64,000 nt of DNA from Candidatus Hydrothermarchaeum profundi. GTDB taxonomy: Archaea; Hydrothermarchaeota; Hydrothermarchaeia; Hydrothermarchaeales; Hydrothermarchaeaceae. Below the pieces are notes generated by a model, which saw only the letters and a program-made list of their open reading frames with translations, was not told the origin of the DNA and made no database searches. Shown here one piece after another: positions 1 to 64,000 of this stretch. The first letter of the stretch is position 1. The number at the start of each line of letters is the position of its first letter. Position numbers and translations under genes: made by a program. Location: NCBI GenBank assembly GCA_002011125.2, contig MTMF02000009.1, forward strand, positions 1,518,989 through 1,582,988. The letters are read 5' to 3'.

Positions 1-1782
1 GGGGTCTTTTATCTATTCGGAAATAATGGGGAAGTAATATTAGATTCCAAATTTCTAAGGGGAGTAAGAAAGACGGCTATATCCTCTGGTGGAGAATACA
101 TAGCATTAAGTACGGAGAATGTTCTATATTATCTTCAGAAAAATGGAACGATCCTGTGGAACACTTCTTTTCCCGTAGCAGTAAACAGTATATCTATAAC
201 TCCAGACGGAGAGTTTGTAGCAGTAGGATCTGGAAACATCATAAAATATTTTGATAAAAATGGAGTAGAACTTTGGAGCTATTCAACATCCAATAATATA
301 AATGACGTTTCAATATCTTCTGATGGGGAATATATAGCCGCAGCCTCTGGCAATGTTATCTATTACTTAAAAGGAGACGGCTCGCTAGACTGGACTTTTT
401 CTGCTTCAAGAGAACTTAAGGATTTATCAATTACGTCTGACGGGGCCTTTATTGCTGCGACAACTGAAAATACCCTATATTACTTAGACAAAGTTGCATC
501 AATATTGTGGAATTATTCTGGAAATAATTTTAAAAGCGTTACAGTTGCTTCGAATGGAGAGATAATCACCGTTACCTCTGGATCAACAATAATTCTTCTG
601 GAGAGAAGAGGCAGAGTAGTTTCTAGATTCCTAGCAGACGGTGAAATAACTCTTACAGATCTTTCTTCACAAGGGGATTATCTTGCTTATGCTTCCAGTA
701 AAAAACTCTATTTTCTAGATAATTCAGGCCGGAGGATAGTCGCGACGCCCAGTATTCCTAGATACCTGTTGCCTACTGGAGTGGCAGTGCTTTTTTTAGC
801 GATTGTAGTTTTACTACTACGCCGTAAGATGAGAGTGGTCGTCAAAAAAGAAGAGAAGCCATTAAAAATCGAGTCTAGTGAGATCAGAATATCTAAGGAA
901 AAAGAGCCATTACGGGAGCAGTACGGCAAAGTTCTTGTAAAAGTTGTTAATTCAAGAACAAAAAAACCTATCCCCCTAGCTTCTGTTTCGCTTAGAGGTC
1001 TTGTAAAAACAACAGATGAGAGAGGAGAAGCGTCCTTTGAGAACGTGCCATTAAGAAGGGCAGAATTATCGGTTGTAAAAGAGGAATATGAAGAACAAAT
1101 TGAAGTATTTGACGTAGATATCGAGAATAAGATAATTATAGAAATGAACCCAAGAAGCATACTTACTCAAGAGCAACGTGAAGAAATCCAGAGGAGTCTA
1201 GAGATTCTTAAAGGTGCATATGAAAAAGTCTCAACGCTAGATACGTGTATACCTAACTATTATGTTTCAGTAGCCGAGAGAATAGCTAAGATAATTGAAA
1301 TGGCAGGTTATTCGCCTGAAGTTTTTAAGTCCGAGAAGGAGCTGGAAAAAGTACTTGATTATTTAATCACAAAATTTCAGGATATATGCAAAGAACTTTC
1401 TGAAATAATGGTAGATTGGAGGAATATAAAGATTTATAAAGCGGCCGGAAAGCTTGATCCTAGTAACTGTATGGCCGGAGAGATTGATGAGAAAGTTGAT
1501 GAACTTCAAGATCTCGACGCATTAGCTGGACGAGGATTACTGTATCTTAGGGAGGAGATACGGAGCGTAGACAAGCTTATTATATCAAAAATGGATGAGC
1601 TTACCGTTCTGCCTGTATCCAGTTTATGGAAGATTTCTAAATATCTGGCTGATGAAGCATCTAGTAAGGAGAAAGTTGAAAAAGCAATTAATGTATTTCT
1701 CTCCAAGATAATATTAAACTATTCCAAAGATATGTTAGAGAATGATTCCATCGTAAAGAGACTAAAATTTGCTCTTGTCTAA
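1..1782 (+). CDS. Membrane beta-propeller protein with CarboxypepD_reg-like domain (5' truncated)
   Basis: The frame is open from the first base of the window, so the gene begins upstream; the ATG at 505 lies inside a propeller repeat and is not the start. Residues 1-245 of the visible 593 are repeats of about 40 aa with aromatic strands (ILWNTS, ELWSYS, ILWNYS) and S-x-x-G-E-Y-I-A turns, as in WD40/PQQ-like propellers. One transmembrane helix follows (about 252-273), then a basic stretch, a carboxypeptidase-regulatory-like beta sandwich (about 310-381) and a helical C-terminal domain of about 210 aa that I do not recognise. The propeller is probably outside the cell and the tail inside. The plan resembles the protein at 46141-47766. 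Its stop overlaps the stop of the convergent gene by 4 nt. A sensing or adhesion role is inference. Confidence 0.8.
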   Translation, partial: GVFYLFGNNGEVILDSKFLRGVRKTAISSGGEYIALSTENVLYYLQKNGTILWNTSFPVAVNSISITPDGEFVAVGSGNIIKYFDKNGVELWSYSTSNNINDVSISSDGEYIAAASGNVIYYLKGDGSLDWTFSASRELKDLSITSDGAFIAATTENTLYYLDKVASILWNYSGNNFKSVTVASNGEIITVTSGSTIILLERRGRVVSRFLADGEITLTDLSSQGDYLAYASSKKLYFLDNSGRRIVATPSIPRYLLPTGVAVLFLAIVVLLLRRKMRVVVKKEEKPLKIESSEIRISKEKEPLREQYGKVLVKVVNSRTKKPIPLASVSLRGLVKTTDERGEASFENVPLRRAELSVVKEEYEEQIEVFDVDIENKIIIEMNPRSILTQEQREEIQRSLEILKGAYEKVSTLDTCIPNYYVSVAERIAKIIEMAGYSPEVFKSEKELEKVLDYLITKFQDICKELSEIMVDWRNIKIYKAAGKLDPSNCMAGEIDEKVDELQDLDALAGRGLLYLREEIRSVDKLIISKMDELTVLPVSSLWKISKYLADEASSKEKVEKAINVFLSKIILNYSKDMLENDSIVKRLKFALV

Positions 1783-3800
1783 TCTTCGCCTATCACGACA
1801 TCGCCTACACTGGATTCTCTATCATCTTGTTTAAATCTCTGCATTCCAATAGTTACTCTGCCCATAAACCAGATAAAAGTTAAAACTAGAATACTGCCAT
1901 ATGCAACAAAAGCAATAAAAATCTGGTTCTTTTGTTTGTAAAGAATTTGTAGTTCTTCGGCAATGCGTTCTGCGTCTTTAATCTCGCCTGCTTTTCTATA
2001 CAGACTTTCCGCCGTTTCATAATTTTTTATTGCGCTTTCGTAGTTAGTAGAAACTTCATCATAGTCAAGAGGATTGTATACGAAATAAAATGTTCCTTCT
2101 CCCTCACCCAACTGGAACATCTTGCTTCTAGCATTACGTAACATTATTTCTGCCTTTTTAACATCTTCAGATGCAGAGAGCAATGATTTCTCATATCTAT
2201 CCTGCAATAACTGTTGTGTCTGTTGGTATTCTCTTGCTTTTTTCTCATCACCTGAATATTTAGAGATCTCTGACATTCTCTTGTATAATAACGATGCCAC
2301 TTTATAGTCGTTCTCCTTGGTTTCTGCGGCTTTATTTTCTAGATCCTTTAAGACATTCTTTGCAAATCTTTGCCAGAGATTTTGAGCTGCCGTCACGCTT
2401 TTACTTGATTGCAATTTGAGTTCTGCGTCCTCTAGGTTCTCATCTCCGATTCTAATCTTATTTAAAGCACTATTAGCTTTAATTATTGCATCAGCAGAAC
2501 TGATTAATTTTCCATCTATAAGATCTTTCTCAGAGTCTTCCAAATAACTTAGAAGTGACCTCACTCCACTATACACCGACATCACCATCGCGATCTTACG
2601 AATCTCGGTTTTCCCCTTAGCATTTTCGAGAAGGAGAAGGGTATCCTGTATTAGAGACTTCTCTTCTTGGCTATCCGTTGAAGCACTCAGATTTTTAAGA
2701 TAGCCGGTGGCTTCTTCAATTCCTGGAAAATAGACAGTGACATACAGATAAATGGTTTGTTTTCCAGCGTAGTGAGTTTTTAGGTCATATGCCCAGTCCT
2801 TATCCCCTAAACTGGCATCTGGAGGTAGAGTAATACTAAAGCTATAATTTTCAGATTCTCCTGGAGCTATATAATCATCGCCCTTAATGCTTACCCATCC
2901 TTTTGGACCATTGGTAAGAGAAAAACTTAATCCTTCTATGGGAGTAAATCCACCAACTTCGCTAATTGTTATTATTCTAGTAGTAGTGTCCTTTCCCGGC
3001 TCGAAGGTGATCTTACCCATATCTATTGTTTTTTTGCTTATTTCCATTTTCGGTTGTGGTATAGTATATTTAGCTTCTTGAGGCTCTGACGTGATCACAC
3101 TTGTAGAAGTAATGATTGGTTTAATATTATATGTGCCGGGTTTTAGTCCCTTTTGGGGTATAGTGACGTTTACTTGGATGTTTTTGGATTCAAGAGGATC
3201 AAGGTCCCCTATCTCCCCAGAGTATAGAAGTTCTGCAGGACCGATCTCCGCTATTAAGACTGTAACGTTAGAAGCGTTTTTATATCCATAATATTCCTCA
3301 ACTGTTAATATTCGTTTAAAGGATGTTCCAGCCTTGACATTCCCCCAGTCTACTTTGTCCCAGATAGCCCTTATTGTTGGATTGGGATAATTTATCTTTA
3401 CTGTGAATCCTGTAATATTCTGAGACGCTAAATTAGTGCCGGTTATTGAGAGAACTCCGCCAGTATATGTCTTTTCTTCCATAGAGGAAGATGCATAGAA
3501 TGTTACTGTTATATCCTTGTGCGTGTTTGGATTAAGATAGAAACTCTTTGAAGCATCATCTATTGAAGCCGTAATACCGTCAATACCATAGAATGATACG
3601 CTTAAATCCTGAATATTCCTACCAGATTCATTGCCTAAAGTTACTCTTATAACCCTCGTTAGCGAGAAAGTTTCCCCCTTTGGTTTATCAAAATCATAGA
3701 TAAGTTCTTTATCTCCTAGAAAACTTGCAGTTGCATCTGCATATGTAAGAGGAACTAACAAAAGGAAACAGAATAATATAATTAAATATTTAATACTCAC
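1779..3800 (-). CDS. Secreted, C-terminally membrane-anchored protein with Ig-like repeats and helical stalk
   Basis: 673 aa. The N-terminus is a signal peptide (KYLIILFCFLLLVPLTYA). Residues about 30-350 look like tandem beta-sandwich domains of the COG1470/NEW3 kind, with phrases such as PGESENYSFSITLP and many N-x-S/T sequons. About 360-620 is highly charged and helical (TPR-like or coiled coil). A transmembrane helix at about 633-653 (IFIAFVAYGSILVLTFIWF) precedes a short acidic cytoplasmic tail. The start is GTG at 3800, with AGGTGA six bases upstream. The start overlaps the end of the upstream gene by 11 nt, so the two form a coupled operon. It is an envelope protein of unknown function. 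Confidence 0.8.
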   Translation of the reverse strand: MSIKYLIILFCFLLLVPLTYADATASFLGDKELIYDFDKPKGETFSLTRVIRVTLGNESGRNIQDLSVSFYGIDGITASIDDASKSFYLNPNTHKDITVTFYASSSMEEKTYTGGVLSITGTNLASQNITGFTVKINYPNPTIRAIWDKVDWGNVKAGTSFKRILTVEEYYGYKNASNVTVLIAEIGPAELLYSGEIGDLDPLESKNIQVNVTIPQKGLKPGTYNIKPIITSTSVITSEPQEAKYTIPQPKMEISKKTIDMGKITFEPGKDTTTRIITISEVGGFTPIEGLSFSLTNGPKGWVSIKGDDYIAPGESENYSFSITLPPDASLGDKDWAYDLKTHYAGKQTIYLYVTVYFPGIEEATGYLKNLSASTDSQEEKSLIQDTLLLLENAKGKTEIRKIAMVMSVYSGVRSLLSYLEDSEKDLIDGKLISSADAIIKANSALNKIRIGDENLEDAELKLQSSKSVTAAQNLWQRFAKNVLKDLENKAAETKENDYKVASLLYKRMSEISKYSGDEKKAREYQQTQQLLQDRYEKSLLSASEDVKKAEIMLRNARSKMFQLGEGEGTFYFVYNPLDYDEVSTNYESAIKNYETAESLYRKAGEIKDAERIAEELQILYKQKNQIFIAFVAYGSILVLTFIWFMGRVTIGMQRFKQDDRESSVGDVVIGED

Positions 3801-4767
3801 TTTGGCTCACCTGCACTAACTCGTTTCCCAAAAAATATTCGTAAGTATCTATGTTCCAAGCTTTTATTCTGTGTATGAGGTAAACTGTTATTATAATTAG
3901 TAGAACTGTAATTCCACTAAAATATGCTGCGAGTCCTAGAAGTAAAGAATTCATTTGTTTTTGGATTTCTACAAGATTATTCTCAACTTTTATTTCCCAC
4001 GCTGATTCATGGTGGTACTGGTAGTACTTTTGAGCTTCCTTGAATTTTATCAAAGCACTTCTGGCTAGAACATATGATTTTATTTTTGAAGGAAAATATC
4101 CCCCCCGGAGTTCTGCTGATTTTTTATATTCGTCTTCAGCCTGCGAAAAAAATGAATTTGCTCTTTGCATGTCTTTATCGTAGCTTTCTTTTAAACTCGC
4201 CTCTTTTATCCGATAATTTGTTGCCTCAAGGGTTTCGCCAGCGGCCTCAAAAGCTCGCGATGCAGCTCCGTAAAAATCTATCTTCCTTTTTGTAATTTCT
4301 GTTGTGTCAGCTTCCCTTACGTAGGCATTAGCTTGTGTAGTCAATAAGTCGATAACCGCCTGCCTAGCAGAGTTTACAAGGTCTGTGGCTTCAACTCCAA
4401 AGTTCTCTTTCATTCTATCCAATTGAGGGATATCCTCAGTTGCCAGCTTTTTGGCTATCTCAACTGATTTTTCATGATCCTCCGAGATATCCGACACTGC
4501 AAGGAGATACGCTTTATCAAACTGTAAAAGGAATTCTTTAGTGGCTATTGAAAAATCGGCCACATACTTAGGGCAGGAGGCTCTTTCTCGTCCGTATAAT
4601 ATTAGGAGAATGTCTTGTTTCACATCATTTAAAAGAGGATATTTATCGAATGCTTGAGATTGAAGTCCCCTTATCTCGGAAGCTAAGCTGGTACAACTCT
4701 GTGCAAAAACAGGGGATGAGAAAGTTAGAATTATCAATGCAAATGTTAAGATTATTTTAAGGTCCAT
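3790..4767 (-). CDS. Membrane-anchored helical ectodomain protein (TPR-like)
   Basis: 325 aa from the ATG at 4767. A longer frame to 4821 would overlap the divergent tubulin start and would put 18 residues before the signal peptide. The 4767 start has AGGTG three bases upstream and begins directly with MDLKIILTFALIILTF, a good signal peptide ending near VFAQ. The middle (about 25-270) is almost all helical and charged, with repeated A-x-x-x-F/Y-x-x-A patterns (GAASRAFEAAGE, KYYQYHHESAW) like TPR hairpins. A transmembrane helix at about 278-302 is followed by a tail of about 25 aa. It is the first gene of a two-gene operon with the Ig-like protein and diverges from the tubulin operon, with only 52 nt between the starts. 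Function unknown. Confidence 0.75.
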   Translation of the reverse strand: MDLKIILTFALIILTFSSPVFAQSCTSLASEIRGLQSQAFDKYPLLNDVKQDILLILYGRERASCPKYVADFSIATKEFLLQFDKAYLLAVSDISEDHEKSVEIAKKLATEDIPQLDRMKENFGVEATDLVNSARQAVIDLLTTQANAYVREADTTEITKRKIDFYGAASRAFEAAGETLEATNYRIKEASLKESYDKDMQRANSFFSQAEDEYKKSAELRGGYFPSKIKSYVLARSALIKFKEAQKYYQYHHESAWEIKVENNLVEIQKQMNSLLLGLAAYFSGITVLLIIITVYLIHRIKAWNIDTYEYFLGNELVQVSQSEY

Positions 4768-4780
4768 ACACCTGAAAGCA

Positions 4781-4803
4781 TTTATATTTAACGTCTTTAT
4801 ATA
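4781..4803. promoter_or_regulatory. Divergent promoter region between the surface-protein operon and the tubulin operon
   Basis: The 52 nt between the divergent starts 4767 and 4820 contain two TATA-like stretches on the plus strand, TTTATATTTA at 4781-4790 and TTTATATA at 4796-4803. The first would place a plus-strand start of transcription near 4808-4812 and the second almost at the ATG (leaderless). There is only a weak GTGG upstream of 4820. The shared short region suggests that the two operons are co-regulated; this is inference. Confidence 0.45.
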
Positions 4804-4819
4804 ATTTAAGTGGAATTTC

Positions 4820-6046
4820 ATGCCTTATGCATTTATAGGTGTAGGACAATGCGGCGGAGGTATAGTTGATGCCGCCTTTTATGACAAAAATATGTTTAAA
4901 GTAGCGGTTCCGATAGCTATAAACTCCGCCACAATGGATCTTCAAACGTTGAAACACATAGGGAGAGAATATTGGGTAGGGATGTCTAGGGATAGGGGTT
5001 TCATTGACGGTACTATAGATGGATTTGAACACTTTGTAAGTGGAGGATATGGTAAGAATAGAGCTAAAGCTTATGAGGACGCCTTAAAATATGAGGATAC
5101 AATAAGGGATATAATAATTGAGCGCGCAAGAGTAAAGGGTGCAACAGATGATAGAGGAGTAGGCATCCCTGTCGCCTTTATAGTTTTTGGGCTTGGGGGA
5201 GGTACTGGCAGTGGCGCCTCTCCCGTTATAGCTAAGGTCTTACGGGAGATGGGGATCCCGGTAATTGCTGTTGTGGTTTTGCCGGCTAGTCATGAGGGTG
5301 GGCTTACTGCTAAGAATGCAGTAGAAAGTCTTAATATTCTAGTAGAACATGTAGATTCAGTAGTTCTGGTTGACAATCAAAAATTGGCCTATGCTGAGAG
5401 CGCAGAAACCCTTTATCAACGTTACAATGAATATGTAGCGAGAAGCCTAAGGGATATTGTGATAGGTACTGCGCTTGAGAGGATAAATCCTGCAGATTTT
5501 GAGGGATATGCGCCTGTGATTGATTTGAAGGATATGATTGCCGCTACCTCTTTTACATTAGGTAAGAAGACTAAGCCTGGATTTGCGTGCCTTGGGAGAG
5601 CTAGTGAAAAGACTAGAGACCTACTGCACTATATACTACCAATAGGAGGCTATAAAGAAATAGACGTTATAAGTCTGCTTTATAGAGCTTTTATGAAGCT
5701 AACTGTCGAGGACGTTAGAGCTGAAGACGCTGAAAAGAATCTCGTGTTATTAAGATTACCACCTGTCTATATAACTAAATCTGGAAAGATTAATACTAGC
5801 ATGGCTAAGCAGGTTATGGAGGAGAGGTCCAGATTAGGGGAGACGCACTTCGGCGTTTCTCTCACTAAGAGGAATCTCGCTACGGCTACTGTACTTTTAA
5901 CTTATAGGCCAAACCAGATTGCAAGACTAAAGGTGCTCAGCCAGCTCGCAGGGCAATATACAGATATTTCTCTTAAAGTACTTGAGGAATATGAAAAGGA
6001 TTTTGCTCTCGAAGAGTTACCTGAGGAGATAGAGGTAGAAGAATGA
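4820..6046 (+). CDS. cetZ: CetZ-like tubulin-superfamily GTPase
   Basis: 408 aa. The N-terminal nucleotide-binding loop GVGQCGGG (residues 7-14) is of the CetZ/tubulin type (GxGQ-GG) rather than the FtsZ GVGGAGG type. INSATMDL (34-41) matches the CetZ strand that follows. The tubulin signature GLGGGTGSG is at 124-132, and the T7-loop D-x-x-D is present as IDLKD (234-238), so GTP hydrolysis on polymerisation looks possible. VLPASHEGG (about 153-161) also follows CetZ. The C-terminus is short and acidic (EELPEEIEVEE), as in tail peptides that bind partners. It is the first gene of a three-gene operon; its last four bases overlap the start of the membrane protein. CetZ proteins of haloarchaea act in cell shape and motility. 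A canonical FtsZ role is less likely. Confidence 0.82.
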   Translation: MPYAFIGVGQCGGGIVDAAFYDKNMFKVAVPIAINSATMDLQTLKHIGREYWVGMSRDRGFIDGTIDGFEHFVSGGYGKNRAKAYEDALKYEDTIRDIIIERARVKGATDDRGVGIPVAFIVFGLGGGTGSGASPVIAKVLREMGIPVIAVVVLPASHEGGLTAKNAVESLNILVEHVDSVVLVDNQKLAYAESAETLYQRYNEYVARSLRDIVIGTALERINPADFEGYAPVIDLKDMIAATSFTLGKKTKPGFACLGRASEKTRDLLHYILPIGGYKEIDVISLLYRAFMKLTVEDVRAEDAEKNLVLLRLPPVYITKSGKINTSMAKQVMEERSRLGETHFGVSLTKRNLATATVLLTYRPNQIARLKVLSQLAGQYTDISLKVLEEYEKDFALEELPEEIEVEE

Positions 6047-7482
6047 ATGAATATGCTCTCGCTACTCTGACTATAATAATTATACTTGGAGCGGGATTTG
6101 GACTTTTGATTTATTTTGGTATTGATGTTGTGACATATTTTGGTGTAGGGCTTGTTGTCGCCTCTATCGTAGGAAGTGTTATCTATACATGGTGGAGAAG
6201 TCAGAGCGATAAGACTATTGAGCGTCTTAAATTGGAGATTTTGACAAAAATTAAAAGGGAATTGGAAGACGTTGAGAGCCTTGTTGAAGAGGCGTCAAAA
6301 ATCACAGATATGGCTCCTATCTCTACGAAATTAACACTCTTGAGAGAGAACCTAGTAAAGCAGAAATTTTTCGATAACCATTTCAATATCAATAAGACTA
6401 TAAGGAAATATACCCTTACTTTTATTGAGCAAGAGGCCAGAAAAGTAGAGCAGAGGCTTAGAAGCTTAGAAGCCCTAGCAGCGGGAGCATGTAGACCTGA
6501 GCTTGAGAAATTTATAAAGGACCTGCAATCCAAGCTTGAAAAACTTTTAGATGCGGGGTATGGTATTGAAGAAGATATTAGCGAGTTTAATATAATTGCT
6601 GCACAGCCATCGCAGAGTTTGAGAGAGATGATAGAGAAGAAAATGAGGCTCTCTGAAAAATTCGAGGAGGTTCTTGATAAATGCGTTGAAGAGGCGGTTT
6701 CAGTTGCTACGGCTAGCAGGAGATTCGGCGACACCTCGACCTTAGAGTCCAGCGTGCTAGAGGTAAAGAAGATGAAGAGCGACTTTGATAACGCAGTTTT
6801 TTTACTGGTTAAGGCGAGGAATGAGTTGAAGGATATTTTGAGAGATGTCTTCTCTAGGCAACATAGTAAGCTTATCTCACATGTTAAAGAGATTTATAGC
6901 CTCTTAAGCGCCAATCATGTAGGCGAGAAATATAAGACGGTCATTAGAGATATAAGAGACGAACTTTTATCTCTTAATGACCCAGGAAGAATTCAAGAGT
7001 TAAGGGAACTTGAAAGAGAATTCAAGAACAAAACAGCATACGTTGTAACCGATCTTTTCGAAGAAATGGTTGAGTTAGAAAAAAACATAAATATCTATAA
7101 ACCACATGAGAAAGTTTGGACTTCTGACAAGAAGATCCCCGAACTAGTTAACAAAGTAAACCCTTCAGACGAACTTGAAGTATTCGCAAAGAACGCTAGA
7201 AAAGCTCTCAAGTGCCTTGTGAATCAACTTGAGAAAGATGTCGGTTTTCTTAAAATAATAGAGAACTACGCTAAAGTGGAACCTATTATTAGTAGGAAAT
7301 TAAATGAGAGGGGAGTACTAACTATTTCAGATTTGAATGTAAAGTATGCAGACAAGTTTATGTTACTATACAGTCTGAAAAATGAGGATACAACCTATGA
7401 AGAGGATCCCCCCACATTAACTCTTAAATCTAAGGTGGCAGCAGAGTTGAAGAATAAGCTATTAAAGAAGAAAAGGTCTTAG
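6043..7482 (+). CDS. Membrane-anchored coiled-coil protein between two tubulin homologues
   Basis: 479 aa. The start ATG overlaps the stop of the CetZ-like gene (ATGA), so translation is probably coupled. Two hydrophobic helices at about 4-26 (ALATLTIIIILGAGFGLLIY) and 28-50 form a hairpin that would leave the rest in the cytoplasm. Residues about 55-470 are helical and charged, with long heptad-like stretches (KLEILTKIKRELEDVESL). No enzymatic motif is visible and I do not recognise the family. Position and topology fit a membrane tether or adaptor for the flanking tubulins, comparable in role (not sequence) to bacterial FtsZ anchors. This function is inference. Confidence 0.75.
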   Translation: MNEYALATLTIIIILGAGFGLLIYFGIDVVTYFGVGLVVASIVGSVIYTWWRSQSDKTIERLKLEILTKIKRELEDVESLVEEASKITDMAPISTKLTLLRENLVKQKFFDNHFNINKTIRKYTLTFIEQEARKVEQRLRSLEALAAGACRPELEKFIKDLQSKLEKLLDAGYGIEEDISEFNIIAAQPSQSLREMIEKKMRLSEKFEEVLDKCVEEAVSVATASRRFGDTSTLESSVLEVKKMKSDFDNAVFLLVKARNELKDILRDVFSRQHSKLISHVKEIYSLLSANHVGEKYKTVIRDIRDELLSLNDPGRIQELRELEREFKNKTAYVVTDLFEEMVELEKNINIYKPHEKVWTSDKKIPELVNKVNPSDELEVFAKNARKALKCLVNQLEKDVGFLKIIENYAKVEPIISRKLNERGVLTISDLNVKYADKFMLLYSLKNEDTTYEEDPPTLTLKSKVAAELKNKLLKKKRS

Positions 7483-7484
7483 TC

Positions 7485-8837
7485 ATGGAGGATTATTCTA
7501 CTAGGTGGAGCATTATAGCCTCCGGCGAAGGAGCCAACCGCATCTCTTTCTTATATTACGCGAAATATAGAAATCCCGCAATTGAGGATAGGGTTCTTCT
7601 CCTTAATACAACTACGGCCGATGTAAAACCTGAAAAAACTTTTGAATATATGTTAACTAAGAACCCCCGATTTCAGGAAATCTATGAAAAGATAAAGCGA
7701 GAAAAGATATGTATTTTTGGTAAATCGCCTTCTGGAGCCGGAAATAACTGGAAAGTAGGTGAAAACGAAGCAAGAGACGATTTCGACACTATAAGAAGAT
7801 ACATAGAGAACCTTAAGCTTGGAGGGCGGGATGTAATATTCGGGATATCTACTCTAGGCGGCGGAACTGGTAATGGATCTCTACCCTTTATAATATATCA
7901 ACTGAAATATGGGAGTGAGGCTTTAATACTTGGGCAGAACAGTTTTATAGCTTTAGGGATAATGCCCTATGATTTCGAAGCTCCTCAGAGATTTTTTAAT
8001 ACCATCTGTGGCATCGCTCGGCTTTTAAAGTATGGTCCGAGGGGAGTGCAGAATGCGGATATGTTATTATTAGCTGATAACACTCAAATTGAGAGACTTC
8101 TCGGAATCACAGAGTCTTTCAAGGAGGAGAGATACTACAGAATAAATGAAGAGATAATTAAAGCCATAAACATGATGATAGCTCCTGGAGGTCCTGGGGC
8201 AAGGTCAACTATTGATGTAGCTGATTATTATCAGCTTCCAAGCAATATAGGAACTTATCATTTTACTCCTTGTATGAGTCTTGGAAATGATCCGGAAGTA
8301 TTTGGAATAGAGACCGCTTTGGAAACGGCTATGGATCGCCCTATGGCCCCGGTAGACCCAAAAACAGCTACTATGGCATATGTAATTGTTGTGGCACCTA
8401 AAAAATATGTTGAAAATGGCACCTTTACTCAGGAAGGGTTAGAGGATATAACGAGAGATTGGGCAGTCAAAAACTTAGCTGGGCGTAGAGGAGGTATTTT
8501 GAGATATTCCAGCCTGGTTGCCAGCAGAGAGATAGAAACCTTGGATGTTATGATATTACTAGGAGGCTTCAGTCTGAAGGACATATTCTCTAAAGCTCTT
8601 CAGAAATATTACGATTTTAAGGATAGCTTGGAAATAGAAGGAAAAGAAGTAGAGCTTGCTGACGAAAACAACCCAAGAATCAAGGTGAGAATAAATATCG
8701 ATGATATAGAAACTATAGAATCTCGGATAAAGGAGTATATTAGGCTTACAGAAGATAGAATTAAAAGAGCTAGAGAAGAAGAAATTGATTTAAAAGAAAA
8801 GCTCTTAGAGTGGGGATTTGGAAAATCCACTCCCTAA
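7485..8837 (+). CDS. Divergent second tubulin/FtsZ-superfamily GTPase
   Basis: 450 aa, starting three bases after the previous stop. The N-terminal loop is altered (SGEGANR, 13-19), with LLNTTTADV (39-47) as the T3-like segment. The signature loop is GGGTGNG (125-131), and the T7 loop keeps D-x-x-D (IDVAD, 243-247). The GTP-binding and catalytic aspartate elements are therefore both present, although the overall sequence is far from CetZ, FtsZ or the first gene of the operon. An insertion of about 40 aa (about 60-100) separates the T3-like and T4 elements. The C-terminal 60 residues are a charged helix (about 395-450). It could co-polymerise with the CetZ-like protein or form its own filament; neither can be judged from sequence alone. 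Confidence 0.75.
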   Translation: MEDYSTRWSIIASGEGANRISFLYYAKYRNPAIEDRVLLLNTTTADVKPEKTFEYMLTKNPRFQEIYEKIKREKICIFGKSPSGAGNNWKVGENEARDDFDTIRRYIENLKLGGRDVIFGISTLGGGTGNGSLPFIIYQLKYGSEALILGQNSFIALGIMPYDFEAPQRFFNTICGIARLLKYGPRGVQNADMLLLADNTQIERLLGITESFKEERYYRINEEIIKAINMMIAPGGPGARSTIDVADYYQLPSNIGTYHFTPCMSLGNDPEVFGIETALETAMDRPMAPVDPKTATMAYVIVVAPKKYVENGTFTQEGLEDITRDWAVKNLAGRRGGILRYSSLVASREIETLDVMILLGGFSLKDIFSKALQKYYDFKDSLEIEGKEVELADENNPRIKVRINIDDIETIESRIKEYIRLTEDRIKRAREEEIDLKEKLLEWGFGKSTP

Positions 8838-8839
8838 TG

Positions 8840-9301
8840 TTACATTGCCCCAATTATGTCGCCTCTTGTTATGATCCCTACAAGCTTTCCTCTCTCTACA
8901 ACCGGGAGCCTGTTTATATTGTGAGATGACATCAGTCTAGCAGCCTCTTCTAGTGAGGCTGTAGATTTAATGGTGATAACTTTTTTAGTCATTATATCTC
9001 CTACCCTCATTGACGAAGCCTTCTTAATTTTTTCTAGAGCCTCCTTTAATTCAAGCTTCATTCGCACCGGAAGTTCAAGCAAGTCAAAGGGAGATGGCAA
9101 CAGCGTGGTTATACTCATGTAAGGTGGCTCTAACAGTTTCATTATATCTGTCTCGCTGATAACTCCTATTACTTTACTATTTGAGACTACAGGGGCTCCG
9201 CTTATTTTTTTCTTCCTTAATATTTTCGCTGCGTCGTAGATTGAATCTTCTGGAGTAAATACGACGACATGCTTATTCATAACATCTTTCACTTTAACCA
9301 C
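8840..9301 (-). CDS. Two-CBS-domain protein
   Basis: 153 aa, from a GTG at 9301. A longer frame to 9349 would run far into argC. The GTG has a perfect AGGAGGA six bases upstream, embedded in the argC stop, so the pair is translationally coupled. Two CBS domains are visible: about 3-55 (VKVKDVMNKHVVVFTPEDS) and about 95-150 (MRVGDIMTKKVITIKSTAS, ending in RGDIIGAM). CBS pairs bind adenosyl ligands and regulate enzymes or transport; no partner domain is fused here. It ends 2 nt before the end of the convergent tubulin gene. A link with arginine or lysine synthesis is suggested only by the operon. Confidence 0.85.
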   Translation of the reverse strand: MVKVKDVMNKHVVVFTPEDSIYDAAKILRKKKISGAPVVSNSKVIGVISETDIMKLLEPPYMSITTLLPSPFDLLELPVRMKLELKEALEKIKKASSMRVGDIMTKKVITIKSTASLEEAARLMSSHNINRLPVVERGKLVGIITRGDIIGAM

Positions 9302-9312
9302 TGCTATTCCTC

Positions 9313-10341
9313 CTAGGGGTGTATCCCTATGTTTCCTAATCCTTCCCACTCTTTGTATCCCATCATTATATTCATGTTTTGAACTGCTTGCCCAGAGGCA
9401 CCTTTAACGAGGTTGTCTAGGGCTGAAACTATTATGAGCCTCTTCCTCTCTTTATCTACTTCAAAGCATCCTATGTCGCAATAGTTAGATCCTCTAACAG
9501 CGCTAAGTCTTGGTATTTCACCTGCGCTTAATATCCTTATGAAAGGCTCATCATCGTAGAATTCTTGGTAAAGGTTTCTAATGGTTTCACTGTCAATCTC
9601 TTTCCGTAGAAAGCAGTGTATTGTACTTGAGATCCCTCTAATTACAGGGACAAGATGAGGGACAAAAGATAACTTTACTCTTTCATTAAATACTCTCAGC
9701 TCCTGTTCCATCTCAGGTAGATGCCGATGGTATATAACATTGTAGGGTAAGACACTTTCAGCTGCATTGGGGAAATGGGTCTTCTCCTTTGGAGATGCTC
9801 CTGCTCCAGAAATGCCGCTTTTAGAGTCTACAGCAATCTTTTCTACATCGATTATATTTTCTTTTATTATAGGAGCTAAAGCTAATATTACGCTAGTCGG
9901 ATAACATCCAGGGTTTGCCACAAAAGAAGATGCCTTTATTTTGTTGCGGTAAAGTTCAGGAAGTCCATAAACTGCTTTTAGTTCGGGATGCTCATGTTTA
10001 ATGCCATAGTACCTCTCATATATTCTGACATCTCTAAATCTGAAATCACCGCTCAGGTCAACGAATTTCGTTTCTAACTTTAAAAGTACACTTGCTAGTT
10101 TCATTGAGAAGCCATGCGGTGTTGCTAAGAAGACAAAATCACATTTTCTAGCTACTTCCTCTGGACTAAGGTTCTCAAATTTTAGGTCAAGTATGTCTCT
10201 CAAGTGAGGATGAACCGTATAAACCTTTTCTGTTGAAGTTCTTGAAGTTGCACAGGTAATTTCGCATTTTCTATGTTTTGAAAGTATCCTTAAGAGTTCT
10301 CCACCCGTGTATCCGGTTGCGCCTATGATTCCGACTTTCAT
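9313..10341 (-). CDS. argC: N-acetyl-gamma-glutamyl-phosphate reductase (or LysY-type paralogue)
   Basis: 342 aa, normal length for ArgC. It reduces N-acetyl-gamma-glutamyl phosphate (or the LysW-linked aminoadipyl or glutamyl phosphate in LysY enzymes) with NADPH in arginine or lysine synthesis. The nucleotide-binding GATGYTGGELL is at 7-17, and the catalytic cysteine is C146 in VANPGCYPTS. The histidine-containing HFPNAAESVLPY segment and the C-terminal KGASGQAVQNMN motif are also present. No other arg or lys gene is in the window, so the exact substrate cannot be fixed. It lies between a 35-aa membrane ORF upstream (ATGA overlap) and a CBS protein downstream. Confidence 0.93.
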   Translation of the reverse strand: MKVGIIGATGYTGGELLRILSKHRKCEITCATSRTSTEKVYTVHPHLRDILDLKFENLSPEEVARKCDFVFLATPHGFSMKLASVLLKLETKFVDLSGDFRFRDVRIYERYYGIKHEHPELKAVYGLPELYRNKIKASSFVANPGCYPTSVILALAPIIKENIIDVEKIAVDSKSGISGAGASPKEKTHFPNAAESVLPYNVIYHRHLPEMEQELRVFNERVKLSFVPHLVPVIRGISSTIHCFLRKEIDSETIRNLYQEFYDDEPFIRILSAGEIPRLSAVRGSNYCDIGCFEVDKERKRLIIVSALDNLVKGASGQAVQNMNIMMGYKEWEGLGNIGIHP

Positions 10342-10445
10342 TTCACAGCCTTCTTCTTTGTGCTATTTAAGCGAGGTACTACCTTGAACAAAATTATTAC
10401 GACAAGGAGAATAACGAGAACCTCCTTTAGGCCGAATAATACCAT
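10338..10445 (-). CDS. 35-aa single-helix membrane protein, coupled to argC
   Basis: A 36-codon frame starts at ATG 10445, with AAGGTG five bases upstream, and its TGA overlaps the argC ATG (ATGA). The protein begins MVLFGLKEVLVILLVV and is one hydrophobic helix followed by a basic tail (RLNSTKKKAVK). Its outline (short N-terminus with FGLKE, one helix, a proline at the helix end, basic C-terminus) recalls TatA/TatE, but it lacks the FG hinge after the helix and the amphipathic helix, so I do not call it TatA. It may be a real small protein or a translational leader for argC. Confidence 0.5.
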   Translation of the reverse strand: MVLFGLKEVLVILLVVIILFKVVPRLNSTKKKAVK

Positions 10446-10497
10446 TTTTACACCTTGCAAAGTTATTTAATCTGAAAGATATAAAAAAACCTTTGGG

Positions 10498-11817
10498 ATG
10501 CTAGGAAAGCTGAAAGATATCGTAGGCAAGGAGAATTTCTCTGCCTCAAAAGAAGATTTAATTTCTTATTCCAAAGATTTTTCGCATTATGAGGTACTCC
10601 CATTAGCGATAGTAAGACCGAAAAACGCCGAACAAGTTATCAAGATTGTTAAGTTTGCAAGGGATAATAGACTCTCGCTTATCCCTAGGGGTGCAGGCAC
10701 TAATACATGTGGGCAGACTGTAGGTAGTGGGATAATTATTGATATGACGCAGATGAACAAAATATTAGAAATTAATGAAAAGGATTTTTACTGCATAGTA
10801 CAACCTGGTGTGGTATTAGATGAACTCAATCGAGAGCTTCGGTTTAAGGGACTATTTTTTCCACCTGATCCTGCAAGTTCTAAAGCATGTACAATAGGCG
10901 GCATGGTAGCTAATAATTCTTCAGGACTTCATGCAGTTAAGTACGGCGTAACTAAGGACTATGTTTTGTCATTAAAGGTTGTTTTGCCTAATGGTGAGAT
11001 GATTAAGACAGGCTCCCTTGCTTCCAAATCTTCGTCGGGGTATAACTTAACCCGACTCCTTGTAGGAAGTGAGGGAACTTTAGGTATTTTTACCGAGATA
11101 GCTCTTCGAATACTTCCCCTGCCAGAAAGCTCTCGAACGCTCGTATTCGGTTTACATAGCGTAGAACAAGCGGAACCTCTAGTACAAGAAATTTTAAGAG
11201 AATCGAGTCCTGCCGCATTAGAAATTATGGACGAGATATGCGTCTTTTCTCTGAGAAAAAGATATAATCTAGACTTTTCTCGTGAGGTATTGCTTGCGGT
11301 AGAGTTTCAAGGCAGTACTGAAGAAGTTGAGAGAGGGATAAATTCGATAGAAAAACTTGGAAGCACTATAGAAATGCGTGAAGACATCTGGGAATATAGG
11401 AAAAAACTCGTACCGGCGCTTATGAATTATAGGAAGGGAGCCATCCCTTATGCGGTTACTGAGGATATAGGGGTTCCTATATCCATGGTAGTTGAAGCTA
11501 TACTAAAAATCAAAACAATATATAGAGAAGCTGGATTTGAAGTAGCTGTTTATGGTCATTGCGGTGATGGAAATCTTCATATGCGGGTTTTTTCAGATGA
11601 GAATGCGTTTCAAGAGCTTATTGAGATTTCAGGGAAAGTTTATGACTATGTTTTGAGTATAGGAGGCACGATAACAGCTGAACATGGAGTTGGGATGCTG
11701 AGAAGCGGATATTTAATAAAGGAACATGGCAAAGCTTATGGATTGATGAAAAAAATCAAGAAAGCAATAGATCCAGATAGCATTATGAACCCTGGGAAAA
11801 TCTTAGAGGAGGTATGA
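10498..11817 (+). CDS. FAD-linked oxidase, glycolate oxidase GlcD / D-lactate dehydrogenase family
   Basis: 439 aa. The FAD-binding type 4 domain is at about 30-215, with the PRGAGTNTCGQ flavin loop and GLHAVKYGVTKDYV. The C-terminal FAD-oxidase domain (about 220-435) carries HCGDGNLHMRV and GGTITAEHGVGMLR, both hallmarks of the GlcD/DLD family that oxidises 2-hydroxy acids. No Fe-S partner (GlcF) lies beside it. The gene is followed one base later by a class V aminotransferase, so a product such as glyoxylate or pyruvate could be transaminated directly. The substrate (glycolate, D-lactate or another 2-hydroxy acid) cannot be read from the sequence. A TATA-like TTATTTAAT lies about 30 nt upstream, so the mRNA may be leaderless. 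Confidence 0.88.
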   Translation: MLGKLKDIVGKENFSASKEDLISYSKDFSHYEVLPLAIVRPKNAEQVIKIVKFARDNRLSLIPRGAGTNTCGQTVGSGIIIDMTQMNKILEINEKDFYCIVQPGVVLDELNRELRFKGLFFPPDPASSKACTIGGMVANNSSGLHAVKYGVTKDYVLSLKVVLPNGEMIKTGSLASKSSSGYNLTRLLVGSEGTLGIFTEIALRILPLPESSRTLVFGLHSVEQAEPLVQEILRESSPAALEIMDEICVFSLRKRYNLDFSREVLLAVEFQGSTEEVERGINSIEKLGSTIEMREDIWEYRKKLVPALMNYRKGAIPYAVTEDIGVPISMVVEAILKIKTIYREAGFEVAVYGHCGDGNLHMRVFSDENAFQELIEISGKVYDYVLSIGGTITAEHGVGMLRSGYLIKEHGKAYGLMKKIKKAIDPDSIMNPGKILEEV

Positions 11818-11818
11818 G

Positions 11819-12964
11819 ATGGTCAAGCAGAAGCTTATGATACCGGGACCTGTGAGTCTTACGCCTGAGGTACTTCAGGAAATGGCACGTCCCTTAATAG
11901 GGCATAGAACCCCAGATTTTGAAGAAATTTTAATCAAATGCTGGGACAACATGAAAGAGATAATGCGTACAAAAAATGATATAATACTTATAACCGGGTC
12001 AGGTACCGCCGGCATGGATGCCGCCATAGCTAGTACTATTGAGGAAGGAGATGAATGTGTATGTATAATGGGCGGCAAGTTTGGAGAGCGGATGGCAGAT
12101 ATTGTAAGAAGTTATGGCGGTATTCCAAGAGAGGTTAAAGTTGATTGGGGGAAAGGGGTTGACCCGGACGATGTCGAAAGAGTGGTGGAAGAGAGTGACG
12201 CAAAGGCGATAACCCTTACTCATAATGAGACCTCAACCGGAGTTATACATGATGCGAAGGCTATTGGAGAGATTGCACAGAAGCATGGGCTTCTCTTCAT
12301 AATGGATGGGATTACTTCGGTTGGCGGCGATTTAGTTGAGGTTGATAGGTGGGGAGTTGATATTTGTATCGTCGGCTCGCAGAAATGCCTTGCAGCACCC
12401 CCGGGTTTGGCTATGTTAAGCGTTAGTGAAGATGCCTGGGGAGTAATATCTAATAATAACACCAGAAATTTTTATCTTAATCTCGCTTCTTACAAAAAAT
12501 CACTTAAGAAGAATACGACTCCCTTCACCCCCTCAGTTAGTCTTGTATATGGGTTGTCTAAGGCATTAGATGCGGTTTTAAAAGAGGGCATGGAAAATAG
12601 AATACAGAGGCATAGAACTTTAGCTAAGGCCACAAGAGAAGCTGTTAAGGCGATGAACTTAGAGCTTTTCGCAGATGAAAAGGTTGCATCTAACACTGTT
12701 ACTTCTATACGGATACCAGAGAAGTTAACTGATGAGGATGTCAGAGGAAGAATGAAAAGAGAATTCGGAATTCTTCTCGCTGGAGGTCAAGCACAGGTTA
12801 AAGGAAAAATTTTCCGCATTGGACATATGGGTAACGTTGATTATTTGGATTTGTTGACAGTACTTTCGGCACTAGAGATAGTCCTAAAGAAATCCGGTCA
12901 TGGATTAGTGTTAGGTGAGGGAGTTAGCGCTGCCCAGGAGATAATTTCTAATGAAATCGGTTGA
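11819..12964 (+). CDS. Class V aminotransferase (alanine/serine-glyoxylate or pyruvate type)
   Basis: 381 aa, PLP-dependent. The N-terminus KLMIPGPVSLTPEVL and GHRTPDFEEI are typical of the alanine-glyoxylate aminotransferase family. Also typical are GSGTAGMDAA, the D-G-I-T-S-V-G-G cofactor segment (about 162-169) and the lysine of GSQKCLAAPPG (about 184-194), which binds PLP. GAGGAGGT stands upstream of the start, inside the end of the FAD oxidase gene. The two genes may convert glycolate to glycine, or lactate to alanine; this is inference from neighbours. In other archaea the same fold is used for phosphoserine or broad substrates, so the amino donor is uncertain. Confidence 0.88.
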   Translation: MVKQKLMIPGPVSLTPEVLQEMARPLIGHRTPDFEEILIKCWDNMKEIMRTKNDIILITGSGTAGMDAAIASTIEEGDECVCIMGGKFGERMADIVRSYGGIPREVKVDWGKGVDPDDVERVVEESDAKAITLTHNETSTGVIHDAKAIGEIAQKHGLLFIMDGITSVGGDLVEVDRWGVDICIVGSQKCLAAPPGLAMLSVSEDAWGVISNNNTRNFYLNLASYKKSLKKNTTPFTPSVSLVYGLSKALDAVLKEGMENRIQRHRTLAKATREAVKAMNLELFADEKVASNTVTSIRIPEKLTDEDVRGRMKREFGILLAGGQAQVKGKIFRIGHMGNVDYLDLLTVLSALEIVLKKSGHGLVLGEGVSAAQEIISNEIG

Positions 12965-15128
12965 GATAACTGAAAAGAATCTTGAAGAGAAGTTTAGGAC
13001 TTTGGCTGAGGAGTCTCCGAACATGATTTTTATTAACCAGGGGGGCAGGGTGGTTTATGCTAATAGGATGTGTGAGGAGGTGATGGGTTATTCGAGGGAG
13101 GAGTTTTATTCTCCAGGCTTTGATTTTCTTTCGCTTATTGCCCCGGAGTCTCGTGACCTGGTAGTTGAGAATTTCCAGAGGCATATGCGGGGCGAGGAGG
13201 TCCCTCCCTACGAGTACACGCTTTTAACGAAGGACGGTAGAAGGATCATTGCGATTCATACTACGAAGCTGATAGAATATGGAGGTGAAAAGGCTATTCT
13301 CGGGATCATAACGGACATAACTGAACGCAAACAAATGGAAGATAAACTGAGAAAGTTGTCTGTAGCTGTTGAAGCTTCTATGGAGGGAATTGCTATCCTT
13401 AATAACAAGGGGGAATATATTTTTTTGAACGATGCTCATGCTAAAATCTATGGATACGAGAGTCCTAAGGAACTGATAGGAAAGACATGGCGGATTTTAT
13501 ACGATGAGAACGAACTTCGCAGGTTCGATAGAGAGATTATGCCTAGGCTCCTTAAGGAAAGGAGATACAGAGGCGAAGCTATTGGAAAAAAGAAGGATGG
13601 AAGTAGATTCTTTCAGGAACTCTCTCTAACTGTTCTGGAGGATGGAGGATTCATATGTATTGTTCATGATATAACTGATAAGAAGAGAGCGGAGGAGCTG
13701 TTAAAAAAATCTGAGAAAGAATATCGTGACCTAGTTGATAATGCTCCTATAGGAGTTTATAAAACAACGTTAGATGGTGAAATTTTATATGCAAATAGGT
13801 CCTTAGCTGAGATGCTCGGTTATAATTCTGTTGAAGATCTGCCTCGTAAGGTTGAGAAGGGATGCACAAACTCTGTAAAATGGTTGTCACTAATCGACCA
13901 ACTTAGGAAATCTGGACGTATTGATATGGCAGAGCTGGAATTAGTAAGGAAAGATGGAAAAACTATAACCGCGCTTTTTAGCGCAACTCTGAGTGGTTCT
14001 GTTCTTTCAGGCATGATAATGGATATAACCGAGAAGAAGAAGCTAGAACAGGAAATCAGAGATATTTTAAATGCTGCACCAGACGTGATACATGTGATTT
14101 CTCCAGAGATGAAGATCACTCATAAGAACGCAATGAGTCAGAGAGTCTTTCCCCAGATTAAGGTAGGCGATTACTGTTACTCAGTCAAAGGCAGGAACTA
14201 TATATGTGATGGCTGTGGAGTTAAGAAAGTTTTTGAAGATGGAAGAATGCATGAGCATGAGTCTATTTTTAAATTGAGTAGCGGTAAAGAGGTTATTATG
14301 CATTCCACTAGTGCGCCTGTCTTTGATGATAAAGGCGAAATAGTGGCTGCTGTAGAAATCCTTAGAGATATTACCGGCAGAAAAAAAGCTGAAGAGAATC
14401 TAAAAATAGCTTATGAAGAGCTCAAAGAATTGGATAAACTTAAGGACGATTTTCTTGGCACGGTTTCTCATGAGCTTCGCACTCCCCTTACATCCATAAT
14501 AGGTTCTTTGGATATACTAAAAGATGACTGTAAGAAAATCTTGAAAAAAGACCAGATGGAATTGCTAGAAATAGCCCTACGGGAATCTGAACGGCTTGAT
14601 TCTCTAATCAGTGATTTATTGGAAATGGTCAGAACGGAAAATAAGCTTACTAGGATGGCTAAAATGAAAATATCTACTAATGAGCTTTTGGAAAGTGCTG
14701 TCGAAGGAGTAAGAATGCAGGCAAATAAGAAGAAAATCAAGCTCCATGTAAGTATCGAAAAGGGATTACCCCAGATTATAGGGGATATCGATCAACTAAA
14801 GAGGGCTATTATTAATCTGCTTACAAACGCTATCAAGTTTAATAAGATCGGAGGGGAAGTTGTATTAGATGCAAGATCAACCGGCTCTAACCTAATTATT
14901 AGCGTTTCCGACACAGGGATCGGCATACCTAAAGGAGAACTCGATAAAATATTTGAGAAGTTTTATAGGGTAGAAACGGGTACAACTAGGTTACATGGTG
15001 GAACTGGTCTGGGATTAGCTATTGTTAAAAAAATTATACATGCCCATGGAGGAGAAATTAAGGTTGAAAGTAAATTAGGTGCAGGAAGTAAATTTACCAT
15101 AATTTTACCTTTGGAGGATAAAAAATGA
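12951..15128 (+). CDS. Multi-PAS cytoplasmic sensor histidine kinase
   Basis: 725 aa, no transmembrane helix. Four PAS domains are visible at about 12-130 (ESPNMIFINQGGRVVYANR), 133-255, 258-372 and 373-487. The fourth has a cysteine cluster (YCYSVK, YICDGCGVKK) like PAS domains that may carry a metal or redox group. The HisKA dimerisation helix has its phospho-histidine near residue 507 (TVSHELRTPL), and the ATPase domain fills about 605-722 with N-box and GTGLGLAIVKK. The start overlaps the aminotransferase end by 14 nt, and the stop overlaps the response regulator (ATGA), its likely partner. The first PAS domain is much richer in G+C than the rest. Confidence 0.9.
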   Translation: MKSVEITEKNLEEKFRTLAEESPNMIFINQGGRVVYANRMCEEVMGYSREEFYSPGFDFLSLIAPESRDLVVENFQRHMRGEEVPPYEYTLLTKDGRRIIAIHTTKLIEYGGEKAILGIITDITERKQMEDKLRKLSVAVEASMEGIAILNNKGEYIFLNDAHAKIYGYESPKELIGKTWRILYDENELRRFDREIMPRLLKERRYRGEAIGKKKDGSRFFQELSLTVLEDGGFICIVHDITDKKRAEELLKKSEKEYRDLVDNAPIGVYKTTLDGEILYANRSLAEMLGYNSVEDLPRKVEKGCTNSVKWLSLIDQLRKSGRIDMAELELVRKDGKTITALFSATLSGSVLSGMIMDITEKKKLEQEIRDILNAAPDVIHVISPEMKITHKNAMSQRVFPQIKVGDYCYSVKGRNYICDGCGVKKVFEDGRMHEHESIFKLSSGKEVIMHSTSAPVFDDKGEIVAAVEILRDITGRKKAEENLKIAYEELKELDKLKDDFLGTVSHELRTPLTSIIGSLDILKDDCKKILKKDQMELLEIALRESERLDSLISDLLEMVRTENKLTRMAKMKISTNELLESAVEGVRMQANKKKIKLHVSIEKGLPQIIGDIDQLKRAIINLLTNAIKFNKIGGEVVLDARSTGSNLIISVSDTGIGIPKGELDKIFEKFYRVETGTTRLHGGTGLGLAIVKKIIHAHGGEIKVESKLGAGSKFTIILPLEDKK

Positions 15129-15511
15129 GTAAGATAATGGTAGTAGATGATGAAGAAAATATAGTAAAAATAGTTAAGACGATGTTAGAGAGCGCAGGAC
15201 ATGATGTGATTACTGCTAATAGTGGAAGAGAGTGTCTAGAAATATTAAAACATGAGAAGCCGGATCTCATCTTGATGGACGTGATGATGCCAGGCATGGA
15301 TGGATGGGAAACCTGCCGAAAGATAAAAGAAAATTCAGAGACAAAAGATATTATTGTATCCATGCTCACTGTAAAATCTGAGGATGAAGATAAGGTAAAG
15401 AGTTTCGATGAAGCTATAGCCGATTGGCATATCTCCAAGCCAATTAGAAAGGAAAGGCTTGTCCAGACAGTTGAATGGCTTCTGAAAAGGCCTTTTAAGC
15501 GGGAAGAATAA
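15125..15511 (+). CDS. Single-domain response regulator
   Basis: 128 aa, receiver domain only. VVDDEE gives the acidic pocket, DLILMDVMMPGMDG the phospho-aspartate (about D53), MLTVKSE the threonine site and ISKPI the conserved lysine. It starts inside the stop of the multi-PAS kinase and probably accepts phosphate from it. With no output domain, signalling must go through protein contact. A 41-nt stretch around the phosphorylation site (15257-15297) is identical to the regulator gene at 33967-34359. Confidence 0.92.
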   Translation: MSKIMVVDDEENIVKIVKTMLESAGHDVITANSGRECLEILKHEKPDLILMDVMMPGMDGWETCRKIKENSETKDIIVSMLTVKSEDEDKVKSFDEAIADWHISKPIRKERLVQTVEWLLKRPFKREE

Positions 15512-15548
15512 ACTCCAGAGAAGTTTGCTAGTTTCTCTTTAATATATA

Positions 15549-16757
15549 ATGAGACTTTTTATTATACTCTTTCTAATAATATCGCCTACTCTAGCTTATG
15601 CCTACGAAGTGGATGATATAATAACTTTTGCCGCTCCTGATTCAAGCTATTCTGCTTTAATTGAGCTTATTGATAATGCGAGTAGTATCTACATTAACGG
15701 ATATACTTTCGAGAGCACTTACCTATCGGAAAAGCTGATAGGCAAGGAGAAAGATGGAAGTGAGGTGATAATTATCTTAGAAGGCTCTCCAGTGGGGGGT
15801 TTATCCATTAATGAAAAGAATTTGTTAGAGGAGATGTCATCTTCAGGCGTTGCGCTCTTTTTTAACAGGGCCCTCAACATTAGCTTTAATCACGCTAAAT
15901 ATATAATAGCTGATAATAACACCGTTCTCATAACTACTGAGAATTTCGGCGAAACAGGATTTCCACGAGACGGTTCTCATGGAAATAGAGGGCTAGGGGT
16001 AATACTAGCTGACCGTAATTTAGCTATGTTTTTTGTAGAATTATTTTTTAGAGACCTTAATATGAGCAAAAGAATTACTGAGCTTTCTGGTTTTAAATCC
16101 GCCGAGTTTACGGTGAAAAAGAATTATAAGGCTGAATTCTCTACAGAACGCTACCATGGAAGATATACTGCTATACCGGTTGTTGCACCCGAAGACGCTG
16201 TAGAAGGCATAATACGGCTTATAGAATCAGCTAATGAGTCTGTATATATAGAGCAGATGTACATTTACAGGTTCTGGGGCTCTAAAAGGGAAGGATACCG
16301 CCCAAATAAGTTCTTAGAAGCTTCTATTGACGCGGCTAGGAAGGGGTGCGTGGTTAAAATTCTTATGGACTCCACCTGGTATAACATTTTAGAAGATGAC
16401 CCTCAGAGTAATCTCAAGACAGCCAAGTATGTAAACTCCTTGGCTAAAAGGGAGGGTTTAGATATTGAGGCTAGGCTAATAGACCTAGATAAGGCAGGCT
16501 TCGAGAAGCTTCACGCTAAAAGCGTGATAGTAGACGGTAAGATAGCTCTCATTTCAAGTATAAATTGGAATGAGCATTCACCGACGAAAAATAGAGAGGT
16601 TGGAATCATAATAAATGGAGAGCCTGTAGAGTTTTATAGAAGGGTATTCCTCTCAGACTGGGCTGTATCACAAGATAAAAAGTCTCCCAAACCGGTTCTA
16701 TTGATAATGGGGGTAATTTCTATAATAATTCTGATCGCCTGGTGGGAAAAGAAGTAG
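15549..16757 (+). CDS. Exported phospholipase D-superfamily protein with C-terminal anchor
   Basis: 402 aa. The signal peptide is MRLFIILFLIISPTLAYA. Two PLD half-sites are present: HAKYIIAD (about residue 115, H-x-K-x4-D) with a following NFGETGF, and HAKSVIVDG (about 321) with SINWNEHS. Both halves hold the catalytic H and K, so the enzyme should be active outside the membrane on phosphodiesters (lipid, polymer or nucleic acid; not decidable). A C-terminal helix (PVLLIMGVISIIILIAWW) anchors it. It follows the kinase/regulator pair by 37 nt with a TATA-like TTTAATATATAAT just before the ATG. A link to the signalling genes is possible but unproven. Confidence 0.85.
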   Translation: MRLFIILFLIISPTLAYAYEVDDIITFAAPDSSYSALIELIDNASSIYINGYTFESTYLSEKLIGKEKDGSEVIIILEGSPVGGLSINEKNLLEEMSSSGVALFFNRALNISFNHAKYIIADNNTVLITTENFGETGFPRDGSHGNRGLGVILADRNLAMFFVELFFRDLNMSKRITELSGFKSAEFTVKKNYKAEFSTERYHGRYTAIPVVAPEDAVEGIIRLIESANESVYIEQMYIYRFWGSKREGYRPNKFLEASIDAARKGCVVKILMDSTWYNILEDDPQSNLKTAKYVNSLAKREGLDIEARLIDLDKAGFEKLHAKSVIVDGKIALISSINWNEHSPTKNREVGIIINGEPVEFYRRVFLSDWAVSQDKKSPKPVLLIMGVISIIILIAWWEKK

Positions 16758-16767
16758 TATAAAAAAA

Positions 16768-18003
16768 TTAGAGTATCTGAGGGGATTTCCTACGTACAAC
16801 ACCGCGTATTCCATCACTATGTCTTCTGTTCTGCCAATTAGCTTTAGCTATTTCGAATCCCTCAAACAATCTCTTAAGATGTTCCTCCCAAGAATAACTC
16901 TCGATCTTTAATCTTGCGTTTCTACAGAGCTTTTCCCTGTATTCATCGTCTTGGAGCACCTTTACTATTTTTTCAGCGAGCTCATGATAATCCTTATTAT
17001 TTTCTAAGAATATGCAATTTTCCCCTTCTTTATAATATGTTAAATCGGATTCAGGCTCTGCTGGAACTATCACAGGCAACGCTGACGCCATAGCCTCCAT
17101 CACGACAAAAGCTTGAGATTCATGGAAGGACGGAAACACAAAAACATCTGCCATTGAATAATAGCTCGGAGTGTCTTCCCACTCTACCCATCCCGTAAAT
17201 ATGCAATGACTCTGAATCGCTAACCTCGTAGCTAACTTCTTATATTCCTCGAGCTTTGACCCTCCTCCTGCAAACACAAAATAGACCTCCCCAATTTGCC
17301 TAATAACTTCAGGAGCCGCTTTTATCACGGTTTCCACATTCTTTTCATGCGACATCCTACCTAAATTAAGAACAACTTTAGCATCTTTTCCTATCCCCAA
17401 AGTTTCCCTGAACGAATTATCTTTATTCGGAGAGAATTTTAATGTATCCACAGCGAAGGGAGCATATATTATTTTGTCATTTGGAATATTTATCCTTGTC
17501 AACTTTTCACGAAATTTTCGAGTGGCTACGAATATTATACTCGAGCATTTATAGTGCCTCTTAACAACTTCATCTACAAATCTCTTAAATTTCTGCTCCG
17601 GCAGTAGACGTTTACCATCTAGCTTGAATGCATTAGAGAGCATGACACTTTCATCGTGGTGGCAAAATAAGCTGATGGGTTTTCCCATTAGATAAGCTAA
17701 ACTCAGGCTAGCTGAACCTAAGGGGGCCAAGTCATTTATAAAGACTATATCGGCTTTTTTAATATGTTTAGCGAGCTTCAGGCTTGGTATAGCGGGATAA
17801 TAATTTGCTACTTCTATCGGTATGCACGGGGTAAGAACGACCTCAATACCCTCAACTAATGGTTCAACTCTCTCTGTGAATCGAGGAGCTATTAAAGTGA
17901 TATCATACTTATCTCTAAGGAGAGGAAGGATGCTCCTGAGATATGTTAAAACTCCATCTTTCTTTGGCGGATATGTATCAGCTACTACTACTAGCTTTTC
18001 CAT
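16768..18003 (-). CDS. GT4-family glycosyltransferase
   Basis: 411 aa from ATG 18003; a TTG at 18012 would add three residues. The GT-B fold is evident. The N-terminal domain begins VVVADTYPPKKDGVLTYL. The C-terminal donor-binding domain has NLGRMSHEKNVETVIKAA (about 215-232) and the E-x7-E motif in FHESQAFVVMEAM (about 295-307). Such enzymes transfer sugars from nucleotide donors to lipids or glycans at the cytoplasmic face. It follows a CBS-domain gene by about 10 nt, probably in one transcript. Acceptor and sugar cannot be told. Confidence 0.9.
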   Translation of the reverse strand: MEKLVVVADTYPPKKDGVLTYLRSILPLLRDKYDITLIAPRFTERVEPLVEGIEVVLTPCIPIEVANYYPAIPSLKLAKHIKKADIVFINDLAPLGSASLSLAYLMGKPISLFCHHDESVMLSNAFKLDGKRLLPEQKFKRFVDEVVKRHYKCSSIIFVATRKFREKLTRINIPNDKIIYAPFAVDTLKFSPNKDNSFRETLGIGKDAKVVLNLGRMSHEKNVETVIKAAPEVIRQIGEVYFVFAGGGSKLEEYKKLATRLAIQSHCIFTGWVEWEDTPSYYSMADVFVFPSFHESQAFVVMEAMASALPVIVPAEPESDLTYYKEGENCIFLENNKDYHELAEKIVKVLQDDEYREKLCRNARLKIESYSWEEHLKRLFEGFEIAKANWQNRRHSDGIRGVVRRKSPQIL

Positions 18004-18013
18004 GTAAATCAAC

Positions 18014-18388
18014 TCATATAAGGTCTGTTAAACTACTTATTATGCTACTTTGAGTTATCAACCCTACCATCTTTTTACCCCTCACCACAGGAATTCTTTG
18101 ATATCCGGTTTCCACCATTAATTTCATAACCTCTTTCAATGGAGTATCTTCCTCAACTGTCATAATTTTCCTCGCCATTATCTCCTCTACTCTCAGATTC
18201 ATTGCATCATTACCTACGAGTATTATATCTCGATGCGTTATTATTCCCTTAAGTTCATCCTCCTCAACAACAGGCAAACCACCTATTCCTTGTCTCGTCA
18301 TTACAAGCTTAGCGAATGCTACGATGTCGGTAGGTTTTATGGTAACTACCTCTTTTAGCATTACATCTTTTGCCTTTAGTTTAATCAT
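18014..18388 (-). CDS. Two-CBS-domain protein
   Basis: 124 aa, essentially two CBS domains: about 5-58 (KAKDVMLKEVVTIKPTDIV to HRDIILVG) and about 65-122 (RVEEIMARKIMTVEEDTP to QSSIISSL). There is no other domain. It is divergent from thiC with 39 nt between the starts, and this spacer (ATATAAAATAA) probably holds TATA boxes for both, so a thiamine or nucleotide-related link is possible. There is no Shine-Dalgarno sequence, which fits a leaderless message. It heads the operon with the glycosyltransferase. Confidence 0.88.
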   Translation of the reverse strand: MIKLKAKDVMLKEVVTIKPTDIVAFAKLVMTRQGIGGLPVVEEDELKGIITHRDIILVGNDAMNLRVEEIMARKIMTVEEDTPLKEVMKLMVETGYQRIPVVRGKKMVGLITQSSIISSLTDLI

Positions 18389-18427
18389 AGTTATAAATAC
18401 TCAAGTTAATATAAAATAATTATCAGG

Positions 18428-19699
18428 ATGACTCAAATAGAATTAGCTAGGAAGGGAGCAACATCAAAGGAAATGGAGGAAATAAGCCAGAGGGAAGGAA
18501 TAGAAGTTGAAATACTTAGAAGAAGGGTAGCGTCAGGTAAAATAGTGATACCGCGAAATGTGGTAAGGGAGGATATTACTGCAATTGGCGTAGGATACGG
18601 TCTAAGAGTTAAGGTGAATGCCAATATAGGTACTTCTCCAGATCGCTCCTCGGCTGAAGAAGAGATAAAGAAGGCCGAGATAGCGGTTAGATATGGAGCT
18701 GACACGCTTATGGACCTTAGTACTGGGGGGGATCTGGATAAGATCAGAAGGAGGATAATGGAGATCCCGGTGCCTCTTGGAACGGTGCCTATCTACCAAA
18801 TTGCTGTTGAAGCTACGAGAAAAAAGGGGTCTATAGTTGAAATAACCGAAGATGATGTATTTAGCGTTATCGAGAATCAAGCAAAAGAAGGCGTTGACTT
18901 TATGACGATCCATGCAGGTATAACTAGTGATAGCTTACAGACCCTTCTTAATCAAAAAAGACTTACGGGTATAGTTAGTAGAGGAGGATCATTACTGGCT
19001 TCATGGATGCTTCACAATGATAAAGAGAACCCATTATATGAGGAATTCGATTATTTGCTAGAAATTGCAAAAGAATACGATGTGACCTTGAGCCTAGGGG
19101 ATGCCCTACGACCGGGGAGTATACACGACGCTACTGATAAGCCGCAAATACATGAACTCCACATCCTCGCTGAGCTGGTTGAGAAGTCGAGAGAGAAAGG
19201 TGTTCAGTGTATGGTAGAAGGACCGGGGCACATACCTATTAACGAGATCGAAGCTAATGTAATATTGGAAAAGAGAATATGTAAGGGAGCTCCCTTCTAT
19301 GTTCTTGGTCCAATAGTTACTGATATCGCTCCAGGATACGATCATATTACAGCTGCTATTGGCGGTGCCATAGCGGCCATGGCCGGAGCAGATTTCCTAT
19401 GCTATGTCACTCCTTCTGAACACTTAGCCCTGCCTGAAATTGAAGACGTCAAGCTAGGAGTTATAGCTGCAAAAATAGCTGCACATGCTGCTGACATTGC
19501 TAAAGGACTAGATCTCGAGAAAGACTATGAGATGTCTAAGGCTAGAGCGGATCTTGATTGGGAGAAGCAGTTTAAAGTCTGTATTGATTCTGATAAGGCA
19601 TCTAAACTAAGAAGAGAGCGTCATCCGAAAGATGAGAGAGTTTGCACGATGTGTGGCGAATTCTGCGCAATGAAGACCGTAAAAGAGTTTTTCAGTTAA
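18428..19699 (+). CDS. thiC: Phosphomethylpyrimidine synthase ThiC
   Basis: 423 aa, the short archaeal and anaerobe length. ThiC is a radical-SAM-like enzyme that converts 5-aminoimidazole ribotide to hydroxymethylpyrimidine phosphate in thiamine synthesis. Seen here are NANIGTSPDRS, MDLSTGGDLDKIR, the substrate segment MVEGPGHIPINEIE, and the C-terminal cluster motif CTMCGEFCAMK, which binds the 4Fe-4S cluster. The leader is only 39 nt and has no TPP riboswitch. The start seems leaderless. The end overlaps the convergent pilin-like gene by 4 nt. Confidence 0.96.
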   Translation: MTQIELARKGATSKEMEEISQREGIEVEILRRRVASGKIVIPRNVVREDITAIGVGYGLRVKVNANIGTSPDRSSAEEEIKKAEIAVRYGADTLMDLSTGGDLDKIRRRIMEIPVPLGTVPIYQIAVEATRKKGSIVEITEDDVFSVIENQAKEGVDFMTIHAGITSDSLQTLLNQKRLTGIVSRGGSLLASWMLHNDKENPLYEEFDYLLEIAKEYDVTLSLGDALRPGSIHDATDKPQIHELHILAELVEKSREKGVQCMVEGPGHIPINEIEANVILEKRICKGAPFYVLGPIVTDIAPGYDHITAAIGGAIAAMAGADFLCYVTPSEHLALPEIEDVKLGVIAAKIAAHAADIAKGLDLEKDYEMSKARADLDWEKQFKVCIDSDKASKLRRERHPKDERVCTMCGEFCAMKTVKEFFS

Positions 19700-21354
19700 T
19701 ATTCTATTATAACATAGATCTGATCCCATTCAAAGTCCTGGTTACCTGAGCCCCCATTTTCATATTTAACCTGTACATCTTGGATCTCTGTTGCATGAAG
19801 TGATGAGGATATAGAAGTGAAGTAGGAGGTTACGTCCAGACTATATATTGCATACGAGCTTGTTGCTTGTCCAGTAAAAGTACCCCACTCATAAGCAGAA
19901 CTATTCCCTACTGAGATAGTCCTTGAAGGGTTTCCTACAGTTCTCCTGTCTCTCCAGTAGACTACGCATGAGGTGATCTCTCCTATACTGCCAGTGGGGT
20001 CATCGAACTTCACGATTTCAATATCCCCGGGGTCAACGGTTATTATATTTGTACTCTCTGCATTGTCAAGCTCTGTATCAATTATATCTGAACTTCCGCT
20101 AGCATTTCCTCCGCTATAAAGTATCTCGGTCTTGTTTCCTTCTCCTACCCTACCTAATCGCATAAGGTTTGAGTCTTCGTTTCCAAAGGAGTCCTCTGCC
20201 CTCACAATATAATAATAGGCAGTAGTGCCTACACTAGAGTCATTATAGGATGTTGAAGTCGTAGTTGCTATTGGTGTAGCAGGAGTAAAATCGCTTGAAG
20301 TTCCCCTATATATCTTATAGGTTATGGGAGCACTATCATCCGTTGCCGGCTGCCATGACAAGATAACATACCCTGAGTAATCCTCTAATTTTTGCAAGCC
20401 ATTAAACCATGGCGGTGTAGTATCTAGGGCTTCAGCCGGAGAGAAACTACCTGGCATTACCACAGCTGAATTGTAGGTAGAGGATCCATAGACAAGCTCA
20501 ATACACCTGCTGCCTCCTCCACTAACTGAAACTTCAAGTTTAAGCATATCTCCATAGGGGATCGTCAGGCCAGCGGTATTAGTTATGGTAAACACATATA
20601 ATGTAGACTCGTTTAGCTTGTTTTCTGACTCTTTACCTATAGTAGTACCATTGTGCGATAGTTTTACTGTTACGCTTGGCTCATTTGTCGGATTTATCTG
20701 GAGGTATGTATCTATGTTTCCAGTTATATTAAAATCTCCTGTTGAATTCAGTGGATCAATTATCCATGAAACAGAACTACCCCCACAGATAGTTTCATTT
20801 ACTTGTGTAGTTCCCTCGTTAAAGCTTAGATTATGTCCTGTAACCAGAAAGAGCACCGCTTGGGGCATGGTTGCCTCTTGTTCTGATTGAGTCGCTTCTG
20901 TGGCGCAACTATCCGCTAGTTCTAGAGGCCCGAGCATCCCCTCGATTCGAGTGCTTAGTCCAGTTATATTTACAGCTATTCCTCGCGTAATATCGTTGAT
21001 ATTCCCTATTTTTATGATGTCCCCAGAGCTATCATAAGTCACATTAATCTCTTCTTCAGCTATTGATATATTAAATCCTGTATAGTTCTCTTCTATATAA
21101 GAGGCCCATTCCCCTGAGAGGTTGTTTTTAATTGCAGTAGTATCATTCCCATAGAGGAGGAAATAACTGCAGCCTGCTTTTTTAAAGCTGTTCTTTATGT
21201 CTTGATATGTATAGTATGTTGCATCTGCCTTAAGAAGAAGTAATGTGGCATCACTTCCAGATTCTGCCATGTGGATAAACGAGGCAGCTAATATAATAGC
21301 AGGAATTGTCAGCAGAAAAGCCATTGCACTAAACACAAAACCTCTATTATCCAA
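19696..21354 (-). CDS. Pilin-like secreted protein with fibronectin type III domain
   Basis: 552 aa. It starts at TTG 21354, with GGAGGG eight bases upstream. The N-terminus DNRGFVFSAMAFLLTIPA is a short charged stretch, R-G, then a hydrophobic helix, as in class III (type IV pilin) signals cut between G and F. Middle residues hold beta-rich extracellular domains with sequons. A fibronectin type III domain spans about 315-405 (PPWFNGLQKLE, VILSWQPATDD, YYYIVRAEDS). The C-terminal 120 residues resemble a jelly-roll (VSVGNSS-like strands). It is the last gene of a three-gene operon whose products share the N-terminal motif. Probably part of an adhesive surface structure; inference. Confidence 0.75.
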   Translation of the reverse strand: MDNRGFVFSAMAFLLTIPAIILAASFIHMAESGSDATLLLLKADATYYTYQDIKNSFKKAGCSYFLLYGNDTTAIKNNLSGEWASYIEENYTGFNISIAEEEINVTYDSSGDIIKIGNINDITRGIAVNITGLSTRIEGMLGPLELADSCATEATQSEQEATMPQAVLFLVTGHNLSFNEGTTQVNETICGGSSVSWIIDPLNSTGDFNITGNIDTYLQINPTNEPSVTVKLSHNGTTIGKESENKLNESTLYVFTITNTAGLTIPYGDMLKLEVSVSGGGSRCIELVYGSSTYNSAVVMPGSFSPAEALDTTPPWFNGLQKLEDYSGYVILSWQPATDDSAPITYKIYRGTSSDFTPATPIATTTSTSYNDSSVGTTAYYYIVRAEDSFGNEDSNLMRLGRVGEGNKTEILYSGGNASGSSDIIDTELDNAESTNIITVDPGDIEIVKFDDPTGSIGEITSCVVYWRDRRTVGNPSRTISVGNSSAYEWGTFTGQATSSYAIYSLDVTSYFTSISSSLHATEIQDVQVKYENGGSGNQDFEWDQIYVIIEY

Positions 21355-21357
21355 AAT

Positions 21358-22179
21358 TTATTCCCTCCAGATTTTCAAGGTGACCCAGGCAAACTGCCGT
21401 TTTATAGCGTTAGAATAAGTAACCAAGTCTTGACCTATATTGCTTGGAGCTCTAATTACATAGAAACTGCCTTCTCTCTTTGGGTTTGCGGAGACCTTAA
21501 TATACACATAGTTGTCTTGTCCTTCTATTAGAAGGCTTTCGTCGAGTTGGACTTTCGCGTAGGTATCAGCTGCAGTCATAAATGAGGTCCAACTACCACC
21601 CCTAAGGTCATCACAGGTCTGCTGTGAACTATAAATTGCATACCATGCTCTCACACCTGCATCCTCAGCGATTCCCTCCAAATAATAGTTGAATTTATCA
21701 AAATCCCCAGATGCTATATAGAAGGAACTCTCATATATAGGAGGATTATTCCCATTTCTAGGGCAAAGTTCTTCTGCGACCGATGATCCACTATGGGACA
21801 CTTGGGCGATTACGCCGAGTAGTTTATATAACTTTATAAAGTCAAGTCTCTTTGCCACGGAAATATCCTTGGCCGCACTGAGGTTACCATGCGTCACATT
21901 AACTAATATGGAACCATTATATTCCAATTGATAGCTGTAATTATAATAGCTTGGTACCAAAGTTTGCAGTACCTGTGTTACAACACTTTCATTAGTCTCT
22001 TCAGTATTCTTTCTAGCAATCATAACTTCTAGTACATCCTGAGCAACTCTCTCCTCTCTTATAAGCCCCCATGAGTGTAGAGTCTCTGACCCGCCTATCT
22101 GCGATACCGCTGCAACTATAATAAAGACCGGTATGAGTGCCAGTACGGCATCCATGGTAAATATAAATGCCCTGTTCAT
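21358..22179 (-). CDS. Pilin-like protein with short class III-type signal
   Basis: 273 aa from the ATG at 22179, which overlaps the stop of the previous gene (TAATG); a GTG at 22188 would add three residues. MNRAFIFTMDAVLALIPVF matches the N-termini of both neighbours (N-R-A/G, F-T/S, x-D/A, L-A-L-I-P). After the helix comes a region of about 240 aa with Cys residues (LCPRNGNNP, TCDDLRGGSW) and sequons but no recognised domain. It probably assembles with its neighbours through the hydrophobic helix. Confidence 0.7.
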   Translation of the reverse strand: MNRAFIFTMDAVLALIPVFIIVAAVSQIGGSETLHSWGLIREERVAQDVLEVMIARKNTEETNESVVTQVLQTLVPSYYNYSYQLEYNGSILVNVTHGNLSAAKDISVAKRLDFIKLYKLLGVIAQVSHSGSSVAEELCPRNGNNPPIYESSFYIASGDFDKFNYYLEGIAEDAGVRAWYAIYSSQQTCDDLRGGSWTSFMTAADTYAKVQLDESLLIEGQDNYVYIKVSANPKREGSFYVIRAPSNIGQDLVTYSNAIKRQFAWVTLKIWRE

Positions 22180-24005
22180 TATTTCCACACATATACTTTT
22201 ATCTTACCTGTCTCTATACCTGTTAAGAAATCTGTTCTAGGCGTGCCTGATTGTATAAATACTCCTGTCCTTCTGTTATTTCTTCTAAACATCGGCCAAT
22301 CTGAACCACTGCCCATGGTATTAAATACGTAGAGGTAGTTGTCATTTGAGCCTACTGCTATGTCTAGTATGCCATCACCATCTAAGTCTGCTACCGCTGG
22401 AGAAGAGATAATTTGGCCTCCAGTAGCGTATCTCCATCTCAAGGTGCCATCATGATTGAGGATATATAGATAGTGGTCATTTGACCCTATAATTACTTCT
22501 AACTTACAGTCTCCATCTACATCGGCAATAGCAGGGGAAGACCTAACATCTCCTCCGGTTTCATAGCTCCATAGAAGGGAACCGTCCTCGCTGTTAACTG
22601 CGTAAATCTTATCATCATCTGACCCGAATATTACTTCCTTTTTTCCATCTTCATCTATATCTGCAAGCGCTGGTGAACTCCGTATCCTATCGCCCGCTGT
22701 GAAGTTCCATAACGAGCTACCGTCATCTCCATTTAATGCATAAAGAACATCGTTATCAGAGCCCACTATGACCTCTTTTATGCCATCGTCATCTACATCA
22801 TAGACTGCCGCTGAAGAGATTACGTCACTTGGAGTAGGTAAGGCAAAGCTCCAAATAGAAATAGGCGGCCAGCCATTGGTGAAGCCTTCAATATAGTCAT
22901 CAAAGGATCCCTCTCTCTCCCCTCCTACGATGATATCATAGTCACCATCATTACTTACATCTTCTAGTACTGGAGTTGCCACGATTTTTCGCTTCCACTG
23001 CGAATAGTTTTGCCCTGTCGTATTCAAAATAACTAACTTATCATCTTGTTCATAGGGTATGCTTGTATCCCCCGCCCCAATAACAATCCAAGTTTCTCCC
23101 CCTACATCGCCTACCGCTGGAGAAGAAAAGATAGGACTTCCAATCTCATAGCTCCATGCTAAGGAGCCGTCGTGATTGATTGAGTAGACATCTTCGTCGG
23201 TTGATCCTACAATAATTTCGTAAAATCCATCATCATCTAGGTCTGCATATGCAGGTGAAGATGAAGGGTAGTTATTCCCGCTGAACTCTACAGAGTAACC
23301 TTTATCTGAGGTGCTCCAGTTTTTTGTTCCGTCACTATTTAAGGCATATACATTGTTGTCATGAGATCCAAATACCACTTTATTTCCGTCACCGTATAAA
23401 TCAACGATCAAAGGAGATGACATTACACGTCCTCCTGTTTGATACTTCCATTTTAATCCAAAGCTGACATTGAGGAGACCAATTACCCTTTCCGCCACAT
23501 CTAGCCGTGTAGCTGAGGAGATATTAGAAGAAATGCTTGCACTATCATTAGTAAGAACAAGCTCTCCAGATTGATATACCCCCATTATATCAAGCTTTGT
23601 GTTTCCAGAGGAGTTTATTATCTGTATCCGTAGGTTATATCCCCCTGATAGCTTTTTTATAGATTCTTTTAGCTGAGAGCTACTAATATTACTTGAAATT
23701 GCTTCTAACTTTGCTGGATCGAGAATGTGGTTGAGAGTCGCATTTACATATTCACATGTGTCCATTTTAGATGCAAATCCTAATACCTCCACAGAGGTAC
23801 TATCCCATATCTCTGGCTTTCCAGGAGTTTTTATTAGAATATCAGCAATATCAGATGCGGTTCTATGACTTGAGAATATTAAAACATAATCTTGAACTTG
23901 AGTAGCTACACCTGACATAGCATTGGCTGACATGCCGAGAATTATCGTTATAGGGACTAAAGCTAAAAGAAGATCTAAAGTAAAGAGCTGGGCTCTATTG
24001 CTCAT
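22179..24005 (-). CDS. Pilin-like protein fused to FG-GAP/PQQ-type beta-propeller
   Basis: 608 aa. NRAQLFTLDLLLALVP at the N-terminus is the pilin-like signal and helix. Residues about 30-185 are a linker with helices. From about 190 to 580 there are repeats with G-x-V-x-S-S-P-A-x-A-D-x-D-x-D-G (SSPALADIDEDGKKEV, SSPAIADVDGDCKLEV, SSPAVADLDGDGILD), calcium-binding FG-GAP/integrin-like turns, each followed by VIFGS..D..IYA strands. This is a propeller of about seven or eight blades. It is the first gene of the operon, with an A+T-rich promoter region at 24006-24100. Such a propeller on a pilin would be displayed at the surface; adhesion is inference. Confidence 0.8.
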   Translation of the reverse strand: MSNRAQLFTLDLLLALVPITIILGMSANAMSGVATQVQDYVLIFSSHRTASDIADILIKTPGKPEIWDSTSVEVLGFASKMDTCEYVNATLNHILDPAKLEAISSNISSSQLKESIKKLSGGYNLRIQIINSSGNTKLDIMGVYQSGELVLTNDSASISSNISSATRLDVAERVIGLLNVSFGLKWKYQTGGRVMSSPLIVDLYGDGNKVVFGSHDNNVYALNSDGTKNWSTSDKGYSVEFSGNNYPSSSPAYADLDDDGFYEIIVGSTDEDVYSINHDGSLAWSYEIGSPIFSSPAVGDVGGETWIVIGAGDTSIPYEQDDKLVILNTTGQNYSQWKRKIVATPVLEDVSNDGDYDIIVGGEREGSFDDYIEGFTNGWPPISIWSFALPTPSDVISSAAVYDVDDDGIKEVIVGSDNDVLYALNGDDGSSLWNFTAGDRIRSSPALADIDEDGKKEVIFGSDDDKIYAVNSEDGSLLWSYETGGDVRSSPAIADVDGDCKLEVIIGSNDHYLYILNHDGTLRWRYATGGQIISSPAVADLDGDGILDIAVGSNDNYLYVFNTMGSGSDWPMFRRNNRRTGVFIQSGTPRTDFLTGIETGKIKVYVWK

Positions 24006-24125
24006 AATACCACTAATATAGAGACTAAACTATAAATGTGTCGTAAATAAATTACATATCTATATATACGCAGGGAATATAAAAGGTTCCGGTCATATTT
24101 TGCTCTGCTATTTTAGGCAATATGG

Positions 24126-24133
24126 TTTATATA
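24126..24133 (+). promoter_or_regulatory. TATA box of the RNase HIII-like gene
   Basis: TTTATATA stands about 27 nt (centre) upstream of ATG 24157, the normal archaeal distance to the transcription start. With no Shine-Dalgarno sequence before the ATG, a leaderless message is likely. This decides for the 24157 start over ATG 24100, which would lie upstream of the promoter. Confidence 0.6.
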
Positions 24134-24156
24134 CGCTCTACCGCTATTCAGTAAGC

Positions 24157-24768
24157 ATGATAGCTGGAAGCGATGAAGCAGGGAAAGGAGACTATTTTGG
24201 TTATATCGTCGTTGCATGCGTTTGCTGTAAGGAATCTATACTCAAGGAAATGAGTATAAGAGACTCTAAATCGTTGAGTGAGAAACAAATTTTTCGTTTT
24301 GAAAAAAAAATTAAGGAGAAATGTGTTTGGAAAGTATTTTCCCTTTCGCCAAGGAGATATAATCAGCTTCATAAGGATACGGGAGGAAAATATAACTTGA
24401 ATCAAGTATTAGGATGGCTTCACGCTAAAGCTATTGAGGAGATTACTAAGAACTGCAGTCCTAAGCGGATAATTGTAGATAAGTTTGGTAAAGAGGATAA
24501 TGTACTACGTAACCTGAGAAAGAATATTAAAAAAAATATATATTTTTTAACTCGGGGAGAAGAAGATGCTGCTGTGGCCGCTGCCTCGATTTTAGCAAGA
24601 GCTGAGTTTCTCCGTAAACATAGGTACTTATCGAGAAAATATGGGATTGAGTTTCCCCTTGGCTCTGCTCATGTAAAAGAGGCAGCCTACAGGTTTATAG
24701 AATTATATGGGAAAGAGAGGTTGGTCGAAGTAGCGAAAGTCCATTTTAAGATTACGAGAGAGCTGTAG
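24157..24768 (+). CDS. rnhC: Ribonuclease HIII-like protein lacking the N-terminal domain
   Basis: 203 aa. It degrades RNA in RNA-DNA hybrids. GSDEAGKGDYFG at 4-15 is the RNase HIII form of motif I (D-E-A/V-G-x-G-D-x-F-G), unlike the DEAGRGP of RNase HII usual in archaea. DSKSLSEKQI, VDKFG and RGEEDAAVAAASILAR supply the other acidic residues. The TBP-like substrate-binding domain of about 80 aa normal in RNase HIII is absent, so the protein is only the catalytic domain. The start was chosen because motif I begins at once, as in RNase H families, and because a TATA box at 24126 fits a leaderless transcript. Confidence 0.85.
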   Translation: MIAGSDEAGKGDYFGYIVVACVCCKESILKEMSIRDSKSLSEKQIFRFEKKIKEKCVWKVFSLSPRRYNQLHKDTGGKYNLNQVLGWLHAKAIEEITKNCSPKRIIVDKFGKEDNVLRNLRKNIKKNIYFLTRGEEDAAVAAASILARAEFLRKHRYLSRKYGIEFPLGSAHVKEAAYRFIELYGKERLVEVAKVHFKITREL

Positions 24769-24773
24769 AAAAG

Positions 24774-24783
24774 TTTATTTAAA
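24774..24783 (+). promoter_or_regulatory. TATA box of the HTH-protein gene
   Basis: TTTATTTAAA, centred about 28 nt before ATG 24807, overlaps the end of the rnhC region. There is no Shine-Dalgarno sequence before 24807, so a leaderless start is likely; this supports 24807 over the ATG at 24789. Confidence 0.55.
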
Positions 24784-24806
24784 AAAGCTTGCATACATTC
24801 ACCTAT

Positions 24807-25385
24807 ATGAAGGTTATTAGCAAGTCACACAGTAGCGGTGATGTTAGTAAGGCTCTAGACGATACTATACATGACATTAATGAGGAATTGAAGAAAGTGG
24901 ATGGACTGATTACAAAACTTGACTGCGAGATATCCGCTGGCCCTTCTGGTGCCTGTGTTGTTATTACTGCCGTGGTTAATGGGAACCAGCCAAGGCACAA
25001 AGAAATAGTAGGCGTGAATGTAAGAGGAGTAAGTAGAGACCATTCAATAAAGAAAGCATCTGATAGGCTCAATCAGTTACTAGGAGATAGAAATGGAGAA
25101 ATAGTCGATATTTTTTCGAAAACTATTGTCACACCACTTCCAGGAAGGGTTTACACTACGATGGTGGCTGCTGTTAATGAAGAAGTAATGGAAGAAGTTG
25201 GTGATGCAAATATTAGAAGACAAAGATTAAAGAAGACTTTAGAGTTGCTTAATAATGACCCATCCGCTATAAATATTGCGAAGGTAGCTGAAGTTTTTGG
25301 TGTATCTAGAAGCATGATATATAGGGATCTTGAGATACTCGGTTTTCAAAGAGTTTCAGAAGGGGCTCCCGTGCTTAAAAAGTAG
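24807..25385 (+). CDS. HTH-containing protein of unknown function
   Basis: 192 aa. Residues 1-135 form an alpha/beta domain (MKVISKSHSSGDV, ACVVITAVVNG, TTMVAAVNEEVME) that I do not recognise. The C-terminal 50 residues are a helix-turn-helix (INIAKVAEVFGVSRSMIYRDL, about 155-175), so DNA binding is likely. It sits between rnhC and the nucleotide kinase gene with its own TATA box. It could be a small-molecule-binding regulator, but that is a guess. Confidence 0.7.
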   Translation: MKVISKSHSSGDVSKALDDTIHDINEELKKVDGLITKLDCEISAGPSGACVVITAVVNGNQPRHKEIVGVNVRGVSRDHSIKKASDRLNQLLGDRNGEIVDIFSKTIVTPLPGRVYTTMVAAVNEEVMEEVGDANIRRQRLKKTLELLNNDPSAINIAKVAEVFGVSRSMIYRDLEILGFQRVSEGAPVLKK

Positions 25386-25401
25386 CTGAGATGTGCATTA
25401 G

Positions 25402-25944
25402 ATGATAATTCTTTTAACCGGAACCCCTGGAACGGGTAAGACTACAGTTTCAAGGTTATTTTCTAAAAAATATGGTTTCCGGAAGATTAGCATTAATGAT
25501 ATTGCTACCTCGGAGGTCTGTGAAGGCGTAGAAAAGGGAAGCAGACTAGTTAATATTGAAAAGTTATCTGATAAAATCTCTCAAATAGTCTCAGGAGATG
25601 CAATAATTGAGGGGCATTTATCTCATTATTTACCTTATGGGGATATTGTAATAGTTTTAAGGACAAGACCAGATGTGCTTGAGAAAAGGCTGATTAAGAA
25701 GGGATTTGATAAGGATAAAATCGCTGAAAATCTTGAGGCTGAGGCTCTCGATGTATGTCTAATAGAGAGTATTGAGAGGCATAGAAAAGTTTATGAGATA
25801 GATACTACAAAAAAAAAGGTTCCAGATGTCGTAGCTGACATGAAGAAGATATTGGAGGGAAGATGGGAGGAATTTGTTCCGGGGAAAATTGACTGGAGTG
25901 AAAATTTTTTCGACGTTAAACGTAATAAAAAAAAGGTGATGTAA
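25402..25944 (+). CDS. Archaeal adenylate kinase-like nucleotide kinase (AK6/Fap7 family)
   Basis: 180 aa. The Walker A GTPGTGKTT at 7-15 opens the protein. The short length, absence of a large lid, DAIIEGHLSHYLPYGDIV and VLRTRPDVLEKRL match the AK6/Fap7 group, which acts in small-subunit ribosome maturation and as a broad NMP kinase. It starts 16 nt after the HTH gene and its stop is followed directly by htpX. Confidence 0.9.
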   Translation: MIILLTGTPGTGKTTVSRLFSKKYGFRKISINDIATSEVCEGVEKGSRLVNIEKLSDKISQIVSGDAIIEGHLSHYLPYGDIVIVLRTRPDVLEKRLIKKGFDKDKIAENLEAEALDVCLIESIERHRKVYEIDTTKKKVPDVVADMKKILEGRWEEFVPGKIDWSENFFDVKRNKKKVM

Positions 25945-25945
25945 T

Positions 25946-26896
25946 ATGATGTTGCAATTGAGGATGTATCTGTTGCTTGGTATAATGTTCGCTATAGTAT
26001 ATGCGCTGATAGTGGTTATTCTGCCGCCGGCAGACTTTTTGACGTATGGTATCCTTGCCTCTGGGATGATGTTTATCCAGTACATGATAGGACCAAAGAT
26101 GGTAGAGTTATCGATGAGAGTTAAATATGTCTCAGAGGAAGAAGCTCCCGAGTTGCATCAGATGGTTGAAGAGCTTGCTAGGGCCGCAAATATACCTAAA
26201 CCTAAAGTTGGAATTTCGCCAGTCCAACTTCCTAATGCTTTTGCTTTTGGAAGATCAATAAGTGATGGCCGTGTCTGCGTAACTGAGGGTATCTTAGGTC
26301 TATTAAGTAAAGATGAGCTTAGGGCGGTTCTCGGACACGAAATATCCCACTTAAAGAATAGGGACGTGACTATTATAACAATGCTTAGTGTGATCCCAAC
26401 TATTTGCTGGTATATCGCATGGAGCACAATGTGGGGCGGCTATGGTAGGGATCGCAGGGGAAGTCAGGCGTATATTGGAATCGTGGCATTTATCCTCTAC
26501 TTTTTAACCAATCTTCTTGTGCTTTATGGGTCTAGGATAAGGGAGTACTTCGCAGATAGAGGAAGTGTCATGCTTGGTAATCCTCCTCATCATTTAGCTA
26601 CAGCACTCTATAAGCTCGTATATGGGAGTGCCAAGACTCCGAGAGAGTCTCTTAAACAGATGGAGGGATACAAAGCCTTTTTCCTTAATGATCCTTCTAG
26701 AGCTAGACAGGAGATAGCGGAGCTTAGCCAGCTTGACCTGGATCTTAGTGGAACTATAGACAAAGATGAGCTTGAGATGATAAGAAGAGGAAGGATCTCA
26801 CTTAGTACGACGGATAGGCTTATAGAATTATTAAGTACACATCCCAATATGCTTAAGAGGATAAAATATCTGTCAGAGCTGCAAAGCACCTCTTAA
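25946..26896 (+). CDS. htpX: HtpX-like membrane zinc metalloprotease (M48)
   Basis: 316 aa. It is an integral membrane endopeptidase that degrades damaged membrane proteins. Two N-terminal transmembrane helices (about 8-28 and 33-50) are visible. The zinc site HEISH (H-E-x-x-H) lies in VLGHEISHLKNRD at about 130-142, followed by two more helices and the second-ligand region REYFADRGSVM (third ligand E). The C-terminus is about 80 aa of helical extension. AAGGTGAT precedes the start at normal spacing. The family assignment is secure; the physiological substrates are not. Confidence 0.93.
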   Translation: MMLQLRMYLLLGIMFAIVYALIVVILPPADFLTYGILASGMMFIQYMIGPKMVELSMRVKYVSEEEAPELHQMVEELARAANIPKPKVGISPVQLPNAFAFGRSISDGRVCVTEGILGLLSKDELRAVLGHEISHLKNRDVTIITMLSVIPTICWYIAWSTMWGGYGRDRRGSQAYIGIVAFILYFLTNLLVLYGSRIREYFADRGSVMLGNPPHHLATALYKLVYGSAKTPRESLKQMEGYKAFFLNDPSRARQEIAELSQLDLDLSGTIDKDELEMIRRGRISLSTTDRLIELLSTHPNMLKRIKYLSELQSTS

Positions 26897-26936
26897 AGCG
26901 CATCTGTTAAATAGGATAACCTTCTTCTCGTGGAAT

Positions 26937-28217
26937 ATGGATGCCGTAGTTAGAAGAGTACAGAAGATACGAGGTAGTATAGTTGCTCCTCCCTCAAAAA
27001 GCTATACCCACAGAGCCTTTGTAGTAGCTTCTTTGGCGGAGGGTACTTCAGTTGTAAGGAATCCCTTACTGTCAGGAGATACCCTTTCAACTTTAAATGC
27101 AATTCAAGCCTTTGGGATTAGAGTTGAAGTGGAAAAGGATATAGTGATACATGGGAGAGGAGGGGATCTCGAGACTCCAACTTCCCCGATAGATTGTGAG
27201 AACTCTGGTACTACGATTAGACTAATAGCGGGAGTTGCATCACTTGATGCAAGAGTAACACTAACAGGCGATGAATCTGTCCAAAAAAGGCCTATGCAAC
27301 CTCTTTTAGATGCTTTAAAGCAGTTAGGTGTTTACGCCTATTCTGTTAAAAATGATGGAACTCCTCCTGTGGTTATTGAGGGGGGCAGTATTAAAGGCGG
27401 CTTAGTTAGAATTAGAGGAGATATAAGTTCACAGTTTATCTCCTCTTTACTTATTATATCACCATACGCAGAGAATGACGTTATACTGGAGATAACCACT
27501 CCTTTGAAGTCTCGCCCTTACGTTGATATTACCCTAGACGTTATGGAAAAATTTGGTGTCTTAGTTGAACAAAGAGAGAATAGATACTATATTCGCTCGG
27601 GTAAGAGGTATTCTCCTACGGAATATCATATTGAAGGAGATTACTCCTCTGCGGCATATTTTCTAGCATTAGCAGCTATGAGTAGCTCGGAAATTATAGC
27701 GAGGAACTTACGAAGGGAGTCAAAGCAAGGTGACAAAGTGATAGTTGATATACTCGCTAAGATGGGTGCTGAAGTTAGATGGGTTGAGGATGGGGTTCTA
27801 GTAAAAGGCGGTAAACTTAAAGCTATTAATATCGACCTAGGTGATACACCAGATCTCCTTCCTACTGTGACAGCATTGGCATGTTTGGCTGAAGGTACGA
27901 CCATAATTCGAAATGTAGAACATGCAAGATATAAAGAGACCGATAGGATTTCCGCATGTGCCAAGGAGTTTAGGAAATTTGGAGTGAGAATTGAAGAGAA
28001 AGAAGATGGACTTGTTATACATGGTAAAGAATCGCTTGCTGGTGCTATTGTTAAGTCATACGGGGATCATAGAATGGCTATGGCTTTAGCTATAGCTGGC
28101 TTATCTGCTGAGGGTAAAACTATTGTTAAAGACATAGATTGCGTAAGAATATCTTTTCCAGCGTTCTTTAATATGGTGAGAGACCTCGCCCCTTGGGGAA
28201 GTAGCTTAATTCGCTAA
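26937..28217 (+). CDS. aroA: 3-phosphoshikimate 1-carboxyvinyltransferase (EPSP synthase)
   Basis: 426 aa, usual length. It joins phosphoenolpyruvate and shikimate-3-phosphate in the shikimate pathway to aromatic amino acids. APPSKSYTHRAFVVASLAEG (16-35) is the substrate-binding loop, ENSGTTIRL the GTT loop, and YKETDRI plus YGDHRMAMA the C-terminal signature. Both inverse alpha/beta domains are complete. It follows htpX by 40 nt; no other aro gene is in the window. Confidence 0.96.
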   Translation: MDAVVRRVQKIRGSIVAPPSKSYTHRAFVVASLAEGTSVVRNPLLSGDTLSTLNAIQAFGIRVEVEKDIVIHGRGGDLETPTSPIDCENSGTTIRLIAGVASLDARVTLTGDESVQKRPMQPLLDALKQLGVYAYSVKNDGTPPVVIEGGSIKGGLVRIRGDISSQFISSLLIISPYAENDVILEITTPLKSRPYVDITLDVMEKFGVLVEQRENRYYIRSGKRYSPTEYHIEGDYSSAAYFLALAAMSSSEIIARNLRRESKQGDKVIVDILAKMGAEVRWVEDGVLVKGGKLKAINIDLGDTPDLLPTVTALACLAEGTTIIRNVEHARYKETDRISACAKEFRKFGVRIEEKEDGLVIHGKESLAGAIVKSYGDHRMAMALAIAGLSAEGKTIVKDIDCVRISFPAFFNMVRDLAPWGSSLIR

Positions 28218-28239
28218 GGCTTGTTGGCTATTTTACTGG

Positions 28240-28256
28240 TTTTTAGACTTCTTTTT
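28240..28256 (+). terminator. T-rich terminator after aroA
   Basis: Two T5 runs (28240-28244 and 28252-28256), starting 22 nt after the aroA stop, are the kind of oligo-T signal used for archaeal transcription termination. No stem-loop is needed or seen. Confidence 0.35.
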
Positions 28257-28473
28257 GTCCTTAATTCTTATTGTTAAACTAGAAAAAATAATTTTTACAA
28301 GGAAAAGATTAAAGTATGATAACCTTATTATTAATAAGAAATTTTCAAAAACTTAAATGGGGAATTGAGGGCGTCGGCATGGACGAAGTAGCTATCATAT
28401 ATTACACTATGATGATAACAAATGATGTTATTGGATGCAACTTTTTAGAAAATACTTGGGGGAGGTGCAAAAT

Positions 28474-29439
28474 ATGGTTATGGGATCATTATTCAAAAAA
28501 TTATCGGACAGTAAAAGAGTTATCGAGGAGAAGGGGGATTACACTAAAGTAATATTCGAAGGTCTAGAAGACCCTATTTTGCTAATCAATAAACGGTTTG
28601 AGATCGCAGGTGCGAATGAAGCGGCAGCTAGGTTCGCAGGCTGTCCTAAGAAAGAACTCATAGGAAAAAAATGTTATAAGAAGATACATCTTCAAAATTC
28701 GCCCTGCAGGTTTCCAACAGTATGCCCTGTTCGTAAAGTGATGAAAAAAAAGGAGAGTGTCCAGTTGTCACATACTCATTATGACGGTGAAGGTAACCCT
28801 CACTTGGTTGAGGTTCTAGCTCTACCCCTTAAAGATTCTTACGGTAGATGCACACTGGTAGTAGAAATATGCAGAGATATTACAGAGAAAGTTAAGCTCT
28901 ATGAGAATCTTCAGGCTAGTGAGGAGAGATTTCGTTCTATAGTCCATGATGTACTGGATAGTTCGGAGGTAGGAGTCTTCATCTTAGATAAGGATTTTCG
29001 AGTAGTTTGGATAAATACAGCTCTAGAACGCTATTTTGGTCTAAAAAGAGAAGACGTTATTGGAAAGGATAAAAGACAGCTCTTGCGAGAAAAAATAAAG
29101 AAGATTTTTGAGGATCCTGACGGATTCGAAAAAAGAGTTCTCGCTACTTATGAGGATAACACCTATATCGAGGATTTCGTATGTCATGTTCTACCAGAGG
29201 GCAATAGAGAGGAACGTTGGCTTAGACATTGGAGTCGACCCATAAAGATGGGTCTCTACTCTGGGGGTAGAATTGAACACTATTATGATATAACAGAACA
29301 GTATAAACTTATGCAGAGACTTGAGAAACGTGTTACAGACCTAGAACGCTTATATAAAGCTTTTATAGGCAGGGAATTACAAATGCGGCAGCTCAAAGAA
29401 GAAATAAGAGAGTTAAAGAAAAAGCTAGGTGAGAGATAG
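28474..29439 (+). CDS. Double-PAS protein without kinase domain
   Basis: 321 aa from ATG 28474, chosen because GGAGGTG lies six bases upstream; the frame to 28435 would have none. PAS1 spans about 20-135 and carries a cysteine-rich segment (CYKKIHLQNSPCRFPTVC), a motif seen in PAS domains suspected of metal or redox sensing. PAS2 spans about 145-275 (SSEVGVFILDKDFRVVW). The C-terminus (about 285-321) is a coiled coil. There is no HisKA or ATPase, so it may feed the kinase encoded next or act as a stand-alone adapter. It is the first gene of the signalling cluster; the upstream region 28257-28473 shows no other feature I can support. Confidence 0.85.
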   Translation: MVMGSLFKKLSDSKRVIEEKGDYTKVIFEGLEDPILLINKRFEIAGANEAAARFAGCPKKELIGKKCYKKIHLQNSPCRFPTVCPVRKVMKKKESVQLSHTHYDGEGNPHLVEVLALPLKDSYGRCTLVVEICRDITEKVKLYENLQASEERFRSIVHDVLDSSEVGVFILDKDFRVVWINTALERYFGLKREDVIGKDKRQLLREKIKKIFEDPDGFEKRVLATYEDNTYIEDFVCHVLPEGNREERWLRHWSRPIKMGLYSGGRIEHYYDITEQYKLMQRLEKRVTDLERLYKAFIGRELQMRQLKEEIRELKKKLGER

Positions 29440-29467
29440 GTCTGATTAAATTCTGGAGGTAGGAAAA

Positions 29468-31507
29468 ATCCTCGGGAAAGGTTTAAAAACTCGAGTATTT
29501 TTGATTTTAGTATTAGTCTCGTTTTTGCCTGTTGCTATCGGAGGAATCTATGAATATCATAGGGATAAAGAAGCTTTAGAAAATCAGATTATTAGTGATT
29601 TAATTTTAATTAGTGAAACTAAAGCGGCTCATATTTATTATTTTATTAATATGTCAAAAGAACGTGTTGAAGACTTTGGCTCAGACGTTTTTATCCGTAG
29701 CTCTCTAGAAAAAATAGTGACCCATAATTTCAAATCCAATGAAGTGATCAAAGAATTAAATTTATACTTGATAAACAATAAATTGCCTTTAGATAATTCT
29801 ATTATTGGTATCATTGTCATTAGTAGAGATGGAAAAATAGTTGCCTCGACAAGTGAAACGGAATTAGGGAGAGACGAATCTAAGGATGATTATTTTAGGG
29901 AGGGTCTAAAGGGCATCTATGTGAGCGATGCTTTCTTTTCTCGCCATATTAAAGCTATTCCAGCTATAGTAGCTTCAGCTCCACTAACAAGCACTACTAC
30001 AGAAGAAACTATAGGGGTTATTTCTAATTTTATTAGTATAGATGAACTCAACTCTATATTATCAAGTGGAATTCCCGCGAGACTAACTTTACCTGATGTC
30101 CCGCCTGATAGGAAAAAACCCTTACGCGTATACTTAGTTAATGGTTCTGGGATACTGATAGCTGGTTCTAATTTAGAGAGAGGGGCTCCTTTAGAGACAC
30201 CTGTAACCTCTGGGCCTTTCAATAAATGTGGAACTAAAAGGGTGACATCAGGTATATACAAGAACTATCTTGACGAGACTGTTTTAGGGGCTTCTGTTTG
30301 CTTGTATGATCTTGGATGGAAGTTGGTAGCAGAAATCAATAAAGAAGAAGCTTTCACACCAGTTTATGTTCTTAGGAACAGACTTATTGTGTTTTGCACA
30401 TTCTTGATAGTTTTGATTGTGGGCATTTCATGGATACTTAGTGAGAGAATTGTAACGCCTATTGAAGAACTTGCTTCTGCCGCTGACAAGGTTGCAAACG
30501 GAGATTTTAATGTGCGAGTGTCTATCTCTGGACCTACTGAAATCGGGAAACTAGCTGCCATTTTCAATGATATGGTAGAGGATTTAAGGAGCCTATATGA
30601 AGAACTGGAAGATAAAGTGAAAGAGAGGACACTAAAACTTAAAGCAGCTAATAAACAGCTTGAAGATTATTCTAGAAATCTGGAGGAGAAGGTCAAGCAA
30701 AGAACTCAAGAATTAGAAGAAAGCAGGGATGCTCTTCTAAACCTTGTTGAGGATCTAGAGGAGTCTAGAAAAGAACTGGAAAAAACTCATAGGAATTTAG
30801 AGCTAGCGCATGAAGAACTTAAAGAAATTGATAAGATAAAGTCATATATCATATCTAATGTATCTCACGAACTTCGAACTCCACTCACTATTGCGAAGAG
30901 TGCTATAGACTTAGCGATGGAGGAAGAAGACCCTGAAGCTAGAAATGAGCTATTGAAGAAGGCTGTGAAAGCCCTAGCTAGGCAAAACGATGTTATTGAG
31001 GACTTGATAACTATTAGCAGGATACAGAAAAAGGAGATTAAGCTCGATTTGAAGATAACTAATTTAGTGGATATAATAAAAAGGTGTATTAAAGATAAAG
31101 AAGAGCTGGCTTCTAAAAAGAATGTTAAAATAACATTAGAATATAAGGAGATACCTTATATAAACGCGGATGAGAAGTATCTAAGGCACGCTATTTTAGA
31201 CTTATTGGACAATGCTATAAAATTCAACCGAGACGGAGGCAAGGTCTGGATCAAGGTAGAGAGGAAGAACAGCGAGGTAGAGGTAATAATTAAAGACACA
31301 GGTATAGGGATACCAGTAGATAAACTCGAAGAGATATTTAAGCCGCTCACACAACTAGATCCTTCTACCACCCGGAAGTATGGTGGTACTGGAATGGGAT
31401 TAACAATTACAAAGCGGATAATTGAGCTTCATGGTGGAACAATAAAAGTAAAAAGCAAAATAGGGCAGGGCTCAGAGTTTTCTTTTTCTTTAAAAGCAGC
31501 TGACTAG
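29468..31507 (+). CDS. dCache-HAMP membrane histidine kinase with probable AUC start
   Basis: 679 aa if translation starts at the ATC at 29468, seven bases after GGAGGT (29455-29460). No ATG, GTG or TTG exists between the upstream in-frame stop (29447) and TTG 29501, which would cut off the basic flank of the first transmembrane helix. The related kinase at 43264 begins with an equivalent segment. Domains: helix 1 (about 10-28), extracellular dCache-like sensor (35-290), helix 2 (about 301-325), HAMP (326-378), coiled coil, HisKA with phospho-His near 467 (NVSHELRTPL) and ATPase (about 560-677, GTGMGLTITKR). It senses an external ligand of unknown nature. Confidence 0.87.
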   Translation: MLGKGLKTRVFLILVLVSFLPVAIGGIYEYHRDKEALENQIISDLILISETKAAHIYYFINMSKERVEDFGSDVFIRSSLEKIVTHNFKSNEVIKELNLYLINNKLPLDNSIIGIIVISRDGKIVASTSETELGRDESKDDYFREGLKGIYVSDAFFSRHIKAIPAIVASAPLTSTTTEETIGVISNFISIDELNSILSSGIPARLTLPDVPPDRKKPLRVYLVNGSGILIAGSNLERGAPLETPVTSGPFNKCGTKRVTSGIYKNYLDETVLGASVCLYDLGWKLVAEINKEEAFTPVYVLRNRLIVFCTFLIVLIVGISWILSERIVTPIEELASAADKVANGDFNVRVSISGPTEIGKLAAIFNDMVEDLRSLYEELEDKVKERTLKLKAANKQLEDYSRNLEEKVKQRTQELEESRDALLNLVEDLEESRKELEKTHRNLELAHEELKEIDKIKSYIISNVSHELRTPLTIAKSAIDLAMEEEDPEARNELLKKAVKALARQNDVIEDLITISRIQKKEIKLDLKITNLVDIIKRCIKDKEELASKKNVKITLEYKEIPYINADEKYLRHAILDLLDNAIKFNRDGGKVWIKVERKNSEVEVIIKDTGIGIPVDKLEEIFKPLTQLDPSTTRKYGGTGMGLTITKRIIELHGGTIKVKSKIGQGSEFSFSLKAAD

Positions 31508-31509
31508 AG

Positions 31510-31707
31510 CTATTTTACTCTGTGCAGGATATTAATAGCTTCCTCCACCCATTGAACATGTCGTATTTCATCTTCAATGATGTATTCTATTAATCGCTTG
31601 ATTTTCTCATCCTCAAGATCCAGTAATAGATCGCCGTAAAATTCTCTAGCACTCTTCTCAATTTCAGCCAGTCTTTCGAAATGAGGTATAATACTCCTAG
31701 AAGACAT
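31510..31707 (-). CDS. Two-helix half-ferritin-like protein (ExxH half)
   Basis: 65 aa. The protein is two helices: about 8-30 (IPHFERLAEIEKSAREFY) and 34-62, the second with EDEIRH, an E-x-x-H metal motif (E47-H50), as in ferritin-like diiron proteins. A normal four-helix domain would have two such halves. It starts inside the end of the other half-protein (31697-31936; 11-nt overlap), so the two are made together. A heterodimeric diiron protein is likely; oxidase, iron storage or peroxide role unknown. Confidence 0.65.
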   Translation of the reverse strand: MSSRSIIPHFERLAEIEKSAREFYGDLLLDLEDEKIKRLIEYIIEDEIRHVQWVEEAINILHRVK

Positions 31708-31936
31708 TTTTGTTCTCTCTCTCTACATATCTCACCATTTCCTCAAACATCACCTTGTGTCTTCTTGAGTCGCTCTCTATTTTATCCAGTATCCATCTTA
31801 ACCTTTCTGCATTTTCATTAGGCAGATTTAAATAACTACTCTTTTTCTTCAAAATCTCAATAATAATTTCCGTATTCTCCTCTTCGAGATGTATAGCATT
31901 CTTAAGTTTTTTGACTAATTTTTCCTTTTTAGTCAT
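31697..31936 (-). CDS. Two-helix half-ferritin-like protein (DSxxH half)
   Basis: 79 aa, two helices: about 4-32 with AIHLEEENTEII, and 42-73 with ESDSRRHKVMF, the D-S-x-x-H form common in archaeal ferritin-like proteins. E18-E20 and H60 are candidate metal ligands; the E of a strict E-x-x-H is replaced by S57. It heads the pair with the ExxH half downstream and starts 15 nt after the MinD-like gene's end on the same strand side. It may be translated with its partner to form one four-helix unit. Confidence 0.65.
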   Translation of the reverse strand: MTKKEKLVKKLKNAIHLEEENTEIIIEILKKKSSYLNLPNENAERLRWILDKIESDSRRHKVMFEEMVRYVERENKNVF

Positions 31937-31950
31937 CCTCTCCTCTCGAT

Positions 31951-32658
31951 TTAGGGGTATTCTAATACTAATTTTTCTGCTAGTTTAAATATATCTTTAG
32001 CTGCCTTTGATGAGGGATTTCTCATCAAAAGCACCTTCCCTTCCACCAATGATTTCTTTACTTCTTCGTCTTCTGCAACTTCCCCGATTACTTTAATGCC
32101 CATAATATCTTCTATGTATTTTGTTGGAATATCATAAGCACTTCCCACTCTATTTAGTACCAACCCGAGGACTTTCTTACCTAGCCTCTCAGCTACAACC
32201 TTCGTTTTAAGAGAGTTTGTAACTGAAAGTATGTCCGGCGTAGCCACAAGTAGCACAGCATCACATGCTGAGATAGCGGTTATAGCATCTATTCCAAGGC
32301 CGCTAGGAGCATCAACCAATACAACGTCATACTTCTCCATTAATTCTTTAATAAAATTCTTAAGAAGCTCTATGTTCAAATCCTTGAGATCTTCCACTCT
32401 AACGCTACCAATAGCTAGTTCGACACCATCAGCCTTTAACACGATATCTTCAACTCCTGCACTGCCAGATAAATATTCATGAATCGTCGGAACCTTGAAG
32501 TCTATCCCAAATATGAGGCCCATACTAGAGCCCTCGACATCTGCATCTACTATAGCAGTCTTATATCCTAGCTGGGAGATAGCTACTCCAAGATTAGCGC
32601 ATATAGTGCTCTTTCCAGAGCCTCCTTTACCAGAAGCTAGGCATACACTTACACCCAT
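31951..32658 (-). CDS. MinD/ParA-type ATPase
   Basis: 235 aa. The deviant Walker A KGGSGKST (11-18), DVEGSSMGLIFG (about 42-53) and VLVDAPSGLG (Walker B, about 94-103) define the MinD/ParA class, which cycles between membrane or DNA and cytoplasm. No obvious C-terminal amphipathic targeting helix is seen (ends FKLAEKLVLEYP). It directly follows a response regulator and a kinase on the same strand, so it may be controlled by that system. Relation to MinD cell-division roles is uncertain, as archaea hold many paralogues. Confidence 0.88.
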   Translation of the reverse strand: MGVSVCLASGKGGSGKSTICANLGVAISQLGYKTAIVDADVEGSSMGLIFGIDFKVPTIHEYLSGSAGVEDIVLKADGVELAIGSVRVEDLKDLNIELLKNFIKELMEKYDVVLVDAPSGLGIDAITAISACDAVLLVATPDILSVTNSLKTKVVAERLGKKVLGLVLNRVGSAYDIPTKYIEDIMGIKVIGEVAEDEEVKKSLVEGKVLLMRNPSSKAAKDIFKLAEKLVLEYP

Positions 32659-32661
32659 CAG

Positions 32662-33051
32662 CTATCGCTCCAAAACTTTTCTAGGAGGACTCTTAAGTAA
32701 CCAATCGACCATATCCAAAAGCTTGTCTTTATCGATGGGTTTAGAGATATGCCAGTCTGCTTGCTCATCCAAGCTTTTTATCTTATCTTCGTCAGATGAC
32801 TTAGCTGTCAGTATTGCGATTGTGATAGATTTCGTATCTTCTTTACTTTTTAGTATCCTTAAAATATCATATCCGTCGAGACCTGGCATCATGATATCGA
32901 GAAGAATTAAGTCCGGCTTCTCGGTCTTTACTTTCTCCAAGCATTCCTCTCCATTATATGCTTCTATTACTTTGTGTCCTCCTTTTTCTAGGATTTTCTT
33001 TATTAAATACACTATGTCTGGTTCATCGTCAACTACCAGAATCTTTCCCAT
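32662..33051 (-). CDS. Single-domain response regulator
   Basis: 129 aa receiver domain: VVDDEPDI, phospho-site DLILLDIMMPGLDG (about D52), AILTAKSSDED and SKPIDKDKL. It has no output domain. It lies between the kinase gene at 33059-33751 and the MinD-like gene, all on the minus strand and spaced by a few bases; phosphotransfer from that kinase is likely. Confidence 0.92.
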   Translation of the reverse strand: MGKILVVDDEPDIVYLIKKILEKGGHKVIEAYNGEECLEKVKTEKPDLILLDIMMPGLDGYDILRILKSKEDTKSITIAILTAKSSDEDKIKSLDEQADWHISKPIDKDKLLDMVDWLLKSPPRKVLER

Positions 33052-33058
33052 TTAAATC

Positions 33059-33751
33059 TCATCCCTTAGGTAATTCAACGTAAAAAATGCTCCCCCCACC
33101 CGGATTATCTTCTACCCACACCCGTCCACCATGCAGGTCCACAATTCGTTTTACTATTGTTAGTCCAAGACCTGTTCCTTTAATCCCTTTTTTTTCGCCA
33201 GTTATGAATCTATAGAATATCCTTTCTTTGTATTCATCCTTTATTCCTACTCCCTGATCTTTCACTATTATTCTTATCTTTTCTCCAAGGTCCTCAGCTT
33301 CCACAGTAATTTTAGAATTCCCCGGACTATATTTTATAGCATTTGAAATTAGATTTAAGAAGACATTCTCAATTAACGGGGATATACAAGCAACATATTC
33401 GCCTTTAATCCTATTCTCTAAAAGGATATTTTTCTCCCTAGATTGAAACTCAAAATGCTCGAGTACTCTTTCTATTATAGGGGATATGTTTCTTATTTCG
33501 AACTCCAATTTTTTTTGATCAGCTAATTCAACACACATAGAGGCCTGATTTATAATTTCTTCAAGTTTAGAGGCATTCTTTTTTATCATCTCTATCTTCT
33601 CTCTTATTTCCGGAGATGAAACCTCTTCCTCGAGTAATTCAGCGACATTTTTTATCACACCTATCGAGTTAAGCATATCGTGCCTAAGGATGTCTATGAA
33701 GAGGTCCTTCAATGCTAACTCTTTCGTTAATTCATCCTTTGTTTTCTTCAA
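33059..33751 (-). CDS. Small soluble histidine kinase
   Basis: 230 aa. It starts at TTG 33751 with AGGTGA seven bases upstream. There is only a dimerisation helix pair with His24 (ILRHDMLNSIG, a HisKA form common in archaea) and an ATPase domain (about 115-228: NLISNAIKYSP N-box, DQGVGI, GTGLGLTIVKRI). No sensor domain is fused, so input must come from another protein such as the PAS or Cache proteins nearby. It heads the kinase, regulator and MinD set. Confidence 0.9.
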   Translation of the reverse strand: MKKTKDELTKELALKDLFIDILRHDMLNSIGVIKNVAELLEEEVSSPEIREKIEMIKKNASKLEEIINQASMCVELADQKKLEFEIRNISPIIERVLEHFEFQSREKNILLENRIKGEYVACISPLIENVFLNLISNAIKYSPGNSKITVEAEDLGEKIRIIVKDQGVGIKDEYKERIFYRFITGEKKGIKGTGLGLTIVKRIVDLHGGRVWVEDNPGGGSIFYVELPKG

Positions 33752-33966
33752 AATTACTCACCTATAGTAGTGATATAGCTTCTACAAAATCACATTAATA
33801 TACGGCACATTTAAATGTTTTTATTTGTGAACTCATAATTCTCTTTATTATTTTTAGAAATTAGCTAAAATTTTGAAGTAAAAAAAGAAAATAAGTTTAT
33901 TGATTGTTTAAACCTTTACATAATTGCAAAAAAGTTAAAAAAGGATAGTAATGAAAGTAATAACTT
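33752..33966. promoter_or_regulatory. Divergent promoter region between two signalling operons
   Basis: 215 nt, strongly A+T-rich. It contains GTTTAAAC, ATTTAAAT and AATATAC stretches that could be TATA boxes for the leftward kinase operon and the rightward regulator gene at 33967. No repeat, RNA gene or ORF could be supported. Confidence 0.4.
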
Positions 33967-34359
33967 ATGACAAAGATAATGGTGGTAGATGATGAGCCCG
34001 ACATCATCTTTCTAATCAGAAAGATATTAGAGAAAGCGGGATATGAAGTAACTGAAGCATTAAGTGGTGAGGAAGCTCTCGAGAAAGTTAAAAAAGAAAA
34101 GCCGGATCTCATCTTGATGGACGTGATGATGCCAGGCATTGATGGAGTAGAAGCTGCAAGAAAGATTAAGGAAGACGATGAAACAAAGCATATACCTATA
34201 ATCATGGTAACAGTGAAGACAGAAGAAGAAGATATGATAAGGAGCTTCCAACAGGCCCACTGCGATGCTCACGTTGGGAAGCCTATTATTCGGGAAAAAT
34301 TGCTTAAGACCATAGAATGGGTGTTAAAGACCAAAAAAAGGTGGGAGGGAGATAAATAG
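33967..34359 (+). CDS. Single-domain response regulator
   Basis: 130 aa receiver. VVDDEPDI, DLILMDVMMPGIDG and MVTVKTEEEDM are seen, with a conserved lysine in VGKPIIREKL. The stretch 34099-34139 is identical in DNA to the regulator at 15125-15511, pointing to recent gene conversion or duplication. It is followed immediately by the KaiC-like ATPase, whose probable start overlaps its stop, so the two likely act together. Confidence 0.92.
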   Translation: MTKIMVVDDEPDIIFLIRKILEKAGYEVTEALSGEEALEKVKKEKPDLILMDVMMPGIDGVEAARKIKEDDETKHIPIIMVTVKTEEEDMIRSFQQAHCDAHVGKPIIREKLLKTIEWVLKTKKRWEGDK

Positions 34360-35006
34360 AATTCCCGGCCAACTATACTGTGCTACTATACGGGCCACCA
34401 GGAGTTGGAAAGTTTGAATACTGTCTAACTTTAGTTAACCTTTGGCTAAGTAAGGGAGAAAGAGTGATATTTATTACAACTGAGAGGTCTCCCGACGAGA
34501 TAAAAGAAAGAGCTAGTGAATATGGCATTGACCTGGAGAGCAGAGAAGGGGATAGATTTCTATTCATTGACTGCTATTCGTGGAGTATTGGGAAGAGCTA
34601 TGAAAAGGGATTTACAATAGAAAACCCTGCAAATATAAACGAAATCAGTATTGTTATAGAAAAAGCTACTGGACAAATGGAAAAGCCATTGCGGATTGTT
34701 TTTGACTCTCTCTCACCACTATTTCTCCATAATCCTCCGGAAGCTATGTCTAAATTTTTTCAAGTCCTGAACTCTAGAGTTAAATCCGAGTACGGATTTA
34801 TTTTATACACTCTTCAACAAGGAGTACATGATCCACAGATTGTGAATACATTAATTTACCTTGTGGACGGATACTTAGAGATGAGATTCGCTGAAGAGGA
34901 GAAGCTTGAACGGATGTTCAGAGTCCATCATATGAAGGGGAGAACCGTGGATACTTCTTGGAAGAAGTTTGAGATAGGGGATAGGGGATTCGAGTTTTTA
35001 GAATAA
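34356..35006 (+). CDS. KaiC/RecA-like ATPase with probable AUA start
   Basis: 216 aa if read from ATA 34356, which lies six bases after GGAGGG (34344-34349) and overlaps the TAG stop of the regulator. The first standard codon is GTG 34380, which would leave nothing before strand 1 and has no Shine-Dalgarno sequence. The frame reads IEFPANYTVLLYGPPGVGK, a normal KaiC-family opening. Walker A is GPPGVGKFE, with an unusual F-E after the lysine in place of T/S. VIFITTERSPDEI and RIVFDSLSPLFL (Walker B) follow, with a glutamate-poor switch. Such proteins often act as signal adaptors beside response regulators. ATPase activity is uncertain because the usual T/S after GK is missing. Confidence 0.78.
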   Translation: MEFPANYTVLLYGPPGVGKFEYCLTLVNLWLSKGERVIFITTERSPDEIKERASEYGIDLESREGDRFLFIDCYSWSIGKSYEKGFTIENPANINEISIVIEKATGQMEKPLRIVFDSLSPLFLHNPPEAMSKFFQVLNSRVKSEYGFILYTLQQGVHDPQIVNTLIYLVDGYLEMRFAEEEKLERMFRVHHMKGRTVDTSWKKFEIGDRGFEFLE

Positions 35007-35008
35007 GA

Positions 35009-35398
35009 TTAGGGTTTCACATATACAATATAGCTAGCGTTTTCGACCAATTTTTTTTCCGCTCCCTCATAAACTACAATAGTTGACTTAAAAGCACCAA
35101 GAGCAGAAGGGCGAACCCTCCAGATCAATTGGAATCTCTTCTTGGTTCCTAGGTATATCGTGTCTTCAACTCTTTTAGCTCCATTAAAATACAGTACGTA
35201 TGTGTAAAGCTTTCTGCTATCCGAGGGATTATATATCTCCGCTCTACCTACTACTTCTTCTCCTATCTTTGCTACTGAGTGACTAGAGGTTATAGTCACC
35301 TCGCTTGTTATTTGCGAAGATAGCTGATGTACTACCAAGCCTGCCAGCAGAAAGAAAATCACTATAGATCCTAGATAGATTAATCTAAGGCGACGCAT
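35009..35398 (-). CDS. Small membrane-anchored beta-sandwich protein
   Basis: 129 aa from ATG 35398 (GTG 35410 would add four residues). An N-terminal signal anchor (RLIYLGSIVIFFLLAGLVVH) is followed by a single Ig/CARDB-like domain (EEVVGRAEIYNPSDSRK, GTKKRFQLIWRV). It overlaps the 3' end of the PEF-CTERM gene, so it is coupled to it. Its fold resembles the ectodomain of the protein at 41542-42258. Function unknown. Confidence 0.7.
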   Translation of the reverse strand: MRRLRLIYLGSIVIFFLLAGLVVHQLSSQITSEVTITSSHSVAKIGEEVVGRAEIYNPSDSRKLYTYVLYFNGAKRVEDTIYLGTKKRFQLIWRVRPSALGAFKSTIVVYEGAEKKLVENASYIVYVKP

Positions 35399-36329
35399 AC
35401 TTGAACACACTTCTGCGTAACAAGAAATATATTACTATAGGTAGGAGAGCTAGTCCCATGCCAAGTGAAAACTCTGGCACAGGAGGAGCTTGGAGATCAA
35501 ATTGATCATAAAACGTCCAAGTAGCTCCGCCGTCAGTAGACACATAAATAGTAGCTAATCCCGTAGCGGCTCCGGAAAGAGAACATCCTGTATCATAATC
35601 GGAGAAAGTCCCTGTAGCGCTAGCGGTTAAGCCAAGCTGAGTACAGATAGTAGATCCGTCAGAAGCATTTACCTTCATATCAATAACTTGGTTGCTCCTC
35701 CAGCCTGATCCACTTACATTTAACACTTCATTTGTATACCATGTACCTCCTGTGCTATTAGGTGGAGCAGGGTCTCTAGAATCATAGAGACTACCAAAGG
35801 TTACATTAACCCATATCTGAGTCACTCTATTTTCAGTCATGCCGCCGCTATTACTACTACGAGTACCGACTTGAAGGCTGTTGATGTCAGACCAAGTCCA
35901 GTTATTAAGGGTATTAGGATTAGTTGGCCAGCTCTCACTATACAAGACATAAGAAGTAGTGAGTGAATATTCTGTTCCGAGATACTGTGTTGCACCTGTA
36001 TAAATAAAAATAGTAGCCAATTCATTTCCGAGGGTTCTTAAATACTGATAGACAGTTACATTGGATATAAATCTAGTCTGGGTGGAATCCTCAATGTTTA
36101 GGTAGTAGTCACGATTTCCAGCGGAGGTAGTGTAGAGATATGTGGTATCGCCGTCTTGAACAGTTTCATTTACGCATTCATAATAACTCCCTGCCGTACA
36201 GCCAACTCCTCCTGACCATCCAAATGAAACTCCATCTGCATTAGGCCTAAGAGTTAACTCTTCAGCACCAACACCTTTTGGTAAAATAAAAATCATTATA
36301 AATACTAAAGCAAAAGCTAATTTTTTCAT
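35385..36329 (-). CDS. Secreted protein with PEF-CTERM-type C-terminus
   Basis: 314 aa. The signal peptide is KKLAFALVFIMIFILPKGVGA. The body (about 25-280) is beta-rich with repeated N-x-S/T sequons and short aromatic strands; no domain was recognised. The C-terminus is PPVPEFSLGMGLALLP, then a helix and R-R: P-E-F, hydrophobic stretch, basic residues, which is the tripartite PEF-CTERM signal that archaeosortases remove while joining the protein to a lipid. No sortase-like gene is in the window. It is followed by the small Ig-like protein. Confidence 0.78.
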   Translation of the reverse strand: MKKLAFALVFIMIFILPKGVGAEELTLRPNADGVSFGWSGGVGCTAGSYYECVNETVQDGDTTYLYTTSAGNRDYYLNIEDSTQTRFISNVTVYQYLRTLGNELATIFIYTGATQYLGTEYSLTTSYVLYSESWPTNPNTLNNWTWSDINSLQVGTRSSNSGGMTENRVTQIWVNVTFGSLYDSRDPAPPNSTGGTWYTNEVLNVSGSGWRSNQVIDMKVNASDGSTICTQLGLTASATGTFSDYDTGCSLSGAATGLATIYVSTDGGATWTFYDQFDLQAPPVPEFSLGMGLALLPIVIYFLLRRSVFKYASP

Positions 36330-36413
36330 TCTTTTTTAATTTTAATTTTTACTAATATTTATAAATATAAGCTGTGCTTTATATCTAAAATTAAGAAAGT
36401 CCGAGGTTGTAGG

Positions 36414-39400
36414 ATGCTTTTTAAGTCAAAAGAAAAGAAGAATTTTGGAATTAGTATGAGGAGGAGAATTACATTAAATGCAGGTATACTTTGTTTCATA
36501 TTGTTATTAATTATTCCCTTTGCTGTCTCCTCTAGCCCTCCAACTATCACCCTAATAAGCCCGGAAAATGGTACAAATTTTACAACTACGAATAATATTA
36601 CGTTTGTGATTACTGTTACTGATGACGAAAACTTAAAGAACATAACGCTCTACCATAATATTTCCGGGGAATTCAAGGAAAATCTTACAAAAAACTTTGG
36701 TGAATTTGAAAAAGATGACAATACGCTCCTACTTTGCCATTTTAATGAGAATTACACCTGCGTAGATGGAGAAGTTGGAGTCAATCTTTCAACTTCTTTT
36801 GCACCAGGTAAATTCTTAGAGGGAGTTCTTATTAATAACTCAGACAACTTAACGTATTCAACGAATGGAAATTTCAATAAAAGCCAAGGAACAATAGAAT
36901 TTTGGGTTCAACTAACAGCTAACGCTTCGGACATAACAGATGAAGCACATTTCTTTACAATCGGAGATCCGGCCGACCCTAACTACGCAAACATGTTCGA
37001 CATATACTTAACATTCGACTGGTCCTTATGGATTCCTTACATATACTTTAGTGTAACTGACTATACAGGCAGCTCAAAATACGTGAGACAATCTGTATCA
37101 AGTTGGAAAGCTGGCGAATGGCATCATATCATAGCTATATGGGACTTAGATAACAATGTCACACCTCTTGGCAGTCGGCTTGAGCTATTCTTAAACGGCT
37201 CTAACAAAGGAAACCAGCATTACTATGATACAAGCGATATATATCAAGACTCGACCCCACCTTACATATTTATTGGGAGCTGGGTAGACAGTACGTTGCA
37301 GGCAAACTCAGTTATAGATGAACTCCGTATATCCGACAAAATCAGAAACGCCTCAGAAATAAATCAATCCTATTACAACGGGATCAAAACATATACCAAT
37401 GAAACAATACGGTGGACAATAGAGAATATTCCAGATGGAAACTATATTTGGAATGCTATAACCTACGACAATGAGTCTAACTTTGATTGGGGAAATACAA
37501 ACTATTCGTTTACTGTAGATATAACGCCACCGACTATTACTAATGTTACTATAGCACCAAATACCTCCGACGATATTGACCCAGGAGTCACAATCAATAT
37601 AACAGCTAATGTCAGCGATAGGCATGGCGTAGGTACAGTGCTCCTTCAATGGAAAGAAACAGGAGATTGGAATAATGTTACTATGACCAATATAGGTGGA
37701 AACGGCTATAATGCTTCCTTTGATATAGACTCAACTGGTGGAGTGTACTATTATAGGATCTGGGCAAACGATACTTTTGGAAATTCTAATTACTCCTCCA
37801 CCAAGAACATAACAGCAGAATGGGACTACACATGGTTGAGAACTCCTTCTGACCTAGGGACAGTAAACGGCTCCATCTACTCCGAGAAGAGTATAGGAGT
37901 CTTTACAATAGAGAATACGGGGGATGATATTCTAAGCTTCCAGCTATCTAGCGATTGGCCCTGGGACATATCATATAACATAACATCTCCTTTTACACTT
38001 GGCGCAAAAGAATCAGTTAGTATAAATGTTACCATAAAATTCGCAGATAGAGACGAAGAAAGGGAGATGAAGATCAACATAACAGCGTCACACGGTACTG
38101 AAACACCCTCTCCTACGTCAGCAGTAGTAAATGCTACTATAATTACTTACAGTGGGGGACCTTTCTTAGTATTGGACATTACAGAATATTCGGCCTCAGT
38201 ATCACAGAGCCAGATTTTCAACTTAACTGCGAGATTGAAAAATCTAGGAAATGAAAGCGCCACTAACACATGGATAAACTGGACACTAGCAAGCGGATGG
38301 GAGAATATAACAGGAAACATTAATTACTCTATTGGAGATGTGAACAGCGGGAAAACAGTATTCAGCATTCTAACTACGACTGTGGATGCAAACTCAGGGG
38401 CACCGGGAATATATACTATAAACGTTAGTGCTAGTTGCGCCCAAGGCGTAAATGCCAGCGACTCAGTTGTAATCGCAGTAAGCTGTAACGACTCAGATAA
38501 CATCTGTGGCTATGGTTGCACATATTTAACAGATGACGATTGCTCACCTCCATCTAGAGGCGGAGGAGGAGGCAGAGCACCAGCACCACCACCTATAAAG
38601 ATAATCGAGGTTCCTCCCCCAACGTATAGTCCGACTCTACTGCAAAGAAAGCTACTCTTACAAAGTCTAGAAAGCTTTGAAATAGTTCGAGGGCAAACCA
38701 GTTCTTTCATTATAAATGTTACTAACCCCTTTCCAAACTCTACTTTAGAAAACATTACTATACTTATTGAGGGATTCATAGAAGGCTACCTTGAAGTAAA
38801 CCCGGTACCCGAAGAAAAATTAGGCATTATGTTAGCGACAGATGAAGCCGTCACAATACCCTATAACCACACTAGAAGCTTCGAGGTAGTCGTTACTGCA
38901 CCAACATACGCTGAAAAGGGAGAATACCCATTAAACATCACAATTCTCGGCAAGGTGGTCTATATTGATTACCCCGTCACAATAAATGAGACAAGCGGAG
39001 CACCAATAACCACGAAAAACTTTACGCTAGATATGATAGAAACAAAAGTAATCCGCCTATTTGTGCACGCAGTAAGCAGAGAAGATGCACTTACAGGAAT
39101 AAGTAAAGGCGAAACCGCAGTCAGATACCTAGAAAATGCAGGACTACCAATAAAGCGAGTAACAAGATTGATAGAAGAAGCGAGAAATGCTTTAGCTCAG
39201 GGAGATTATGAGAGAGCAAAAGAACTTGGAGACGAAATTGAAAGAATAAAAGACACAGCATTCTCGACAAAAGAAAAGATAGAGGAACTAAAAAGAAAAG
39301 TAGCTGAAGCCGAAAGCGATAAAGGATTAAAAGTAATCAAGACGAAAGAACTTATAGATCTCGCTATAGCAGCCTTTGAGAGAGAGGCTTATTCTACAGC

Positions 39401-39977
39401 CTTTGAGAGAGTACAAGAAGCTGAACTAGTTTACTCTCTCGAAACCAAAGGAAAAGTAAACTACGCTAAGTTCTTCTTAGACTACTGGTGGGCAATATTT
39501 ATGGCCGTAGGTATTATTCTCGCAGGAGGAGCAATAGGCTATAATAGATACCTCACATCAGTAATCTCTACCCGGATAGAAGAAATAGACCTTAAAGAAA
39601 AAGCTATCATAGACCATATGGTGGAGGCTCAAGAGAAATACTACTTAGACAGAATTATGAGCAGGTCAGAGTATGAGGACACAATGAATGAATATCGCAG
39701 AAGACTAGCTGACCTTAAACGAAAAAGAACACAGCTAAAAACCGAAAGGGCAAGATTGCTAACTCCTAAGAAAACTTTAGAGGACCTAATAAGAGAAGAG
39801 AAAATGCTTCATGATATGATTAAGGACATTCAAACACAGTACTATATGATGAAGGCAATGGGACCAGAGGAATACCGAGAAATACTTGAAGGACTCACAA
39901 TGAGACGAGCAGAAGTAGAAGAAGAGATAGCCCTCATGGAGGCTAAGGTAGCTAAAGAGGAGAGGAGCAAAAGATGA
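36414..39977 (+). CDS. Large LamG-like surface protein with coiled-coil cytoplasmic tail
   Basis: 1187 aa from ATG 36414 (GAGGT upstream); a later ATG at 36456 would start directly at the signal sequence. Order: signal peptide (about 17-40), Ig-like strands, a LamG/concanavalin-like domain (about 105-305, SQGTIEFWVQL, NSVIDELRISD), Ig/CARDB-like domains (about 370-690) with many sequons, a glycine/proline linker (RGGGGGRAPAPPP), helical domain (about 880-1010), a transmembrane helix (YWWAIFMAVGIILAGGAIGY, about 1025-1044), then a coiled-coil cytoplasmic tail with a short SHOCT-like motif. It spans the envelope, so its tail may connect to the cell's interior. ATGA overlap couples it to the next gene. 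Confidence 0.82.
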   Translation: MLFKSKEKKNFGISMRRRITLNAGILCFILLLIIPFAVSSSPPTITLISPENGTNFTTTNNITFVITVTDDENLKNITLYHNISGEFKENLTKNFGEFEKDDNTLLLCHFNENYTCVDGEVGVNLSTSFAPGKFLEGVLINNSDNLTYSTNGNFNKSQGTIEFWVQLTANASDITDEAHFFTIGDPADPNYANMFDIYLTFDWSLWIPYIYFSVTDYTGSSKYVRQSVSSWKAGEWHHIIAIWDLDNNVTPLGSRLELFLNGSNKGNQHYYDTSDIYQDSTPPYIFIGSWVDSTLQANSVIDELRISDKIRNASEINQSYYNGIKTYTNETIRWTIENIPDGNYIWNAITYDNESNFDWGNTNYSFTVDITPPTITNVTIAPNTSDDIDPGVTINITANVSDRHGVGTVLLQWKETGDWNNVTMTNIGGNGYNASFDIDSTGGVYYYRIWANDTFGNSNYSSTKNITAEWDYTWLRTPSDLGTVNGSIYSEKSIGVFTIENTGDDILSFQLSSDWPWDISYNITSPFTLGAKESVSINVTIKFADRDEEREMKINITASHGTETPSPTSAVVNATIITYSGGPFLVLDITEYSASVSQSQIFNLTARLKNLGNESATNTWINWTLASGWENITGNINYSIGDVNSGKTVFSILTTTVDANSGAPGIYTINVSASCAQGVNASDSVVIAVSCNDSDNICGYGCTYLTDDDCSPPSRGGGGGRAPAPPPIKIIEVPPPTYSPTLLQRKLLLQSLESFEIVRGQTSSFIINVTNPFPNSTLENITILIEGFIEGYLEVNPVPEEKLGIMLATDEAVTIPYNHTRSFEVVVTAPTYAEKGEYPLNITILGKVVYIDYPVTINETSGAPITTKNFTLDMIETKVIRLFVHAVSREDALTGISKGETAVRYLENAGLPIKRVTRLIEEARNALAQGDYERAKELGDEIERIKDTAFSTKEKIEELKRKVAEAESDKGLKVIKTKELIDLAIAAFEREAYSTAFERVQEAELVYSLETKGKVNYAKFFLDYWWAIFMAVGIILAGGAIGYNRYLTSVISTRIEEIDLKEKAIIDHMVEAQEKYYLDRIMSRSEYEDTMNEYRRRLADLKRKRTQLKTERARLLTPKKTLEDLIREEKMLHDMIKDIQTQYYMMKAMGPEEYREILEGLTMRRAEVEEEIALMEAKVAKEERSKR

Positions 39978-40753
39978 AGTATCTTGTAGCCCTACTAGTA
40001 ATATTTATCATAATCCCTAATGTATTTGCTCAAACCATAGCAGAAAATGCTGAAGAGGCCCTCAATAAAGCTAGAGAAGACATGCTAGAAATGGCTGGAC
40101 TCGGTTTTAGCATTGAATATGTTAATGACACTCTCCAAAAAGCAGAGAAAGCGATGGAAGAAGGAAACTATGAGCTAGTGATAGAAAATGCTAAAAAGAT
40201 AGCTGAGAGAAAGGAGGATGCACTACGCATAAGAGATTCTCTCAGAGCATTAGCACTCAGGATAACGGAAGTCAAGAATCTCGGTCTAAACACAAGCCGG
40301 GCAGAGGAATACTTTGAGAAAGCCGAGAGATCCTTTCAAAGGGAAAACTACGATGAAGCAGAAGACTGGATTTTCCAAGCAAATAAGTATCTTTATGATG
40401 TCGAGGCAGAATACACCTTACTTAGAGCCAGATATGATGCCGCAAAGGAAAACATATCTGTGTTCTTAAGCGAGAACGGGGGGAAGATTATCTTAGCTCT
40501 CATTATAGTGAGTACAATAACATTAGTATCTTACAGGTATATCCGGCGAGAGCGAAGCGAGAAAAAATTAAAAGACTTAGAACTGGAAAAAGAAGTCATT
40601 AAAGAGATGATAAAAAAGACCCAAGAAAAATATTTCAAAAAAGGAGAGATATCCCGCAATAGCTACGAAGCTAGGATAAAGAAATATAGGGAAAGGCTAC
40701 GAGAGATAGAAGAGGAAGTCCCAATATTAAAGAAACAACTAGGGCTAGCGTAA
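39974..40753 (+). CDS. Membrane-spanning helical protein with SHOCT-like tail
   Basis: 259 aa. A signal peptide (YLVALLVIFIIIPNVFA) is followed by two pairs of charged helices outside, a transmembrane helix at about 168-186 (IILALIIVSTITLVSYRYI) and a cytoplasmic coiled-coil tail. The tail reads EKYFKKGEISRNSYEARIKK, a SHOCT-like segment also seen in the large neighbour and in the MinD-like protein at 45046. It starts in the stop of the LamG-like gene; the two may form one complex. Confidence 0.78.
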   Translation: MKYLVALLVIFIIIPNVFAQTIAENAEEALNKAREDMLEMAGLGFSIEYVNDTLQKAEKAMEEGNYELVIENAKKIAERKEDALRIRDSLRALALRITEVKNLGLNTSRAEEYFEKAERSFQRENYDEAEDWIFQANKYLYDVEAEYTLLRARYDAAKENISVFLSENGGKIILALIIVSTITLVSYRYIRRERSEKKLKDLELEKEVIKEMIKKTQEKYFKKGEISRNSYEARIKKYRERLREIEEEVPILKKQLGLA

Positions 40754-40771
40754 AGAATCCTTTTTCGATCC

Positions 40772-41506
40772 TTAGAATTCTCCGAAAACCTTCTGCGTGG
40801 GATAGACTACGATGCCTTTCTGGCTTATAATTTCCATAGGAACTATCTTTCTCTGAAATTTAGCTCCTCTCATCTTTAAGACTTCTATAGCGCTTTCTCG
40901 TCTCTCTCCCTTCCTTATATTGTATAAAACAATCACGCCGTCAGCTAAGAACTCTTCCACGCCGCTCCTACTATACCTTGTAGGATCGGTCTCTGTCTCA
41001 GTTATCAAGAATGATGTAGCATTCAGGCTTTCTAGATATCTAAAAAGTTGCTCTGCATACATCCTATAATTCCTTTCATTACCATAAAAAGCGGTAGAAA
41101 TCGATGACAGCGAATCAATCACTATCCGATCGGGCTTAAAGCCTTCTGGAAGGAAGACAGGATCTGCTTCAATTAGAAGCTCTTTTCTAGCTTTTTCAAG
41201 CAAAGCTTCCACTGTTCTACTAACCTCCAAAGGATCATAGCGCTTTATTACAAGGAGTCCTTTCTCCTCCAACTCTTCCGGATTCCAGCCGAAATCACGC
41301 ATATGCATTCTAAGCTTTTCCTCAGACTCCTCAAAACTCATGTACAGACATTTCTCGCCCTGTAATGCTGCATAATTCAATGTCTGAAGACAAAAAATTG
41401 TTTTACCGCTTCCAGGACCGCCTGCAACTAGAACGGATACTCCTTTAGGTATCCCCTTCTCAAAAAGTTCATCAAACCCAGGTACACCTGTTTTTATCCA
41501 ATCCAT
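40772..41506 (-). CDS. KaiC-like ATPase
   Basis: 244 aa single KaiC domain. TGVPGFDELFEKGIPKG (about 6-22) opens it, then the Walker A GGPGSGKT, the YMSFEESEEKLRMHM segment with its glutamates, and RIVIDSLSSI (Walker B). A TTTAAATAAA-like TATA stretch about 25 nt before the ATG fits a leaderless message. The family acts in archaea as a nucleotide-dependent signal or assembly protein; the partner here is unknown. It lies between the SHOCT-tail genes and a membrane protein operon. Confidence 0.9.
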   Translation of the reverse strand: MDWIKTGVPGFDELFEKGIPKGVSVLVAGGPGSGKTIFCLQTLNYAALQGEKCLYMSFEESEEKLRMHMRDFGWNPEELEEKGLLVIKRYDPLEVSRTVEALLEKARKELLIEADPVFLPEGFKPDRIVIDSLSSISTAFYGNERNYRMYAEQLFRYLESLNATSFLITETETDPTRYSRSGVEEFLADGVIVLYNIRKGERRESAIEVLKMRGAKFQRKIVPMEIISQKGIVVYPTQKVFGEF

Positions 41507-41541
41507 ATTTATTAAAAATCATACTTTATTTAAATCCTTTT

Positions 41542-42258
41542 CTACACCCAGCTCAATATCAAAGCAACTTGCGTAAATACCATAGCGATGAATATAATAA
41601 ATAATATAACCGAAACCCTAGTAAACCGTCTCCTAAGTCTACCAAGGATATGACGAGAATTCGTAAACGGTTCGGTAACCTCGACATGTATGAGTATTCC
41701 TATAAGCACGAGAGAAAATATAACTCCGACATTTATTATGTGTCTTGCCCCAAAAGCATCACTATAATAAGCCATCGATGTTATAGTAGTAGTGGTGGTA
41801 GTAGTGGTAGTAGAAACCATACCAGCCATAGAGGTCGAAAAGGAGGCAAACGATACAAAAGACGTCCAAACATGAGGATGGTATGGAGGCACTGAGATTA
41901 CCTTTTCAAAAGATTCCTCTGAATTCTCTGCTAGCAATGTAAAAGTAATCTGATCTCCCAATTTCACAGAGTCTGGATAGACATATCTGTAATCCCTTCC
42001 TGAGAAAGGTTCGAGAAGAACCTCGCCTTCTACAACTTTTTTTCCATTAGCAAAAAGTTTGAAGCTGTAAGGAACTGGATTTAGTTCATAGTTCTTAAGT
42101 TTAAAAGCGACTGTAATAGGCATTCCATCAGTTGGTACTTGTGGAAAAGTCATTATGCTTACCGGCTCCGCGAAATCATAAAGACTTACAGAAAAAATGC
42201 TTAAGATGCCTATAACAAGCCACAGCCCAGCAATCCTAAACAGTAGCTTTCTTGTCAT
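41542..42258 (-). CDS. Membrane protein with Ig-like ectodomain and poly-threonine tract
   Basis: 238 aa. N-terminal helix about 5-27, beta sandwich about 35-130 (GMPITVAFKLKNYELNPVP), a linker of nine threonines (about residues 149-157), then helices at about 173-192 and 213-236. The threonines come from an imperfect ACT/ACC triplet repeat at 41785-41814. It starts inside the stop of the small HTH gene (ATGA). Function unknown. Confidence 0.75.
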   Translation of the reverse strand: MTRKLLFRIAGLWLVIGILSIFSVSLYDFAEPVSIMTFPQVPTDGMPITVAFKLKNYELNPVPYSFKLFANGKKVVEGEVLLEPFSGRDYRYVYPDSVKLGDQITFTLLAENSEESFEKVISVPPYHPHVWTSFVSFASFSTSMAGMVSTTTTTTTTTITSMAYYSDAFGARHIINVGVIFSLVLIGILIHVEVTEPFTNSRHILGRLRRRFTRVSVILFIIFIAMVFTQVALILSWV

Positions 42259-42413
42259 TCAGCCTCCTCCAAAAGCCCTTTATTTCTTAGCTCTTCAAAG
42301 ACTTCTAAAATTAGGCTTGCTGGAATTCCCATTTCCTCAGCTAAATCTGATGGGCTTACTTCTGCTTTCTCTGATAGTATCATTAACACTAAATCTTCTA
42401 AGCTTTTTGCCAT
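42255..42413 (-). CDS. 52-aa winged-helix protein, operon leader
   Basis: A 53-codon frame from ATG 42413 ends with TGA that overlaps the ATG of the membrane protein gene (ATGA). The product is helical, with a compact HTH (LMILSEKAEVSPSDLAEEMG, about 10-29, then ILEVFEELRNKGLL), as in small ArsR/MarR-like DNA-binding or protein-binding domains. A TATATA (42446-42451) and a 12-bp palindrome upstream fit a controlled promoter. It may regulate its own operon; inference. Confidence 0.65.
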   Translation of the reverse strand: MAKSLEDLVLMILSEKAEVSPSDLAEEMGIPASLILEVFEELRNKGLLEEAE

Positions 42414-42445
42414 TAGTCTTCGTATATCTTTTTAGAAATTAACGT

Positions 42446-42570
42446 ATATAAGCTTTATTTTGCAAAATATTACACATATATCCTATTTTTTAAAAAATGA
42501 TTTAGAATCGAATCGATTTATTCAAAAGAATTTCACAGACCCCTAGAATTATGTGAAAAAAAATTCACAA
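42446..42570. promoter_or_regulatory. Palindrome-rich control region upstream of the winged-helix operon
   Basis: TATATA at 42446-42451 is followed upstream (for the minus strand) by a perfect 12-bp palindrome ATTTTGCAAAAT (42457-42468), a TTACACATATA at 42470-42480, a TTCACA at 42532-42537 and a perfect TGTGAA-N6-TTCACA (42552-42569). The half-site also occurs upstream of the winged-helix gene at 47965 and the CWB2 protein at 50083. These are plausible operators for the small HTH proteins nearby. Confidence 0.5.
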
Positions 42571-42606
42571 AAACTAGAAACTAAATAGCTGTCTCCTTTT
42601 CAATTG

Positions 42607-43260
42607 CTACGCTATCTTCTCAAGAGTCTTTAAAGCCTCAGCTACCTTTCTTCCTTTCTCGCTAAGAGTATATTTTTTCTTAGAATCCTGCTGGACGATG
42701 CCTGCCTCCTTAAGTTTTCTCAAATGAAAGCTCAGCTTTGTATGATCTCCTACGCCCAATTCCTCAAATATACCCATAAAACTCGATTTACCTTGAAGGA
42801 GAAGATACTCTATAGCAGCTCTTCTAATAGGATTAGATAATGATGAGGCAATTTCCTGTATACTAGACTCCTTAGAAGTTGAAAGCCTCTCGCTGAACTT
42901 GGCCTCCTCCAATGCTCTTCGTACTGCAACTTGTACTTCGTTAAGCTTAAAAGGCTTTGAGATATAATCGCTAGCCCCTATCTTCATGGCTTCAACTGCG
43001 CTCTCGATCGTAGCGAAGGCGGTGATTACTATAACTCTTGTCTTTGGTTTAATTTTCATTACCTCCCTAAGAACATCCATACCGCTTATACCCGGCATCA
43101 TCAAATCTGTCAATACCACATCAAAATCTCTCTCCCGAATAAACTCCAATGCCTCTTCACCAGAACTAGCCGTTGTAATATTATATCCCTCACTTCTAAG
43201 CATCTCAGCAATATCATCCCGCATCTGAGGATCATCATCAACCACGAGTATCTCCGCCAT
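42607..43260 (-). CDS. Response regulator with winged-helix DNA-binding output domain
   Basis: 217 aa. The receiver is at about 1-118 (VVDDDPQM, DVVLTDLMMPGISG, ITAFATIES, SKPFKLNEV). The output domain at about 140-215 is an ArsR-like winged helix (SNPIRRAAIEYLLL, HTKLSFHLRKLKEAGIV), typical of archaeal regulators. DNA-binding response regulators are less common in archaea than single receivers. AGAGGGAT stands before the start. It is the regulator of the Cache kinase encoded upstream (43264-45033). Confidence 0.93.
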   Translation of the reverse strand: MAEILVVDDDPQMRDDIAEMLRSEGYNITTASSGEEALEFIRERDFDVVLTDLMMPGISGMDVLREVMKIKPKTRVIVITAFATIESAVEAMKIGASDYISKPFKLNEVQVAVRRALEEAKFSERLSTSKESSIQEIASSLSNPIRRAAIEYLLLQGKSSFMGIFEELGVGDHTKLSFHLRKLKEAGIVQQDSKKKYTLSEKGRKVAEALKTLEKIA

Positions 43261-43263
43261 TTT

Positions 43264-45033
43264 TTATCCCTCTGCTGGCAGTTTAATAATAAATATTGTG
43301 CCTTTATTAACTTCACTCTCAACTTCAATCTTTCCTTTATGTGCATCCACTATCTTATAGCTTATCGATAAACCTAAGCCCGTCCCTCTTCCTACCTTGC
43401 GTGTAGTGAAGAACGGATCAAAAATCCTGCTAAGGTCCTCTTTTCTTATCCCCACACCTGTATCAGCTATTCGTATCTCTACTATGTTTCTATAAAATCT
43501 TGTTACTAAAGTTAATGTCCCTCCATTTGGCATAGCTTGACAAGCATTAGTTATAATATTTACAAAGACCTGTTGAAGCTGAATGGGATCCGCAAGTATT
43601 TCTGGAAGTTGCTTATCGTAGTCTTTTACTACTTTAACTTTTTTTAGCTCGTGTTTTGTAAGCTCTAAACTTCGATCAAGCAACAAGTTTACGTCAATAT
43701 ACTCCGGGTGGAACTCTGGTGCTCTTGAAAAGTCAAGTAAATTTCTGACAATCCTTGAAGCCCTCTGAACATTCTCCTCTATAACCTCCAATCTCTTAGC
43801 ATATTTCCCATTAACTTCTCTCATAAGCATCTGAGCGTTATTAGAAATATTCGTGAGAGGATTGTTTATTTCATGCGCTACACCTGCTGCAAGTTGCCCG
43901 AGAGAAGCTAGTTTCTCAGACTGAACTAACTGCCTTTGGCTCTCCTCTAAACTTTTAACCATCGAATTAAAAGCCGCCGCTAACTCTCCAATCTCGTCCT
44001 TAGACTTTACATTAAACCTGTATCTAAGGTTCCCTTTCCCAACCTCCTTAACGCCCTCAACAAGCTCCATTATCGGCTTTGTAATAGTAGATGTCAATAC
44101 AGGTATTAAAGCGAGCAGAGCAATGGTCAAAAACACGCCCATTTTAATCAGATTTTCCTTAAGCGAATTCGCAGGGGCAAAGGCTTCATCAGTAGCCATC
44201 TCAGCTAAGATGCACAGCTCTCTCTCAGGAAGCCACCTAAATGAGCCTAGTACCGATATTCCCTGGTGATTCTCATATATGCTCTGGCCACTATTGCCTT
44301 TAAGGCAGTTGTCTATCCCATAGCTATGAATTTCGCTAGTCAGCGGCCTACCAGATTTAAATTTAGGCTCAGATATTAGGTAATGATACTTGTTAACTAA
44401 ATATATCACCCCGGTTTCTCCGATTAAGGTCTTCTTGCGAGTTAGCTCATCAAGCATTTGAAGATCTAAGTCCGCAGCTATAACTCCTAAGGTTACTCCA
44501 TTACTATCAGCAAGGGGGGAAGCTATAACCATCGTGGGACTGCTTCCTTCTCTAGGAATAAAAATATTCTGAACATATGCCTCCTTTAGCCCCCAAATAA
44601 AATAAGGGTAGTTGGATATGTTTCTACCCTCCTCATTTTCAGAGGTAGATAATAATACTACGCCATCACGTCCTATCAGTGATATCCCATCAATGCCTGG
44701 CTGGGACTCAACGGTCCCACTAAAAAGATCCTTAACTTCTTCATAGGCTCTCATATATACGGGATCTGCTTTAATACGTGAAGTGGCTAAAATTGGAGCG
44801 TTCTTCTCCAATATCGGCGAGAAAGTAAGGAGTCTTAATGCATCTATATTCTTTCCAAGCCAGAGGTCCAATTCGCCCTCTTGCATCTGAGTAGCGGTAT
44901 CTAGGTAACTAAAGGTTTGTCTTTCTATTGCTTCCTTTCCATTTTCATATAATGCGTATCCTACAATGCTTAAAGGGAGTATAGATAAGCTTAAAAAATA
45001 TAACACAAGCTTAGATGTAAGCGAGATTTTCAT
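43264..45033 (-). CDS. dCache-HAMP membrane histidine kinase
   Basis: 589 aa, start ATG 45033 with AGGAGGGG upstream. Helix 1 (about 10-28), extracellular dCache domain (about 35-275), helix 2 (about 290-310), HAMP (about 310-362), HisKA with phospho-His near 387 ([12 protein letters not shown], the NtrB/ZraS-like form), and ATPase (about 475-588, [13 protein letters not shown]). It is closely related in plan to the kinase at 29468. It forms an operon with the HTH-type regulator and the MinD-like gene. Confidence 0.93.
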
Positions 45034-45045
45034 AGAACCCCCTCC

Positions 45046-46119
45046 TCAGGTACTGTCGCCTCCGGACTTCTCAAATCTTGCTATATCTTCTATACATTTT
45101 TTAAGGTCTGCAGAAAATTTTTCCTTTAAATTCTTATATGTCTCCTCGCTAATTTGCCCATCTATAAAGCGCTTTTCCAGCTTTTCCAGCGCCGTCTCAA
45201 TAACCTTCCTATTCGCACGGAGAACTACTAGCGGAGTAGGAGACGGCTGAAATTCCGGCTCCTCTTCCATGATAGGCTGCTCAACTTCTTTCCGCTTCTC
45301 CTCTATCTCTTTCTTTATTTCTTCCTTTTTCTCCTCAATAAGTTCTTCCAACTTCGTTTTTCTTTTCCTAACTCTAAAGAAGTCTCTTATTCTCCCTAAA
45401 ATTCCCGGTTTATATTCATACTCCAATATCCCAGCAATTCTAGCTCCAAGCCTCTTAAACTCTATCGCAGAGCCAGAATAAGGTTTATAAAATATAACAG
45501 GCACCCCCTCAGCAATAGCTTCTCTGACCTTGGGATCTTCAGGCACTGCCGCTAATATAGGTATATCGAATATGTCCCGGACCTCTTCATAGGGAAGCTC
45601 TCCTTTTTCATTTCTAATTCTGTTTAATACTACTCCCATTACTGGAACGTTTTTAAGCCGGCATAATTCAACAGCTCTTAATGCCTCAGTTACTGCCGGA
45701 ATCTCCGGATTAGTGACCACAAGCACTTCATCAGAAATCTCTAGAGTAGGATATATTTCTTTACCAAGACCAGGTGATGAGTCCACTAAAACAAACTCCT
45801 CATAAAGACGAAACAATGAAGATTTGATATTAGCGAGAGACACATCAGGGATATTCAGGGATATAGGCGCTGGAATTATCCTTAACCCATTAGGACATTC
45901 GCATATAGTTTTTTCTATAGGAACCTCACCGTTTAGAACATCTATTAAGTCATAGGGAGAACTATATACGCCGCATTGTAATCCCAGATTTGGGCCACTT
46001 ATATTGCCATCTATCGCGATAACCCTCTTCTTAAATAATGTCAAAGCCGCGCACAGATTAGCCACTGTAGTAGTTTTACCGACTCCGCCTTTCCCAGAAA
46101 TTACCGATATCACTTTCAT
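45046..46119 (-). CDS. MinD-like ATPase with C-terminal SHOCT-like extension
   Basis: 357 aa. Residues 1-240 are MinD/ParA-like: SGKGGVGKTT (8-17), IDGNISGPNLGL and LVDSSPGLGKE (Walker B region). The C-terminal 110 residues are charged helix, then KLEKRFIDGQISEETYKNLK, a SHOCT-like segment also found in the surface proteins at 36414 and 39974. GAGGAG stands before the start. The tail may let it dock to those membrane proteins. It lies upstream of the Cache kinase and regulator and downstream of the propeller gene. Confidence 0.88.
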   Translation of the reverse strand: MKVISVISGKGGVGKTTTVANLCAALTLFKKRVIAIDGNISGPNLGLQCGVYSSPYDLIDVLNGEVPIEKTICECPNGLRIIPAPISLNIPDVSLANIKSSLFRLYEEFVLVDSSPGLGKEIYPTLEISDEVLVVTNPEIPAVTEALRAVELCRLKNVPVMGVVLNRIRNEKGELPYEEVRDIFDIPILAAVPEDPKVREAIAEGVPVIFYKPYSGSAIEFKRLGARIAGILEYEYKPGILGRIRDFFRVRKRKTKLEELIEEKKEEIKKEIEEKRKEVEQPIMEEEPEFQPSPTPLVVLRANRKVIETALEKLEKRFIDGQISEETYKNLKEKFSADLKKCIEDIARFEKSGGDST

Positions 46120-46140
46120 AAATTTCTCCTCTCACCAAGT

Positions 46141-47766
46141 TTAAGGTTTAAGATTAGCATCGTATAAAGATTCATCCTCCTCTCGCTGGGAGCTTTTTTC
46201 CTCCTTATAACGGACTTCTTCCTTTAATCTCTTTAAAGTCTCGACTCTACTCTTTTTTCTCTTTGATGAAAACCTAAATACAGTGAATACTAAAATAACA
46301 AATAATAAGCCTAGCACAGTTAACAAGTCATAATTCCACATTCCTGGGCCCTGAGGGGGCAGTTCAACTTCAACTGGCCTTTTAACAGATATTTGCAGAG
46401 CAGAAACAGTAGCGAGATACATGTTGCCTTCCTCATCGTAATAACTTACATTAATTTCCGGAAGATAAAATGTCCCATTGGCCACTGCTTTAACATCATA
46501 AAAAAAAGTTTGAGAAACTTCTGGAGCAAGAGTTCCAGTCCAATAGGTCTCCCCTCCTATAATTTCAAGACCCTCTCCAAGGGACTCTCTAAACACGATA
46601 TTATAGGCATCCCCATTGCCTATATTCCGTAGTTCAACCGTGACTCTTGCGGTATCCCCTACCAACAAATTTGAGTTATTTATCGTCCTCACAACAATTA
46701 GTTCAGGAATTTTCAGCTGCACGGGTACAGGAAAAGCTTTCCTTATAAAGTAGACATTTGTATCATAAGAACCGGCTATAGTATAATTGCCATCAAAAGA
46801 CGTGGAGACAGCAGACATATAATACTCTCCACGATACCTACCCAAAAGATCTCCTGAAGAATTAAAAAAGTACACGTTATAATCTTTGGAGGCGGCTGCA
46901 ATTAAACTTCCATCTTTTGAAATAGATACGTCCCACACTTCGTCTCCAGACTTAAACTTCCATAGTAGCCTGCCACTCTTATCAAAGAAGTAGACATTAT
47001 TATCATAAGAACCAGCAACAACATAACCACCATCAGCAGAAACCGAAGTGCTTAACACGATATCATCGGTACCATATCTCCATAGTAGCCTGCCACTCTT
47101 ATCAAAGAAGTAGACATTATTATCATAAGAACCAGCAACAACATAACCACCATCAGCAGAAACCGAAGTGCTTAACACGATATCATCGGTACCATATCTC
47201 CATAGTAGCCTGCCACTCTTATCAAAGAAGTAGACATTATTATCATAAGAACCAGCAACAACATAACCACCATCAGCAGAAACCGAAGTGCTTAACACGA
47301 TATCATCGGTACCATATCTCCATAGTAGCCTGCCACTCTTATCAAAGAAGTAGACATTATTATCATAAGAACCAGCAACAACATAACCACCATCAGCAGA
47401 AACTGCCACTGACCATACTGAATCCTGAGTTTTATATTTCCACAGCAACTCGCCATCCATATTAAAGAAATAAACATAATTATCTTTAGAGCCTGCTGCA
47501 ATGTACTTTCCATTATCTGAAATGGCTACAGACCACACAGTATCATCTGCTCTATAACTCCATAATAATTGGCCCTCAGAGCTGAAAAAATATATATTAT
47601 CTCTAGCTCGAGTTGTGTTTGCAAAGGTTCCTGCGACAGCGTAATGACCATCTGAAGAAACCGCCACTGACCATACTCCTAACCCCGTATTGTAGTTCCA
47701 TAAAAGCTCCTGAGAGAATACTGCTACAGGCAAAAATAGAAATACTATAAAGAGGATTTTACGCAT
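46141..47766 (-). CDS. Secreted, membrane-anchored eight-repeat beta-propeller
   Basis: 541 aa from ATG 47766, preferred over 47805 because AGGAGG stands upstream and the signal peptide MRKILFIVFLFLPVAVFS begins at once. Eight repeats of 40 aa (L-L-W-x-Y, S-V-x-x-D-G-x-Y-x-x-A-G-S, N-x-V-Y-F-F) form an 8-bladed propeller; three inner ones are identical because of perfect 120-bp DNA repeats. A CARDB-like domain (about 350-470) and a transmembrane helix (about 483-503) follow, then a charged tail. It follows the small winged-helix gene (8-nt overlap). Confidence 0.85.
   Translation of the reverse strand: MRKILFIVFLFLPVAVFSQELLWNYNTGLGVWSVAVSSDGHYAVAGTFANTTRARDNIYFFSSEGQLLWSYRADDTVWSVAISDNGKYIAAGSKDNYVYFFNMDGELLWKYKTQDSVWSVAVSADGGYVVAGSYDNNVYFFDKSGRLLWRYGTDDIVLSTSVSADGGYVVAGSYDNNVYFFDKSGRLLWRYGTDDIVLSTSVSADGGYVVAGSYDNNVYFFDKSGRLLWRYGTDDIVLSTSVSADGGYVVAGSYDNNVYFFDKSGRLLWKFKSGDEVWDVSISKDGSLIAAASKDYNVYFFNSSGDLLGRYRGEYYMSAVSTSFDGNYTIAGSYDTNVYFIRKAFPVPVQLKIPELIVVRTINNSNLLVGDTARVTVELRNIGNGDAYNIVFRESLGEGLEIIGGETYWTGTLAPEVSQTFFYDVKAVANGTFYLPEINVSYYDEEGNMYLATVSALQISVKRPVEVELPPQGPGMWNYDLLTVLGLLFVILVFTVFRFSSKRKKSRVETLKRLKEEVRYKEEKSSQREEDESLYDANLKP
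46959..47403. repeat. Perfect 120-bp tandem repeats in the propeller gene
   Basis: The 120-base unit is repeated 3.7 times without a single difference that I can see (for example 46981-47040, 47101-47160, 47221-47280 and 47341-47400 are the same). Each unit encodes one propeller blade of 40 aa. Perfect identity at synonymous sites means recent duplication or conversion; copy number may vary between strains. Confidence 0.95.
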
Positions 47767-47965
47767 CCCTCCTCCTCCTATATACGCCCCTATCAACTTT
47801 CTCAACTAGCTCTCTAGCAACAAGAATCTGGAGGGCATACCATACTGCCTGCTTGCTTATCTTCTGATTTTTCTTGTTAACTTCTCTAGCTATCATCTTT
47901 AAGGTCATTACGTCCCCTTCTTTAAGGACTTCAAGAACTCTGTTTTCAATAGAACCTAGGGACAT
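47759..47965 (-). CDS. Small winged-helix protein
   Basis: 68 aa from ATG 47965 (TTG 47977 would add four residues). IENRVLEVLKEGDVMTLKMI and SKQAVWYALQILVARELVEK give an HTH of winged-helix form, ending in a basic RRRRDA. A TTTTATAAAAT box about 25 nt upstream fits a leaderless transcript. It is the first gene of the operon with the propeller gene, which may be its target; the TTGTGAA at 48028-48034 is a candidate operator. Confidence 0.7.
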   Translation of the reverse strand: MSLGSIENRVLEVLKEGDVMTLKMIAREVNKKNQKISKQAVWYALQILVARELVEKVDRGVYRRRRDA

Positions 47966-48049
47966 AGTAAAACCCAACTTTATTTTATAAAATACAATAT
48001 AAAAAAGAGGCGGTTCATATATAATTGTTGTGAAACAAATCAGAAAACT

Positions 48050-50083
48050 TCAAAAAGCTTTAGATCCGAGCGAATAAAGTTTCAAAATGAGCTTAGAACG
48101 GGTGAGAAATTCTGGTAAAGAATATAAGCTTTGAACCTCTGCCTCTATCGCTTTCTCCAATCCCGCGGTAATTACGGTGACTTCCTTTCCATCTTTGGTT
48201 TTCTTGTGCTCAACTATATACCTTCTCACGGCATGGGGTATTTCATTTTTCTTTACATACAGGATAGGCGCCTTATATCTTTCTGCAATAATCGCGGCAT
48301 CAATGCTTGGATTCTCACCATCTGTGACTACAATAACTTCCGGATCCAGTTTCTTAGCCAATTCTACGGCAGTCTCATATCGCGTGGGGCCCCAAATTCT
48401 CTCTGTAGGGGCAATATTCTTCAATCTAGCTTCAACCTCTTCAGAAATCGCGACCTTGCCGCCGACAATAATTATTTTTTTAGGGTTTAAAGCCAATACT
48501 GCGTTGAATGTTAAATCTGGAAGCTCATTATGTTCAACCAGTAAAATAGGAGCATTAATTGACTTCGCGTATGCAATAGCAGCAAGTGAGTCGACAGGGG
48601 GCTCCCTAACAGATATAACTACTACGTCGGCCTTCTGATACTTCTTCAAAACCTTTCCGGTTACAAATTCATAGATATCCTCCACCGCCTTAGGACTTTC
48701 TAACCGTTTCCCCTTAAAAACCCTGAAAGGCTCTAATAGTATTTTTATAGGCTTAACAAGAATGCCCTGAACAAGAGGGTTCATCGGAGTGGGGTATTCG
48801 CCTGTCAAAACCAAAGCTGCTGCAACTGATAAAGGAACTGTCCAAAAACTTTTATCGTTTAACTTATAGTTTTGTATTATCTCTAAAAGCACCTGAGGAG
48901 TTAAGGAAATAACTCCTCCCTTGAATATAGGGGGCGGAGTAGTCGGGGCTGGAACTCCCCCACCCCCCGCCGCAGGGGGTACACTAACTTTTTCAGGTAT
49001 AAGGGAACCGCCTATTCCAAATAAGCCAAATGAGGATATATTAGCTTCTAAAAATCTTCCTGAAGTGTTCAAACGGGACCAAAACACGTAAGGTCCACCA
49101 ATATTAGAATAATTACTTCCAGTTTCAAGTACTTTCCAATTATCCGTGGAACAACTGAAACAATACCAATAAATCTTAAGAGTATTCTCATCTATATCGC
49201 CCGGGTCATCAGCATCTCCGTCCCCATTCGTATCCAATTCAGAGATAGCGTAGTAGATCCTTATGATAACCCATCTTATTTTCTTATCAAACTCTTTAGT
49301 GGCATTTACCTCCACACCTCTCTCTATACCATTTGGAGGGGGATTAACGGTCTTTTTCGATACATTCACATATCTTGTTACAGTTATCGTCACATTCGAT
49401 AAACTCGCACTAGGAGTTAAGTTTAAAGTAGCATTTGACAGCATATTTGCATCCAGGTAAACTGAGATGTCCATAGTAACGTCCATAGTGACATTAAAAG
49501 GCTCAGCTCGGGGATCAGTGCCTATTAGATACTCTTGCAGATTGTTTACCTCGTCGCTGTCTGCATCTTCCATAGCATCACTAGAATTCCATACAATAAA
49601 TCCGAATTCTACTTCAAATCCATCAGGCATCCCATCGCTATCAGTATCAGGCTTTGTAGGATCACCGCCGTTGAGATATTCATAGTAGTTTGACAACCCA
49701 TCTCCATCTGGATCTAAATCTGCATCATCGCTGAACTTATCCAACCCGTGAACCTCCTCCCATGGATCAGGTATCTTATCAAGGTCACTATCAAAATTTG
49801 ACAGACATGGATTCAAGCCCAGTCTATATTCCTCCGAGTTATTGATTAAATCGCCATCAAAGTCAAGGGCTGCGTCCCCAGGATCTGACTTATTCATCAT
49901 ACATGCCGTCCCTCTCCACCAGTTTCTGTCCTCCCACCAGTCGGGTATCCCGTCTCCGTCTGTATCTCCCGCCGGAGGAGCCTCGGGAGGAGGTACTTCG
50001 AAATTTCCAACGCCAAAATAGGAGAATACTATAGAGGGACTAATCAAAAGAGCAACTACAATTAATATAGAGACTTGTTTCAA
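48050..50083 (-). CDS. Surface protein with calcium-type TSP3 repeats and CWB2-like domain
   Basis: 677 aa. It starts at TTG 50083, with GGGTGA seven bases upstream, which puts the start directly at the signal sequence (KQVSILIVVALLISPSIVFS). TSP3/EF-like turns (DTDGDGIPDWWED, DLDPDGDGLSNYYEY, DTDSDGMPDGFEV) fill about 35-200, then a beta domain to about 350, a Gly/Pro-rich linker, and about 455-650 a CWB2-like domain (ADVVVISVREPPVDSLAA, IIIVGGKVAISEEVE, IWGPTRYETAVELA). CWB2 anchors proteins to wall polymers in Gram-positives; in archaea it may bind a surface glycan. The upstream 50099-50285 region holds TTCACA sites. Confidence 0.85.
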   Translation of the reverse strand: MKQVSILIVVALLISPSIVFSYFGVGNFEVPPPEAPPAGDTDGDGIPDWWEDRNWWRGTACMMNKSDPGDAALDFDGDLINNSEEYRLGLNPCLSNFDSDLDKIPDPWEEVHGLDKFSDDADLDPDGDGLSNYYEYLNGGDPTKPDTDSDGMPDGFEVEFGFIVWNSSDAMEDADSDEVNNLQEYLIGTDPRAEPFNVTMDVTMDISVYLDANMLSNATLNLTPSASLSNVTITVTRYVNVSKKTVNPPPNGIERGVEVNATKEFDKKIRWVIIRIYYAISELDTNGDGDADDPGDIDENTLKIYWYCFSCSTDNWKVLETGSNYSNIGGPYVFWSRLNTSGRFLEANISSFGLFGIGGSLIPEKVSVPPAAGGGGVPAPTTPPPIFKGGVISLTPQVLLEIIQNYKLNDKSFWTVPLSVAAALVLTGEYPTPMNPLVQGILVKPIKILLEPFRVFKGKRLESPKAVEDIYEFVTGKVLKKYQKADVVVISVREPPVDSLAAIAYAKSINAPILLVEHNELPDLTFNAVLALNPKKIIIVGGKVAISEEVEARLKNIAPTERIWGPTRYETAVELAKKLDPEVIVVTDGENPSIDAAIIAERYKAPILYVKKNEIPHAVRRYIVEHKKTKDGKEVTVITAGLEKAIEAEVQSLYSLPEFLTRSKLILKLYSLGSKAF

Positions 50084-50098
50084 TTCTCTATCACCCAA

Positions 50099-50285
50099 CG
50101 TGAATAAAAAATCTGTTTATCCTTTTATATAAGGGTTTTTTTGTAAAACACTTCACATATCCAGTGATTTGTTAAAAAAAGTTGTCATATCCTTTAATTC
50201 AAAAAAAAATATTGAGATACATGAACATATTAATATAAGTTAAAAATATTTAAGTTCATAGAAACCCTAACAGGGGGCATAAAAA
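50099..50285. promoter_or_regulatory. Divergent promoter region of the CWB2 gene and the glycan module
   Basis: 187 nt of A+T-rich DNA between the starts at 50083 and 50286. TTCACA at 50153-50158 lies in a TCAC-N7-GTGA palindrome (50154-50168), close to the motif at 42532-42569. TATTAATATAA-like stretches at about 50229-50240 may be TATA boxes for the rightward operon. No RNA gene or ORF supported. Confidence 0.4.
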
Positions 50286-50624
50286 ATGGTATTATGGATC
50301 CAAGTAATAGGCATAATTTTTGCTTTAGACATGCTATTTATCACTTTCTTCTATCATAAAAGGAGAGTTTTCCGTCCGCAAGAAACAGTAATATGGATAG
50401 TAGTATGGGCCGGGCTACTATTTGCAGTAACATTCCCTTCTACTTTAAACGTTATAATACAGCCTTTGCAAGTTGTCAGAGTTATGGATTTCATGATAAT
50501 CGTAGCGTTCTTTTTATCGTTTAGCCTGTTATTCATTGTGTACATAAAAACCAAATATAATGAAAAAAAATTAGAAAAGATGATTAGGGAGCTCACATTA
50601 AAGCAGCCTGAAGAAAAAGAATAA
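50286..50624 (+). CDS. DUF2304 membrane protein
   Basis: 112 aa. Three hydrophobic segments at about 3-20, 34-52 and 67-88, with the family's RPQETVIWIVVWAGLL after the first and a charged tail. DUF2304 proteins are often encoded with glycosyltransferases in surface glycan loci. Here it precedes a carbamoyltransferase and a GT2 gene, which supports a glycan link. AGGGGG lies before the ATG. Confidence 0.85.
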   Translation: MVLWIQVIGIIFALDMLFITFFYHKRRVFRPQETVIWIVVWAGLLFAVTFPSTLNVIIQPLQVVRVMDFMIIVAFFLSFSLLFIVYIKTKYNEKKLEKMIRELTLKQPEEKE

Positions 50625-50625
50625 A

Positions 50626-52317
50626 ATGTTAATTCTTGGTGTTAATGACGGCCACGATGCAGGTGCGGCACTAGTTGAAGACGGAAGAGTCATAGCAGCC
50701 ATTCAAGAAGAAAGACTCTTAAACATAAAGAACTACTCTGGTGCTCCGAAACTGTCTATCCAGAGGGTCTTCAAAATATCAGGCAAAAACCCGAGCGAAC
50801 TAGATGCCATAGCAATAGTAAGTCTAAATAGAGCATACGCTCCTTTAAAAGAACAGCCTCTCTCCATAACCTTATTTGAAAAACTCTCACCCATCCTCCA
50901 TAGCCACACTTTTTCCAAACTCTATGTGAAGGTCCTTCACAAATTTAGACGACTAAAACACCTGCAAAAGATTTTCAAGGAGCTTAAAATCGATGATAAA
51001 GAGGTAACCTTTGTTGAACATCATTTAGCACATGCCTCATGCGCATTCTATCAAAGGCCCTGGAACGACGAAACACTAATATTCACATTGGATGGTGCTG
51101 GAGATGGGTTAAGTGCAACCATAAGCATAGGCAGAGACTTCAATATCGAGAGAATAGCGTCCTCAACTTATTATGATAGCCCAGGAAACATCCTTTACAG
51201 CGAGATTACAGCTTATTTGGGAATGAAAAGGTGGGAGCATGAATATAAAGTGATGGGGCTAGCACCATATGGTAGACCTGAATACTGCATCGATAAAATC
51301 AAAAGAATAATCAAAATAAATCCTAAGAAGCCCCTTGAGTTCCAAAACATAAGCGGAGCATGCAATACTCAAATCCAAAAGAAGCTTAAAAAATGGCTTG
51401 CCGGAGAACGATTTGACAACATAGCGGCTGCAACACAGTATTATTTTGAGGAACTTGTCTCCACTTGGGTGAAAAATGCAATAAAGAACACAGGCATTTC
51501 TAAGATAGTCTGTGCAGGGGGCTCATTTTTAAATGTCAAGGCTAATAAAATCATAAGAGAAATGGAAACAGTAGATGAGGCTTTCTTTTATCCAGCTGCA
51601 GATGATGGAGGAACCCCTGTAGGAGCAGCTCTATTCACGTACTATTCTCTCTGTAAAAGAGACGGAATTAAGCCTAAACGTTTAGAGATTAGAGACCTCT
51701 ATTATGGAGAGGAATTTAATAATGAGTATATTGAGAGAACGCTCAAAGAAAAAGGGATACACGCAGAGTATGTAGATGACATTGAGGGGGAGATAGGGGA
51801 ATTACTAGCTAAAGGAAAGATTATTGCCCGGTTTGCTGGTAGAGGAGAATGGGGTCCCAGGGCTCTGGGAAATAGAAGTATTCTTGCAGATCCCAGAGAC
51901 ATTAGGATAGTGAAACGGCTTAATAGCGCTATAAAGATGAGGGACTTCTGGATGCCTTTTGCGCCATCTATCTTGGAAGAACGGATGAACGATTACTTAG
52001 TAGATGCAAAGCCTGCGAGATATATGATAGAAGCCTTCGATACTAAGGAAAAAGCTCAGAAAGAGATGCCAGCATGTCTTCATCCACATGATGATACAGC
52101 AAGGCCTCAGACAGTTAATGATTGGAACCCCCGGTTCAAAAGGATAATAGAGGAGTTTGAAACAATAACTGGAGTGGGGGGAATCCTTAACACTTCGTTT
52201 AATATCCATGGCAAACCAATCGCAGGCACTCCTGAGTTGGCATTTCATACATTTGAAAACTCTAAGTTAGATGGAGTCGTATTAGGTAACTATTTAATAA
52301 TGAGAGATAAAGTATAA
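50626..52317 (+). CDS. Carbamoyltransferase (CmcH/NodU family)
   Basis: 563 aa, normal length. The N-terminal YrdC-like ATPase fold opens with ILGVNDGHDAGAALVEDG, followed by EHHLAHASCAFYQRP and FTLDGAGDG. The C-terminal carbamoyltransferase half carries GRGEWGPRALGNRSILADPR and NTSFNIHGKPIAGTPELA. It transfers carbamoyl from carbamoyl phosphate to a hydroxyl of a sugar or other natural product. With DUF2304 upstream and GT2 downstream, the acceptor may be a surface sugar (inference). Confidence 0.93.
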   Translation: MLILGVNDGHDAGAALVEDGRVIAAIQEERLLNIKNYSGAPKLSIQRVFKISGKNPSELDAIAIVSLNRAYAPLKEQPLSITLFEKLSPILHSHTFSKLYVKVLHKFRRLKHLQKIFKELKIDDKEVTFVEHHLAHASCAFYQRPWNDETLIFTLDGAGDGLSATISIGRDFNIERIASSTYYDSPGNILYSEITAYLGMKRWEHEYKVMGLAPYGRPEYCIDKIKRIIKINPKKPLEFQNISGACNTQIQKKLKKWLAGERFDNIAAATQYYFEELVSTWVKNAIKNTGISKIVCAGGSFLNVKANKIIREMETVDEAFFYPAADDGGTPVGAALFTYYSLCKRDGIKPKRLEIRDLYYGEEFNNEYIERTLKEKGIHAEYVDDIEGEIGELLAKGKIIARFAGRGEWGPRALGNRSILADPRDIRIVKRLNSAIKMRDFWMPFAPSILEERMNDYLVDAKPARYMIEAFDTKEKAQKEMPACLHPHDDTARPQTVNDWNPRFKRIIEEFETITGVGGILNTSFNIHGKPIAGTPELAFHTFENSKLDGVVLGNYLIMRDKV

Positions 52318-52322
52318 AATAA

Positions 52323-53330
52323 ATGGAAGAATACCCTGCAGTATCCATCGTAGTAGCCGCTTATAATGCTCAGGAGACTATTGGGGACTGCATACAATCT
52401 CTTTTAAGTGTAGATTATCCCAATAAAGAAATAATAATAGTAAATGATGGGAGCAAAGACGATACTGAAAAGATAGCTAGAAGATACCCCGTGAAACTGA
52501 TATCGCAACCCAATATGGGAGCCAGCTCTGCTAGGAATACGGGTCTAAGAGAAGCAAAGTATGGTATAGTAGCTTACACGGATAGCGATTGTAAAGTCGC
52601 AAAAGATTGGCTGAAAAAGCTGGTTAAACACTTTTCAGACCCGAAAGTTGGAGCAGTAACTGGGAAAACAATTTTTGAAACTAATGAGACCTGCACCAGC
52701 TATGTGAGAAGTCTAGACATAGAAGAAAGAAACCAGAAGAGAGGGAGATATACGAGACTAGCAAATGGCCCAAACTCTGCCTTCAGAAGAGAGGTACTCA
52801 GGATGGTAGGCGGGTTTAATCCAAAATGGTTCCATGCAGAAGATACTGAAGTCAGCTATGAAATATGGAAGGCAGACTACAGGATCGAATACGAGCCAGA
52901 AGCAATAGTTTTTCATTCTCCAGAAAGTAACTGGAAGAACTTTTTGAGAAAAAGGTTTCGAGATGCTAAAGCATTCACAAGGATGCTGTATTTTTATCCA
53001 ATGCAAGCATCGGTTAAAGATGACTTTGTGACTACTTCCATGAAACTCCAGCCCCCTCTCTTCCTCGCCATTACTATACTCGCAGTAATAGCATTAATCG
53101 GTTCTTTCATATCCCTGCCTACAAAGCTTATATATCTATGGGCTTTACTACTAGTTGTCGGTTTAGCTATAAACATGCCCTTTTCGATTAAAGTATGGAA
53201 AAAAAGCTCTAAGGCGTCATTCCTGCCTAAAGCGCTACTTCTAACAACTGCGAGAGGATTCTGCTGGGCCGCAGGACTCATAGTGGGAGCACTAGAGCAA
53301 CAGCCATATATTCTAGACAGGGAGATTTAA
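52323..53330 (+). CDS. GT2-family membrane glycosyltransferase
   Basis: 335 aa. The GT-A domain has SIVVAAYNAQETIGDCI (8-24), IIIVNDGSKDDT and the D-x-D-like YTDSDCKV (about 90-97), then NSAFRREVL and EDTEVSYEI. Two C-terminal transmembrane helices (about 240-260 and 267-285) anchor it to the membrane. It is the third gene of the DUF2304-carbamoyltransferase operon and probably adds a sugar to a surface glycan. Its stop overlaps the convergent substrate-binding-like gene. Confidence 0.9.
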   Translation: MEEYPAVSIVVAAYNAQETIGDCIQSLLSVDYPNKEIIIVNDGSKDDTEKIARRYPVKLISQPNMGASSARNTGLREAKYGIVAYTDSDCKVAKDWLKKLVKHFSDPKVGAVTGKTIFETNETCTSYVRSLDIEERNQKRGRYTRLANGPNSAFRREVLRMVGGFNPKWFHAEDTEVSYEIWKADYRIEYEPEAIVFHSPESNWKNFLRKRFRDAKAFTRMLYFYPMQASVKDDFVTTSMKLQPPLFLAITILAVIALIGSFISLPTKLIYLWALLLVVGLAINMPFSIKVWKKSSKASFLPKALLLTTARGFCWAAGLIVGALEQQPYILDREI

Positions 53331-54247
53331 ATATTGTAATGAGGCGGCTCAGGATGCACTTTCTCAATAAACCTTTGATCAAATATATCTTCCTTCTTCA
53401 GAGAGCGCTTTATATACCCGAGATCTTTTAACACAGGAACAAATCTAAGAGTAGACCCTATAAATTCCTTGGAGAAACTCGCACAGTATTTCGGTGAGAT
53501 CCTACATACTTTTAAGACAAATTCATCGTCTACTACATCTAAAACCCTAGAAATAATCCTGCTAGCTTCCCTCGGACGCTCTCTCATTAGATTTGTTGCC
53601 TCTTCATGAATTTTAAGAAACCCCTCAATTATCTCAGGATTATCTTCTATTAATTTCTGAGAGGCAAGTATGCCGTAGCTAGGGTTATTAGGCCAGAGCA
53701 AAGAGGGAGGGATAGCCAGCTTAGCTATGTGTTCAGCAACAACGACAAGAGCAGGAGTCCCAACAGCTGCTTCAATCTCGCTTCTCTCCATAGCTTCTGG
53801 TATAAAATCAGCCCATTTGAAATTCTTGACTTCAATATCCAATCCATGTTTTTTCAATAAGTTCCTTATAATTACATCATGAATCGATTCTTTTGGCGGA
53901 CAACCTATAACACCATTTTCAAATTGCCTTAAAAATACTTCCTCATCACCCCCCATATCTTCTAAAGAATAATATTCCTTCCTGGCAATAAATACGGTTC
54001 CTTCAATATGCCCGCCAGCAATGCATTTTATTTGCACACCATTACTTATCCCAATCATAGAAGGTGGGAGTCCAATATAACCTAGATCAAGTTCACCTTT
54101 ATCAAGAGCCTGAACAATAGCTGGACCCCCGCCAAACAGCTCCCATTCTGGCTGCAGATCTAATTTCTTTTCCAGCCACCTAGCACCCATGATAAGTAAC
54201 GAAGTATGATATGCGGTTGAGAGATGCCCGATCCTTAGTACCCTCAT
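53327..54247 (-). CDS. Signal-less NMT1/SsuA-like substrate-binding protein in the coenzyme M operon
   Basis: 306 aa. It has the fold of nitrate/sulfonate/taurine-type ABC-binding proteins (RIGHLSTAYHTSLLIMGARW, GELDLGYIGLPPSMIG, GVQIKCIAGGH), but begins directly at the first strand with no signal peptide or lipobox, so it is cytoplasmic. ATGA overlap couples it to the fused sulfopyruvate decarboxylase gene. It may bind a sulfonate intermediate of coenzyme M synthesis or be an enzyme that evolved from this fold (as THI5 did); both are inference. It could alternatively serve the ABC transporter near 62 kb, but then export would be missing. Confidence 0.8.
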   Translation of the reverse strand: MRVLRIGHLSTAYHTSLLIMGARWLEKKLDLQPEWELFGGGPAIVQALDKGELDLGYIGLPPSMIGISNGVQIKCIAGGHIEGTVFIARKEYYSLEDMGGDEEVFLRQFENGVIGCPPKESIHDVIIRNLLKKHGLDIEVKNFKWADFIPEAMERSEIEAAVGTPALVVVAEHIAKLAIPPSLLWPNNPSYGILASQKLIEDNPEIIEGFLKIHEEATNLMRERPREASRIISRVLDVVDDEFVLKVCRISPKYCASFSKEFIGSTLRFVPVLKDLGYIKRSLKKEDIFDQRFIEKVHPEPPHYNI

Positions 54248-55353
54248 CCTAGAACCCTCATAACTCTTTTTTTGATCTCTAATGGCGAGAGAGGTATATT
54301 AGGAACAGTAGCATTCCCTGGTAGAGCTACTACGTGAATAAAGTTAGGGCCATCACCCAGGTTATTAAAGACTTCTTTTAACTCCTTCTCATCTCCAGCT
54401 TTAAAGATTTTCTTAATCCCCATTGAAGAAGCGAGACATGCTAGATCTACGCATTCTGAGGTACCGGTCGGCTGATTTCCTGTAGAACCATATACCCCAT
54501 TATCAATCGCTATTATGGTAAGATTTCTTGGCTTCATAGCGGAGACAGTGGAAAGAGTTCCTGGATTCATTAATAAGCTTCCATCCCCCTCTATAACGAA
54601 TACCTCCTTCTCCGTGTTTAAAGATATACCCAAGCCTATTGGAGACGCCATCCCCATACTGCCTAACATATAAAAGTTCGAATCTTGATCCAAAATATTG
54701 TAAACCTCCTTGCTTGGAACCCCTAGATTAGAAACTACCACCTTGCCTCTCAAGTAAGGAGCTATATGTTGGATTATCTCATATCTTCTAAACTTTGGTT
54801 TTACATTCATAGACTTACATTTAGCTTTGGGAATTTTTCTTCTAACTGACCCAGTATACCTCACCATACTACCTTCCCAAGTCTTAGGACTGAGAAGAAT
54901 CCCATGGATAACGCTATTATCATAAGCATTATCCAGGACATCTCCTATAAGGGGGATATCCTCTTTTCCCTCTATGGTTGTATACGGTATGTCTAAGGCA
55001 TCGAATAATCGCGGTAAATACTTCCCCATGCATTTCTGAGCTTCTATCGGCTCTTTGTATACGCCCCGCCAGCTTATTAGCAGAGGTAAGGGCATCTCAT
55101 AGAATTTCGTTAGTGAGCAAAGAGCATTAATAGTATTGCCAACACCAGAACTCTGTATCAACATCGCGGGACGTGCTCCAGCAAGGTAGGCTCCAGCGCA
55201 TATGCCTACCCCCTCTTCCTCTCTTGTAAGCGGAACATATCTTAGTCTTTTATAAACAAGCCCAAAGAGTCCTTTCATCTTATCACAGGGCAATGTACAT
55301 ACAAAGTTTGCTTTTTCTTCGAGTATTTTAATTATTGCTTCCTCTGGATTCAA
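54244..55353 (-). CDS. comDE: Sulfopyruvate decarboxylase, fused ComDE
   Basis: 369 aa. The first half (about 1-165) is ComD-like, with the Glu of LTREEEGVGICAGAYLAG for thiamine-diphosphate activation. The second (about 180-369) is ComE-like, with the TPP-binding GDGSLLMNPG and DNGVYGSTGN (a GDG to N motif about 28 apart). It decarboxylates 3-sulfopyruvate to sulfoacetaldehyde in coenzyme M synthesis. In many methanogens the two halves are separate genes; the fused form is known from Methanosarcina-type organisms. It is translationally coupled to its neighbours on both sides. Confidence 0.9.
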   Translation of the reverse strand: MNPEEAIIKILEEKANFVCTLPCDKMKGLFGLVYKRLRYVPLTREEEGVGICAGAYLAGARPAMLIQSSGVGNTINALCSLTKFYEMPLPLLISWRGVYKEPIEAQKCMGKYLPRLFDALDIPYTTIEGKEDIPLIGDVLDNAYDNSVIHGILLSPKTWEGSMVRYTGSVRRKIPKAKCKSMNVKPKFRRYEIIQHIAPYLRGKVVVSNLGVPSKEVYNILDQDSNFYMLGSMGMASPIGLGISLNTEKEVFVIEGDGSLLMNPGTLSTVSAMKPRNLTIIAIDNGVYGSTGNQPTGTSECVDLACLASSMGIKKIFKAGDEKELKEVFNNLGDGPNFIHVVALPGNATVPNIPLSPLEIKKRVMRVLG

Positions 55354-56606
55354 AATACCGCCTCCCTCAATTCCTCCGCCGTTGCATCTTTGCTAACAAT
55401 CACGTCAGGAGCAAAACTCTTTATGCCTATCTCTTCCTCGAGCTTTTTCTTTCCACCTCCTGTAATATTCAGAAGAATAAGTTCTCTATCCCCTACTTTA
55501 CCTTTTTCAACGGCTTGCATAAGTGATGCAACAGCGATTCCTGCGGCCGGGTGGATATCAATACCCTCTAACGACTTGAAAATTTTAGAGGCTTTAATGC
55601 CTTCACTATTAGTAACAGCATACATCTCGCCATTAGTATTCTTTAGTGCGTCATAGACTCCACCCCGAATACTATAAAGCGGGTACTTGGTGGATAGAAC
55701 TCTTGCAAATATAACATCAAGGATGTCCTCTCTCAAAGGATAATCTTCTCCAGGTATTATCTCTCTCCTTTTCTCGCTCCATGCTTTAACCATAGGTATA
55801 AATGGATAATTCTGGGAAAGATGGAGCTTAGGTAATTTTTTCCCAAAACGCCCATCTTCCAGTAACCGTAGAGAAGCCTCCCATACAGCTATTCCTCCCG
55901 TACCACTTCCGGCAGCTTGAAAATAATGATTAGGAAGTTTACCAGTTTTTCTCACCGCACTTAATAGCACAGTGCCTAAAGCATCTCGTCTAGCAATACT
56001 ATTCCCTCCTCCCTCATATGCTACTTCCTTTGAAGAAAGTTTTTTTGCAAGAGCAATGGCATCTGAATAATCCCCGTCTCCAACAGTGACAAGCTTGACA
56101 TATTCTCTATCTATACTTGGAGCCCAACAATCACATAGACATTTCTCTGGTACTAATATAACCACCGGAAACTTTTTCCTTGAGGCAATATATGCAAAAG
56201 CATTAGCAGTGTTACCCGCAGAGGCAATGATCAGTTTCTTAAAGGGGCTTCCCTGAGCATATTGGAACGTTACAACCGCCTCAAGTTCTTTAAATGTGCA
56301 TGTTTTGATTAAAGCGCCTATTTCAGGCCAGTATCCATTAAAGGCGATATAAAGATTTTTTAAGCCTAAATAGTCAGCGAGATGCTCGCTTTTATATACA
56401 ATTGGTCTACCTTCATAGCTATCAATTTTTTCGACCGGTAGCCAATCGTAAAACTCCCATATGCCTGGGAGAATTCTGAAGTTTAGATACCTGAGGTAGT
56501 ATGAGCTTCTAATTAAGGAATAATGCTTATCACAGCTAAATTTAAACTTTTCATGAATATCTAGTATCGTATTATCTTTAGCGCATCTAAGCACGTATTT
56601 GCCCAT
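55350..56606 (-). CDS. Cysteate synthase (threonine synthase-like PLP enzyme)
   Basis: 418 aa. It converts O-phosphoserine and sulfite to L-cysteate, the start of the Methanosarcinales type of coenzyme M synthesis. It is a fold-type II PLP enzyme; the cofactor lysine is probably that of KTCTFKELEAV (about 102-112). IIASAGNTANAFAY, AAGSGTGGIA and NITGGGKKKLEE are also seen. The short N-terminal region has Cys residues (RCAKDN, FSCDKHY). Threonine synthase is the alternative, but linkage to ComDE (ATGA) strongly favours cysteate synthase. A palindrome at 56664-56682 lies upstream. Confidence 0.87.
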   Translation of the reverse strand: MGKYVLRCAKDNTILDIHEKFKFSCDKHYSLIRSSYYLRYLNFRILPGIWEFYDWLPVEKIDSYEGRPIVYKSEHLADYLGLKNLYIAFNGYWPEIGALIKTCTFKELEAVVTFQYAQGSPFKKLIIASAGNTANAFAYIASRKKFPVVILVPEKCLCDCWAPSIDREYVKLVTVGDGDYSDAIALAKKLSSKEVAYEGGGNSIARRDALGTVLLSAVRKTGKLPNHYFQAAGSGTGGIAVWEASLRLLEDGRFGKKLPKLHLSQNYPFIPMVKAWSEKRREIIPGEDYPLREDILDVIFARVLSTKYPLYSIRGGVYDALKNTNGEMYAVTNSEGIKASKIFKSLEGIDIHPAAGIAVASLMQAVEKGKVGDRELILLNITGGGKKKLEEEIGIKSFAPDVIVSKDATAEELREAVF

Positions 56607-56663
56607 GGTCCTAAGCCTTAATAATTTAACATTCTTTAATAGTTTTCTACCAGGATATGATGC

Positions 56664-56682
56664 GTTATAGCTATTCTATAAC
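56664..56682. promoter_or_regulatory. Inverted repeat upstream of the coenzyme M operon
   Basis: GTTATAG-N5-CTATAAC is a perfect 7-bp inverted repeat ending 58 nt upstream of the cysteate synthase start. A TTAAATTATTA TATA-like box (about 56620-56632) lies between. It could be an operator for a coenzyme M or sulfur regulator; alternatively a structured leader. Confidence 0.4.
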
Positions 56683-56737
56683 ATTGTTATGTTTATATTG
56701 AAACAATTACACAACAAATGAAGAATTAACCCGCTAT

Positions 56738-57148
56738 TCACTTCTCGCTAAGATTTTTTACATAAGAAGTAATAGTATCTATTTCTTCCTCCGATAACCT
56801 TCCACTAAATGACGGCATAAGTGAAGCATATTCATCATACCTCTTTTCTTCATAGCCTCTCCCCTCTTGTATAACTTTTTTAATTTCCTCTAAAGTAGCT
56901 TCTTGAATCCAAGTATTTCCCTGAATAGCCGGAGCAATACCCGTACCACCTGCGCCCTCGCTTCCATGACATCCTTCACATACCGCAAATAGCTCCATAG
57001 CCTCTGTTGCAATAGGTGTTTCTACTTGAGTAGCCTCAGTTTGCTTTTGATATTTTTCACTTTCTACGGGAGTAGAAGATTCTTCACTCTGTTGCAAACA
57101 CGCTGAGAACACTCCAATTACAACCAAAATAATAATGATTCTTTTCAT
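56738..57148 (-). CDS. Monohaem cytochrome c lipoprotein
   Basis: 136 aa. MKRIIIILVVIGVFSACLQ carries a lipobox-like S-A-C, so the protein is probably lipid-anchored outside. Its haem site is CEGCH (about 74-78), with the distal methionine in ASLMPSFSGRL (about 108-118); the class I fold ends in EEIDTITSYVKNL. A c-type cytochrome in this archaeon implies a cytochrome c maturation system elsewhere. It is downstream of the HdrD-like gene and a small cysteine protein, so it may accept electrons from that membrane complex. Confidence 0.9.
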   Translation of the reverse strand: MKRIIIILVVIGVFSACLQQSEESSTPVESEKYQKQTEATQVETPIATEAMELFAVCEGCHGSEGAGGTGIAPAIQGNTWIQEATLEEIKKVIQEGRGYEEKRYDEYASLMPSFSGRLSEEEIDTITSYVKNLSEK

Positions 57149-57198
57149 TTTTATAACACAGTATCTAAGTTAAAATTTTATTCATCGTTTAAATTATT

Positions 57199-57441
57199 TT
57201 ACCTTATCTCAATCTTCTCTTGTTTCCTAAGATATCTCAACACAACCTCGGGCTGGTACCTACACTCCTTACAGTTCTCACCAAAATCATTTATTCCATT
57301 ACATTTTTCCCCGCCCATAGCATTCAAAATCACAGAACCGTCTTCCTCTTCTACTTGCTCTAATTTAAAAAAATAGTATGATCTCATAGCTACGAGATCC
57401 TCTTTTGTAACTCCATCCAGCTTTACTCTACATAATACCAT
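57199..57441 (-). CDS. Small cysteine-containing protein downstream of HdrD-like gene
   Basis: 80 aa from ATG 57441, since GGTGAG stands seven bases upstream; GTG 57453 would add four residues and has no clear signal. It is alpha/beta and ends in a cysteine region (GEKCNGINDFGENCKECRYQ), which could bind metal. No family recognised. It lies between the HdrD-like gene and the cytochrome c gene, with 13 nt and 50 nt gaps. Confidence 0.65.
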   Translation of the reverse strand: MVLCRVKLDGVTKEDLVAMRSYYFFKLEQVEEEDGSVILNAMGGEKCNGINDFGENCKECRYQPEVVLRYLRKQEKIEIR

Positions 57442-57454
57442 ACCATTTCTCACC

Positions 57455-58714
57455 CTAAAGCAGTTTCATAGCGTATTGCAATACATCATTAAATCTTATT
57501 CCCGCCTCATATTTTTTCCATTCCTCGCCATAAGGAGGAGCAATTCTTCTATGAACATAAACTGCATAACAAGCAGGACAGCACATAAGTAAGGTCTTAG
57601 CACCCGCATTCTTAGCGTCTTGTATAAGCAATTTCCCCATCTCCATGGCTAATTCAGGTTTATATAACCGTATTCCTCCTCCGGCACCGCAACACCTCGT
57701 AGTTTCTCCATGTCTTTCCATTTCAACGAACTCTACTCCGGGTAGGCTCTTTATAAACTTTCTAACAGTTTCAATAACAGCAGGTCCCTTTAGTCCCCTT
57801 GATAATTGACAGGGGTCATGAAAGGTTACCACGTCATCAATAGATTTACTGAACTCTAGCTCTCCGTTATCCACTTTCTCCCATGCAAACTGAATTACAT
57901 GCTCTACTTTAAAAGGCAGCTTACCACCATATACTTTAGGCCAAACAGCTCTCAACTGCTGAAGACAACATGGGCATGAGACAATTAACTTACTTATACC
58001 CCGCTCTTCTATTTTCTCAATATTATGATCCACTAGCTCTTGGAGTATCTCCCATTGACCTGTTACCGCTGGAGGAAAACCGCAACACCATTCCTCTTCA
58101 GGATCTAACATTGTAAATTCAGTGCCAGAAGCTTTAAAGATCCGTAAAGCTCCCTCCACCATTGGAGCAGCATTATAGGATAACCCGCATCCCTCAAAAT
58201 ATCCAACTTCAGCCTTCTCAGCGATCTTTATATCTTCTGGTAACCAGATTCTAAATCTTTCCTCTTGAGGTTGATTATAAATATTACGTGTTTCTTTTAC
58301 AAATTTTACTAAATTTGGTATTCCACCAGGAGGTGTAACTCCTAAATCAACCATTTTCCGCCGTAGGGTCCACCATAACCTCTGGGTATGAATTCCTACC
58401 TCACAAACCGGTCCACAGCCGCCACAGCCGGTACATGTATAAAGAGCGTCTATAAATTTCGCGAGACTCTCTTCGTCAATTGGCTTAGGTCCAAAAATTT
58501 TTGCTCTAAGTCCATAAGCGTTATCAACAAACTTCTTAAACATCTTAATTTTAGAAGGAGTAGAAATAGAAGGATCCTTTGTTACATCCTGAATTGGACA
58601 CCAATTAAGACATTCACTACATGTAACACATGCTTCAAGTTCAATTAACTGCTCTTTTGAGATATTATCAAGAAGATGCTTCAACTTCTCTTTCTCAAGG
58701 GCTTCCTTACCCAA
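57455..58714 (-). CDS. HdrD/DsrK-family iron-sulfur protein
   Basis: 419 aa from TTG 58714, placed seven bases after GGAGGT. Two 4Fe-4S motifs open it (ACVTCSECLNWCP and CTGCGGCGPVC). Two complete CCG domains follow: GCGLSYN... EEWCCGF... SCPCC, and HDPCQLS... TRCCGAGGG... CCPAC. These bind the special 4Fe-4S clusters that reduce disulfides in heterodisulfide reductase. With the b-type membrane subunit upstream it forms an HdrDE-like complex, which in methanogens reduces CoM-S-S-CoB with membrane electrons. Given the coenzyme M operon nearby this role is plausible, but Hme/DsrMK-type relatives with other partners cannot be excluded. Confidence 0.85.
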   Translation of the reverse strand: MGKEALEKEKLKHLLDNISKEQLIELEACVTCSECLNWCPIQDVTKDPSISTPSKIKMFKKFVDNAYGLRAKIFGPKPIDEESLAKFIDALYTCTGCGGCGPVCEVGIHTQRLWWTLRRKMVDLGVTPPGGIPNLVKFVKETRNIYNQPQEERFRIWLPEDIKIAEKAEVGYFEGCGLSYNAAPMVEGALRIFKASGTEFTMLDPEEEWCCGFPPAVTGQWEILQELVDHNIEKIEERGISKLIVSCPCCLQQLRAVWPKVYGGKLPFKVEHVIQFAWEKVDNGELEFSKSIDDVVTFHDPCQLSRGLKGPAVIETVRKFIKSLPGVEFVEMERHGETTRCCGAGGGIRLYKPELAMEMGKLLIQDAKNAGAKTLLMCCPACYAVYVHRRIAPPYGEEWKKYEAGIRFNDVLQYAMKLL

Positions 58715-58777
58715 CCAAGCTACCTCCAAACTTCAACTTTATTATTCTCTTAATTCTCTTATATAGCATAGTAGTCA

Positions 58778-59569
58778 TTAAATTGGTCTAATTTCGGCAC
58801 GCTTTGATGCTGCGTATGTAGTTATCTGTGCTGCAAATATATGGAAGAACTTCGAATAAGGAATGTAAGCAATAAAAATCAATGAAAAACTAGCGTGACT
58901 AGCCCACATCAAAAGATATGCCGACTTCAAAGAAGTGGTAGTAGCTATGCCACCCAATGCCGAGGCGACTAATCCTCCTATAGGTGACCAATCCATATTC
59001 AATGGCTGTAAAATAGCAAGCCTTGCCCCTTCAACAAGGAACCCAGTAACGGTGATTAAAAGAAGTAGAGAGAGGATAATACCATCCTGCAAACTAACAA
59101 CCATCCGCTCCGGTTTTATTATATATTTCCTTATTAAAGCAACTATAACACCAACCATTAATACTACTCCCGCTATGTCCAAAATAAAAGAATAGACAAA
59201 GTAAACATTACCTCTCAAAAAACTAAACAAGTAATGGTCAATACTCGAGAGTAATGTACCTACAAAAAGTATTATAAAACTCCAGACTATTCCAGCTAAC
59301 ATTAAAGCTCTAAGAGGGCTTCTTCTATAAACTCTCCTAGCTAATAGGCACTCTAAAGCAAAAAATTTAGAAAAGCTCAATATAAAGAAGTTAAATACTC
59401 CAGCCCCTTTTAAGGGGCTCTCTTCCTCATCTTCACCTTTTAGCCAAATAGAAACCTTAACCCATAAACCAACAAAGAATATTACGATCACGGCAAAAGC
59501 AGCAGAATAAAACACTGCCTGTAAGCTTACAGGCACGTTCCAAAACACTTCTCTCAACGCCTCGCCCAT
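58778..59569 (-). CDS. HdrE/DsrM-like b-type cytochrome membrane subunit
   Basis: 263 aa with five predicted helices (about 17-38, 85-108, 122-145, 162-182, 215-240). Histidines in SSIDHYLF, WASHASFSL and SKFFHIF are at helix ends and could bind haem b. The size and pairing match HdrE/DsrM/NarI-type quinone- or methanophenazine-linked subunits. The gene order, this gene then the CCG protein, is the same as hdrE-hdrD in Methanosarcina. A TATA-like TTTATATATCT about 25-30 nt before the ATG fits a leaderless transcript. Confidence 0.83.
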   Translation of the reverse strand: MGEALREVFWNVPVSLQAVFYSAAFAVIVIFFVGLWVKVSIWLKGEDEEESPLKGAGVFNFFILSFSKFFALECLLARRVYRRSPLRALMLAGIVWSFIILFVGTLLSSIDHYLFSFLRGNVYFVYSFILDIAGVVLMVGVIVALIRKYIIKPERMVVSLQDGIILSLLLLITVTGFLVEGARLAILQPLNMDWSPIGGLVASALGGIATTTSLKSAYLLMWASHASFSLIFIAYIPYSKFFHIFAAQITTYAASKRAEIRPI

Positions 59570-59669
59570 AAAATAATCTAATTTCTATAGATATATAAAT
59601 TTTTCTAATAGCATTATCGAAAAAATTGTATGACTAAGATAATTTTAAGGGATAAGAAAGAAACACTAT

Positions 59670-60188
59670 TTACAATTTTTGAACATAACTTATCAATGAA
59701 ATTAACTGCTCTTCACTTAAGGGGCCCTCGTACATAAATGCAATTTTCCCTTCTCTAGAAACAAGCACAGTAGTAGGTATTACCCTGACTCCATAGAGGA
59801 AAGTCAGTTCAGCTTTTGAATCTAAAGCAATAGGATAAGTAATATTGAACTCTTTTACAAAATTCTCTATATCTTTTTTATCTTCTCCATTATTAATTCC
59901 GATAAGTACAAAATTTTCGCTTTGATATTTCTTCCATACCCTCTCAAGTTCCGGGGCTTCAAATCTGCATGAAGGGCACCATGAAGCCCAAAAGTTTAGA
60001 ACTACTACCTTACCATAATAGTCTTCTAAATTAATATTCCCGCCGTTCAAAGAGGGTAACGAGAATTCTGGAGCCGTAAAATTTATTATAGGCAAGTCTT
60101 GTGCTTCAATATTTATTTCCTCCACACCTTCGAGCGATAAGCACCCTAAAAGAAATATAAGAAAGCCCAAAAAAATGAGATGTTTCAT
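59670..60188 (-). CDS. TlpA/ResA-type thioredoxin-like lipoprotein
   Basis: 172 aa from ATG 60188. MKHLIFLGFLIFLLGCLS has a lipobox (L-L-G-C), so it is likely a lipid-anchored extracytoplasmic protein. The thioredoxin site is WASWCPSCRFEAPEL (C-P-S-C), followed by YPIALDSKAELTFLYG and the cis-proline in RVIPTTVLV. Such proteins reduce apo-cytochrome c or other exported disulfides; with the cytochrome c gene nearby, a maturation role is plausible. It follows the unknown gene at 60202. Confidence 0.87.
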   Translation of the reverse strand: MKHLIFLGFLIFLLGCLSLEGVEEINIEAQDLPIINFTAPEFSLPSLNGGNINLEDYYGKVVVLNFWASWCPSCRFEAPELERVWKKYQSENFVLIGINNGEDKKDIENFVKEFNITYPIALDSKAELTFLYGVRVIPTTVLVSREGKIAFMYEGPLSEEQLISLISYVQKL

Positions 60189-60201
60189 ACTGTCAACCCT
60201 T

Positions 60202-60807
60202 TTAACAATCACAATCCGGATTATTTTTTACTTCTACCTTGCTGCGCCAAGTTACTTCATATGTTTTCTCAGGGGGCGGAGCTTGAATGTACACTTTATA
60301 TAATCCAAGTTGCTCTACATCATAGTTGGTAGGTATTCTAGCTAAATAAACGCCAGTATCTCCTATCTCTTTCGAATATCTTTCTTCTATCTCATTCAAT
60401 TCTAAACCTTTTCCACCATAAATTATAATCGAATAATAAGGCCTGCTCCCATATTTCTTTAAAGAATCGATGTCGTAAAAAATTAATACTTGGTCTGTTG
60501 TTTTATCAAAACCAGGGGAGGTAACTTCGGGTATTCCATCGCCAGGGATTATCGTTAGCTTTTTCTCTATCTCATCCGGCCCCCATCGATGAAATGATCT
60601 TTGAAAAGGCCCTCCGACAATATTCGGTTTGACTTCTTCTGGAATAACTATTTTATAACCGATTATTCCATTTATACTAGCTTTTTTTAACCATCTAGTA
60701 TCGGGATCCTTCTCAAAAGCAATAAGATTCCCGCTAATATAACTGATCACTGTAAAAAGGGCGAATAATAGACTTATGATAAGAATTAACCTTTTCTTAT
60801 AGAACAT
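60202..60807 (-). CDS. Membrane-anchored protein of unknown function
   Basis: 201 aa. An N-terminal helix (KRLILIISLLFALFTVISYI) is followed by an extracellular alpha/beta domain with DTRWLKKASINGIIGY and GDTGVYLARIPTN. The C-terminus reads NPDCDC, a C-x-C that might bind metal or form a disulfide. No family recognised. It is the first gene of the pair with the TlpA-like lipoprotein, so it may be a redox partner; inference. Confidence 0.65.
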   Translation of the reverse strand: MFYKKRLILIISLLFALFTVISYISGNLIAFEKDPDTRWLKKASINGIIGYKIVIPEEVKPNIVGGPFQRSFHRWGPDEIEKKLTIIPGDGIPEVTSPGFDKTTDQVLIFYDIDSLKKYGSRPYYSIIIYGGKGLELNEIEERYSKEIGDTGVYLARIPTNYDVEQLGLYKVYIQAPPPEKTYEVTWRSKVEVKNNPDCDC

Positions 60808-60873
60808 TTATTTTGAAAAGAATAACTTAACCACAAAAATGATTTCGAAAAAAACGAATATCAAATCGAAATT

Positions 60874-60881
60874 TTTAAATA
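60874..60881 (+). promoter_or_regulatory. TATA box of the candidate small RNA
   Basis: TTTAAATA in an A+T-rich block (60872-60890) on the plus strand. Its centre is about 26 nt upstream of G60904, the base at the foot of the RNA stem, the normal archaeal distance. Confidence 0.4.
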
Positions 60882-60903
60882 TTTATTATACCATAGTATT
60901 TTT

Positions 60904-60978
60904 GCACAAGGGGAGAATAGTAGAGTAGTTTTACTCTTCACCTCCTCCATTCCCCCCCTTGTGTCCTTCCCTTTTTTT
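60904..60978 (+). ncRNA. Candidate small RNA with an exposed anti-Shine-Dalgarno sequence
   Basis: On the plus strand, between two minus-strand genes. An outer stem pairs CACAAGGGG (60905-60913) with CCCCTTGTG (60955-60963), continued after a small bulge by GAAT/ATTC. Inside is a perfect 6-bp hairpin AGAGTA-GTTT-TACTCT (60922-60937), followed by unpaired TCACCTCCTCC (60938-60948), the same type of sequence as the 3' end of 16S rRNA. A T7 run (60972-60978) stands just after the stem and a TATA box 26 nt before it. I see no ORF. The structure with promoter and terminator fits an independent RNA of about 75 nt; it could also be a terminator or protein site. Confidence 0.5.
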
Positions 60979-60983
60979 GAAAA

Positions 60984-61550
60984 CTAATTTCTATGTAATT
61001 TAATAATTACAGAAGGTTTTTTATCGAATGTTCCCCAGTACCACCTAAACTCTTCAGGAGCTGCTTCAAGGGGTATTTCAAATACTATCCAACCATCATA
61101 TTTTTGTCCGGGTAACAAGGTCTGTATAGACATAAACATTGGAAAATAATATTTGGATATTTCATCTGGCGTAGAATCGCGCAGTATCTTTGAGGTTATC
61201 CCTGGACTGTAAGTCTCTCCATCCACAGTCCGTAACTCCTTCCAATCATAGCCTAGCAGATGAAATCGTTCTTCCCCTATATTAGTTATCTCCAGATGAA
61301 TTAGGACGAATTTAAAACCTGGTGGTGCTCTGATTGTTTCATAGCCTCCTTCCGTTACATAAGTGCCAAAAGGATACTCCTCAGCAAGAAAGGATTTCCT
61401 AACAACCACGTTGCTGGTTTTATACTCTACAACACGTAGGGAGATATTTCCACTTTCAGGAGATTTAGATATAGTACCTTCCCCCCTAAAATAGGATATT
61501 ACCAATGATAACAGTAGTACAAGGATAATCCATTTTATAATTTTTCTCAT
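60984..61550 (-). CDS. Membrane-anchored DUF4352-like protein
   Basis: 188 aa from ATG 61550. A signal-anchor helix (IIKWIILVLLLSLVISYF) is followed by an Ig-like domain: FKFVLIHLEITNIGEERFHL, DGETYSPGI and PGQKYDGWIVFEIP match DUF4352/telomeric-sorting-like proteins that sit outside the membrane. A TTTAATAA box lies about 40 nt upstream. It ends 6 nt after the T-run of the opposite-strand candidate RNA. Role unknown. Confidence 0.75.
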   Translation of the reverse strand: MRKIIKWIILVLLLSLVISYFRGEGTISKSPESGNISLRVVEYKTSNVVVRKSFLAEEYPFGTYVTEGGYETIRAPPGFKFVLIHLEITNIGEERFHLLGYDWKELRTVDGETYSPGITSKILRDSTPDEISKYYFPMFMSIQTLLPGQKYDGWIVFEIPLEAAPEEFRWYWGTFDKKPSVIIKLHRN

Positions 61551-61617
61551 TATTATATAGTTCAAAATTATTGTATTGGTAACATTATTAAATTTCTTCC
61601 TAATTTGTAAAAAAGGT

Positions 61618-62418
61618 TTAATGTCCCTCTTTCAACTCTAACTCTTTGCCTCGTTTTAATTCCTCTGAAAGTATCGACGCAACTTTATTCGCATATTCTA
61701 AGACTTTTAGATCATCTCTCGCAACTTCCCATCTCTCCTTAGGGAGATCTATGTCTATAATTTCCTTTATTTTACCAGGCCTTGCTGACATACAAACGAC
61801 TCTTTGAGACAGGTAAACCGCTTCCTCTACATCATGGGTTACAAAAAGTACTGTCTTATTTTCGTTATACCAATATTTTAGTAGTTCAACTTGTAGATAC
61901 CTACGAGTATGCCAGTCTAGTGAACTCGTTGGCTCATCGCAAAGAACAATATCTGGGTCCAGAGCACATACCCTCGCCATTCCCACCATTTGCTTTTGGC
62001 CCTCAGATATCTCATGAGGGTACTTATCCTTAAAATTGTCTACACCTATTATCTTCATCCATTTATCTCCTACTCTCCTCACTTCATCTTTAGGAAGCCC
62101 CTTATTTTCTAATCCAAAGTAAATATTTTCCTGAGCAGTCATCCATGGCAGGAGACGAATATCTTGATAAATAACAGATCTTCGCCAGTCACAATTTTTA
62201 AATACTTTTTCCCCATTAAATAAAACTTCTCCCTCCTGGTAATCTTCAAGACCCGCCGCGATTCTGAGAAATGTGGTCTTACCGCACCCAGAAGGGCCTA
62301 TTATCGATACGAACTCTCCATCATAAATCTCTAAACTCACTCTATCAAGGGCCCATATATCCGGGGGGTATACCTTTGTTAAATTCGTTGCTTTTAAAAT
62401 CACCTTGGAATTATTCAT
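61618..62418 (-). CDS. ABC transporter ATPase, nitrate/sulfonate/taurine class
   Basis: 266 aa. Walker A GPSGCGKTT (about 42-50), Q-loop VIYQDIRLLPWM, signature ISEGQKQMVG (a variant of LSGGQ), Walker B IVLCDEPTSSLD and the H-loop FVTHDVEEA. It belongs to the SsuB/TauB/NrtD group. It starts in the stop of the second ATPase (ATGA) and is the last gene of the operon here. The pair may form a heterodimer. Confidence 0.9.
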   Translation of the reverse strand: MNNSKVILKATNLTKVYPPDIWALDRVSLEIYDGEFVSIIGPSGCGKTTFLRIAAGLEDYQEGEVLFNGEKVFKNCDWRRSVIYQDIRLLPWMTAQENIYFGLENKGLPKDEVRRVGDKWMKIIGVDNFKDKYPHEISEGQKQMVGMARVCALDPDIVLCDEPTSSLDWHTRRYLQVELLKYWYNENKTVLFVTHDVEEAVYLSQRVVCMSARPGKIKEIIDIDLPKERWEVARDDLKVLEYANKVASILSEELKRGKELELKEGH

Positions 62419-63197
62419 GCTTCTACCTCATGCGGACTTTTAGTAAACGCTTCTTCGAATTTGCTTCTAACTGTCTCAACATAATGGGCGCATTCCTTGC
62501 TAAATCTCAGATTTGGAACTTCCCATCTCTTCTCGGGCAAATTAATATCAATTTTATCATAGATCGTACCTGGCAGGGAAGACATGACATAAACCTTCTG
62601 TGAAAGATAGACTGCTTCTTCTAATAAATGGGTCACATATACCACTGTACACCCTTTTTCATGCATTAGCTTTAAAAAGTCATCTGCTATATTACTCCGG
62701 GTCACAAGATCTAACCCGCCTAGTAGCTCATCGCATAATAGAATTGAAGGATTATTAACCATGATCATCGCAATAGTGGCTCTCCTCTGCATACCTCCAG
62801 AAAGCTCATACGGCCATTTTTCAGCAAACTTATCTATACCTAAAGTGGAAAGCCATTGTAGAGCATCTTCCCTAGCTTTTTTCTTATCTACGCCTTTAGA
62901 AATTGGCCCAAAAGTAACGTTATCTATTATCTTCATCCATGGAAAGAGAACAGTTTCTTGGAAAACCATCCCAATTTCAGGACTAGTACCTCTGACTTCT
63001 TTTTCCAGTACTTTGATACTCCCCTCTGAAGGGGTCTCTAGACCTGCGATTAGCCTAAGTAGAGTACTTTTACCGTTAGCCTGAGGCCCAACTATAGAGA
63101 TAAATTCGCCACTATTTACTTCTAGATTTACATTTTTCAAGATATATTCTCCATTCACCGTCTTTTTCCCTAATCCCTTAACTTCGATTGCTTTCAT
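62415..63197 (-). CDS. ABC transporter ATPase, nitrate/sulfonate/taurine class
   Basis: 260 aa. Walker A GPQANGKST (about 37-45), Q-loop MVFQETVLFPWM, signature LSGGMQRRA, Walker B ILLCDELLGGLD and the H-loop YVTHLLEEA are all present. Same SsuB/TauB class as its neighbour. It follows the permease gene by 13 nt on the minus strand. Confidence 0.9.
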   Translation of the reverse strand: MKAIEVKGLGKKTVNGEYILKNVNLEVNSGEFISIVGPQANGKSTLLRLIAGLETPSEGSIKVLEKEVRGTSPEIGMVFQETVLFPWMKIIDNVTFGPISKGVDKKKAREDALQWLSTLGIDKFAEKWPYELSGGMQRRATIAMIMVNNPSILLCDELLGGLDLVTRSNIADDFLKLMHEKGCTVVYVTHLLEEAVYLSQKVYVMSSLPGTIYDKIDINLPEKRWEVPNLRFSKECAHYVETVRSKFEEAFTKSPHEVEA

Positions 63198-63210
63198 GCC
63201 AAATCCCCTT

Positions 63211-64000
63211 TTAAATCCTCCTCATCCACCTTAGGAGCCTTGCTTGAACCATATCAAAACCGAATGTAATCCAGAAAAAGACCCAGAAGGATATCAGTAG
63301 TATAGCGGCTACCACTTTATCAAAATATCCAATATCAGTATGATACATCAAATAGAATCCAAGTCCTGTATGTGCCCCAACCATTTCTCCAGCCGTTAAC
63401 AGCACAAATGCCAAAACGAGGCCAATCAAACACCCAGCAAGAATAGTCGGCATAGCGCTAGGAATAATGATCCTTCTTAATATCCTTTTCTCACTTGCTC
63501 CTAATATTTTTGCAAATTCGATGTACCTTCGGTCTACATTGTAGACTCCAAACAAAGTATTGATGAAAATAGGCCAAAACGCCCCTATATACACCATGAA
63601 AATTATCGCATGGCTTATAGAAGGAAATACAGCAATAGCATATGGCAAATAGACCACCGGAGGCACATGCGCAGTAACTTTCGCAAGAGGGTAAGCCACC
63701 TCAAATCTTCTCATTGTCCTACCAAACCATATACCCCCTGGAATACCTGTAATTAAAGCCAGAAAATATCCGGCAAAAGCTCTAAAAATTGAATCCCTTG
63801 AACTCTTATAAGTTAAGAAGTAAAAATCTGAATAAAAGACATCAAAAACAGTGTTTGGAGAAGGAAAACTGTGAGTATTAAGCTTCCCTATCTTGCCGAC
63901 CACTACAAGCCACAGAAAGAAAAATACTCCAAAGACCAACGCAGCATTCATTACTGTTATCACTCGCGCTTTCGGTTGCTTTTTTAATAAAATTCCGAAT
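63211..64000 (-). CDS. ABC transporter permease (5' truncated)
   Basis: The frame runs past the window end: upstream of a GTG at 63963 it continues with residues such as LLKKQPKAR and no stop to base 64000, so the true start is outside. The protein has five or six hydrophobic helices and the permease motif around EFAKILGASEKRILRRII (EAA-type loop), as in SsuC/TauC/NrtB. It forms one importer with the two ATPases. A binding protein is not seen here; it may lie beyond the edge. Confidence 0.88.
   Translation of the reverse strand, partial: FGILLKKQPKARVITVMNAALVFGVFFFLWLVVVGKIGKLNTHSFPSPNTVFDVFYSDFYFLTYKSSRDSIFRAFAGYFLALITGIPGGIWFGRTMRRFEVAYPLAKVTAHVPPVVYLPYAIAVFPSISHAIIFMVYIGAFWPIFINTLFGVYNVDRRYIEFAKILGASEKRILRRIIIPSAMPTILAGCLIGLVLAFVLLTAGEMVGAHTGLGFYLMYHTDIGYFDKVVAAILLISFWVFFWITFGFDMVQARLLRWMRRI

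Follow-up and report, generated by a model that had tools for sequence, protein, structure and literature searches.

We identified six adjoining genes in Candidatus Hydrothermarchaeum profundi that probably form one trans-envelope cytoskeletal module, in which GTP-dependent filaments of two tubulin-superfamily proteins (TubA and TubB) would be tethered by a membrane-anchored helical rod (CC) and coupled to three surface proteins (P904, S343 and S673). We observed the gene content, linkage and co-occurrence of the set, its kept GTPase motifs, and, by prediction, the tubulin fold of TubB and the topology of the membrane proteins. A single module is supported by the linkage, by co-occurrence even where the genes are scattered, by domain sharing, by the GTPase motifs and topology, and by a shared tail motif.

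A conserved six-gene locus

The window, meaning the whole 64,000-nucleotide stretch that we analysed, carries TubA (4820..6046, 408 aa; Pfam Tubulin match, own clade), CC (6043..7482, 479 aa; hydropathy and AF2 model) and TubB (7485..8837, 450 aa; distinct clade, predicted fold) on the forward strand. The TubA and CC open reading frames overlap by ATGA, and TubB starts 2 bases past the CC stop; an earlier note on this DNA had given these three frames and the ATGA coupling, and its positions match to the base. On the reverse strand lie S343 (3790..4821), whose likely start is an internal ATG near 4767, and S673 (1779..3800; domain matches, hydropathy and conservation). P904 is on the forward strand at 1..1782; the gene starts before the window, which holds only its 3′ two-thirds, and the full gene encodes 904 aa (L038:4057-6771). 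The short gap between S343 and TubA (4768..4819) contains two TATA-like stretches, atttatattt at 4780 and ctttatataat at 4795, from which we infer a divergent promoter region.

TubA, CC and TubB were adjacent in 14/14 Hydrothermarchaeota genomes with a contig spanning the site and jointly absent from the five genomes of the source order that lack TubB, so their linkage is not due to chance. In this phylum the trio adjoins the three surface-protein genes, an arrangement that was constant in loci with a spanning contig, apart from a few in which distal genes were not recognised. The earlier note had described a three-part layout lying divergently from surface proteins with helical stalks. The trio is genuine, but the conserved set has six genes; the two reverse-strand genes are also genuine and conserved, and we regard them as parts of the system rather than mere neighbours. 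The expectation that the genes stay together was borne out across the source order and again in Halobacteria.

S343 has a signal peptide, a helical ectodomain, one C-terminal membrane helix and a short conserved cytosolic tail. S673 combines a signal peptide, Ig/NEW3-like domains, an S343-like helical stalk, a C-terminal membrane helix and a short cytosolic tail. The C-terminal region of S343 is homologous to S673 (hhalign 99.3%), and both have a conserved tail motif (W-x-[RN]-D...LGNEL, as given for S343). P904 comprises a signal peptide, an Ig-like and β-propeller ectodomain, one membrane helix (followed by 4–6 Lys/Arg in Hydrothermarchaeota) and a cytosolic part with a CarboxypepD_reg-like, β-sandwich-like domain and a helical tail. 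Sidedness was judged from simple hydropathy and charge counts. An identical gene set, with surface proteins encoded beside filament genes, would also be expected if TubA/TubB filaments mainly directed surface-protein insertion or assembly without bearing load between filament and surface, as FtsZ does for wall synthesis. We think this unlikely, as no secretion, glycosylation or pilus-assembly gene was kept with the gene island and the conserved cytosolic tails common to S343 and S673 suggest direct docking.

TubA and TubB are two tubulin families

All GTPase signature motifs previously claimed for the two proteins were present: GVGQCGGG, GLGGGTGSG (T4) and IDLKD (T7, within VIDLKD) in TubA; SGEGANR (a divergent T1), GGGTGNG (T4) and IDVAD (T7) in TubB. 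The T3 loop of TubB reads GAGNNWKVGE. Both retain the signature loop and the T7 D-x-x-D, as had been proposed, and the acidic pair is invariant in 13 TubA and 14 TubB orthologues of the source order; the membership test of a T4 GGGTGxG loop plus T7 acidic pair is met by both. TubA scored 86.5 bits against Pfam Tubulin (PF00091, cut-off 33), meeting superfamily membership, and 13/13 of its orthologues matched. The window's TubB fell just below that cut-off (32.4 bits), whereas a haloarchaeal orthologue exceeded it (46.0 bits). The predicted TubB model (pLDDT 76.8, pTM 0.84) matched FtsZ, OdinTubulin, CetZ and tubulin structures (best E 1.7e-17), and the tubulin architecture suggested earlier for the 7485–8837 protein is thus upheld as a predicted FtsZ/tubulin fold.

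The sequence profile of CetZ is that of the nearest solved relative of both proteins, and the earlier description of TubA as CetZ-like holds only as such a nearest-match label, because TubA fails the CetZ membership tests. The CetZ_C domain (PF21011) was found in 0/13 TubA orthologues at E up to 1 and is present in CetZs encoded elsewhere in the source genome; against CetZ1, TubA scored 79 bits and a true CetZ of the same genome 360 bits. In the tree, TubA and TubB form separate, fully supported clades (SH-aLRT 100 for TubA), and TubA lies outside the clade of solved CetZs (4b46, 4b45). The lack of CetZ_C and the separate clade rule out TubA as a CetZ; judged by sequence, it is a family of its own. 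Neither protein met the FtsZ test (NCBIfam TIGR00065, cut-off 295.2; 85.9 bits for TubA, 35.4 for TubB), and the TubB T7 loop lacks the N of the FtsZ motif (T-I-D versus N-x-D). A PHROGs search returned just a weak PhuZ match, for TubA. Placement relative to tubulins is limited by a long branch, unsupported deep nodes and the inclusion of α-tubulin as the sole eukaryotic tubulin. We conclude that TubA and TubB are two tubulin families, neither FtsZ nor CetZ.

The T7 catalytic aspartates of the tubulin superfamily function solely across a longitudinal subunit contact. The receptor-like topology of P904 and the divergent T1 loop of TubB would suit a switch in which β-propeller/Ig receptors sense the exterior and control TubA and TubB as non-polymerising signalling GTPases, but we find this improbable given that aspartates needing that contact are invariant in both proteins and that TubA, at 61–85% identity across the source order, is the most conserved of the six, as expected for a lattice protein.

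CC is a predicted membrane-anchored helical rod

The 479-aa middle protein was thought to carry two N-terminal helices, and hydropathy located hydrophobic segments at residues 1–19 and 29–47. Beyond these the protein is helical to its C-terminus, long helices alternating with short ones, with a small C-terminal α/β element (AF2 model; pLDDT 89.8, pTM 0.66). No PDB structure, EzrA and spectrin included, matched CC at E up to 0.001, long rods being hard for the method. Without a structural or sequence match, homology to EzrA or spectrin was rejected and the likeness kept as analogy only. Haloarchaeal CC bears a CarboxypepD_reg-like domain, as does P904.

Distribution in other archaea

In a minority of Halobacteria, all six families are encoded in one colinear operon (TubA-x-CC-TubB-P904-S343-S673). 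TubB, CC and full-length S673 occurred in the identical 15 genomes among 146 sampled Halobacteria (Fisher p about 1e-20 for TubB and CC), and the module was missing from about 90% of the sample. Orthologues are found in cultivated haloarchaea: Halorubrum, Natrinema, Halorussus, Halobaculum, Haloarchaeobius and Natronomonas. TubA, TubB and CC also co-occur, scattered, in ANME-2, with TubA and CC at separate loci in the genomes tested; two of these genomes (L146, L148) still have TubA and S343 arranged divergently, and in one S673 follows. Of three Altiarchaeota genomes in which all three families were sought, two had TubA, TubB and CC and one lacked CC, and the three genes are linked in one Micrarchaeon, whose TubA has a C-terminal β-sandwich-like extension matching P904. 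The full six-gene set is not obligatory, because its genes seldom lie together in ANME-2 and Altiarchaeota and some surface components were not found there. Neighbours of TubB in these two groups were rejected as system parts because they encode a class II tRNA synthetase, enolase, CdhC and a glycosyltransferase; ThiC, adjoining CC in ANME-2, was rejected on the same grounds.

The pairing of TubA and TubB with a helical protein anchored in the membrane resembles FtsZ/EzrA (PMC4243239), but a role in accessory division, with TubA and TubB at the division site beside FtsZ1/FtsZ2 and CC as membrane anchor, has little to recommend it: the source genome has two further genes grouping as FtsZ, plus CetZs elsewhere, and the module's absence from most sampled Halobacteria and from five related Hydrothermarchaeota makes it dispensable for division.

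Proposed mechanism and relation to known systems

In the trans-envelope module that we favour, TubA and TubB would bind GTP and, by inference, polymerise in the cytoplasm at the inner membrane face as a single mixed polymer or two interacting polymers. At the membrane, these filaments may be tethered or spaced by CC, which would be anchored by its two N-terminal membrane helices with the rod pointing into the cytoplasm. P904, S673 and S343 would place Ig, β-propeller and helical-stalk domains outside and short tails inside, together with the cytosolic portion of P904 (a β-sandwich-like domain plus helices), and may join the filaments to surface structures such as the S-layer. The assembly could position or shape part of the envelope, a role consistent with the data but inferred, or surface contact could organise the filaments. 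Polymerisation, a physical complex, the direction of coupling and the biological role are all inferences without biochemical or imaging data. Against the module stand the lack of a solved-structure relative of CC, the absence of CC from one of three Altiarchaeota, the dispensability of the full set, the missing FtsZ N in the TubB T7 loop and the simple basis of the sidedness assignments.

We found no published description of the six-gene system and no characterised system with the trio, in line with the earlier note. Closest is a brief remark on 'Halo.Tub' genes, quasi-tandem with coiled-coil neighbours, whose context was termed unknown and unrelated by its authors (Santana-Molina et al. 2023, PMC9871819). 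Those Halo.Tub/CetZ-like groups share with ours their occurrence in Halobacteria, Methanosarcinia and Altiarchaeota, and probably include TubA, TubB or TubC; however, the description neither divides them into two co-conserved families nor mentions surface proteins or a conserved multigene system. CetZs (Haloferax volcanii CetZ1, PDB 4b46; PDB 4b45) are likewise archaeal tubulin-superfamily proteins not needed for division, but differ from TubA in the domain, score and clade noted above. FtsZl1/vWA, a predicted multicomponent membrane-remodelling system (Makarova and Koonin 2010, PMC2875224), also joins a divergent tubulin-superfamily protein to membrane proteins. Its test was not met: no vWA, P-loop GTPase, kinase or OmpA is among the six conserved families, and Tubulin_2 (PF13809) is under its cut-off of 27 in TubA (18 bits) and not listed as a match for TubB. 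EzrA (PMC4243239) is, like CC, a rod-like, helical, membrane-anchored cytosolic partner of a tubulin homologue, but CC differs in having two membrane segments and does not match it structurally. BtubA/BtubB and α/β-tubulin are pairs of different superfamily proteins encoded or used together; for TubA and TubB, a specific relationship to tubulins is not established, and their T7 loops showed no catalytic/non-catalytic alternation.

How prokaryotes couple an internal cytoskeleton to structures beyond the membrane has yet to be settled, and tubulin-like shape control in archaea rests mainly on CetZ1 in a single species. A previously unrecognised kind of prokaryotic cytoskeleton is a possibility we hold only tentatively: a polymer of two tubulins with physical links, by way of a membrane rod and receptor-like proteins, to Ig, β-propeller and stalk domains outside the cell. 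If true, this would parallel in archaea the linkages that join the eukaryotic cytoskeleton to the cell surface, and it would either be old enough for Hydrothermarchaeota, Altiarchaeota, Methanosarcinia and Halobacteria to share it or have passed between these groups. Since its parts are defined, its trans-membrane order is predicted and orthologues exist in cultivated haloarchaea, the candidate machine is within reach of deletion and imaging experiments. Two added families also bear on tubulin diversification in archaea.

Recoding is not claimed for one TubB first reported with in-frame TAG codons, as ORF calling gives an intact 446-aa frame. Second Altiarchaeal copies of TubA carry LGSGTGAG in place of the standard T4 loop.

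Two tubulin-superfamily proteins flank a membrane-anchored helical protein

The three forward-strand ORFs that the earlier note had claimed at 4820–8837 lie exactly at the positions it gave: TubA (4820–6046), the helical protein CC (6043–7482), which overlaps TubA by ATGA, and TubB (7485–8837). TubA matched the Pfam Tubulin family with 86.5 bits and TubB with 32.4 bits, slightly below the cut-off of 33. A haloarchaeal TubB orthologue scored 46.0 bits, and a structure model of TubB, built from 14 sequences (pLDDT 76.8, pTM 0.84), matched FtsZ, OdinTubulin, CetZ and tubulin with E values down to 1.7e-17. The tubulin architecture proposed for this divergent protein therefore stands.

In a tree of 75 sequences (22 TubA and 20 TubB among them, and alpha-tubulin as the single eukaryotic tubulin), TubA and TubB each formed one clade (SH-aLRT 100) separate from CetZ, FtsZ and alpha-tubulin; the deep branching order had no support. 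The closest solved structure for both family profiles was CetZ1. We rejected TubA as a CetZ, given its separate clade and the presence of CetZ_C, the C-terminal domain of CetZ, in none of 13 orthologues. This domain was found in two genes at 948–953 kb of the source genome, one of which matched H. volcanii CetZ1 with 360 bits, versus 79 for TubA. Both proteins also scored far below the FtsZ equivalog cut-off.

CC has two hydrophobic segments at its N terminus and is otherwise helical (AF2 pLDDT 89.8, pTM 0.66); the alternation of long and short helices in this model suggests a rod. Comparison with solved structures, EzrA and spectrin included, gave no match at E values up to 0.001, and sequence searches returned only generic coiled-coil noise.

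Linkage to surface proteins in Hydrothermarchaeota

Of the 20 genomes in the order, 15 encode TubB; for the phylum the figure is 15 of 23. All 14 loci spanning TubA, CC and TubB have them side by side, bearing out the expectation that these genes stay together. Neither CC nor a TubA match above paralogue level was detected in the order's five TubB-negative genomes. On sufficiently long contigs, the surface-protein genes S343 and S673 are encoded on the other strand and point away from TubA, and a third such gene, P904, lies further out. At a few loci one of these three genes was not recognised, and in genome G019 the contig starts within the island. The S343–TubA gap in the window (4768–4819, about 52 bases) contains two TATA-like stretches and may be a shared divergent promoter.

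S343 is homologous to the C-terminal half of S673 (hhalign 99.3%), and nearly all members of both families have a signal-like N terminus and a single C-terminal membrane helix. Their cytosolic tails have a short conserved motif in common (SWERDTYDCYLGNELVGA and RWVRDSEALAEGDVVLG in one genome), which we infer could dock a cytosolic partner. P904, whose gene starts upstream of the window, is 904 aa long. It runs from a signal sequence through Ig-like and beta-propeller domains to a single membrane helix, beyond which lie a positively charged stretch, a CarboxypepD_reg-like domain and helices.

Distribution in other archaea

Scanning GTDB contigs with a TubB alignment identified relatives in Altiarchaeota, one Micrarchaeon, ANME-2 Methanosarcinales and many Halobacteria. 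In Halobacteria the six families recur in a single colinear operon, TubC–x–TubA–x–CC–TubB–P904–S343–S673, in which TubC is a further member of the tubulin superfamily and x denotes unnamed membrane or helical proteins; CC here carries an extra C-terminal CarboxypepD_reg-like domain. Among 146 sampled Halobacteria genomes, the same 15 gave strong matches to TubB, to CC and, over its full length, to S673. Weak partial matches in further genomes (TubB, one; CC, one; S673, four) leave this co-occurrence unchanged (TubB and CC, Fisher p 9e-21, or 2e-18 with weak matches scored as mismatches), although these p values overstate independence because the genomes share kinship. The operon is also present in Haloquadratum walsbyi J07HQW1, a relative of the square haloarchaeon. 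TubC (L099:806-2593 and orthologues) has a CxxC at its start (MxxKCKIC), a degenerate T4 loop (VTKGTGCG) and a retained T7 D-x-x-D pair.

In ANME-2, the tubulins and CC occupy separate sites, yet all three were found in the genomes tested. TubA is divergent from S343 in two of these genomes, as in the window, and at one of the two loci S673 follows S343 in the same order. Two of three Altiarchaeota genomes searched for TubA, TubB and CC contain all of them; the third had no CC match. The Micrarchaeon encodes CC–TubB with a P904-like gene, and TubA, close by, has a C-terminal extension matching P904.

A possible trans-envelope module

The gene content, linkage, co-occurrence, fold and motifs of the six-gene set are observed; polymerisation, complex formation and the direction of coupling are inferred. 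On the simplest reading, the genes encode a trans-envelope module in which TubA and TubB would form GTP-dependent polymers on the inner face of the membrane, CC would act as a tether, and P904, S673 and S343 would provide links to the cell exterior. Two observations make a role in cell division less likely: the source genome carries FtsZ-type and CetZ genes besides TubA and TubB, and the module is missing from most Halobacteria. That TubA and TubB are instead a non-polymerising switch is also less likely, since the T7 aspartates, of use only at a subunit contact, are retained without variation across the order (D235 and D238 in TubA, D244 and D247 in TubB).

Our literature search, limited to open-licence PMC papers, found no description of the six-gene module. 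Halo.Tub and CetZ-like sequences are known from Halobacteria, Methanosarcinia and Altiarchaeota, with quasi-tandem copies and coiled-coil neighbours noted and the context termed unknown (Santana-Molina et al. 2023, PMC9871819). Patchy 'non-canonical TSF' proteins were left aside by Brown and Duggin (2023, PMC9856176), and the system of Makarova and Koonin (2010, PMC2875224) differs from the module.

Other tubulin-superfamily genes

Four Altiarchaeota genomes encode a natural FtsZ–FtsZ fusion of 816–834 aa (L164:2579-5077, L165:2835-5285, L166:2956-5460 and L167:829-3309), each of its two FtsZ-like domains having a GGGTGTG loop and an NLDxAD T7 motif. A Pro/Gln-rich linker joins the domains at L164, and a third FtsZ gene adjoins the fusion gene. 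In Hydrothermarchaeota, a divergent tubulin-superfamily paralogue of about 317–337 aa, which forms its own clade across the phylum, comes after a true CetZ (L053:8673-13783 in the source genome; also L003, L024, L025, L028, L031 and L034). At the source-genome locus, the genes that come next encode a membrane protein, a glycosyltransferase and another CetZ.
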